DNA of 42,141 bases from an uncultured Bacilli bacterium (lineage in GTDB: Bacteria; Bacillota_I; Bacilli_A; RF39; UBA660). Below, piece after piece: positions 1 to 42,141 of the stretch. The position numbers and the translations under genes were made by a program. The notes beneath the pieces are model-generated. The model ran no database searches. It saw only the letters and a program-made list of their open reading frames with translations, and was not told the DNA's origin. The stretch is from contig CANROK010000006.1 in assembly GCA_947632205.1 (NCBI GenBank), positions 1-42,141 of the forward strand, read 5' to 3'. Position 1 is the stretch's first letter. Every line of letters begins with the position of its first letter.

Positions 1-717
1 GATAAAAGATATTATGTTGATATAATAAAAAGCTTTTTAGAAAATGAAACAATATTAAATAAAGGTGATTTATATATTAAAAATAGTGTTGAATTATTTA
101 ATCGAGCAAATTCTGAGTATACCGCGACAAAATTAAAAAGTATATTAGAAAATCCTTATTTATTGTATCATGGTACTAACTATGAACCAGATTCTTTTAA
201 CTATGCTAATTTTTTAGCATATGTTGAACCAAGAATTATTAGTGATTATTTCTTTTGGCCAGAAATATTAATTGATGAATATTTTATTAAAGAAAAATTG
301 ACTGATTCATTTATCAATATTGCTGATGATTTAGAAAATGTTATTGATTTAATGGAAAGTATAGATATAATTGATGTTTATTTTAGTAAAAAAGATAATT
401 TTAAAACTTTTTTTAATCATATTTTTAATAAATATTTTGATACTTTTAATGAGAAAATAGCTTATTTACAATTATTATTTAGATTACTTTGCAAATATAA
501 TTTTGCTATTAATTTAGACGATTATGGAAATAATAATGCTTTAGAAGGAAATGAAATTAATAATTTTTCTTTGTTTATTAGATATTTTGTAAATATAGTT
601 CAAATAGATAATAGTACTAATCATAAAATGTTAGAAGATAATCTTAATGCAATTATTGATGAAAAGTTTGATAGTATAAATATATTTAGTAATAAACAAA
701 AAACATTAAAGAAATGA
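1..717 (+). CDS. hypothetical protein (5' partial; frame open from base 1)
   Basis: The listed ORF starts at 163, but the same frame is open back to base 1 (DKRYYVDIIKSFLENETILNKGD...). No recognised family. Confidence 0.6.
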   Translation, partial: DKRYYVDIIKSFLENETILNKGDLYIKNSVELFNRANSEYTATKLKSILENPYLLYHGTNYEPDSFNYANFLAYVEPRIISDYFFWPEILIDEYFIKEKLTDSFINIADDLENVIDLMESIDIIDVYFSKKDNFKTFFNHIFNKYFDTFNEKIAYLQLLFRLLCKYNFAINLDDYGNNNALEGNEINNFSLFIRYFVNIVQIDNSTNHKMLEDNLNAIIDEKFDSINIFSNKQKTLKK

Positions 718-732
718 TAAAGGGTGGTAATA

Positions 733-1461
733 ATGGAAAAAAAGATGGATGAAATAGAAAAAATACTTGTTAAAATACCTAAAGAAATGAAAAAAATTGA
801 TTTATCTAAAGAAGAAATTGAAGATATAGATACATTAGTTGAAATAGAAAAAGAAAGAAAATTTGTCATAGAAACTTTAGCATGTGTTAAAGGATTTGAT
901 TTAAAAAGTTTGGATAAATTAAACAGTTATGAGAAAAGTTTATTAAAAGATTTTTTAAATTTATATGCTTTAGGAGAAATAATTGAAAAAAATATTGGTT
1001 ATAAAGTAAATTGGACGAAAGATATTTCTTTAATAAGACAAGCATATTACTTAGAATTAGAAAAAATAACTTATTTTGATTTAGAATTAGAAGATTTATT
1101 AAAGGAATACAAAAAAATACTTGCAATTGATAATAGTTTTTATAATAATTTAATTTCTGATGATTTTAAAACATATCTTAAAGAAGTAACTGGTAAAGAT
1201 ATTTTAGATATTTTTCCTAAAAAAATGTATTATAATATTGAACAAGAATTAGGTGAATATGAATTTGCTATTAATTTAGATAAAATAATTGATAAACAAA
1301 AATTATTAGCATTATTTTTAATTAATTTAAATTATCCAGAAAATAGAGTTGCTATAATTACGGATTTAGATATTAATGTAATTAGAGATTTAAAAATTAT
1401 GTATCTTTTCTTCCAAAATGATTCTTTATTAGACAAGAATTTACTTAGAAAAAGAAGATAA
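733..1461 (+). CDS. hypothetical protein
   Basis: ORF 724..1461. The ATG at 733 follows the RBS-like 'aaagggtgg'. No recognised domain. Confidence 0.6.
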   Translation: MEKKMDEIEKILVKIPKEMKKIDLSKEEIEDIDTLVEIEKERKFVIETLACVKGFDLKSLDKLNSYEKSLLKDFLNLYALGEIIEKNIGYKVNWTKDISLIRQAYYLELEKITYFDLELEDLLKEYKKILAIDNSFYNNLISDDFKTYLKEVTGKDILDIFPKKMYYNIEQELGEYEFAINLDKIIDKQKLLALFLINLNYPENRVAIITDLDINVIRDLKIMYLFFQNDSLLDKNLLRKRR

Positions 1462-1466
1462 GAATA

Positions 1467-1495
1467 TTGACTAAATAAATAAAAAGTAATAAAAT
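1467..1495 (+). promoter_or_regulatory. sigma-A-type promoter for the T-box/hisS operon
   Basis: TTGACT (1467-1472), 17-nt spacer, TAAAAT (1490-1495), just upstream of the T-box leader. Confidence 0.6.
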
Positions 1496-1507
1496 ATTAA
1501 TATATTT

Positions 1508-1695
1508 TCTATGGAAAGAGAAGTACTTATTATTAATAAGTTTAAAGCGAAGACGGATGGTGGAAAAGTCAAACATTAATAATTATAGGAAGACACTTTC
1601 AGAATTAGAAACGCATAAGCGATAAAAATTAAAGACCTAAGTAAGGTGGTACCGTGAGAATAATCGCCCTTATATCTAGGTCTTTTTATTTTAGA
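1508..1695 (+). promoter_or_regulatory. T-box riboswitch leader with terminator, upstream of hisS-aspS-asnS-gatCAB
   Basis: T-box sequence AAGGTGGTACCGTGAGAA (1643-1660). Stem I has AGAGAAGTA and GGATGGTGGAAA motifs, an ATTATTAAT/ATTAATAAT helix and a GAAAG/CTTTC basal helix. Specifier region is GACAC (1592-1596). Terminator AAAGACCTA...TAGGTCTTTTT. Confidence 0.93.
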
Positions 1696-1709
1696 AAGAG
1701 GGAAATAAA

Positions 1710-2972
1710 ATGATAGCAAAACCAAAAGGAACAGTAGATATTACCGGAAGTGATGCCATACTTTGGGAGTATGTAAATTCAGTTGTGGCTACTATGTGTA
1801 GTGCTTATAATTATGAGTTTATTAGAACTCCTATATTTGAGGCAAGTGAGTTATTTCATCGAAGTGTTGGGGAATCATCTGATATTGTTAAAAAAGAAAC
1901 TTATGATTTTCAAGATAAAGGTGGAAGAAATATTACTCTAAGACCAGAGGGAACGGCTGGTGTTGTTCGTAGTTATATTGAAAATAAATTATATGCATCA
2001 CCAGATATAAAAAAATATTATTATAATGGGACAATGTATCGTTATGAAAGACCACAAAAAGGTAGGTTAAGAGAATTTACCCAATTTGGTGTCGAAGTTC
2101 TTGGGGGAAGTGACCCCATTATTGATGCTGAAGTTATTAGTTTACAATATCGTATTTTAGAAGCATTACATATTGGTAATTTACAAGTAAATATTAATTC
2201 CTTGGGAGATAATGAATCGAGAGATAATTATAAGAATGCTTTAGTTAAGTATTTAGAACCACATATTAATGATTTATGTGAAGATTGCAGGGAAAGATTT
2301 AAAACTAATCCTTTAAGAATACTTGATTGTAAAGTCGATAAAGATAGTGATATTTTAAAAAATGCCCCTAAAACAATTGATTATTTAAATAAAGAAAGTA
2401 AAGAAAGATTTGATACTGTTTTAAAATATTTGGGCTTACTTGATATTGATTATGAAGTAAATCCAAATATTGTAAGAGGTCTTGATTATTATGATCATAC
2501 TGTTTTTGAAATAGTATCTTTAGATAATGAAGAAACAAAAGCCAATGTTTTAGGAGGTGGAGGCCGCTATAATAAACTTATTAAAGAATTAGATGGTCCA
2601 GAATCTTATGGTATTGGTTTTGCTTGTGGGATGGATAGAGTAGTTGATACTTTAAAAGAAATAGAATTATATAAAGATGTTAAAAAAGATATTGAATGTT
2701 ATGTAATGTATGTATCTGAAGAAGAAAAATTATATGCTTTAGATATTACCCAAAATTTAAGATTAAATGGAATAGTTACAGAAACAAATAATTTAAATAA
2801 AGCATTAAAGGGTCAATTTAAAGAAGCAGACAGGTTAAATGCTAAATATTTAATTATATTAAATAATGAGGATTTACAAAAGGGTTTAGTTAATGTTAAA
2901 GATAATAGAACTAAAGAAGAAGAAAAAGTAGATATCGATGAATTAACTGAATATATCATTGGTAATTTATAG
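1710..2972 (+). CDS. hisS: histidyl-tRNA synthetase
   Basis: Class II aaRS motifs: GTVDITG, TLRPEGTAGVVRSYIE, YYNGTMYRYERPQKGRLREFTQFGVE, GLDYYDHTVFEI. Confidence 0.97.
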   Translation: MIAKPKGTVDITGSDAILWEYVNSVVATMCSAYNYEFIRTPIFEASELFHRSVGESSDIVKKETYDFQDKGGRNITLRPEGTAGVVRSYIENKLYASPDIKKYYYNGTMYRYERPQKGRLREFTQFGVEVLGGSDPIIDAEVISLQYRILEALHIGNLQVNINSLGDNESRDNYKNALVKYLEPHINDLCEDCRERFKTNPLRILDCKVDKDSDILKNAPKTIDYLNKESKERFDTVLKYLGLLDIDYEVNPNIVRGLDYYDHTVFEIVSLDNEETKANVLGGGGRYNKLIKELDGPESYGIGFACGMDRVVDTLKEIELYKDVKKDIECYVMYVSEEEKLYALDITQNLRLNGIVTETNNLNKALKGQFKEADRLNAKYLIILNNEDLQKGLVNVKDNRTKEEEKVDIDELTEYIIGNL

Positions 2973-2981
2973 GAGTAAGCT

Positions 2982-4271
2982 ATGAAAAGAATATTAATAA
3001 ATGAATTAAAAGAAAATGAAATAAGTAAAATTAGTGGTTGGGCTACGACTATTAGAGACACTAAATATATGATATTTATTATTTTAAAAGATCGTAGTGG
3101 TTTTATCCAAGTGTCAATTGATAAAAATAATAATGCCGAAATAGTTAAGAAATTAGAAGGAATTCTAGCGAATAGTATTTTATCTTTTACAGGTAAAATG
3201 GTTAAAAGTGAATATGTTAAACAAGGTGGTAAAGAATTTTTACCTGATGATGTTTTGGTACTTAGTAGTGCCGAAAGTTTACCTATTGATGATACTGCTA
3301 ATATTGATACAAGAATGGATTATCGTTGGATTGATTTAAGATGCGAAAAAAATAATTTAATGTTATTATGCCAAGCAGCTTTAGTTGATGGGATGCGTTC
3401 TTATTTAGTAAGCAAAGATTTTACGGAAATTCATACGCCTAAACTTATTGGAGCAGCTTCTGAATCTGGTTCTTCCGTTTTTGAAGTTAAATATTTTGAT
3501 CGTACAGCATACTTGGCTCAAAGTCCACAATTTTATAAACAAATGGCAATGGCTAGTGGTTTAGAAAGAATATTTGAAATAGCCCCAGCTTTTAGAGCCG
3601 AAAATTCTAATACTAATCGTCATACGACAGAATTTACATCTTTCGATGTTGAGATGGCTTATATTGATTCTTATGAAGATGTTATGGATTTAGAAGAAGA
3701 TTTATTAATTGCTGGACTATCTAATGTTAAAAACTTATATGGTGATAAAATTAAAGAACTATTTAATGTTGATGTAATAGTTCCTACTAAACCATTTCCA
3801 AGAATTAGATTAGAAGATTTATACCAAGAGTTACATAAAAGATATAATTATGAAATACCAGAATTTGATGTTGGTGATATGAATGCTGAGGCAGAAAATT
3901 TAACTGGTAAGTTTGTGAAAGAAGTATATGGTCATGAATTTATTTTTGTAACTGATTTTGCTAAAACAAAAAGGGCCTTCTATCATATGAGAGAAAACGA
4001 TGTACCTCAAGGTTACGATTTAATTTGGAAGGGTACCGAAATTACAACTGGTGCTCAAAGAGAACATCGTTTTGAAGTATTAAGACGTCAAGCCGATGAA
4101 AAAGGATTAGGTAAAGATGTAGAATTTTATATGGAATTCTTTAAGTATGGTTGTCCTCCTCATGGTGGTTTTGCTATTGGTGTAGATAGGGTTAATATGT
4201 TATTATTAGAGCTACCTTCTTTAAAAGAAGAAATGTTCATATTCCGTGGTCCTAATAGATTGAACCCATAA
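2982..4271 (+). CDS. aspS: aspartyl-tRNA synthetase, short archaeal/eukaryal-like type (429 aa)
   Basis: OB-fold GWATTIRD; class II motifs FRAENSNTNRHTTEFTSFDVEM and GGFAIGVDRVNMLLL. Length ~430 aa, without the insertion domain of the ~590 aa bacterial AspRS. Confidence 0.92.
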   Translation: MKRILINELKENEISKISGWATTIRDTKYMIFIILKDRSGFIQVSIDKNNNAEIVKKLEGILANSILSFTGKMVKSEYVKQGGKEFLPDDVLVLSSAESLPIDDTANIDTRMDYRWIDLRCEKNNLMLLCQAALVDGMRSYLVSKDFTEIHTPKLIGAASESGSSVFEVKYFDRTAYLAQSPQFYKQMAMASGLERIFEIAPAFRAENSNTNRHTTEFTSFDVEMAYIDSYEDVMDLEEDLLIAGLSNVKNLYGDKIKELFNVDVIVPTKPFPRIRLEDLYQELHKRYNYEIPEFDVGDMNAEAENLTGKFVKEVYGHEFIFVTDFAKTKRAFYHMRENDVPQGYDLIWKGTEITTGAQREHRFEVLRRQADEKGLGKDVEFYMEFFKYGCPPHGGFAIGVDRVNMLLLELPSLKEEMFIFRGPNRLNP

Positions 4272-4292
4272 TATAAAGAAAGGAAAATTAAA

Positions 4293-5657
4293 ATGGATTT
4301 AAAAGATATATTAAAAGATAAAGATAAATATTTAGATAAAGAAGTATCTATATGTGGTTGGATTAGAAACCATCGTGATCAAAAGACATTTGGTTTTATT
4401 GATTTTTCTGATGGTACATGTCAAACACATTTACAAGTTGTATATGATGAAAAATTAAGTAACTTTGAAGAAGTTAAAAAATTACTTGTCGGTTGTGCCA
4501 TTAAAGTTACTGGTAAAATTATTAAATCAAAAGGAAATCAAGATATTGAAATGCAAGCAACAAGTATTGAATTACTTGGTAACTGTCCTGAAGATTATCC
4601 AATTCAACCAAAAAGACATACCAGAGAATTTTTAAGAGAACAAGCTTATTTAAGACCTAGAACTAATCTATTTCAAGCTGTTTTTAGAGTAAGAAGTATT
4701 GCTGCTTATGCCATTCATAAATATTTTCAAGAAAATGGTTATGTTTATTTTCATGCTCCTTTAATTACATCAAGTGATTGTGAAGGGGCTGGTGAAATGT
4801 TCCAAGTAACAACAATTCCTTTAGATAAAATAAAAGGTGATGTTGATTATTCTAAAGATTTCTTTGGAAAGATGACAAATCTTACAGTAAGCGGACAACT
4901 TGAAGCAGAAACATTTGCTCTAAGTTATAAAAAGACATATACATTTGGTCCAACTTTTAGAGCCGAAAATTCTAATACAAAAACACATGCATCTGAATTT
5001 TGGATGATTGAACCAGAAATTGCTTTCTGTGATTTAGAAGGTGATATGGATATAATGGAGAATATGCTAAAATATGTAGTTAAATATGTTTTAGATAATG
5101 CGAAAGAAGAAATGGAATTCTTTGATAAATTTGTTGAAAATGGTTTAATCGATAAATTAAATAAATTATTAAATAGCAATTTTACAAGAATTGATCATAA
5201 AGATGTTATTAAAATATTAAAAGAAGCCGATGTTAAATGGGAATTTGAACCAGAATATGGGGAAGATATTGCAAAAGAACATGAAAAATATATTACCGAA
5301 TATTTTAATGGACCAGTCTTTATTAAAAATTGGCCAAAAGATATTAAGGCCTTCTATATGAAACTTAACCCTGATAATGAAACAGTAGCTGCAGTTGATT
5401 TAGAAGTACCTGGTGCTGGTGAACTTATGGGTGGTAGTCAAAGAGAAGAAGATTATGATAAATTAGTTAGTAGAATGCAAGAACTTGGCATGAGTAGGGA
5501 AGGCCTTGAATGGTATTTAAATCTTCGTCGTTATGGTGGTTGTGTTCATTCCGGTTTTGGTATGGGCTTTGAAAGATTACTTATTTATCTAACTGGTGTT
5601 GATAATATTAGAGATGTTATTCCTTACCCAAGATGTCCAAAAACATGTGAATATTAA
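4293..5657 (+). CDS. asnS: asparaginyl-tRNA synthetase
   Basis: GWIRNHRDQKTFGFIDFSDGT; FRAENSNTKTHASEFWMIEPE; GFGMGFERLLIYLTGVDNIRDVIPYPR. Confidence 0.96.
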   Translation: MDLKDILKDKDKYLDKEVSICGWIRNHRDQKTFGFIDFSDGTCQTHLQVVYDEKLSNFEEVKKLLVGCAIKVTGKIIKSKGNQDIEMQATSIELLGNCPEDYPIQPKRHTREFLREQAYLRPRTNLFQAVFRVRSIAAYAIHKYFQENGYVYFHAPLITSSDCEGAGEMFQVTTIPLDKIKGDVDYSKDFFGKMTNLTVSGQLEAETFALSYKKTYTFGPTFRAENSNTKTHASEFWMIEPEIAFCDLEGDMDIMENMLKYVVKYVLDNAKEEMEFFDKFVENGLIDKLNKLLNSNFTRIDHKDVIKILKEADVKWEFEPEYGEDIAKEHEKYITEYFNGPVFIKNWPKDIKAFYMKLNPDNETVAAVDLEVPGAGELMGGSQREEDYDKLVSRMQELGMSREGLEWYLNLRRYGGCVHSGFGMGFERLLIYLTGVDNIRDVIPYPRCPKTCEY

Positions 5658-5666
5658 GAGGTCTTT

Positions 5667-5975
5667 ATGCGTAAATTTACAAAAGAAATGGTTGATTCAT
5701 ATGCTGATAAATTACTTATTGGACTAACAGAAGAAGAAAATAAATTAGTTTTGGATGAATTTGATATTATTGATAAAAATATGGAATTAATAACGAAAAT
5801 ACCTAATATAAGTGAAGTTCCACCAATGACCCATACATTAGATGATTTTACTTATGAACTTAGAGAAGATGAATATGAAGAAAGTATTAATATTGATGAT
5901 GCCCTAGCTAACTCAGATTCTACAGAAGGAAGACAAATAAAAGTACCTAATGTTGTTGAGGTGAGTAAAAAATGA
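5667..5975 (+). CDS. gatC: aspartyl/glutamyl-tRNA amidotransferase subunit C
   Basis: Small ORF directly before gatA; pattern 'LDEFDIIDKNMELITKI...VPPMTHTLD' is GatC-like. Confidence 0.88.
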   Translation: MRKFTKEMVDSYADKLLIGLTEEENKLVLDEFDIIDKNMELITKIPNISEVPPMTHTLDDFTYELREDEYEESINIDDALANSDSTEGRQIKVPNVVEVSKK

Positions 5976-7432
5976 TGGATAAAAGTATTAAAGAGTTACA
6001 TGAACTATTAATAAATAATAAAGTAAGTAGTGATGATTTAGTTAAAGAAGCTTTAGCTAAATCTCACACTTTACAAGAAAAATGCAATGCTTTTGTTACT
6101 ATTTTGGATGATGCTAAAGGGGTATCTGTAAATGATAACTTACTTTCTGGTATTCCTTATGGTATAAAAGATAATTATTCGACAAAAGGAATACTTACAA
6201 CTGGTTCATCAAATACTTTAAAAGATTATGTTCCATTTTTTACAGCAACTGCTGTTAAAAACTTAGAAAAGTGTGGAGCAGTACCGGTTAATAAAACGGC
6301 TTTAGATGAGTTTGGTATGGGTGGAACTGGGACAACTTGTCATACGGGTAATGTATTAAATCCATGGAATCAAAAAAGAATGTGTGGAGGATCTTCATCA
6401 GGTAGTGCTTGTGCAGTAAGTGCAGGTGTTTATCCATATGCTTTAGGTAGTGATACCGGTGACTCTATTCGTAAGCCAGCTGCTTATTGTGGTATTGTTG
6501 GTTATAAACCTACTTATGGTATGATTTCAAGATATGGTTTATTTCCTTTTGCATCATCTTTAGACCATTGTGGTGTTTTAACAAGAAGGGTTGAAGATGC
6601 AGCTATTGTCGTAGATGCCATGAAAGGAAAAGATAAAAAAGATTTAACTAGTTTTGATTCTAGTAATATCCATCTATTAGATAGTTTAGATGGTAATGTT
6701 TCAGGTAAGAAATTATTTTATATAAAAGAAATAGTTGATTTCGCTAATTATCCAAATATTGATGATACTTTAAAGAAACATTTAGATAATTATTTTAAAA
6801 CTTTAGATAATTTAAAATCTTTAGGGGTTACTATTGACTCAGTAAGTATTGATAAAACCCTTCTTCAAGCAATTCCATCTGTTTATGTTTGTTTAAGTTG
6901 TGCTGAAGCCACAAGTAATATGTCTAATTTAACTGGTATTATCTTTGGACCAAGGGGTAAAGGTGATAATGTCATGGAAATTATTAAAGATCATCGTACT
7001 AAAGGATTTTCAACTCTTATTAAAAGAAGATTTGTAATTGGTTCTTATATCTTACAAAAAGAAAATCAAGAAAAATATTTTGTTAATGCCCAAAGAGTTA
7101 GAAGATTAATTGTTGATAAAATGAAAGAATTATTTAAAGAATATGATGGTCTTATTTTACCGGTTGGTACTGGTCCTGCTCCCTATATTGATGGTAGTGT
7201 AGACCATGTTAATAATAGTGATACAAGTATTCTAGAAGAACATTTACAAATTGGTAATTTTGGTGGTTTCCCATCTATTACTATACCTAATGGTTTTGTT
7301 GATAATCTACCTGTAGGTATCAATATTACTGGTAATTGTTATGATGATGCCAATATTTTAAATATTGCTTATGCTCTAGAGGGAACAATGAATTATAAAG
7401 GTCAAATAGCAAAGGAGGGTACTAATGAGTAA
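5972..7432 (+). CDS. gatA: aspartyl/glutamyl-tRNA amidotransferase subunit A
   Basis: Amidase signature GGSSSGSACAVSAGVYPYALGSDTGDSIRKPAAYCGIVGYKPTYG. Confidence 0.97.
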   Translation: MMDKSIKELHELLINNKVSSDDLVKEALAKSHTLQEKCNAFVTILDDAKGVSVNDNLLSGIPYGIKDNYSTKGILTTGSSNTLKDYVPFFTATAVKNLEKCGAVPVNKTALDEFGMGGTGTTCHTGNVLNPWNQKRMCGGSSSGSACAVSAGVYPYALGSDTGDSIRKPAAYCGIVGYKPTYGMISRYGLFPFASSLDHCGVLTRRVEDAAIVVDAMKGKDKKDLTSFDSSNIHLLDSLDGNVSGKKLFYIKEIVDFANYPNIDDTLKKHLDNYFKTLDNLKSLGVTIDSVSIDKTLLQAIPSVYVCLSCAEATSNMSNLTGIIFGPRGKGDNVMEIIKDHRTKGFSTLIKRRFVIGSYILQKENQEKYFVNAQRVRRLIVDKMKELFKEYDGLILPVGTGPAPYIDGSVDHVNNSDTSILEEHLQIGNFGGFPSITIPNGFVDNLPVGINITGNCYDDANILNIAYALEGTMNYKGQIAKEGTNE

Positions 7433-8855
7433 TTATAAAGCAGTTATTGGGTTAGAAATGCACTGCGAATTAAAAAGTAATTCAAAAGTATTCTCACCAG
7501 CTAAAAATGGTTATAGTGAAATACCTAACTTTAATATTTCCGAAATCGATATGGCTTTTCCTGGTATCTTACCATCAGTTAATAAAGAATCAGTAAGAAG
7601 TGCTATTATGGCTTCCTTAGTTTTAAATTGCAAGGTTCCCGAGTATATGTATTTTGATCGTAAAAATTATTATTATCCTGATTTACCTAAAGGTTATCAA
7701 ATTACGCAAATGCATGATCCAGTTGGTACAAATGGTAAAATTTTAATTGATATGGATGGATATACTAAAGAAGTTTTAATTCATGATATTCACTTAGAAG
7801 AAGATAGTGCTAGTTTAGATCATTATATTGATGCTTCTCTAATTGATTATAATAGAGCAGGTGTTCCTCTTTTAGAACTTGTTACAGAGCCATGTTTTAA
7901 TAATGCTGAAGAAGCAGTTGCCTTCCTAGAATATATGCGTCTTGTTTATAAATATTTGGGTATTAGCGATGCCGATACCAAAATGGGTCAAATTAGATGT
8001 GATGTTAATGTTTCTATTATGGATTATGATGCTAAAGAACTTGGTACCAAAGTCGAAATTAAAAATGTTAACTCATTTCAAAATGTTAAAGATGCCATTA
8101 ATTATGAAATAAAAAGACAATCAGAATTAAAGGATGAAGGCCGTTATAGTGAAGTTGAACAAGAGACAAGAAGATTTGATGAAGAAACTTTAACTACTGT
8201 AAGAATGCGTAATAAAGTTGATGCGATTGATTATAAATATTTTGTTGAACCAAATATTCCTAAATATAAAATAACTAACGAATGGATTGAAGAAATAAAA
8301 AAGAGTATTCCAATGTTACCTAGGGAAAGAAAGCAAAAATATATAAATGAATATGGTTTATCTGAATATGATACTAATATAATAATTAAAAATAAAGAAT
8401 ATGCTGATTATTTTGAAGAATGCTTAAATCTTGGCATGGATGCTAAAACTAGTGCCAATTATTTAATTGTTAATATTATTGCTTATTTAAATAAATTTAA
8501 TATGGAATTAAAAGATTTCTTTCTAAAGCCAAAGTATTTAAAAGAAATAATTGACGAACTAATAAAAGGTAATATTTCATCTAAACAAGCAAAAGAAATA
8601 TTTAATAAAGCTTTAGATGAAAATAAAGAACCAAAAGAATTTATAAGCAAAGAAAATAGTCAAATATCAGATGTAAATGAACTTAATAATATTATTGATA
8701 CTATTTTAAATAATAATCAATCGCAAATTGAATTATATAAAAATGGAAGAAGTAATATATTTGATTATTTTGTCGGTCAAGTAATGAAAGAAACAAGAGG
8801 TAAAGCTAATCCAACGATAGTAAAAGAGATATTAAATGACAAATTAAAGAACTGA
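7425..8855 (+). CDS. gatB: aspartyl/glutamyl-tRNA amidotransferase subunit B
   Basis: VIGLEMHCELKSNSKVFSPA; YYYPDLPKGYQITQ; C-terminal MKETRGKANPTIVKEIL. Confidence 0.97.
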   Translation: MSNYKAVIGLEMHCELKSNSKVFSPAKNGYSEIPNFNISEIDMAFPGILPSVNKESVRSAIMASLVLNCKVPEYMYFDRKNYYYPDLPKGYQITQMHDPVGTNGKILIDMDGYTKEVLIHDIHLEEDSASLDHYIDASLIDYNRAGVPLLELVTEPCFNNAEEAVAFLEYMRLVYKYLGISDADTKMGQIRCDVNVSIMDYDAKELGTKVEIKNVNSFQNVKDAINYEIKRQSELKDEGRYSEVEQETRRFDEETLTTVRMRNKVDAIDYKYFVEPNIPKYKITNEWIEEIKKSIPMLPRERKQKYINEYGLSEYDTNIIIKNKEYADYFEECLNLGMDAKTSANYLIVNIIAYLNKFNMELKDFFLKPKYLKEIIDELIKGNISSKQAKEIFNKALDENKEPKEFISKENSQISDVNELNNIIDTILNNNQSQIELYKNGRSNIFDYFVGQVMKETRGKANPTIVKEILNDKLKN

Positions 8856-8869
8856 TTAGTTCTTTTTTT
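8846..8869 (+). terminator. rho-independent terminator after gatB
   Basis: AAAGAACT-GATT-AGTTCTTTTTTT. Confidence 0.8.
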
Positions 8870-8937
8870 GTGAATAGTTTGATATTGTTTTTTTCGATAT
8901 TTCGTGCTAGTATATTATCCACAAATAGGGGTGTTTT

Positions 8938-10815
8938 ATGCAAACTAATGAAAAAGAAGTTCTTTTAAATCTGAGTAAAAAAGAATTAAATTTATTTAAT
9001 ACTATAAAATTGTATAAATTACTTTTAAAATTATCTAATGATGATCTTCCTTTAGTAAAACTTTTTTTAAATAGTTATTATAATATAGAATTTTTACCAG
9101 AAGATTTATATAAAACATTTCTATACTTAATTAATACTGATAAATATAAAGAATTATTTACTATTTTACTTAAACGAAATATTTATGATTTAATTAATTT
9201 TTTTAAAAGCGAAAAAGAAATAATAAAGAATGTCAATAATATTATTAATCCAATAGATTATTTTAAACTTCCTACTAAACAAATTAAATATATATTTCAT
9301 CTTCTAAAAAATATTGATTTTAAAAATGATGATTTATTGTTAAAAAAACTACTTTTAAATAAGCCAGAATGGAAAATAAAACCTACTTGTTTTAATACTG
9401 ATGAAGAGTTAATGAAAATTGCTATTAAAATGTATCTTTCAATAGGACTTGATAATACAATTGATCTTTTGAATGGTAAATATGGTGTAATAGATTATGA
9501 AATAATTTATTACTTATTTAATAATTTAAATACTAAAGATATTAATAATGATAATAATGTTGTATTTAATGAATTTTTATTTAATAATAAAAAAGATGCT
9601 AATAACATAATGAGATTAGTGTTAGAGGGTAATTTCATGGAATTATTTATTAATTTTGATTATTTTTACAATAATTTAAGTTATTATATTGAATTATTAG
9701 GAACTAAGTTTAATAGAATAAAATTATCTATTCTTTTAAAAGAAAAATATATAGCTTCCTTAATAGAGAACCCTGAAATAAATGGTAATGTAATTGAAGA
9801 TATGGTATCGTCATACTATCATAAATACGATATTACTGATAATAGAAGGCAAATTATTAATAAAAATATGGATGCTTATGCAAAGTTAAAATTAAAAAAT
9901 AAATCTTCAATTATTCAAGTTTCTATTCCTAAGTTTGGCGAATTTAATTTTGAATTATTACCTTTAGATGATATAAGAAATTTAGTAATTGGATATCGGG
10001 CTGGGAATTGTTTTAGAATAAATGGTGATGCTTTTGTTTTATTTCATAACTTTTTAACTAATCCTCATATGCGTATTTTATCTATTTCGACAGATAAATA
10101 TAAAGATTTTGGCATGGTGTTATTAATGCGTAATGGTAATGTTTTAATCGCCCAAGGAATAGAGATGAGTAAAAGAGTATCAGATATAGATAGTGAAGAG
10201 TTATATAACTCTGTAAGAATGGCAATTAAGTTTATTATGGATAAGATTAATAGCGAAAATGATGAAATAGTTGCAAGTATTATAGGATTATCTAATAGTA
10301 ATACTGCTCCATATAATCATAATATTTTACCTTTTATTATTAATCCTATTTTAGATAGTAGTAACAATTTTTATAATGGCGTATATAATTATCAAGGGTT
10401 ATTAGATTTAAAGAATGGTAAAACTTTAAAAGATATAAAGCTTTTTATTCCAAGTAGTTTATATTCTGATAACAATAATAAAATTTATAGAAGAAATGAA
10501 TTTACATCTCTAAATAGTGTTTCGTATAGAGAAATTGAAAAAATATTAATTTCCTTAAGATATGAAAAATTTAGAAAAGCTAAAATGGAAGAGTCAATAA
10601 ATTATTATAATAATTTATTTGAGAAACGTGAAGTATATGCAGTATGTACTTTAAATTGGTATATTCGCGTCTTTCAAGATGGCTTTATAGATACTTATCT
10701 AAATTCTGATAATCCTACTATAGTAGAAGAATATAATTTAGAAATGCAAAAAATTGAAAGAGAATTTAGTAAACAAAAATTAATTAAAGAAAAGAAGAAT
10801 ATTTTAAGAAAATAA
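8938..10815 (+). CDS. hypothetical protein (625 aa), C-terminal half with a YRAGNCFRINGDAFVLF motif
   Basis: Long ORF with RBS 'aggggtgtttt' and typical codon usage; no confident family. Confidence 0.75.
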   Translation: MQTNEKEVLLNLSKKELNLFNTIKLYKLLLKLSNDDLPLVKLFLNSYYNIEFLPEDLYKTFLYLINTDKYKELFTILLKRNIYDLINFFKSEKEIIKNVNNIINPIDYFKLPTKQIKYIFHLLKNIDFKNDDLLLKKLLLNKPEWKIKPTCFNTDEELMKIAIKMYLSIGLDNTIDLLNGKYGVIDYEIIYYLFNNLNTKDINNDNNVVFNEFLFNNKKDANNIMRLVLEGNFMELFINFDYFYNNLSYYIELLGTKFNRIKLSILLKEKYIASLIENPEINGNVIEDMVSSYYHKYDITDNRRQIINKNMDAYAKLKLKNKSSIIQVSIPKFGEFNFELLPLDDIRNLVIGYRAGNCFRINGDAFVLFHNFLTNPHMRILSISTDKYKDFGMVLLMRNGNVLIAQGIEMSKRVSDIDSEELYNSVRMAIKFIMDKINSENDEIVASIIGLSNSNTAPYNHNILPFIINPILDSSNNFYNGVYNYQGLLDLKNGKTLKDIKLFIPSSLYSDNNNKIYRRNEFTSLNSVSYREIEKILISLRYEKFRKAKMEESINYYNNLFEKREVYAVCTLNWYIRVFQDGFIDTYLNSDNPTIVEEYNLEMQKIEREFSKQKLIKEKKNILRK

Positions 10816-10883
10816 ATTAGATATTACATTTTTTTAATAGTCTAATTACTAGAATTATGATATATTATTGATATGGTGATTTT

Positions 10884-11534
10884 ATGTTACTATTGATAAT
10901 TTTAATATTAATTTGTTTAAATATAATTTTTATCATTTTTAAATCATATAAGCAAAATGAATTTAATATGTTTTGGTTTAACTTTGGTAAATATAGTTTA
11001 GGTTGGTTATTTAAATTTTATTATCCTTTCAAAGTTATTAATAAAGTAGATATACCTGATGGTCCCATCATTGTCTGTGGTAACCATATTCATTTAATGG
11101 ATCAATTTCTACCTATTTTAAATATTAATAGACCAATTCACTATTTAGCGAAAATTGAATATTTTAATAATAAGAAAACAAGATGGTTTTTTAAAGGTAC
11201 AGGATGTATACCTGTAAATAGAGAAATTCATGATCAAAATGCTAAAGATAAAGCAATGGAAGTATTAAATAAAGGTCTTGCTTTAGGAATATTTCCGGAA
11301 GGGACAAGAAATCGAAGCAATAAACCATTATTACCATTTAAATATGGTGCAGTATCAATGGCTATTAAAAGTAACGCAACAATTATTCCTTTTGCAATTA
11401 AAGGTGAATATAAATTTAGAAGTAAAAATTTAAAAATTATTTTTGGTAAACCTTATAAAGTTGAAACAGACGATATTCCTAAAGAAACTGCTAAATTAGA
11501 AAAAATAATTCTTAAATTATTAAAAGAAAATTGA
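10884..11534 (+). CDS. plsC: 1-acyl-sn-glycerol-3-phosphate acyltransferase family
   Basis: N-terminal TM; acyltransferase motifs NHIHLMDQFLP (HX4D-like) and FPEGTRNRS. Confidence 0.88.
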   Translation: MLLLIILILICLNIIFIIFKSYKQNEFNMFWFNFGKYSLGWLFKFYYPFKVINKVDIPDGPIIVCGNHIHLMDQFLPILNINRPIHYLAKIEYFNNKKTRWFFKGTGCIPVNREIHDQNAKDKAMEVLNKGLALGIFPEGTRNRSNKPLLPFKYGAVSMAIKSNATIIPFAIKGEYKFRSKNLKIIFGKPYKVETDDIPKETAKLEKIILKLLKEN

Positions 11535-11542
11535 GGTGTGTT

Positions 11543-12280
11543 ATGTTAGTAAAAGATGTATTTGTCAATTATGAATATCATAAGAATAAGAAAGATACAA
11601 CGATTGTCTTTTTACATGGCTGGGGTCAAAATATAGAAATGATGAAACCCCTTGCAGAATTCTACGATAAATATTTTAATACCCTTATTGTCGATTTACC
11701 TGGCTTTGGTAAAAGTGCAGAACCGAAAGATGCATTTAGTACCCTTGATTATGTAGAATTTATTCATGAATTACTTATGAAATTAGAAATAAATAAAGTA
11801 ATATTAGTAGGTCATTCTTTTGGAGGCCGAATATCTTTATTGTATGCCAGCATGTATCCTGTATATAAATTAATATGTCTTGCTAGTCCATATTGTCCAG
11901 AAAGTACAAAAATAACATTTAAAACTAAGGTATATAAAAAGATTAGAAAAATAAAATGTTTAAGATTTTTAAGTGATTATATGCGTAAAAAGAATGGTTC
12001 CTCTGATTATAATAATGCTAGTGAAATAATGAAAGGGGTACTTGTTAAAGCCGTAAATACTAATTTAGAAGAAGATGTCAAAAATATTAAGTGTCCAACC
12101 TTATTGGTGTGGGGTGATTTAGATGCGGCCGTGCCAATTAAAAGAGCATATGAACTTAAGAATTTAATAAAAGATGCTGGGGTAGTTGTCTTTAATGGTG
12201 CAACCCATTATGCCTACTTAGAAAGAATTAATGAACTCGTAGTAGTCTTAGATAATTTCTTGGAGGTAGATAGAAAATGA
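11543..12280 (+). CDS. alpha/beta-fold hydrolase
   Basis: FLHGWGQN, GHSFGG nucleophile elbow, late Asp (WGDLDAAVP) and His (ATHYAYLE). ATG at 11543 preferred over 11531. Confidence 0.88.
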   Translation: MLVKDVFVNYEYHKNKKDTTIVFLHGWGQNIEMMKPLAEFYDKYFNTLIVDLPGFGKSAEPKDAFSTLDYVEFIHELLMKLEINKVILVGHSFGGRISLLYASMYPVYKLICLASPYCPESTKITFKTKVYKKIRKIKCLRFLSDYMRKKNGSSDYNNASEIMKGVLVKAVNTNLEEDVKNIKCPTLLVWGDLDAAVPIKRAYELKNLIKDAGVVVFNGATHYAYLERINELVVVLDNFLEVDRK

Positions 12281-13845
12281 TTTTATTAGTATATATATTT
12301 GTAATTCCTTATCTATTTATCTTAACTAAACATAATTTACATGTCTTCCAACAAAATTTTTATAATGAAAATAATCGTTATTTAAAATGGGGTATTAAAA
12401 ATATAAAAGAAGTTTTAAATATTTATGATATCTTATTACTTATCTTAAATATTATAAATAAATTTATTAAAAATAAATATTTAATGCTTATTAATATTTT
12501 ATATTTAGTATTATATATTTATAAATATAATAATTTAAAAAAAGAACAAGTTAAAATACCACTTAAGATAACAAGTAGAATTAAAAGATTATTATTTACT
12601 ATTTTTATAATCTACTTGTTACCATTCATATTTATTTATTTTAATATTTATGATTCATATTTAATTAATTTATTAATAACTATTAATTTCTTAGTAATAT
12701 ATATAGCAAATATTATTAATAAACCAATTGAAAAATATGTATTTCATTATTATAAAAGTAAAGCCATGAAAAAACTTAAGAATATGCCTAATTTAGAAGT
12801 TATTGGTATTACGGGTAGTTATGGTAAAACTAGTAGTAAAAATATTTTAAATGATATATTAAGTGTTAAATATAATACTATTGCTAGTCCTAAAAATTAT
12901 AATACACAATATGGTCTTATCATGACTATTAATAACTATTTAGATAAATATAATGATTATTTTATTGCGGAAATGGGTGCTTTTAAAAGAGGAAGAATAA
13001 AATTATTATGTGATTTAGTTAAGCCCAAATATGGTATTTTAACTATTATTGGGGAAGCTCACTTAGAAACATTTAAAAGTAAAGAAAATATTCAAAAAGG
13101 CAAATTTGAATTAATTGAAAGTTTACCTAGTAATGGACTAGCTATTTTAAATAGAGATGACTCTTATCAAGTAAGTTATAAGTTAAATAATAATTGTGAG
13201 GTTAAATGGATAGGTATCGATAATAAAGAGGCAGATATTTATGCCAGTGATATTAAAATGACTAAAGATGGTATGGAATTTCTTGTTCATTTTAAAGATA
13301 AAAGAAAAGTATTATTTAAAACTAAATTATTAGGTAAACCAAATATTTATAATATTTTAGCAGGTATTACTTTTGGTGAATATGTTCATATGAGTGATTC
13401 GGAGTTACAAAGAGGAGTATCTTTAATAAAACCAATTGAACATCGTTTAGAAATCAAAAAATTAAGTAATTATACAATTATTGATGATGCTTATAATTCT
13501 AATCCCGTTGGTTCTAGGATGGCTTTGGATGTTTTAAAGATGATGCCTGGCGAAAAAATAATTGTGACACCGGGTATGATTGAACTTGGTGATAATGAAT
13601 ATAGACAAAACTATGAATTTGGTAGTAAAATTAGTGAGGTAGCCGATTTAGTTATTTTAGTTGGTAAAAAACAAACTAAACCAATACTAGATGGCCTAAA
13701 GGATAAAGGGTATGATAATAATAAAATTAAAATTATTAATGATGTGAAAGAAGCTTTTACCATAGTAGATAATTTAAAAATTAAAAAAGATGCATATATT
13801 TTATTAGAAAATGATTTACCTGATATCTTTAATGAGAGGAAGTAA
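12277..13845 (+). CDS. murF: MurF-like Mur ligase with N-terminal membrane domain
   Basis: GITGSYGKTSSKNIL (P-loop), EMGAFKRGRI, EHRLEIK, DDAYNSNPVG; the first ~150 aa are strongly hydrophobic with several TM segments. Confidence 0.85.
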   Translation: MILLVYIFVIPYLFILTKHNLHVFQQNFYNENNRYLKWGIKNIKEVLNIYDILLLILNIINKFIKNKYLMLINILYLVLYIYKYNNLKKEQVKIPLKITSRIKRLLFTIFIIYLLPFIFIYFNIYDSYLINLLITINFLVIYIANIINKPIEKYVFHYYKSKAMKKLKNMPNLEVIGITGSYGKTSSKNILNDILSVKYNTIASPKNYNTQYGLIMTINNYLDKYNDYFIAEMGAFKRGRIKLLCDLVKPKYGILTIIGEAHLETFKSKENIQKGKFELIESLPSNGLAILNRDDSYQVSYKLNNNCEVKWIGIDNKEADIYASDIKMTKDGMEFLVHFKDKRKVLFKTKLLGKPNIYNILAGITFGEYVHMSDSELQRGVSLIKPIEHRLEIKKLSNYTIIDDAYNSNPVGSRMALDVLKMMPGEKIIVTPGMIELGDNEYRQNYEFGSKISEVADLVILVGKKQTKPILDGLKDKGYDNNKIKIINDVKEAFTIVDNLKIKKDAYILLENDLPDIFNERK

Positions 13846-13848
13846 AAT

Positions 13849-15018
13849 ATGAAATTAAAAGTTGGTGTTATTTTTGGCGGTCAAAGCGTAGAACATGAAA
13901 TAAGTGTTATTTCCGCTTTACAAGCAATAGATAATATTAATAAAGATACTTATGATGTTATACCTATCTATATATCTAAAAATAAAGATTGGTATACAGG
14001 AGATGTACTATTTAATATCGAAAATTATAAAGATTTAGATGAACTTATTAAAAAATGTAAAAGAGTAGTACTGCAAAAAATAGATGATGAATTTTGTTTA
14101 GTTCATTATCGTAAATTATTTTCCCAAGTTATAACTAATGTTGATGTAGTAATCCCTATTGTTCATGGTCAAAATGTGGAAGATGGTACTTTACAAGGTT
14201 ACTTAGAAACAGTTGGTATTCCTTATGCATCAAGTAAAGTTTTGGGTTCAAGTTTAGGTCAAGATAAAGTTGTTATGAAACAAATCTTTAAATCTTGTGA
14301 TATTCCTATTGTTCCTTATTTATGGTTTTATGATAATGAATATTTAGAAGATCCTGATAAATATTTAAAAGAAATAGATAAACTTGGTTATCCGGTTGTT
14401 GTAAAACCAGCATCTCTAGGTAGTAGTATCGGTATTAAATTTGTAGCAAGTAAAGATGAGATTGAAGATGCCATAAACGATGCGATTAGTTATGATAATA
14501 AAATTATTATTGAAAAGGGTATAGATAACTTAATTGAAGTTAATTGTAGTGTTTTAGGTAGTTATGATAATATGACTACTAGTAGTTTAGAACAAGTTTT
14601 AAGTGCTCATGATATATTAACTTTTAAAGATAAATATATTGGTAGTGGTAAAACAAAAGGCCATAGTAAAGGTATGGCTTCAACTAGTAGGATTATTCCT
14701 GCTAGTATTAGTAAAGAATTAACGAGTAAAATAAAAGAAACTTCTAAGGATGTATTTAGAGTACTAAACTTAAGTGGCGTAGTAAGAATCGATTATTTAA
14801 TTAATGGTAAAACAAATGAATACTATGTTAATGAACCCAATACTATTCCTGGCTCGCTTGCATTTTATCTTTGGGAAGCTGATGGTAAAAAATATAGTGA
14901 ATTACTTGATGATTTAATTAAAATAGCTATCAAAGAATATAAAATGAAAAGTAAAAAAGTTACTAAGTTTGATACTAATGTTTTAAAAGATTATAAAAAG
15001 AGTGGTATAAAAAAATAA
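13849..15018 (+). CDS. ddl: D-alanine--D-alanine ligase
   Basis: GVIFGGQSVEHEISVISALQA; VVKPASLGSSIGI; EPNTIPGSLAFYLWEA. Confidence 0.95.
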   Translation: MKLKVGVIFGGQSVEHEISVISALQAIDNINKDTYDVIPIYISKNKDWYTGDVLFNIENYKDLDELIKKCKRVVLQKIDDEFCLVHYRKLFSQVITNVDVVIPIVHGQNVEDGTLQGYLETVGIPYASSKVLGSSLGQDKVVMKQIFKSCDIPIVPYLWFYDNEYLEDPDKYLKEIDKLGYPVVVKPASLGSSIGIKFVASKDEIEDAINDAISYDNKIIIEKGIDNLIEVNCSVLGSYDNMTTSSLEQVLSAHDILTFKDKYIGSGKTKGHSKGMASTSRIIPASISKELTSKIKETSKDVFRVLNLSGVVRIDYLINGKTNEYYVNEPNTIPGSLAFYLWEADGKKYSELLDDLIKIAIKEYKMKSKKVTKFDTNVLKDYKKSGIKK

Positions 15019-15025
15019 AATGCGA

Positions 15026-15577
15026 TTAAATTTCTCGCATTTTTTCTTTATCTTTATATGGGTTTTTCTTATCAATTTTATCTACAAATAAGATACCATT
15101 TAAGTGATCCATTTCATGTTGGAACGCTACTGATAAATCTTCTCTTACTCTTATTTCACAAGTATTACCATCTATATCTTGGTAAGATACGCGCATTCTC
15201 GCATATCTTGGCACAATACCATCTACTTCCCGGTTAACACTTAAACAACCTTCGCCTTCACCAACATATATTAATTCTTCACTATGACTAATCATTTTGG
15301 GATTGATAATAACATAATTTTGAAATTTTTCTTCATCAACTTCTTCAACTATAACGAAGATGTTTTTGGGTATTCCAAGTTGAATAAAAGCAAGTCCCAT
15401 CCCAGGTCTTAAGTTATATTCTTCTGAATATTTTTCAATTTGACTCATTGTTAAATAAGTAATTATATCTTGAATTAACTTTTTATCTTCTTTACTTAAA
15501 GGAAACTTAACTGGTTTACTTTTCGTTCTTAAAACTTTATGAAATTCATCTAAAATATTAATCTTTGGTAACTCCAT
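15026..15577 (-). CDS. def: peptide deformylase
   Basis: GLAFIQLGIPKNIFVI, EGCLSV, QHEMDHLNGILFVD. Confidence 0.95.
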   Translation of the reverse strand: MELPKINILDEFHKVLRTKSKPVKFPLSKEDKKLIQDIITYLTMSQIEKYSEEYNLRPGMGLAFIQLGIPKNIFVIVEEVDEEKFQNYVIINPKMISHSEELIYVGEGEGCLSVNREVDGIVPRYARMRVSYQDIDGNTCEIRVREDLSVAFQHEMDHLNGILFVDKIDKKNPYKDKEKMREI

Positions 15578-16322
15578 AGTATTTATTTCCTTTCATTCTT
15601 CTTTTAATCATTATTTGATCAATTTTATTCATTCTTATATTATAAGCATTATAATCTTCGTCAGTAATATTGCCTTCTTTAATTATATCTAAATAATTAT
15701 TATATTCTTTTTCTAATTCTTCATAGTGAATATTATTTATTAACAATTCTTCTTCATAATTTTTAATAAACATACCCATTTCTATTACTTGACGATAGTT
15801 GATTGTTATTTTATTAGTTTTAGCATTTTTACGATATATGTATCTATTTAAAAATTCTTCTAAATATTTATTTACTTCATCTATTGGATAGTTACTCTTT
15901 AATAAACTATTATAATGGGCATTAATAATTAATAAATCTTCGTTAAAGGCATGAACATTTATAAGATAATTGTAATATTTATTTAAGAAGTATTCTAAAA
16001 AAGATGTATTATTAATATTAGTTTGAAAATAATTTTTTATGTATGCAATATTAGTATATTGTAAATCACTATTATATATAGGACCATAATCTAATAATTT
16101 TTTTCCTTTTTTTCCTACTGATATTATACCAATATTGTAATTTAGATATTCTTTTTTTAATAAGTTATTATCAATTAAATAATTTTTTAATTCAAATTCT
16201 TCAGCAAATTGTGATGTAAAATCGACAATGTCTTTTAAGTGCAAAACTTTATCACTTTTCTGAAAATTAATACTTCCATATTTTTTAGCTTCATAACTAT
16301 AATAAACTAATTTATAACCCAT
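15558..16322 (-). CDS. hypothetical protein
   Basis: Start trimmed from 16376 to the ATG at 16322 (MGYKLVYYSYEAKKYGSINF), preceded by GAGG; overlaps the def start by 20 nt. Confidence 0.65.
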   Translation of the reverse strand: MGYKLVYYSYEAKKYGSINFQKSDKVLHLKDIVDFTSQFAEEFELKNYLIDNNLLKKEYLNYNIGIISVGKKGKKLLDYGPIYNSDLQYTNIAYIKNYFQTNINNTSFLEYFLNKYYNYLINVHAFNEDLLIINAHYNSLLKSNYPIDEVNKYLEEFLNRYIYRKNAKTNKITINYRQVIEMGMFIKNYEEELLINNIHYEELEKEYNNYLDIIKEGNITDEDYNAYNIRMNKIDQIMIKRRMKGNKYYGVTKD

Positions 16323-16460
16323 AATAAAACCTCTTAAAACAATAAAAATTATATCATATATAAGCTTTAATGTCAAATTGTGTCAAACATATTTACTAAA
16401 TAACATCTTCTTGCTTTATCTTAATTGATATAATATAATTTAGATAGAGAGTGATTTATT

Positions 16461-16826
16461 ATGAATAAAAAGTATGTGGGCGTTATTTTAATATTTGTAA
16501 CTATGTTAGTTAGTATATTATGTTTAATTAATATTGGTAATGAAGATAATAATAATCCTAAAACTGATGATAATAATCTTTTTGCTATATATTTACAAAC
16601 TAGTAACAATGCTGATAGTTTTAGAAAATCTGCTAAGTTACCAAGCAAAAATGATAATTATGTTTATTCTTATGCTAAGTGTGTTTATTATAATGATAAA
16701 AATAGGGCTATAGAAAATCCTTCAGATTTAATAAGCTATGATTATGATGAGAGTAATAATGGTGTTATTAAAGTTCATACCAATAAAGCCATTACTTGTG
16801 ATTTATATTTTTCTATAAAAAGTTAA
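16461..16826 (+). CDS. hypothetical secreted/membrane-anchored small protein
   Basis: N-terminal signal-anchor MNKKYVGVILIFVTMLVSILCLINIG; RBS gagagtg. Confidence 0.6.
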   Translation: MNKKYVGVILIFVTMLVSILCLINIGNEDNNNPKTDDNNLFAIYLQTSNNADSFRKSAKLPSKNDNYVYSYAKCVYYNDKNRAIENPSDLISYDYDESNNGVIKVHTNKAITCDLYFSIKS

Positions 16827-16874
16827 TGCTTTGATTTTTAAATAAATTATGTTATTATTAGTTTGGTGTTTTTT

Positions 16875-18674
16875 ATGCATAACAAAAATATAAGAAATTT
16901 TTCGATAATTGCTCATATTGACCATGGTAAAAGTACGCTTGCTGATCGTATTTTAGAGATTACGGGGGCAGTATCTAAAAGAGAAATGAAAGACCAACTT
17001 TTAGATAGTATGGACATTGAAAGAGAAAGAGGAATAACAATTAAATTAAATACTGTTAAATTAAATTATACTTATAATAATAAAGAGTATATTTTAAATT
17101 TAATAGATACTCCAGGACATGTTGATTTTTCTTATGAAGTTAGTCGTAGTTTAGCGGCTTGTGAAGGTGCAGTTTTAGTTGTTGATGCTGCCCAAGGAAT
17201 TGAAGCTCAAACACTAGCTAATTTATATTTAGCCATGGAACAAAATTTAAAAATTATCCCAGTTATTAATAAAATTGATTTACCTAATGCTGATATTCCG
17301 AAAGTAAAAAAAGAATTAATAGATGTTTTAGGATTTAAAGATGAAGATATTCTTTTATGTAGTGGTAAAACCGGAGTTGGTGTAAAAGAATTATTAGATC
17401 GTATAGTGGAAGTAATACCGGCACCCATAATTAATGAAGAAAAAGAAACAAGGGCTTTAATATATGATTCTTATTTTGATAGTTATAAAGGAGTAGTTTT
17501 ATTAATTAAAGTCGTTGATGGTACAATTAAAATAAAAGATAAAATCAAAATGATGGCTACTAATAAAGTTTTTGAAGTTACTGAATTAGGTGTTAAAACC
17601 CCAAAAGAAGTTAATTTAAACTCTTTAGCAAGCGGTGAAGTTGGCTTTTTATCGGGGGCAATAAAAGATATATCTAGTGTTCATGTTGGTGATACTATAA
17701 CTGTTTTAAGTAGGGAAGCTACAGAACCACTTGCCGGATATCATAAAATGAAACCAATGGTTTATTCTGGAATCTATCCAGTTGAAGCAAATAAATATGA
17801 AATGTTAAAAGATGCTTTAGAAAAGTTAAAATTAAATGATGCATCTCTTACTTTTGAACCTGTAACAAGTGAAGCTTTAGGTTTTGGTTTTCATACTGGT
17901 TTTTTAGGGCTTTTACATAGTGAAATTATAACAACTAGATTAGAAAGAGAATTTAATTTAGATATTGTTGTTACAAGTCCAACTGTTGTATATGAAACTT
18001 ATTTAACGGATGGTAGCATGGTAATTGTGGATAATCCAAGTAAAATGCCGCCAAGAGAAAAAATAAGTGTTATTAAAGAACCATATATTTATACAAATAT
18101 TATTGCTCCATCTAATTGTGTAGGTAGTATCATGGAACTTTGTCAAAATAAAAGAGGTAATTATAAGAGTATGGATTTTATTAATGATACGAGAGTTAAT
18201 ATTCATTATGAACTACCTCTAGCCGAAGTCGTTTATGATTTTTATGATAAACTTAAAAGTAGAACTAGTGGTTATGCTTCATTTGATTATGAACTTATTG
18301 GTTATAAAGAAAGTAATTTAGTAAAAATGGATATCTTACTTAATGGTGATAGAGTTGATGCTTTATCGATGATTGTTCATAAAGATTTTGCTTATGAAAA
18401 GGGAAGAAGTATTACTAAAAAGCTAAGAGAAGTAATACCAAGACAAATGTTTCAAGTTAGTATTCAAGCAAGTATTGGTTCTAAAATAATAGCAAGAGAA
18501 GATATAAGTGCTATGCGCAAAAATGTCCTTGCCAAATGTTATGGTGGCGATATTACAAGAAAGAAAAAACTACTTGAAGCCCAAAAAGAAGGTAAGAAAA
18601 GAATGAAAATGATTGGTAAAGTTGAAGTACCTAGTGAGGCCTTCTTAAAATTATTAGAAAGTGATGATGATTAA
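16875..18674 (+). CDS. lepA: elongation factor 4 (LepA)
   Basis: [60 protein letters not shown]-terminal [21 protein letters not shown]. Confidence 0.97.
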
Positions 18675-19525
18675 TGGATTTTCAAAAAGATCAAGAATAT
18701 TATCTTAAGATTAGACAAGCCACTTATTTAATTGTTAATAAAAATGCAACGGATATTCAAGTAATGAAAATAGTAAAATTAAATTATCGAGAAGTATTAC
18801 ATTTGTTTAATGATAAAATTGGCTTTGAAAAAACTTTTCATGATAATGGTAAGATGTTTGAATTAGTGCAAAATATAAGAAAGAATCATTCTTTATCTAG
18901 TGATAGTAATATAGATAAAAATAAAGATACTTATAGTTTATTACATAAACAAAACCATTATTTAACTAAAAATGATAAAGATAAATTGATTTTTCTTATC
19001 TTACTTGCATTAACATTTCGTCTTGATTTAGATTGTTTAACGTTTTTAAGTGGTGAAAATGATAAAGATTTATACTTTAAAATTTCTACTTATACTAGTG
19101 ATAAAGAATTATTAAAAATAGCTATAAGATATTTATTTGAAAATGAAAGAATTGATGTTCAAAATAATTTAGAAGATGCTATAGAGTATTTAAATAACTT
19201 AGAAAGAAGTTATCTTGATAGAGATTTACAAACTTATAACGATTTATTAAATTTTATTGGTGATACAGAAATTAAAAAAATCAAAAAAGAGTTAAAAGAA
19301 GACGATAAAATGCTTACTCCTGATGACTTTGAAAAGATATTTGATTATCAATTAAAATATTCATTATCTACTAAAAATATTTGTAATGCCTTTAATTTAG
19401 CAAGAAATAAATATGTTCGCTTTGTTAATTTACATTTGTCTTATCATCCTGATTTAAAAAGCCAATATGAAATAATGACTACTACTATTGGCTATGGTAT
19501 TACTTTAAGGAGTAGTTTAAAGTGA
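18674..19525 (+). CDS. hypothetical protein, possible helix-turn-helix segments, between lepA and hemW
   Basis: ORF overlaps both neighbours by a few nt (TTAATGG and GTGATG junctions), suggesting translational coupling. Confidence 0.65.
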   Translation: MDFQKDQEYYLKIRQATYLIVNKNATDIQVMKIVKLNYREVLHLFNDKIGFEKTFHDNGKMFELVQNIRKNHSLSSDSNIDKNKDTYSLLHKQNHYLTKNDKDKLIFLILLALTFRLDLDCLTFLSGENDKDLYFKISTYTSDKELLKIAIRYLFENERIDVQNNLEDAIEYLNNLERSYLDRDLQTYNDLLNFIGDTEIKKIKKELKEDDKMLTPDDFEKIFDYQLKYSLSTKNICNAFNLARNKYVRFVNLHLSYHPDLKSQYEIMTTTIGYGITLRSSLK

Positions 19526-20604
19526 TGAGTGTGTATATTCATATTCCCTTTTGTAAATCTATTTGTTCTTATTGTGATTTTTGCAAAGTATTATATAACA
19601 AAGAATGGGCAGTTTTATATTTAAAAAAATTAAATTTAGAAATAAAAGATCGATATATGGGAGAAAAAATTAAAACAATTTATATTGGTGGAGGTACTCC
19701 AAGTTGTCTTTCTTTAAAAGAAATAGAATATGTACTTAAATTAACGGATATTTTTAATAAAGAAAATTTAGAAGAATTTACTTTTGAATGTAATATTGAA
19801 GATATAAATGAAGAATTACTTACTTTATTAAAAAAATATAATGTAAATCGTTTAAGTATAGGAATTGAATCATTTGATGAAGAAAATTTATTACTTATGA
19901 AAAGAAAGAATAATTTTAAAGAGGCATTAAAAAAGATGAATTTAATGCGGAAAATGGGATTCAATAATATTAATTTAGATTTAATATATGCACTTCCTGG
20001 TGAGAAAATGTCTACTTTAAAAAAAGATATAAATTTATTATTAAAACTTAAACCGGAACATATTAGTACTTATAGTTTAATGATTGAAGATAATACTTAT
20101 TTAAGTTATAAAAAAATTAATACAATTGCTGAAGATCTTGATGCTAAAATGTATGATTACATAGTTAAAAAATTAAAAAGTAAAGGTTATAATCATTATG
20201 AAATTAGTAATTTTGCTAAAAAAGGATATGAATCAAAACATAATTTAACTTATTGGAATAATAATGAATATTATGGCTTTGGTTGTGGTGGCTCTGGTTA
20301 TATATCTGGAGTTAGATATAATAATACTAGAAGTTTAACTAGTTATATTAAGGGTAATATTAATTCTACTGAAGAAATAATATCTAAACAAAATAAAATG
20401 GAATATGAATTAATATTAGGCCTTAGAAAAATAGATGGTATTAATATAGAAGAGTTTAATAATAAATATAATGTTAAAATGGAAGAAAAATTTCCTATTA
20501 ACCCCCTTTTAAAAAATAAAGATTTAATATTAAAAAATGGTAATATTATGATAAATCCTAAAAAATTATATGTTATGAATGAAATATTGTTAAAATTAGT
20601 ATAG
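19525..20604 (+). CDS. hemW: HemW-like radical SAM protein
   Basis: YIHIPFCKSICSYCDFCK (CX3CX2C), YIGGGTPS, GIESFDEENLLLMKR, HYEISNFAKKGYESKHNLTYW. Confidence 0.92.
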   Translation: MSVYIHIPFCKSICSYCDFCKVLYNKEWAVLYLKKLNLEIKDRYMGEKIKTIYIGGGTPSCLSLKEIEYVLKLTDIFNKENLEEFTFECNIEDINEELLTLLKKYNVNRLSIGIESFDEENLLLMKRKNNFKEALKKMNLMRKMGFNNINLDLIYALPGEKMSTLKKDINLLLKLKPEHISTYSLMIEDNTYLSYKKINTIAEDLDAKMYDYIVKKLKSKGYNHYEISNFAKKGYESKHNLTYWNNNEYYGFGCGGSGYISGVRYNNTRSLTSYIKGNINSTEEIISKQNKMEYELILGLRKIDGINIEEFNNKYNVKMEEKFPINPLLKNKDLILKNGNIMINPKKLYVMNEILLKLV

Positions 20605-20644
20605 TAAAAAAAATTTTATTCAAACTATTAATAGTGATATTAAT

Positions 20645-21055
20645 ATGATTAAAGAATTAGATATTCAAAATGCTCATTTAGATATAAATTTTAATGAATA
20701 TATATATGAATATACAGTTAGTGCTTTAGATAATATAAATTATTTAGATTTTGTCTATACTACTAATGCTGGTGTAAATGTCAATATTGAAAATAATAAT
20801 TTAATAGATAATAATATAGTAACATTTTGTGTATATAATGATAGTGACATAAAAACTTATAAATTCTATGTTAATAAAGAAAATACTAGCATAGTAAGTG
20901 AAATAGATAATTTTAAAAATACTTTAGATATTCCCAGTGAAACATTACCAATTATTAAAATCCAAATTTTATCAATTTCAATTTTTTTACTTATTTTAAT
21001 CATTTTTAGTATCTTATTTCCAAGTAAGAGAAATAAAACTTTATTTAGAAAATAG
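20645..21055 (+). CDS. small protein with cadherin-like beta-sandwich-type repeat and C-terminal TM anchor
   Basis: 'L..L.I......LDINFNEYIYEYTVSA..' pattern, then IQILSISIFLLILIIFSILF and a basic tail. Confidence 0.5.
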   Translation: MIKELDIQNAHLDINFNEYIYEYTVSALDNINYLDFVYTTNAGVNVNIENNNLIDNNIVTFCVYNDSDIKTYKFYVNKENTSIVSEIDNFKNTLDIPSETLPIIKIQILSISIFLLILIIFSILFPSKRNKTLFRK

Positions 21056-21077
21056 TAAAGTTTTATTTCTTTTTTAA
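21034..21077 (+). terminator. rho-independent terminator
   Basis: AAATAAAACTTT...AAAGTTTTATTTCTTTTTT. Confidence 0.7.
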
Positions 21078-21100
21078 ATATTATTTATTGGGGGATTATT

Positions 21101-21682
21101 TTGTATAAATTAATAAAACATCGGGGTATCCATAATAAAAATATTAAAGAAAATACTTATGAAGGTATTAAATTGGCTTTAAATGACTCGAAATATATTG
21201 GGGTAGAATTTGATGTAAGAGAAACTATTGATCATGAATTTATTGTATATCATGATCCAATGTTTAATAATAAATTAATAAGTCAAACTAAATATAATGA
21301 ATTATCGAGATATATTCCCAAATTAGAAGATATTCTTAAAATAAATAGTAATAAAATGTTTTTAATTGAAATAAAAAATATTAATGATTTTGCTAAATTT
21401 ATTAATCTATTAAATAAATATAAAAATAAGAAATTATATGTTATGAGTTTTTCTAATCGCCTAATAGATAAAGTTAATATTAATGATAGAAATTATAAAG
21501 TAGGAATTTTAAATTATATTTTAAATACTAATTATAATGCTAAAAAATTAGACTTTGTGGTAATTCTTAATAGTTTAATTAATGGGCACATAATTAATGA
21601 ACTTAAACCATTAGAAGTATTTTCTTATGGTTTAAGAGAAACTTTAAAATATGAAAGTGTCTATTATATCGTCGATAAGTAG
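21101..21682 (+). CDS. glycerophosphodiester phosphodiesterase family protein (short)
   Basis: HRGIHNKNIKENTYEGIKLAL..GVEFDVRETIDHEFIVYHDP, TTG start after GGGGGA. Confidence 0.85.
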   Translation: MYKLIKHRGIHNKNIKENTYEGIKLALNDSKYIGVEFDVRETIDHEFIVYHDPMFNNKLISQTKYNELSRYIPKLEDILKINSNKMFLIEIKNINDFAKFINLLNKYKNKKLYVMSFSNRLIDKVNINDRNYKVGILNYILNTNYNAKKLDFVVILNSLINGHIINELKPLEVFSYGLRETLKYESVYYIVDK

Positions 21683-21723
21683 TTAAATAACGATAATTAT
21701 GATATAATTTAGTAGGTGGTATT

Positions 21724-22803
21724 ATGAGATTGATTGTTTCTGCTGGTGGAACTGGTGGTCATATTTATCCTGCTCTTGCTATAATAAATAAATTTAAAGA
21801 GGAAGATCCTAATTTAGAATTGCTTTATATTGGTACTCATAATAGAATGGAAAAGGATATTATACCAAAAAATCATATAAAATATGAAGAATTAGAAATA
21901 TATGGTTTAAATAAAGGACAATTTATTAGAAATATTAAAAATATAAATTATTTACGAAAAGCATATCAAAAATGTTTAAAAATTATGAAAAATTTTAAAC
22001 CAGATTTGGTTATTGGCGTTGGTGGCTATGTTACTATGCCTGTAATTTTAGCAGCTCATACTTTAAAAATTAAAATTGTTTTACATGAACAAAATAGTAT
22101 TCCTGGTAAAACTAATCGCATTTTAAGTAAGAAAGCCAATATTGTTTTTACTTCGTTTGTAAATACGAAAAAATATTTATCCAATAAAGTTAACGTTTTT
22201 TATTCTGGTAATCCCAGTGCTGATAATGTCCTGAATTTAAAACCAATAACTAAAAAAGATTTGAAATTTAATAATAATCCTTTAATTTTAATAACAATGG
22301 GTTCACTTGGTAGTATGTCAGTTAATAAAAAATTAGAAGAATTTTTAAAATTAAGTAATAATAATTCTTTTAATATTTTATTTATAACGGGTAAAGATAA
22401 TTATGAAGAATTTATTAAAGATAAAAAATATAGTAAAAATATTAAAGTAGTACCATATTTAGATAATTTATCGGCTCTTTTACAATCATGCGATTTAATT
22501 ATAAGTCGGGCTGGGGCTAGTATTATTTCTGAAATTTTAATGGCATCTGTACCAAGTATTCTTATTCCTAGTCCTAATGTAGCCAATAATCATCAATATT
22601 ATAATGCCAAAGATTTATATGATAATGGACTTGCTTTAATGATTGAAGAAAATAAATTAGATGGAAATAATTTATATAATGAAGTTAAAGAATTAATTAA
22701 AGAGAATACTATTTATAAAAATATTAAACAAAATTTATTAAGTTATGATAAAACGCATGCTAGTGAAATAATTTATGATAAAGTAATGGAGATATTAAAA
22801 TGA
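21724..22803 (+). CDS. murG: undecaprenyldiphospho-muramoylpentapeptide beta-N-acetylglucosaminyltransferase
   Basis: SAGGTGGHIYPALAI; HEQNSIPGKTNRILSK; ISRAGASIISEIL; PSPNVANNHQYYNA. Confidence 0.96.
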   Translation: MRLIVSAGGTGGHIYPALAIINKFKEEDPNLELLYIGTHNRMEKDIIPKNHIKYEELEIYGLNKGQFIRNIKNINYLRKAYQKCLKIMKNFKPDLVIGVGGYVTMPVILAAHTLKIKIVLHEQNSIPGKTNRILSKKANIVFTSFVNTKKYLSNKVNVFYSGNPSADNVLNLKPITKKDLKFNNNPLILITMGSLGSMSVNKKLEEFLKLSNNNSFNILFITGKDNYEEFIKDKKYSKNIKVVPYLDNLSALLQSCDLIISRAGASIISEILMASVPSILIPSPNVANNHQYYNAKDLYDNGLALMIEENKLDGNNLYNEVKELIKENTIYKNIKQNLLSYDKTHASEIIYDKVMEILK

Positions 22804-23672
22804 ATGAATATGGTGAAGTAATAAATAATGCTTCTTTAAAAAATTATAATACTTATAGAATAGATACTTATGCTAAATATTTAATAAAACCATATAATAT
22901 TAATTGTTTAAAAGAATTAATTAAATATTTAAATAAAGAAAATATAAAATATTATGTTTTAGGTAAGGGTTCTAATGTTATATTACCTGATAATACTTTT
23001 AATGGGGTTATTATTACTTTAGAAAATTTAAATAAATTAAATATTGAAAATACGGAAGTTTATGCTGAAGCAGGTGTAATTTTAAATAATCTCGTTATAA
23101 AGACAATTGAATGTAATTTAAAGGGTTTAGAAAGTTTAGCTAATATTCCAGGTACTATAGGTGGAGCTTTGTATGGTAATGCTGGAGCCATGGGTAGGAA
23201 TATTTACGATGTTGTTAAAGATGTAACTATTTTAAAAGATAATGAAATTGTTACTTTATCTTTGCGTGATATTGAATATAGTTATCGTGATACAAGTTTT
23301 AAACGATCAAAGGATATTATTTTAAGTTGTCACTTAAATTTAGAAAAAGGTAATAAAAATGAATTATTAAAAATAATTAGTGAAAATAAAGAAAAGAGAA
23401 GACAATCACAACCTTTAGATTTGCCAAATGCGGGTAGTGTTTTTAAAAATCCTGAAGGAGTAAGTGCTGGTAAATTAATTGATGATTTAGGATTAAAGGG
23501 CTATCATGTTAATGATGCATATATTTCCGATGTTCATGCTAATTTTATTGTCAATAAAGGTAAAGCCAGTAGTGAAGATATTAAAAAACTTATTTCGATT
23601 ATTAAAGAAAAAGTGTATAATGAATATAACATAAGTTTAGAATTGGAACAAATTATAGTTGAGTGGGATTAA
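22800..23672 (+). CDS. murB: UDP-N-acetylmuramate dehydrogenase
   Basis: NTYRIDTYAKYLIKP; LGKGSNVILPD; IPGTIGGALYGNAGAMG; PNAGSVFKNP. Confidence 0.95.
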   Translation: MNEYGEVINNASLKNYNTYRIDTYAKYLIKPYNINCLKELIKYLNKENIKYYVLGKGSNVILPDNTFNGVIITLENLNKLNIENTEVYAEAGVILNNLVIKTIECNLKGLESLANIPGTIGGALYGNAGAMGRNIYDVVKDVTILKDNEIVTLSLRDIEYSYRDTSFKRSKDIILSCHLNLEKGNKNELLKIISENKEKRRQSQPLDLPNAGSVFKNPEGVSAGKLIDDLGLKGYHVNDAYISDVHANFIVNKGKASSEDIKKLISIIKEKVYNEYNISLELEQIIVEWD

Positions 23673-23673
23673 A

Positions 23674-24423
23674 ATGAAAGAGAAAAAGAAAAAGAGAAAA
23701 TTAAGATTACGTGGTTTAATTTTAATAATATTAGTGATTTGTCTTATAGGCAGTTTAGCTTTTTATATAATAAATGCACCAGTTAGAAAAGTATTAATAA
23801 CTGGCAATAATTATTTAAAAGATAATTATTTAACTAATTATCTTAATATTAATGAACTAATTATGAGATTAAATACAAAAAAATTACAAAAAAAGTTACT
23901 AGAATTAGATTTAGTTAAAGAAGCCCATATTAGTAAAAATATTTTTGGTACATTAAAAATTAAAATAACAGAAGATAAAATATTATTCTATAATTATAAT
24001 AAAAATAAAATAATATTTGGTAGTGGTAAAGAAGTGGATTATAATTCTACTTATTTAGGAGTACCTACTTTAATAAACTACGTACCAGATGAAGTATATA
24101 ATGAATTACTAAAAAAAATGCTTAAAGTAAATGATGAGACAATTACTAAAATTAGTGAGATAGAATATAGTCCTTCGATGATTGAAGATAAAGTAATTGA
24201 TGATAAAAGATTTTTATTTCGAATGAATGATGGTAATAAAGTATATATTAATACCGTTAATATGGAAAAAATAAATAATTATTTAGAGATATATGATTTA
24301 GTTGTAAATAAGAATGGCTTAGTAAAAGGATGCTTATATTTAGATAGTAATAGTGATAATAAATACTTTAATGATTGTGAAGAAGAAAAAATAATAGATA
24401 ATGATACAAATGGTGATGTTTAA
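23674..24423 (+). CDS. divIB: FtsQ/DivIB-type cell division protein
   Basis: Basic N-terminus, single TM, POTRA-like 'APVRKVLITGNNYLKDNYL', position after murG-murB. Confidence 0.8.
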   Translation: MKEKKKKRKLRLRGLILIILVICLIGSLAFYIINAPVRKVLITGNNYLKDNYLTNYLNINELIMRLNTKKLQKKLLELDLVKEAHISKNIFGTLKIKITEDKILFYNYNKNKIIFGSGKEVDYNSTYLGVPTLINYVPDEVYNELLKKMLKVNDETITKISEIEYSPSMIEDKVIDDKRFLFRMNDGNKVYINTVNMEKINNYLEIYDLVVNKNGLVKGCLYLDSNSDNKYFNDCEEEKIIDNDTNGDV

Positions 24424-25022
24424 TGAATTATGATACTTTAGGAATGGATATAATTAAAAGTTTAGACCATAAACCAAGTATAATTTTACATAGTTGCTGT
24501 GGTCCTTGTTCTAGCTATGTTATAACTTATTTAAAAGATTATTTTGATATAACTGTTTTATATTATAATCCAAATATAGAACCAGAAAGTGAATACATAA
24601 AAAGAAAGAAGGAACAAATTAAGTTAATTAATTTATTAAAGGCAAATATTAAATTACTAGATATAGATTATGATAATGAAACATTTAGAAATAAAGTAGT
24701 AGGTTATGAGAATGAAAAAGAAGGTGGAGCAAGATGCCATCTTTGTTATGAACTTAGATTAGATAAAACAGCAAGTTTGGCTAAAGAAAATAATTATGAA
24801 TATTTTTGCACAACTTTAACAGTGAGTCCTTATAAGAATGCTAAAGTTATTAATGAACTTGGTGAAATGTTAGAAAAGAAATATAATATTAAATGGTTAT
24901 ATAGTGATTTTAAAAAGAAAGATGGCTATAAGAAAAGTATAATATTATCGAAAGAATATAATTTATATCGGCAAAATTATTGTGGCTGTTTATTTAGTAA
25001 AGAATATTTAAAAGAAGAATAA
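24423..25022 (+). CDS. queH: epoxyqueuosine reductase QueH
   Basis: ILHSCCGPCSSYVI; RCHLCYELRLDKTA; YFCTTLTVSPYKNAKVIN. Confidence 0.92.
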   Translation: MNYDTLGMDIIKSLDHKPSIILHSCCGPCSSYVITYLKDYFDITVLYYNPNIEPESEYIKRKKEQIKLINLLKANIKLLDIDYDNETFRNKVVGYENEKEGGARCHLCYELRLDKTASLAKENNYEYFCTTLTVSPYKNAKVINELGEMLEKKYNIKWLYSDFKKKDGYKKSIILSKEYNLYRQNYCGCLFSKEYLKEE

Positions 25023-25080
25023 TATTTTACTTGTTTTAATTATATTATCATATTATAATAATGGGTAATTAGGAGGTTTT

Positions 25081-25635
25081 ATGGATTTAGATTATGTTAA
25101 TTCCAAATTAGAACATATTTCTTTAAAATATTTAGGGGTAACTTTAGATGAATTTTCTAATATAGAGTATAGTAAATTAAATTGGTATGGTAAAATTATT
25201 GTTGATGTTATTAATAATTATGTTGTTGATGCAAAACATTTAGAGACATTTAATAAACTTAGTAATTTAGATGATAATAGTTTAACAATTTTAGAATATA
25301 TTAGTTTATTAAAAGAGGCAATTTTTAAATTTAATAAAGATTTGGCTAGTTATTTAAGAAGTCATGAAGAAGAAATACTTAGTTTAATAAATGCAAAAAT
25401 AATGCTTAAAATAGATGGCATTAATACAAGTATTCAAAGTAATTATGATCGTATAGATGCTTTAGAAAAAATAAGTAATAGTAATCGTCAACATCTTAGT
25501 TTACAAGATGATATTAATAAGTGTAACGAAGAGATTAATTCTTTAGTAGAAGCTAAAAATCAATTAACTAATATGTATCAAGATATTGCCCATATTAATG
25601 AAGTATTTAATAGTAATTTACAAAGAAAGAAATAA
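25081..25635 (+). CDS. hypothetical protein (184 aa)
   Basis: AGGAGG RBS; helical; no family recognised. Confidence 0.6.
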   Translation: MDLDYVNSKLEHISLKYLGVTLDEFSNIEYSKLNWYGKIIVDVINNYVVDAKHLETFNKLSNLDDNSLTILEYISLLKEAIFKFNKDLASYLRSHEEEILSLINAKIMLKIDGINTSIQSNYDRIDALEKISNSNRQHLSLQDDINKCNEEINSLVEAKNQLTNMYQDIAHINEVFNSNLQRKK

Positions 25636-25650
25636 CTTTCTTTTTTGTAA
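25622..25650 (+). terminator. rho-independent terminator
   Basis: AAAGAAAG-AAATAA-CTTTCTTTTTT. Confidence 0.7.
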
Positions 25651-25693
25651 CCTTCTTTTTATAGTTAAATAAACTATATTAGGAGGTTTTTAA

Positions 25694-26614
25694 ATGGATT
25701 ATAATTATCATTATGGTAATAAATATTATAATTATTATGATAAATATGGAATAGAACATACTTTATATAAAAAGTTAGCACCAGAGCAATCACAAAATGA
25801 GCAACCAGGGATGGAATATTTAATGAATCCTAAACCAATATTTGATAATCCCAACTATAAGGGTAGTGGTAAGCTAAAGGATAAAGTAGCCATTATTACA
25901 GGTGGTGATAGTGGACTAGGTAGAGCTTGTGCTGTTGCTTTTGTTAAAGAAGGTGCTAAAGTAGTTATACCATATTATAATGAACATATAGATGCTGAAT
26001 TTACGAAAAAGTATTTAGAAAAACTAGGTGGTGAATGTTTACTTTTAAGTGGTGATATTTCGAAAAAAGAATTTTGCCAAAAAATAGTAAAAGAAACTTT
26101 AAATAAATTTGGTAAAATTGATATTTTAGTTAATAATGCTGGTGTTCAGTATCAAGCTGATGAACTTACAGATATTTGTGATGAACAATTTGATTGGACT
26201 ATGAAAGTTAATGTTTATGGTATGTTTTACTTAACGAAAGAAGTATTGCCATATTTAAAAAGTGGGGCATCAATTATTAACTTATCATCAATAACAACTT
26301 TTTATGGTGATCCCCAACTTATTGATTATGTTACTACTAAAGGAGCTATAGTGGGCTTTACTAGAGCACTTGCAAGAAATTTAGCCCTCAAAAATATTAG
26401 AGTTAATGCGATAGCTCCCGGATTTTTTTGGACACCATTGCAACCAGCTTGTTGGGTTAAAGAAAAGATTCCTTCTTTAGGTTGTAATTCTGCGATGGCA
26501 AGAGGAGCTATGCCATATGAACTTGCCCCAACTTTTGTCTTTTTAGCAAGTGATGATTCAAGTTATATGACGGGACAAGTTATTCATAATAATGGTGGTG
26601 AAATAATGGGATAA
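25694..26614 (+). CDS. SDR family oxidoreductase (YhdF/Gsp39-like)
   Basis: KVAIITGGDSGLGRACAVAF, NNAGVQYQ, INLSSITTFYG, YVTTKGAIVGFTRALARNL, GEIMG end. Confidence 0.93.
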   Translation: MDYNYHYGNKYYNYYDKYGIEHTLYKKLAPEQSQNEQPGMEYLMNPKPIFDNPNYKGSGKLKDKVAIITGGDSGLGRACAVAFVKEGAKVVIPYYNEHIDAEFTKKYLEKLGGECLLLSGDISKKEFCQKIVKETLNKFGKIDILVNNAGVQYQADELTDICDEQFDWTMKVNVYGMFYLTKEVLPYLKSGASIINLSSITTFYGDPQLIDYVTTKGAIVGFTRALARNLALKNIRVNAIAPGFFWTPLQPACWVKEKIPSLGCNSAMARGAMPYELAPTFVFLASDDSSYMTGQVIHNNGGEIMG

Positions 26615-26630
26615 AATCCCATTTTTATTT
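26604..26630 (+). terminator. rho-independent terminator
   Basis: ATGGGATAAAATCCCATTTTTATTT. Confidence 0.75.
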
Positions 26631-26683
26631 GACAGTATATGGATATTTCTATATAATAAAATTACTAGTACGGAGGTTTTGGG

Positions 26684-28492
26684 ATGTTAGAAGAATTTTT
26701 AAAAGAATATTTAAATATCGATAAATTAGAAGACATAATTAATATTAATGTCGATAATTTAACTAATGAAGGAAAATTATTTTATAATCTTGTGTGTGAT
26801 TATAATTTTAGTTTGGATGAAATATTACCAGAAATAATTTCAGAAATTAATTTACAAACGGGCTTTAGTTTTAGTGTAGAACATAAGAAAAAAGTATATT
26901 CATATAGTACAGAAGAAACTGCTCCCGCTCTTGCACCGGATGGTAGTGCTCAGACTTATTATGAAGATCATTATAATGTAGTTGATGCAATTATTTTAAA
27001 TGACCACTTAAATAATGTTAAATCTACTTTAACTGAAAAGGAAACAGTAAGAGAATTTACGCCAAGTAAATGGACGGTAAATTATAAATTAATTAATGAA
27101 GAAATACACGATTATATAAATATTAATAAGTTTAAAAACTCTAAATTTGGACCAATATTTGCAAAAATAATATATAATATTTTAATAAAACATTTAAAAA
27201 AGGAAGAAGATAAAGTAATAGGAATTTTTAAAGCTTATTATGAATTACAACTTCTAAATTCATTTAATAAATTAGAGAAAATTAAAATTAAGAAGAAAAA
27301 TTTAAAAAGCTCTTTAAATAAGATAAATATTAAAGAAGAAAAAATCCAAAAATATCAAAATAAAAGTGAAGAATTAATTAAAAAGATAGAAATATTAGAT
27401 AAAAAAATAGATTCTTTACCATCGTGTAGAGAGATTTGTGGAAAACATTCAGATCTAGAAAGATATAGCAATCCAACTTGTTTCAAAAGAATTAGCTTTA
27501 AAGATTTTTACAAAGATTCACCATATATATTTTATTTGGTTTCTTTAAATGGGGATTTAAATTTTGAAGTTAAAAGGGTTACTACAAATAAAATAAATGA
27601 ATGTGACAATTATAATTCTTATAAAATTGATGAAATAATACAAGATGATTATAATCCTTATGGTGTAAGTTTTAGAATGCGAGAGGGTGACTGGAATTAT
27701 TCAAAATATATATTTGTTTTTGTAGAATGGCCTAAGGAAATTTGTGAATTGATTTCTTTAAATAATGATTTAAAGAAATTATTAGCAAGTCATGGATGTT
27801 TTGATTTACATTATGATTTTGATCTTACAATTTATAATAATATTAAAAAGAAAATTTTAGATTATATAAATTTAGTTCCAAATAAATATGCTAAATTATT
27901 CGATAAAAATTATTGCATTTTACAATATTTAATTGGTGAGGAAGTAATAAAAACAATTGCTGAAAGAGATTATTTAATCCATTACATAGAACAAGCTAAT
28001 CTTTTTAATAAAAACTATAAAGGTGAAATGACTAGAATAGAATACTATAAAAAATTAAAAAAAGAATCTATGAAGAAATATCAAAATCGTTCATTTATTG
28101 GAGCAGATTTTTTACAAAGTGATGATGATACTATTTCAGATTATTTTCATCACCGAGATAATGGTTATTGTGAATTGAATGATTTTATTAGTTGGTTTCA
28201 AAATAGAATAATTGAATTTGATAATTTTTTTGATGAAATACCAAAATATAATACAAGAATGAATATGATTAAAGAACAACATAAATTAAAAGATGAAGAA
28301 TTTGAAATATATGAAAAATTAGAAGAAATTGAAAAAAATAAATGCTTACATAATGAAATAAAGAAACAAGTAAATGTAGAAAATAGGAATATAAAAGCTG
28401 AAAAGGAAATTCAAAGATATCTAATTTCACAAATTAATAAAATAAATGAACTCGATTATAAAGAAGAAATTAAACTTGCAAGAAAGAAATAA
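26684..28492 (+). CDS. hypothetical coiled-coil-rich protein (602 aa)
   Basis: Long ORF with GGAGG RBS; central coiled coil; no recognised domain. Confidence 0.7.
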   Translation: MLEEFLKEYLNIDKLEDIININVDNLTNEGKLFYNLVCDYNFSLDEILPEIISEINLQTGFSFSVEHKKKVYSYSTEETAPALAPDGSAQTYYEDHYNVVDAIILNDHLNNVKSTLTEKETVREFTPSKWTVNYKLINEEIHDYININKFKNSKFGPIFAKIIYNILIKHLKKEEDKVIGIFKAYYELQLLNSFNKLEKIKIKKKNLKSSLNKINIKEEKIQKYQNKSEELIKKIEILDKKIDSLPSCREICGKHSDLERYSNPTCFKRISFKDFYKDSPYIFYLVSLNGDLNFEVKRVTTNKINECDNYNSYKIDEIIQDDYNPYGVSFRMREGDWNYSKYIFVFVEWPKEICELISLNNDLKKLLASHGCFDLHYDFDLTIYNNIKKKILDYINLVPNKYAKLFDKNYCILQYLIGEEVIKTIAERDYLIHYIEQANLFNKNYKGEMTRIEYYKKLKKESMKKYQNRSFIGADFLQSDDDTISDYFHHRDNGYCELNDFISWFQNRIIEFDNFFDEIPKYNTRMNMIKEQHKLKDEEFEIYEKLEEIEKNKCLHNEIKKQVNVENRNIKAEKEIQRYLISQINKINELDYKEEIKLARKK

Positions 28493-28520
28493 GACATTTT
28501 TTAAAATTAATGAAATATGC

Positions 28521-28549
28521 TTGTAAAAAGAGGATTTATTTGATAAAAT
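28521..28549 (+). promoter_or_regulatory. promoter for rpsB-tsf
   Basis: TTGTAA, 17-nt spacer, TAAAAT. Confidence 0.6.
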
Positions 28550-28550
28550 A

Positions 28551-28627
28551 CTCTTGGCTGTTAAAGTCAAATAAACATTAGTTTTTAGTACAGGCCGAGT
28601 GCTATTAATAGTGGTATCTGTATGTTT
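28551..28627 (+). promoter_or_regulatory. structured rpsB 5' leader (candidate autoregulatory RNA)
   Basis: Helices AAACA/TGTTT and TACAG/CTGTA with apical CTATTAATAG, plus a competing CTTGGCTGT/ACAGGCCGAG helix. Confidence 0.45.
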
Positions 28628-28669
28628 AAAAAAACTAAGAAGATGAAACGAAAGGAAGAGTGATTTATT

Positions 28670-29701
28670 ATGGCCGTAGTTTCTATGAGTTATTTATTAG
28701 AAGCTGGAGTTCATTTTGGCCATCAAACTAAAAGATGGAATCCAAAAATGAAAGAATATATCTTTACAGCAAGAGAAGATATATATATTATTGACTTGCA
28801 AAAAACCCAAAGTTTGTTAGAGGAAGCATTTAATGAGATTAAAACTATTGCTGAAAATGGTGGAAAATTCTTATTTGTTGGAACTAAAAAACAAGCTCAA
28901 GAAGTATGTGTTGAAGAAGCAACACGTAGTAAATCTTTCTATGTAACTGAAAGATGGTTAGGAGGAACCCTTACTAATTTCCGTACAATTCGTCGTCGTG
29001 TAAAACGTTTAGAAGAAATTGAAGAAATGGAAAAAGAAGGTAAATTTGCATTACTTCCTAAAAAAGAAGTTATTGGACTTAAGAAAGAATATGATAAGTT
29101 AAATAAGATTCTATGTGGTATTAGAGAAATGGATAAATTACCACAAGCATTAATCGTTGTTGATCCTAAAAAGGAATACAATGCTGTTAAAGAAGCTAGA
29201 AAATTAAAAATACCTGTATTTGGTATAGTTGATACTAATGGCGATCCAGATGATGTAGATTTTGTTATTCCAGGTAATGATGATGCAGTTCGTTCTATTA
29301 AAGTTATGCTTGGTGTACTTAATAATGCTATTTGTGAAGCTAATGGTCTTGAAATGGTTGATTACATTAGTGAAGAAGATAAAAAAGGTACAACTAAAGA
29401 AGAAGTTAGAATGGAAGAATTAATCAAATCTGATAAATTTAATAGTGCTAAGAAAGATGATTTAGAGGAAGAAAAGCCAGTTAAAGAACATAAAGATTTT
29501 AAGAAAAATAATCATAAAAAAGAAAATAATGAAAATAAAGAAGAAATTAAAGAAGAAATAAAAAAAGAAAATAAAGATGAAAAAAATAGTAGTGATTTAG
29601 AATCTATGACAATTGCTGAACTTAAAGCCAAAGCAAAAGAAGCAGGAGTTAAAGGTTATAGCACTATGAAAAAAGAAGAATTAATTAATAATTTAAAATA
29701 G
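28670..29701 (+). CDS. rpsB: ribosomal protein S2 with C-terminal charged linker and Rho_N/SAP-like domain
   Basis: [22 protein letters not shown]...; C-terminal [34 protein letters not shown]. Confidence 0.96.
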
Positions 29702-29717
29702 AAAGGGTAATTAAGAT

Positions 29718-30599
29718 ATGAATATTACTGCTAGTATGGTTAAAGAATTAAGAGAAACATCTGGGGCTGGCATGATGGATTGTAAAACTGCTCTTACTGA
29801 ATGTAATGGCAATATGGAAGAAGCAATGAATTACTTAAGAGAAAAAGGTATTGCTAAATCTGCAAAAAAAGAAAGTCGTATTGCTGCTGAAGGTCTTGCT
29901 AATATTTATGTTGATGGTAATAAAGCTGTTATTTTAGAAGTTAATTCAGAAACAGACTTTGTTGCTAAAAATGAAGAATTTATAAATATGATTGATGTAA
30001 TTGGTAAGACACTTTTAAAAAGTGATGCTAAAACTCTAGAAGAAGCAAATAATTTAACAACTGAAAATAATGGCACAATTTCTGAATACATTGTTGCAAT
30101 GGTTGCTAAAATTGGTGAAAAATTATCTTTTAGAAGATTTGAAATAGTTAATAAAACTGATTCGGAAGTATTTGGTTCTTACTTACACATGGGTGGTAAA
30201 ATTGCATCTTTAGTTGTTTTAGAGGGCGGAAATGAAGACGTTGCTAAGGAAGTAGCTATGCAATCTGCTGCTATGAGACCTCAATATTTGAATGCAGCTA
30301 GTGTTCCTGCCGATGTTTTAGAAAATGAAAGAAAAATACAAAAAGAATTAGCTATAAATGAAGGCAAACCAGCTGATATTGCAGAAAAAATGGTTGAAGG
30401 AAGAATTAAGAAGTTTTATAAGGAAATTTGTTTAGTTGAACAACCTTTTATTAAAGATGGCGATTTATCAGTTGCTGATTATGTAGCTAAAAATGGTGGA
30501 GAAGTAATAAAAATGGTTCGTTATGAAGTTGGCGAAGGTATGGAAAAAAGAAATGATAATTTTGCTGAAGAAGTAATGAATCAAGTTAAAGGAAAATAA
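29718..30599 (+). CDS. tsf: elongation factor Ts
   Basis: MVKELRETSGAGMMDCKTALTECNGNMEEAMNYLREKG; NSETDFVAKNEEF. Confidence 0.97.
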   Translation: MNITASMVKELRETSGAGMMDCKTALTECNGNMEEAMNYLREKGIAKSAKKESRIAAEGLANIYVDGNKAVILEVNSETDFVAKNEEFINMIDVIGKTLLKSDAKTLEEANNLTTENNGTISEYIVAMVAKIGEKLSFRRFEIVNKTDSEVFGSYLHMGGKIASLVVLEGGNEDVAKEVAMQSAAMRPQYLNAASVPADVLENERKIQKELAINEGKPADIAEKMVEGRIKKFYKEICLVEQPFIKDGDLSVADYVAKNGGEVIKMVRYEVGEGMEKRNDNFAEEVMNQVKGK

Positions 30600-30624
30600 A
30601 AGTTGGTTTGGCCAACTTTTTTTA
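30600..30624 (+). terminator. rho-independent terminator after tsf
   Basis: AAGTTGG-TTTGG-CCAACTTTTTTT. Confidence 0.85.
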
Positions 30625-30857
30625 TATAATAAGAAAGTCATACAAAAAAATATCGAATAAAATAAGCAAACAAATGGCGAAGAAGAAAGAACAAGCAAGC
30701 AAAAAGGCAAGATATATATTATCTTACCGAAAATTTTTCTTCTTTCCTTTCGATGAAAAGATTGATATCTTATTTAAGGATGTTCATAATACCATTTATT
30801 CTATTTTAAATGAATCTTATAAATTTTCTAAAAAAGCAAAAAAGCTTATAAAAAATG

Positions 30858-31122
30858 TTGTGCTGCAAACAAATGTATGCTATAATTTAAATGTAAAGGG
30901 GGTATGAATTATGTTAATTAATCGAGCTTATAAATTTAGAATGGAAATAGAGAGAGATTTAAATGCAAGTATAAACATAATGTATGAAGGAATAATACAA
31001 AATTATATTTAAAAAAAATAAAGAAGTACGGTAGCGACTATCGGAAATATGGCCTATGGAGGAGTAAAATCCAATGAAGTAGGAAATAAAGGCCGTGAGG
31101 CATTTAGAAAGAAAACAAAATA
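30858..31122 (+). pseudogene. internally deleted IS200/IS605-family tnpB relic, with an intact-looking promoter and 3' end
   Basis: TTGTGC-17-TATAAT promoter. ORF 30911..31012 reads MLINRAYKFRMEIERDLNASINIMYEGIIQNYI*: OrfB N-terminus (AYKFR) joined to the TnpB C-terminal RDLNAxINI motif. Downstream frame reads TIGNMAYGGVKSNEVGNKGREAFRKKTK* (TnpB C-terminal tail-like) ending ~31122. Confidence 0.7.
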
Positions 31123-31205
31123 ATTTTAATTATTGAGTTTTACTTTTTGTCCTAATTTGACACTTTTAATTAAATGTGTTAATATGGCTGCAAGTAGGAG
31201 AATTT

Positions 31206-31742
31206 ATGGATATAAGTAAAAGAAATAAAAAAGTAGCTAAAATTAATGATCTTATAAAAAAAGAAGAAGAAAAACTAAAAGAATTATTACGTAATGAGTA
31301 TTATGAAAAAATAGCCCTAGAAATAATTGATTTATGTAATAATTGTTTAAATGATATGAAAAGTAAAAATAAAGGAGAACCATTTACAAAGTATTCGGCA
31401 TATATAAATTATAAACCAGTATTGTTATCAAATATTACAGAACAATCTAATTATATATGTTATGATGATAATATTAATATTCAATTATATTATGAATTTG
31501 CGGTTCATCCATATTATATAAAGAATAAAACATTTCCTCTTGATTGTGATTTTGAATATTTAAATAACATTTTAAAGAAAGATAATATTAATTTATCTTT
31601 AGAATCATTTACTGGTAAATCAGTATATAATTCTCAAAAAGATGTTAATAAAATGGTAGTATCAATAATTGGCTTTAATAAGACATTAATTAATGAATCT
31701 AAATTAAAACGAATTAAGAGAGAGAAAGTTAAGAATAAATAG
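31206..31742 (+). CDS. hypothetical protein
   Basis: ATG at 31206 after taggag; no known family. Confidence 0.6.
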   Translation: MDISKRNKKVAKINDLIKKEEEKLKELLRNEYYEKIALEIIDLCNNCLNDMKSKNKGEPFTKYSAYINYKPVLLSNITEQSNYICYDDNINIQLYYEFAVHPYYIKNKTFPLDCDFEYLNNILKKDNINLSLESFTGKSVYNSQKDVNKMVVSIIGFNKTLINESKLKRIKREKVKNK

Positions 31743-31751
31743 TATTTTTAC

Positions 31752-31780
31752 TTGAACTATAAAATAAATCATGGTATAAT
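31752..31780 (+). promoter_or_regulatory. promoter for rplS
   Basis: TTGAAC, 17-nt spacer, TATAAT. Confidence 0.65.
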
Positions 31781-31782
31781 GT

Positions 31783-31860
31783 AATACGTCCCAAAAGGTA
31801 TGTAATCCGCTTAAACTAAATATATTTTAATGATTGCAGTAAAATTTTTATTTAGAAAGG
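31783..31860 (+). promoter_or_regulatory. rplS 5' leader (possible L19 leader)
   Basis: ~80-nt untranslated leader between a good promoter and rplS. L19 leaders are known in low-GC Gram-positives; the fold was not verified. Confidence 0.35.
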
Positions 31861-31869
31861 AAGATGAGA

Positions 31870-32211
31870 ATGGCTAATTTAGTTGACAAAATTAATGCTC
31901 GCCATATCCGCAATGATATTCCTGAATTTCGTGTAGGAGACACAGTTCGTGTTGATGTTTGGGTAAAAGAAGGAAAAAAAGAAAGAATCCAAGCTTTTGA
32001 AGGATTAGTAGTTGCTAAAAGAAGCGGTGGTGTATCTGAAACATTTTCAGTACGTAAAACTTCTTCTGGTGTTGGTGTAACAAGAATATTCCCTGTTAAT
32101 GCTCCAACTATTGATAAAATAACAGTTATTAAAAAGGGTAAAGTTAGAAGAGCAAAACTTAACTTTATTAAAAACATGCGTAATGAATATAAAGTTAAAG
32201 AAAGAAATTAA
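31870..32211 (+). CDS. rplS: ribosomal protein L19
   Basis: FRVGDTVRVDVWVKEGKKERIQAFEGLVVAKR; GVGVTRIFPVNAPTIDKI. Confidence 0.96.
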   Translation: MANLVDKINARHIRNDIPEFRVGDTVRVDVWVKEGKKERIQAFEGLVVAKRSGGVSETFSVRKTSSGVGVTRIFPVNAPTIDKITVIKKGKVRRAKLNFIKNMRNEYKVKERN

Positions 32212-32230
32212 GGCATTATGCCTTTTTTTA
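32211..32230 (+). terminator. rho-independent terminator after rplS
   Basis: AAGGCATTATGCCTTTTTTT. Confidence 0.8.
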
Positions 32231-32311
32231 ATGGTTAAAATTATTTGAAAAATATTGAATTATGTTAAGTTGTACTATATAATTATAATGGCTAGAATAT
32301 TTGGAGGAAAA

Positions 32312-32797
32312 ATGAAAATCATAAAAGAATTATTACCTTATTTTATTATTATTTTAGTTGTTGTTTTAATTAGAACATTTATTGTAACGCCAGTTATTGT
32401 AAATGGTCCAAGTATGAAACCAACCTTACAAGGTAATGAAATAATGCTTTTAAAAAAATATGATACTAATTATGAAAGATTCGATATTGTTGTAGTTAAT
32501 AAAAGTGTATATGGTGAAAATTTAATTAAAAGAGTTATTGCTCTTCCTGGGGAAACTATTGAATATAAACATAATAAATTATATATAAATGATGAAATTG
32601 TTGATGATCCTTTTGGAACAGGAAAAACTGGGAATATTCAAAAAATTACTTTAGGAAAAGATGAATATTTTATAATGGGTGATAATAGAGAAAATTCTAC
32701 TGATAGTAGAAAGATTGGTGTAATTAAAAAAAGAGAATTAGAGGGTACAGTTAATTTCATTTTATATCCATTTAATACATTTGGTAAAGTAAAATAA
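32312..32797 (+). CDS. lepB: signal peptidase I
   Basis: TM + NGPSMKPTLQGNE (Ser), NLIKRVIALPGETIE (Lys), MGDNRENSTDSRKIG; start after ggagg. Confidence 0.93.
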   Translation: MKIIKELLPYFIIILVVVLIRTFIVTPVIVNGPSMKPTLQGNEIMLLKKYDTNYERFDIVVVNKSVYGENLIKRVIALPGETIEYKHNKLYINDEIVDDPFGTGKTGNIQKITLGKDEYFIMGDNRENSTDSRKIGVIKKRELEGTVNFILYPFNTFGKVK

Positions 32798-32810
32798 AAG
32801 GATGGTTAAA

Positions 32811-33152
32811 ATGATACATAATATGAAACTTAATAATGAACCATTTGAAAAAATCAAAAATGGAACTAAAATAATTGAAATGCGATTATATGATGAAAAA
32901 AGGCAATTATTAAAAATAGGTGATTTAATAGAATTTACTAATATTCTTTCTAATGCAAAAATAGTGGTTATTGTCGATGAATTATTTAAATATGCTAGTT
33001 TTGCTGATTTATATCAAAATCATGATAAAAAAGATTTAGGATATAGTGAAGAAGAAATTGCTAATCCAAGTGATATGGAAAAATATTATTCTAAAGAAGA
33101 ACAAAAGAAATATGGTGTATTGGGTATTAAATTTCATCTTAAAAAAGATTAG
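32811..33152 (+). CDS. ASCH domain-containing protein
   Basis: MKLNNEPFEKIKNGTKIIEMRLYDEKRQLLKIGDLIEFTN; SEEEIANPSDMEKYYSKEEQKKYGVLGIKF. Confidence 0.8.
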   Translation: MIHNMKLNNEPFEKIKNGTKIIEMRLYDEKRQLLKIGDLIEFTNILSNAKIVVIVDELFKYASFADLYQNHDKKDLGYSEEEIANPSDMEKYYSKEEQKKYGVLGIKFHLKKD

Positions 33153-33192
33153 TTGTTTTTTATTTTAAATTATAAATCAAATAGGAGGATTT

Positions 33193-33330
33193 ATGATTAA
33201 GAAAGCTTTAGTATTCATAATGGATGGTTTAGGAGATAGACCAATAAAAGAATTTGATAATAAAACACCACTTGAATACGCATACACTCCTAATTTTGAC
33301 AAATTAGTTAGGAATCTCAATGTGGTTTAA
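33193..33330 (+). pseudogene. N-terminal fragment of ApgM-type 2,3-bisphosphoglycerate-independent phosphoglycerate mutase
   Basis: MIKKALVFIMDGLGDRPIKEFDNKTPLEYAYTPNFDKLVRNLNVV*; ~40 aa of a normally ~400 aa protein. Confidence 0.75.
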
Positions 33331-33586
33331 TGTAGGATATAATTTAAAAAGCGAATTTTCCAAAGCTTTATCAAATCTTTTCCCTTATGAATTTACATTT
33401 GCTGGTGAACATTTATGTAGTATTGAAGCGTTTTTTCAAGGAATTAAAATTAAAGATAAAAATATTCAAAAATATGCTTTTAAATATAGTGGCATCGATG
33501 CAAATAGTTTAAAAGCTGCAAGTGATTTTAATTGGCAAGAAACGGGAACAATTTATTGGAAAGGAAGAAAAATTAGTAAGAATTAA
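33320..33586 (+). pseudogene. NADAR/YbiA-like protein fragment
   Basis: KALSNLFPYEFTFAGEHLCSIEAFFQGIKIKD...NWQETGTIYWKGR then early stop. Confidence 0.5.
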
Positions 33587-33855
33587 TTCTTCTTATACAA
33601 GTAAAATGTAGAAGATTGTTTAACTAAAGTTTTAATAAATGGATAGCTTATAATATATACAACATTAATTTAAATGAAGTTAGGGAATGGATGAGAAATA
33701 CTTTTGAAAAAGAATATAATGATTTAAGTGAAAAAACAAAAGAAAGTTTTAAAGAAAGGTACATTTCAGATTTGTAAAATAGTACTAGGTGATTAATTAA
33801 TAATTTATAAGGAAGTAAAAATATGAATAAAAATATATGAAAAGGAGATGATAAA

Positions 33856-34521
33856 ATGGCAAAAGATTTAATGATTAGAAGCAGTGCTGAAGAGTTTATT
33901 ACTTTTAAAATACAAGAAAAAGATAAAGGTATTCAAGTAAGATATGAAAATGAAACTTTATGGATGACTCAAAAAGCAATGGCTGAATTATTTGATGTTC
34001 AAAGACCAGCTATTACAAAACATTTGAATAATATTTTTAAAGAAAATGAATTGGATAGAAAATCAGTATGTTCCAAAATGGAACATACTGCTGAAGATGG
34101 AAAAAAATATCAAACAGAATATTATAATTTAGATGCAATAATTTCTGTAGGATACAGAGTGAATTCAATTAGGGCTACTCAATTTAGAAGATGGGCTACT
34201 AGTGTTTTAAAGACTTTTACGATTCAAGGTTATGTATTAGATAAAGAAAGAATGAAAAACGGTTCTTTTATTGATAAAGATTATTTTGAAAAGTTACTTG
34301 AAGAAATAAGAGAAATAAGGTTATCGGAAAGAAGATTTTATCAAAAAGTAACAGATATATATGCAACAAGCATTGACTATGATTCTAAATCTCCTCTTTC
34401 TATAGATTTTTTTAAAAAAGTTCAAAATAAAATGCATTATGCTGTTTCAAAACAAACTGCTGCCGAAATAATATATGATAGAGTAGATGCTGATAAAGAC
34501 CATATGGGCTTAACATCATGG
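33856..34521 (+). pseudogene. rhuM: RhuM family protein, 5' part; gene interrupted by the integrative element
   Basis: VRYENETLWMTQKAMAELFDVQRPAITKHLNNIF..LDAIISVGYRVNS..ATQFRRWAT..DHMGLTSW. After 34521 the frame reads LVYAK* (34522-34539) into the element. Confidence 0.9.
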
Positions 34522-34754
34522 CTTGTGTATGCGAAATGACACGACAAATAAAAATAATTGATTTGCTTTATTTTAAAGGAAAAACAGAGAATAATCATAT
34601 AACACTAGAAACAAATAAAAATAGTAAAAATGAATATGATTTTAACATAATGGTATCAATAATAAAATAATATATATGTCCTCAATGATACTAAAATCCA
34701 AGAATAATAAAGTAATTAAGTATAATTAAAATTAAGTTTTGAGATTAGTGTATG

Positions 34755-34783
34755 AGGTATGCAATAAAAAGCATATCTTTTTT
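34755..34783 (+). terminator. rho-independent terminator near element left end
   Basis: AGGTATGC-AATAAAAA-GCATATCTTTTTT. Confidence 0.65.
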
Positions 34784-34870
34784 ATATATAATTTATAGCA
34801 AGTATGGTTATTATTTAAAAAATATGATAAAATGTCTTTATAGAAATTCTATTAAAAAAGGAGTCAATAA

Positions 34871-35395
34871 ATGAAAATATATATAGTAAGACATGGTGAA
34901 GTATCTCATAATGCATTGAAACAATATAATACAAAAGATGAAGATTTAACTGAACTTGGAATAAGTCAAGCAGAAGAATTAAGAGACAAAATTAAAGATA
35001 TAAACTTTGATGTTATAATTTCTTCACCTTTAATTAGAGCAAAACACACAGCTAACATTATTAATACTAATAATAATGAGATTATTATTGATGATAGAAT
35101 TCAAGAAAGAAGTTGTGGAGATTTAAGTGGTAAACCTCTTGAAATAACCAATCGTGATGAATATTGGAATTATAATACAACAATTCAATATGGAACCTCT
35201 GAAAATATAAAAAGCTTTTTTGATAGAATATACAATTTTTTAGATGAACTTAAATCTCAAAATTATAAAAGTGTTCTAATTGTTGCACATAGTGGCGTTT
35301 CAAAAGCTTTTAGTGCATATTTTGATGGCATTAATGATGGTTGGTTTTTAAATCGTGGATTAAAGAATTGCGAGATAAAAGAATACAAGTTGTAA
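34871..35395 (+). CDS. histidine phosphatase (phosphoglycerate mutase-like) family protein
   Basis: MKIYIVRHGEVSHNALKQYNTKDEDLTELGISQAEEL; VIISSPLIRAKHTA; IVAHSGVSKAF. Confidence 0.9.
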   Translation: MKIYIVRHGEVSHNALKQYNTKDEDLTELGISQAEELRDKIKDINFDVIISSPLIRAKHTANIINTNNNEIIIDDRIQERSCGDLSGKPLEITNRDEYWNYNTTIQYGTSENIKSFFDRIYNFLDELKSQNYKSVLIVAHSGVSKAFSAYFDGINDGWFLNRGLKNCEIKEYKL

Positions 35396-35412
35396 TATAA
35401 AATGAAAGCGAG

Positions 35413-35961
35413 ATGATATTAATGAAATTAATATGTAAAATAACTGATGAAGATTTAGGCGAAAATATGAGTGAAATGAATGAGCCTAGAATGAGATATG
35501 GTGCAAGAGGAATAGTTATAAGAGATGATGGGAAAATAGCAATATTTAATAAATGCAATAAAAATGAATATAAATTGCCAGGTGGTGGTATGGAAGATGA
35601 TGAAGAACCAGAGGATGCTTTTAAAAGAGAGGTATTAGAAGAAACAGGTTGTATTGTCGATATTGTTGATGAATTGGGAACAACGGAAGAATATAAAAGT
35701 AAAGATAATTTTAAACAAATATCATATGTATTTGTGGGAAAAGTTAAAGAAGATACTAAAAAATTAAATATTACAAAAAAAGAAAAAGACGAGGGAGCTA
35801 TTCTTATTTGGGAAACACCTAAAAAAGCATTAGAATTAATAATTAATTGCTATAATAACTTTATTGCATCTTCTTATGACTCTGTTTATTTTACAAAGTT
35901 TGTAGTATTAAGAGATAGAAAAATTTTAGAATATTATTTAAAGGAGAATGAAAATGAGTAA
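35413..35961 (+). CDS. NUDIX hydrolase
   Basis: Nudix box GGGMEDDEEPEDAFKREVLEETGC (start 35413 or 35422). Confidence 0.9.
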   Translation: MILMKLICKITDEDLGENMSEMNEPRMRYGARGIVIRDDGKIAIFNKCNKNEYKLPGGGMEDDEEPEDAFKREVLEETGCIVDIVDELGTTEEYKSKDNFKQISYVFVGKVKEDTKKLNITKKEKDEGAILIWETPKKALELIINCYNNFIASSYDSVYFTKFVVLRDRKILEYYLKENENE

Positions 35962-36379
35962 TTTAGATTTTATGAGTAAATTTAAACCTGAAACAAGATG
36001 TATTAAAGAATTTGAACATTGGATTGTTTGTATTAGAGGAAAGCAAGCAACATTAGGAGATGCAGTTATACTTTTAAAAAGAGAAACACCATCTGTAGCA
36101 GGTATGCTACCAGAAGAAGGAGCTGAATTTCCTAAAGTTATTAAGTGGTATGAAGACGTTTGTATAAGAAAATTTGGAGCAGTAAAATTTAATTACATTA
36201 TTATGATGATGAAAGATTATTTTGTACATTACCATGCATTTCCAAGATATGATAAAGATTTAAATTTATTTGATATTGAATGGAAAGATAACGATTGGCC
36301 GGGTGCTATTAACTTTAAAGGTGGAGATGTACTTGAAGAAGAAAAATTAGAAGAAATTAAAAATTATATGAGTAAATAA
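35954..36379 (+). CDS. HIT-like protein
   Basis: FEHWIVCIRGKQATLGDAVILLKRE...FNYIIMMMKDYFVHYHAFPRY, HxHxhP histidine-triad-like; ATG at 35954 after aaggag preferred. Confidence 0.6.
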   Translation: MSNLDFMSKFKPETRCIKEFEHWIVCIRGKQATLGDAVILLKRETPSVAGMLPEEGAEFPKVIKWYEDVCIRKFGAVKFNYIIMMMKDYFVHYHAFPRYDKDLNLFDIEWKDNDWPGAINFKGGDVLEEEKLEEIKNYMSK

Positions 36380-36387
36380 ATATAAAA

Positions 36388-36445
36388 AGAAAAATAGAAC
36401 TATTGGATCATAAACAATATACCATACCAATAGTTCTATTTTTTT
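36388..36445. terminator. bidirectional terminator between the cargo operon and the XRE gene
   Basis: AAAAATAGAACTATTGG...CCAATAGTTCTATTTTTTTA. Confidence 0.8.
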
Positions 36446-37061
36446 ATTTAGGAAAATTTTCTTTAATAACTTTATCAATTATATTAAAAATATAATCACG
36501 TTCTTCCATATCGTCACTAATTAAAGCTTTAGGCATTAAAATGTGGTTAGTTTTTTTATTATCATTTTTACTTAAATTGTTATAATACTCTTGTTTTAAA
36601 TCTTCTCTTTTCTCATTATAGTCATCATAAGACATTTTATTTTTAGTTTTTTCCTCATTTAAATTAACTAATTTTAACAAATACTGAACTAAATAATCAT
36701 TCATAGTAAGTTGTATTGTATCAACTGTAATAGGTGTTAAATGTCTATCCATATATTTTTTTTGAAATAATTTAGCACTAAAAATTTTTTCAATTAAATT
36801 TTCAATTAAAAATTCTTCTTCATTAATAAATTCACTTAAACCATATAAATAATCTAAACTAGCATTACAAGTTTTAGAAATATCTATTGCTTCATCTAAC
36901 TTTAATTCTGTACGTCCTGTTTCAATGTTTTTAATTGTATCTAAACTAATATTAGTTTTTCTTGCAAGTTGAGATTGAGAATAACCTTGTTTTTTTCTTG
37001 CAATCTTTACACGTTTTCCTATTTCTTTTTTTTCTAAATCTTCTCCATCATAAATTTCCAT
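36444..37061 (-). CDS. XRE-family transcriptional regulator
   Basis: IGKRVKIARKKQGYSQSQLARKTNISLDTIKNIETGRTELKLDEAIDISKTCNASLDYLYGL. Confidence 0.9.
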   Translation of the reverse strand: MEIYDGEDLEKKEIGKRVKIARKKQGYSQSQLARKTNISLDTIKNIETGRTELKLDEAIDISKTCNASLDYLYGLSEFINEEEFLIENLIEKIFSAKLFQKKYMDRHLTPITVDTIQLTMNDYLVQYLLKLVNLNEEKTKNKMSYDDYNEKREDLKQEYYNNLSKNDNKKTNHILMPKALISDDMEERDYIFNIIDKVIKENFPK

Positions 37062-37112
37062 AAGAACCTCCTTTTTTGATTTCTATTATATTACAAAATG
37101 TTAAATTAAGAT

Positions 37113-37163
37113 AGTGTTTTAATATTATACACCATTTGAAAATAAACAACACTTTTGAAAATA
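37113..37163. promoter_or_regulatory. candidate operator region of the XRE repressor
   Basis: Direct repeat TTTGAAAATA (37135-37144, 37154-37163) and inverted AGTGTT (37113) / AACACT (37148) in the divergent intergenic region. Confidence 0.4.
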
Positions 37164-37196
37164 GATACTACACTAGAGGTTGATATATATTATAAG

Positions 37197-37254
37197 TGTC
37201 AGAGGGAAAACTAGCTAGTCACTGACAAAGAAAAATCAATAGCAATATGCTATT
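37197..37254. repeat. two inverted repeats in the leader of the small ORF
   Basis: TGTCAG...CTGACA (37197-37227) and AATAGCAATATGCTATT (37238-37254). Confidence 0.6.
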
Positions 37255-37270
37255 AGGAAGGAGAAAAGTT

Positions 37271-37456
37271 ATGAACATAAATGCGAAGTTAGAAGAAAGA
37301 ACTAGCAAAGAGGGAAATCCATATTTCTGTATTGTGATTAAACTAACAGAGAATGCTGAAAAAATCGTGTTTTTAAATAGTGTAGAGCTTGAATTGTTAA
37401 GATTAACTTATGGCAATAGTAGTCAAAAGATTAAGATGTCAAGTCAAAATTCCTAA
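37271..37456 (+). CDS. small conserved element protein (61 aa)
   Basis: AAGGAGAAAAGTT RBS then MNINAKLEERTSKEGNPYFCIVIKLTENAEKIVFLNSVELELLRL; the upstream ATG at 37247 overlaps the hairpin. Confidence 0.65.
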   Translation: MNINAKLEERTSKEGNPYFCIVIKLTENAEKIVFLNSVELELLRLTYGNSSQKIKMSSQNS

Positions 37457-37479
37457 TGCTAAAACTGATAATAGTTATG

Positions 37480-37515
37480 CAAGCTGGCGTGGTCGTAAGA
37501 CCACAGCCAAGCTTG
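37480..37515 (+). repeat. stem-loop A upstream of the Rep (GTAA tetraloop)
   Basis: CAAGCT-GGC-GTGGTC-GTAA-GACCAC-a-GCC-a-AGCTTG. Confidence 0.85.
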
Positions 37516-37516
37516 T

Positions 37517-37544
37517 AAGCTAAAGTCAGTATTACCTTTAGCTT
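37517..37544 (+). other. candidate rolling-circle origin stem-loop with CRESS-type nonanucleotide CAGTATTAC
   Basis: AAGCTAAAG-T-CAGTATTAC-CTTTAGCTT: perfect 9-bp stem, nonanucleotide at 37527-37535 fits NANTATTAC, immediately upstream of a HUH/SF3-like Rep. Followed by tandem GTGCGTGC (37554-37561). Confidence 0.75.
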
Positions 37545-37584
37545 AATAATTTTGTGCGTGCATTACTTAATTAATTTTAAGGAG

Positions 37585-38649
37585 ATGGTAGTTATAGATA
37601 GCAAAGATAAAGAATTAAATAAAATTCAAGATAAATCTAAAGAAAAAATTAAAGATGTTTGTACTCGTATGTGGCATATTGTAATTGCTAATCCAAAAGA
37701 TAAAGATTTAGAACATGATAGAATAAAAGAAATATGTTCAAAGTCTAAAAATAAAGTTGAGTTTGGAGCAATGGTTGATGAGTTAGCACCATCTACAAAA
37801 CTATATCATACTCATCTTGTACTAGTATTCAAAAACCCAATTCGTAGAAGTACATTGTGTGGTAAAAAATGGTTTCAAAATTCTCATTGTGAAGCTATTC
37901 GTGGAACTTTACAAGATAATTTGGATTATTTACTTAAAGTTAATCGCCATGCTAATAAAAAGGAGTGTCAGGTTGAGGGAACTTACGAAGAAATAGGAAA
38001 TAAACCTACTATAAAAATAAAACAGGAAAAAGAAAAATTAACAGATATTATTCTAAAATATGTAGAAGATGGAATGAGTACAGCAGATATGATAAAAGCT
38101 GATAGTCGCCTTATAAATAAAATTAGAGAAATAGAACTTACTAGACAACTTTTAATTTCTAAAGAATATATGATTAAGTCAAGAGATGTAAAAGTAGTTT
38201 ATATATGGGGTAAACCCGCAACAGGTAAAACGACATATGTATATGAACATCATGACCCTGAAACTATTTGTCGTATAACTAATTATAGTCGTACTAGAGG
38301 AATATTATTTGATAATTTCGAAAGTGGTAAACATGATGTACTGGTCTTTGAGGATTGGTCATCGACATTTGCTAGGGTTCAGGATATGTTAGGGTGGCTA
38401 GATAAATGGGGAACAATGCTTCCAAGTCGCTATACAGACAAATGTTCATCATATCATTTTGTATACATAATTTCTAATATTCCATATGAAGAACAATATT
38501 CAGAACTAAAATATACTAACATGGATTTATATATGGCTTGGGACAGACGTGTAGATGTGATATTAAATTTTAGAAAAAAATATGATGGTTCTGTAGAAAT
38601 TATAGAACAAAGAAATAGAAAAAAAGAAAAGGAGAATAATCATGAATAA
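37585..38649 (+). CDS. rep: CRESS-DNA-type replication initiator (HUH endonuclease + SF3-like helicase)
   Basis: HUH motif YHTHLVLVF; YxxK motif DYLLK; Walker A WGKPATGKTTYV; Walker B VLVFEDW; motif C-like FVYIISNIP. Start ATG 37585 (after aagg) or TTG 37552. Confidence 0.85.
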   Translation: MVVIDSKDKELNKIQDKSKEKIKDVCTRMWHIVIANPKDKDLEHDRIKEICSKSKNKVEFGAMVDELAPSTKLYHTHLVLVFKNPIRRSTLCGKKWFQNSHCEAIRGTLQDNLDYLLKVNRHANKKECQVEGTYEEIGNKPTIKIKQEKEKLTDIILKYVEDGMSTADMIKADSRLINKIREIELTRQLLISKEYMIKSRDVKVVYIWGKPATGKTTYVYEHHDPETICRITNYSRTRGILFDNFESGKHDVLVFEDWSSTFARVQDMLGWLDKWGTMLPSRYTDKCSSYHFVYIISNIPYEEQYSELKYTNMDLYMAWDRRVDVILNFRKKYDGSVEIIEQRNRKKEKENNHE

Positions 38650-40048
38650 AAATATAAATCAAGTAACAGAAGAAAAAGTTAAGAAAGCTACTACTTGGAA
38701 ACAAGATGTAGAAATAGCAGTTAATCAATTCTTGTACCCATGGAAAGATATAACAGCACTATTAGGAGCATTATCTATTCCATACATAAATAAAGGATTT
38801 GCCAATTTATCAGCAATTCAAAGTGCGAATAATATTTATGAAAGCACCTTAAAAATGTTGCAACTAGAAAATACTCCAATTTTAAAGGATCTTTCAGCAA
38901 ATGGTATATTAACAGGAATATTATATTTCTTATTGTTATATGTATTATCTAAACCATATATGCTTAATAATAAAGCAAAAGATTGCAGAGATTTAAAAAT
39001 AACAGATAATCATACAGAAAGTGGAAATACAATTATTCCAATAAGAAAGGTAAAATCATTTAAAAATCCTAGTGTTAGAAAATTAATTTGTTATAGTAAT
39101 GGTGTATTAGCAAAAGATTTTGAAGAAGATGACAAATTAGAAAGATTATCTAAAAAATGGGGTAAATTTGTTATTGATGTAGAGGAGTATAAATCAAATA
39201 AACTAATTATCAATTATAAAAAACATAAAAGTAATAAAATGTTGTTTTGGAAAAATGATTACTTATTGAAAGATGATTTTAAAATTATATTAGGTATTAA
39301 TGATAAAGGAGAAAAGAAAATTCTAGATTTTAACATTATACCTCATATAACTATTAGTTCAGCTAGTGGTGGTGGAAAAACAACCTTATTTAAGAGTATA
39401 TTCATGCAAAGTTATTTAAAGGGTGCAAAAATTATAATTGCAGACTTTAAAGGTGGGTTAGACTTTAATAAAGGCTGGGACAGATTAGGTAAAGAAAGAT
39501 GTAAGATTATTACTGACGTAAAAACTTTATGGGATTATGTTTCTTATGATTTACCTGATATAGCAAACGAAAGAAAAGCATTATTAAATCGTTATAATTG
39601 TGAAAGTGCTAAAGAATATAATGAGAAGATAGACAAAGGAGAAATAGTAGGAGAAAAAATACAAAGAAAAGTAATTGGACTAGATGAGGCAGCACAGGTA
39701 TTTATTAAATCTAAAAACAAAGATGAAGAAGAAAAATTACAACAAATAAGGGGAAAAATAGAAAATATTTCTTCTCTATATAGAGCAATTAATATTAACC
39801 TAGTAATCTCAACTCAAGTGCCTAGTTCATCTGTACTTACAGAGGCAGTTCGCCATAATGCAGTTTTAAGGATTTGTGGACGAGCTAATAAAATATTAAG
39901 TCAGGTAGCTATTGAAAAAGATATTGCCTCTACTATATCAGCAAATGATAGAGGACGTTTTGCAACAAATGAAGATAAAGATTGTTTCTTTCAGGGGTAT
40001 TTATTCTATGAAAAAGATGTATTTCCTGAATTAAAGGAAAATAAATAA
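38642..40048 (+). CDS. FtsK/SpoIIIE/TcpA-like DNA translocase (coupling protein-like)
   Basis: Hydrophobic N-terminal segments; SSASGGGKTTLFKSIF Walker A; KIIIADFKGGLDF; VIGLDEAAQVF; VISTQVPSSSVLTEAVRHNAVLRICGRA. Confidence 0.88.
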   Translation: MNKNINQVTEEKVKKATTWKQDVEIAVNQFLYPWKDITALLGALSIPYINKGFANLSAIQSANNIYESTLKMLQLENTPILKDLSANGILTGILYFLLLYVLSKPYMLNNKAKDCRDLKITDNHTESGNTIIPIRKVKSFKNPSVRKLICYSNGVLAKDFEEDDKLERLSKKWGKFVIDVEEYKSNKLIINYKKHKSNKMLFWKNDYLLKDDFKIILGINDKGEKKILDFNIIPHITISSASGGGKTTLFKSIFMQSYLKGAKIIIADFKGGLDFNKGWDRLGKERCKIITDVKTLWDYVSYDLPDIANERKALLNRYNCESAKEYNEKIDKGEIVGEKIQRKVIGLDEAAQVFIKSKNKDEEEKLQQIRGKIENISSLYRAININLVISTQVPSSSVLTEAVRHNAVLRICGRANKILSQVAIEKDIASTISANDRGRFATNEDKDCFFQGYLFYEKDVFPELKENK

Positions 40049-40166
40049 AATTTTCTATTTGATAAAGCACTATAAAATTATAATTTGTTGTTTTGTATTA
40101 CATGAAATTGAGGAAAGGAAAGGTGTGAGATTAGCTTATAAAATAAAATGTTAAGGAGATGGTTAA

Positions 40167-40316
40167 ATGAAGAAAGATAAGTTAACACAAATAGAGATTG
40201 ATAATGTTATTGATAAAGTAATAAACTTATCAATTATCTCACGTATTATGAATTTGAATTTAATCACAGAAAAACAATTCTATGTGCTAAAAGAAAAAAT
40301 AAAATCTTTTTACTAG
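40167..40316 (+). CDS. SHOCT-like small protein (49 aa)
   Basis: Missing from the ORF list. MKKDKLTQIEIDNVIDKVINLSIISRIMNLNLITEKQFYVLKEKIKSFY*, RBS ttaaggagatgg; typical position before a serine recombinase. Confidence 0.7.
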   Translation: MKKDKLTQIEIDNVIDKVINLSIISRIMNLNLITEKQFYVLKEKIKSFY

Positions 40317-40405
40317 AATTGTAAATGATTAGATTATAGTGTATAATATTTGCGAGGACATAAATAGAGAAATGTTCAATAAATTATTGAAGAAAGAGAG
40401 GTAAA

Positions 40406-42082
40406 ATGGCACAGGTTGAGATTATAAAAGCTAATCTCAAAACTGAAAAACAAGAAAACGTTAAAAGTAATACAAAAAGAGTTTGTGCTTATTGTCGTGT
40501 TAGTACAGATAGTGAGGAACAACAAACAAGTTATAATTCACAGATAAAACATTATTCAGCTCAAATTAAATCTAATCCAAATTGGGAGTTTGTAGGAATA
40601 TATGCAGATGAGGGTATTTCAGGAACGCAAGTAAAAAACAGAACAGAGTTCCAAAGAATGTTAAACGACGCATTAGATGGTAAAATTGATATTATAATTG
40701 CAAAATCAATATCAAGATTTGCTAGAAATACAATAGATACTTTAAAATATGCAAGACTATTACGCGACCATAAAATAGATATATATTTTGAAAAAGAAAA
40801 TATACATACATTGGATTTAGATAGTGAAATGTTTTTAACTCTTTATAGTGCTTTTGCTCAAGCAGAGAGTGAGTCAACATCAATGAATGTAAAATTAGGA
40901 TTAAAAGCAATCATGAAACGAGGAGAACCTGTTGGAAATCCAAATTGTTATGGTTATGAATGGGACAAAGATACAAAAACATTTAAAATAAATGAAGAAC
41001 AATCTGAAGTGGTTAGAAAAATATTTAATTGGTATGTATCAGGAATTGGTTCTTATACCATAGCAAAGAAATTAAACGAAGAAAAGATATTAACTCAATG
41101 GGGTAATAAATGGTGTCCTAGTTCTGTAAGAAGAATACTAACAAATGAAAAATATGTTGGTGATTTATTAGGTCAAAAAACTTATGTAAGTAATCCATTA
41201 ACACATAAGCATATTATCAATTATGGCGAAAAAGAGAAATACTATGTTAAAGACCATCACGAACCAATTATTACAAGAGATGTTTGGAATAAATCACAAG
41301 AAATATATTCTAAAAGAGGCAATAAATTGCAACCTGATGGAAAACAACATAATGGGAAATTTAGTTTAAGATACCCATATAGTAGTAAAATTGAATGTGG
41401 TATATGTGGAGCTAATTTTACAAGAAGAATGAATGAAAAAAGAAAAGATGGAACTCGTAAAGTTTATTGGGCATGTACTAAAAGAATAACTTATATAGAA
41501 AATTGTAGTAATTCATTATTTATTACAGAAGAAATACTAAATGATATTTTTGTAAAAATATATAACACTATAATTGAGAAAAAACACAAGACTAAAGAAA
41601 AGCTGTTTAATGCAATAAAAGAAACATTAACAAAAGATGATAGCAAAAGTAAAATTGATAAATTGTTTAATGAAAAGCAAACATTGGAAAAAAGGCTTTC
41701 AAATTTAATTGATATAAAATTAGATGATTATGAAAATAAAGAGGCATATATCAATAAAGAAAAAGAAATCAATGAAGAGTTGAAAAAGATAAAAGAACAG
41801 ATAACAGAATATGAGCTAATAAATTCTGCTAATAAAAATATATCAAAAAGACTTTCACAGATTGAGAAGATATTAGATGAACCTAAAACAATAAAAGAAT
41901 TTGATAGAGAAATATTTGATAATTTAGTAGAAAAAATCATCATAGGAGAAAAAGACGAGAATGACAATATAAATCCAAATACAATAAGATTTATATTAAA
42001 AATTGGAACTGAATATAAGTATGAAATTAACGAAAATAAAAACGTGTCATTACGACCTGACAACGTGGAAAAATTCACCTAA
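40406..42082 (+). CDS. large serine recombinase (resolvase/invertase N-terminal + recombinase + zinc ribbon + coiled coil)
   Basis: RVCAYCRVSTDSEEQQTSYNSQIKHY; ADEGISGTQVKNRTEFQRML; IAKSISRFARNT; zinc-ribbon CGICGANFTRR..WACTKR..C; C-terminal coiled coil. Last residues EKFT* are encoded by rhuM target DNA. Confidence 0.96.
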   Translation: MAQVEIIKANLKTEKQENVKSNTKRVCAYCRVSTDSEEQQTSYNSQIKHYSAQIKSNPNWEFVGIYADEGISGTQVKNRTEFQRMLNDALDGKIDIIIAKSISRFARNTIDTLKYARLLRDHKIDIYFEKENIHTLDLDSEMFLTLYSAFAQAESESTSMNVKLGLKAIMKRGEPVGNPNCYGYEWDKDTKTFKINEEQSEVVRKIFNWYVSGIGSYTIAKKLNEEKILTQWGNKWCPSSVRRILTNEKYVGDLLGQKTYVSNPLTHKHIINYGEKEKYYVKDHHEPIITRDVWNKSQEIYSKRGNKLQPDGKQHNGKFSLRYPYSSKIECGICGANFTRRMNEKRKDGTRKVYWACTKRITYIENCSNSLFITEEILNDIFVKIYNTIIEKKHKTKEKLFNAIKETLTKDDSKSKIDKLFNEKQTLEKRLSNLIDIKLDDYENKEAYINKEKEINEELKKIKEQITEYELINSANKNISKRLSQIEKILDEPKTIKEFDREIFDNLVEKIIIGEKDENDNINPNTIRFILKIGTEYKYEINENKNVSLRPDNVEKFT

Positions 42083-42141
42083 TGGAAAAATAATGGAATC
42101 AGATGTTATTATTGCTAAAAATTATTTATCTGAAGAAGAAA
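42069..42141 (+). pseudogene. rhuM: RhuM family protein, 3' part, resuming in frame and running off the window
   Basis: TGG AAA AAT TCA CCT AAT GGA AAA ATA ATG GAA TCA GAT GTT ATT ATT GCT AAA AAT TAT TTA TCT GAA = (W)KNSPNGKIMESDVIIAKNYLSEEE, the segment expected after HMGLTSW. Confidence 0.9.

Follow-up and report, generated by a model that had tools for sequence, protein, structure and literature searches.

Small integrative mobilizable elements (IMEs) that pair a rolling-circle (RCR) initiator with the coupling protein TcpA were reported from streptococci by Coluzzi 2017 (PMC5357655). In that report, two elements carry a PF02407 Viral_Rep together with TcpA, IMEs with Rep_2, a PF00910 helicase, and TcpA make up 4 of 15, the RCR initiators are proposed by association to serve as relaxases that use helper pores, and mobilizability is also argued for small plasmids in which an RCR initiator adjoins TcpA. 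RCR initiators of ICEs that both replicate and transfer their elements provide published precedent (PMC5357655, PMC5704250), and the helpers were proposed to possess TcpA along with an FA-type pore (Guedon 2017). An SF3-bearing Rep family also was noted previously in inoviruses (Roux 2019). The initial annotation of the locus studied here had supposed that FtsK-like proteins are not known to be paired with a CRESS/SF3 Rep; this was incorrect, as the Viral_Rep plus TcpA IMEs of Coluzzi 2017 (PMC5357655) demonstrate.

The window (the whole 42,141-nucleotide stretch of uncultured Bacilli DNA that was analyzed) contains a site-specific mobile element in rhuM, and a 98% identical backbone occupies a different rhuM in another genus. 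Comparison with an empty rhuM site in genome G098 (locus L018, 1-304), which represents that other genus of the same family, revealed that the window flanks join exactly in the intact sequence there (...TTAACATCATGGAAAAATTCACCTAATGG...); the element therefore spans 34522-42068 on the forward strand (7547 bp) with a TGG core at each end (34519-34521 and 42066-42068). The 5' portion of the interrupted host gene (33856-34521, forward strand) matched Pfam Virulence_RhuM with E=8e-72, and its reading frame picks up again at 42066 as WKNSPNGKIMESDV. At the left junction ACATCATGG meets CTTGTG, at the right junction CAACGTGG meets AAAAATTCACC, and the attP of the excised circle is predicted to join CAACGTGG to CTTGTGTATGCG. 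The sister copy in G098 shares 97.9% DNA identity over the backbone (the genes for the 69-aa protein, Rep, TcpA, the 49-aa protein, and the serine recombinase), is inserted at the same codon of a second rhuM that is ∼53% identical, carries different cargo, and has TGA in place of TGG, a change of one base, as its core at attL. Both genomes are draft assemblies, with that of the window being metagenome-derived and 89% complete. The independent insertion and the exchange of cargo between the two copies demonstrate recent mobility. All core frames in the window element are open and catalytic residues are kept, and no near-identical DNA was found in plasmids. The integration features of IMEs were thus observed: an element-encoded serine recombinase, precise junctions, and an empty site.

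Several observations concern the surroundings of such elements. The G098 neighborhood that is syntenic with the window (L018, 1-14250) holds two tandem rhuM genes together with a second serine recombinase, a KilA-N-like gene, and others, and looks like an insertion hot spot. In the window, the truncated start of a phosphoglycerate-mutase-like gene runs into a NADAR/YbiA-like open reading frame at 33193-33586, which by eye resembles a gene remnant. A YchF GTPase gene adjoins several Rep-TcpA elements (L093, 7060-8196, and six other loci) and is possibly a common insertion site for them.

The cargo of the window element, all on the forward strand, consists of a histidine phosphatase (34871-35395; His_Phos_1, E=8e-36) that is missing from the sister copy, a NUDIX hydrolase (35413-35961; E=1e-14), and a 143-aa protein (35948-36379) without a family match. 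A Cro/CI-like HTH regulator (36444-37061; HTH_3, E=1e-13) is encoded on the reverse strand. Next on the forward strand, upstream of the origin, comes a gene for a 69-aa protein (37247-37456) with homologues at the same position in six loci. Most relatives instead encode, directly 5' of the origin, a conserved protein of ∼105 aa (MKITDLIIDPKSLG...AKATGI; e.g., L059, 9511-9828) that lacks a Pfam match, and a protein of 64-69 aa takes its place in the group of the window. A HelP/DUF961 identity for the ∼105-aa protein was rejected, with neither a Pfam hit nor a profile match. Downstream of tcpA lie a gene for a 49-aa protein (40167-40316, forward strand), kept in the sister copy and from its position a possible excisionase, and the gene for the large serine recombinase (40406-42082, forward strand; Resolvase, 8e-32; Recombinase, 1e-24; Zn_ribbon, 2e-9), the 3' end of which spans attR.

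Rep is encoded at 37585-38649 on the forward strand with an uncertain start codon; the first ATG (37585) directly abuts AGGAG, and the frame is open from a TTG at 37552. The protein is a single-tyrosine HUH endonuclease joined to an SF3 helicase, with HUH residues H75 and H77, motif III Y115-x-x-K118 (YLLK), Walker A, Walker B, motif C (N298), and arginine-finger residues. These motif residues were invariant or nearly so when aligned with 44 relatives, with H75, H77, Y115, K118, the Walker A lysine, and N298 being invariant across 44 Reps. The AlphaFold model (mean pLDDT 87) matched the Reps of a redondovirus and of PCV2 as well as structures of circovirus endonuclease domains in complex with their cleavage site, a search of a viral fold library returned CRESS Reps throughout, and the sequence profile matched PCV2 Rep at 5e-19. 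The window Rep forms a long branch in the tree and itself has no Pfam Viral_Rep match; relatives of its type matched that family in 9 of 9 cases scanned, several of them also matching PF00910. The HUH, YxxK, and SF3 motifs of a CRESS-type Rep are all present.

Just 5' of rep we identified a stem-loop with a perfect 10-bp stem (37516-37545, forward strand; z=-2.5) and the loop TCAGTATTAC, which contains NANTATTAC, as is typical of a CRESS-type origin. NANTATTAC is the nonanucleotide of CRESS viruses. In circoviruses, geminiviruses, and nanoviruses, the nick falls after the seventh of its nine bases, and the corresponding predicted nick in the window (TATT^AC, forward strand) falls between 37533 and 37534. 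By reading, an iteron-like tandem GTGC GTGC follows at 37554-37561; 3' of the stem, most relatives have GTAGCA(T)GTAGCA where the window has GTGCGTGC. In a first scan, 84 of the 99 loci had a hairpin of the NANTATTAC type in the 700 bp that precede rep, compared to 0.0019 expected per 700 bp from control sequence of the same loci (3 hairpins in 1.13 Mb). A second count, which allowed for over-long ORF starts and used looser criteria (6 of 8 pairs), raised the number of loci with an origin hairpin next to rep to 92 of 99 versus ∼0.2 expected: 51/52 TcpA-linked loci, 16/16 Zot-linked loci, 9/9 loci that have a short ATPase, and 16/22 in which no ATPase was found. The 48 distinct pairs of stem arms were 97.4% complementary, a value raised somewhat by the inclusion rule of at least 6 pairs, versus 43.8% when the arms were shuffled, so the stem is kept by covariation while its sequence changes. 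In the Bacilli group (L019, L066, L073, L074, L076, L089, and L091) the origin and iterons are inverted relative to rep. On its 5' side the origin is preceded by another, longer hairpin, which in the window occupies 37482-37515 on the forward strand (z=-3.4) and in most relatives of the same orientation has a z of about -4 to -8 (mononucleotide shuffles). Because the single-strand origin lies upstream of the double-strand origin in most RCR plasmids (PMC4595007), we would guess, by analogy, that this hairpin is a candidate single-strand origin.

The ATPase gene (38642-40048, forward strand) begins with an ATG that overlaps the end of rep (38649) by 8 bp, with AAGGAG, a ribosome-binding site, in the rep end just 5' of it. 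Its product is predicted by hydropathy to have a single N-terminal membrane helix. A profile built from 27 sequences matched pCW3 TcpA at E=2.9e-94 compared to 1e-35 for FtsK; on this basis the protein is TcpA and a cell-division FtsK identity was rejected. A fold search agreed, using a model that is weak in the N-terminal part. The window therefore holds the TcpA found in IMEs with RCR-type relaxases. The initial annotation had named the two proteins a CRESS Rep and an FtsK/TcpA-like ATPase with genes overlapping at 38642-38649; the Rep motifs and its model matches to PCV2 and redondovirus Reps bear out the one, the profile values specify the other as TcpA, and the overlap is exactly as claimed.

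We then surveyed the association of Rep with TcpA. A scan of genome contigs found 229 Rep relatives, 80 of which were kept, and further relatives drawn from phage records and whole-genome sequences brought the set to 99 Rep loci, a sample biased toward relatives of the query. TcpA was encoded directly downstream on the same strand in 52 loci (almost all in Bacillota), Zot in 16, and a short upstream ATPase in 9, whereas none of these was found in 22. Within the clade that includes the window Rep (support 100/100), 50 of 53 Reps were linked to TcpA; two of the exceptions are at contig ends, and in the third (L112) a tyrosine integrase takes the place of TcpA. Another Rep-TcpA group (L022 and L023) is nested among Zot-linked Reps. 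Mapping the TcpA label onto the tree required 5 changes versus 32.7 with shuffled labels, so the linkage is inherited with a few switches. The pairing is not due to chance. In 45 of the 52 loci, the longest TcpA frame and rep overlap. Integrases of the serine or tyrosine type adjoin the pair in most loci, with tyrosine integrases in ∼30 related loci and Tn916-type Xis/Int in many. In a second arrangement, a short TcpA/FtsK-like ATPase (∼235-265 aa) is encoded upstream of a related Rep (L108, L115, L119, L120, L121, L124, L132, L134, L135, and plasmid p4M, L145), and several of these loci have a serine recombinase on the opposite strand. A scan of viral contigs with a single protein sequence returned no relative.

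Relaxases and pore genes were sought in the same data. The ORF list and Pfam searches revealed no relaxase or T4SS gene within the 7.5-kb element, just as the initial annotation had stated, and specifically no MobT relaxase or FA-type T4SS of the Tn916/ICEBs1 type (Pfam). No relaxase family was among the 25 top Pfam families listed per tally for 136 neighbor proteins of at least 170 aa, and matches to PF03432, PF02486, and PF01076 in 30 carrier genomes apparently lie outside the Rep loci, as judged by coordinates. When MOBP, MOBT, and MOBV seeds were used to look for homologues in the loci, one Mob_Pre gene emerged, located 10.2 kb from Rep in L020, and no second relaxase was found by these searches in the 52 Rep-TcpA elements. 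The neighborhood survey proposed earlier thus reveals a conserved gene pair, and the additional relaxase that would have spoken against a Rep-relaxase was not seen in the 52 related loci. The earlier reading of the locus as an IME stands insofar as this is a site-specific mobile element with a conserved Rep-TcpA unit and no pore of its own; its use of a borrowed pore remains a proposal.

We assign a probability of roughly 60% to the reading in which the element is a small IME with Rep nicking and replicating at the loop and TcpA feeding the pore of another element. After excision, Rep very probably would open the stem-loop at 37516-37545, nick TATT^AC in the loop, and stay bound via Y115 while its SF3 domain unwinds the DNA, such that the circle would replicate by the rolling-circle mode. 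The Rep-bound nicked strand would be passed to TcpA and fed into the conjugation pore of another element, with the origin doubling as oriT and the upstream hairpin perhaps priming the second strand. Rep as relaxase, TcpA as coupling protein, and a borrowed pore form a plausible combination, an idea already published. The IME reading is supported by the junctions, the empty site, the independent sister insertion, the invariant catalytic residues, and the fold match to PCV2, circovirus, and redondovirus proteins, and equally by the NANTATTAC hairpins (92/99), the arm complementarity, the Rep-TcpA linkage (50/53), the preference for TcpA over FtsK, and the nearby integrases. It is weakened by the long branch and missing Viral_Rep match of Rep, by the uncertain start codon, and by the helper results. 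Of 31 carrier genomes, 1 encodes TcpC, a marker of FA-type T4SS, and TcpC was not found in the 89%-complete draft genome of the window; that draft has VirB4-like genes (contigs C71 and C20) as well as a VirD4-type gene (C20) and yielded no matching helper. The rarity of TcpC weakens the helper model without refuting it, since an IME and its helper may reside in different genomes. A Tn916-like helper in the same genome was rejected, with no TcpC present and the sole Rep_trans match residing in an inovirus-like prophage on contig C32 (L142, 4113-10182) that encodes a Rep of the Rep_trans type and a Zot-like ATPase along with two large secreted proteins. The VirB4 contig L049 (1253-2271) also contains what by eye is a reverse-transcriptase-like ORF in two frames.

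The absence of any T4SS gene from the element and of TcpC from 30 of the 31 carrier genomes would fit an integrative plasmid, in which Rep and the origin serve only to maintain the excised circle, the TcpA-like motor moves or segregates DNA within the cell, and spread occurs by other routes, for example transduction or transformation; Kazlauskas 2019 assigns most viral-like Reps of bacteria to integrated plasmids. We consider this unlikely, though a credible competitor, given a TcpA profile that matches a conjugation coupling protein far better than FtsK, a pairing that is almost strict in one clade, and recent movement between genera.

Inoviruses with Zot have the same Rep family and the same origin, the L022/L023 Rep-TcpA group is nested among Zot-linked Reps, and the host genome itself carries the prophage on C32, all of which could suggest that the element is a filamentous-phage satellite, or a relative of such a phage that lacks a capsid: an inovirus-type replicon with TcpA in the place of Zot and exit by way of a helper inovirus. 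The element has no match to a Zot/pI morphogenesis ATPase or coat-like gene, on which grounds an inovirus identity was rejected; its TcpA clearly belongs to the conjugation family, and IMEs with the Rep-TcpA gene pair have precedent, making the satellite improbable. Least probable is a decayed remnant that has lost mobility: the draft is metagenome-derived and the sister attL core reads TGA for TGG, but the core frames are open, the catalytic residues and the perfect 10-bp origin stem are kept, and a 98% identical copy is present in another genus.

The preferred IME reading allows a broader suggestion, which is tentative and which we lean slightly against: a widespread mobilizable class could use a circovirus-type NANTATTAC stem-loop as its replication and transfer origin, with a CRESS Rep that cuts and TcpA that delivers, and exchange of TcpA and Zot could turn the replicon from conjugation hitch-hiker to filamentous phage or back. 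A single replication module would link mobilizable elements with CRESS viruses of the eukaryote type and with the filamentous phages of bacteria. That viral Reps have bacterial relatives was already known, and the shared nonanucleotide origin makes the sharing of the whole Rep-origin system testable. The NANTATTAC origin also is a well-delimited oriT candidate for IMEs in which the role of the relaxase has so far only been inferred, and the rarity of the expected FA-type helper in the same genome puts the pore used by these IMEs in question.

Among described systems, the streptococcal IMEs of Coluzzi 2017 (Rel_PF02407 class 7 and Rel_PF01719-PF00910 class 4) resemble the window in combining an integrase, a putative relaxase of the RCR-initiator type, and TcpA with no pore genes; they differ in having tcpA upstream of the relaxase gene and a tyrosine integrase, whereas the window has Rep followed by TcpA and a serine recombinase, and in the portion seen no origin is described for them. 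The Rep-then-TcpA order with either integrase type, its breadth in Clostridia and Bacilli, and the NANTATTAC origin of Rep-TcpA elements, shared with inoviruses, seem to be undescribed; our search of the open literature found no account of NANTATTAC origins in bacterial elements, although earlier reports are possible. The pCRESS integrated plasmids (Kazlauskas 2019) likewise have a bacterial, viral-like HUH plus SF3 Rep and site-specific integration, but pCRESS4-8 possess YLxH in motif III rather than YLLK, and the main text includes neither TcpA or FtsK nor a nonanucleotide. Plasmid p4M (NC_003527) encodes a related Rep adjoining an FtsK-like ATPase that is shorter and upstream of rep; it was rejected as a nonanucleotide carrier, with no TATTAC motif found in the record. 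Tn916/ICEBs1 ICEs share a TcpA-type coupling protein with an HUH initiator/relaxase, and Tn916-type Xis/Int occur in relatives of the window, but their MobT (Rep_trans) relaxase lacks SF3 and they encode an FA-type pore themselves. Circoviruses and other CRESS-DNA viruses have the same Rep fold and motifs, NANTATTAC stem-loop, and adjoining iterons, whereas the window element, in which no ORF or family match for a capsid gene was found, has a bacterial host, a recombinase, and TcpA. The inoviruses with SF3-type Rep (iPF_00203 of Roux 2019 and the bajarodino viruses) carry Zot and phage genes in place of TcpA, yet they share the origin type and a related Rep, with bajarodino virus Reps being 30-34% identical to the window Rep and 42-47% identical to that of its relative L059.
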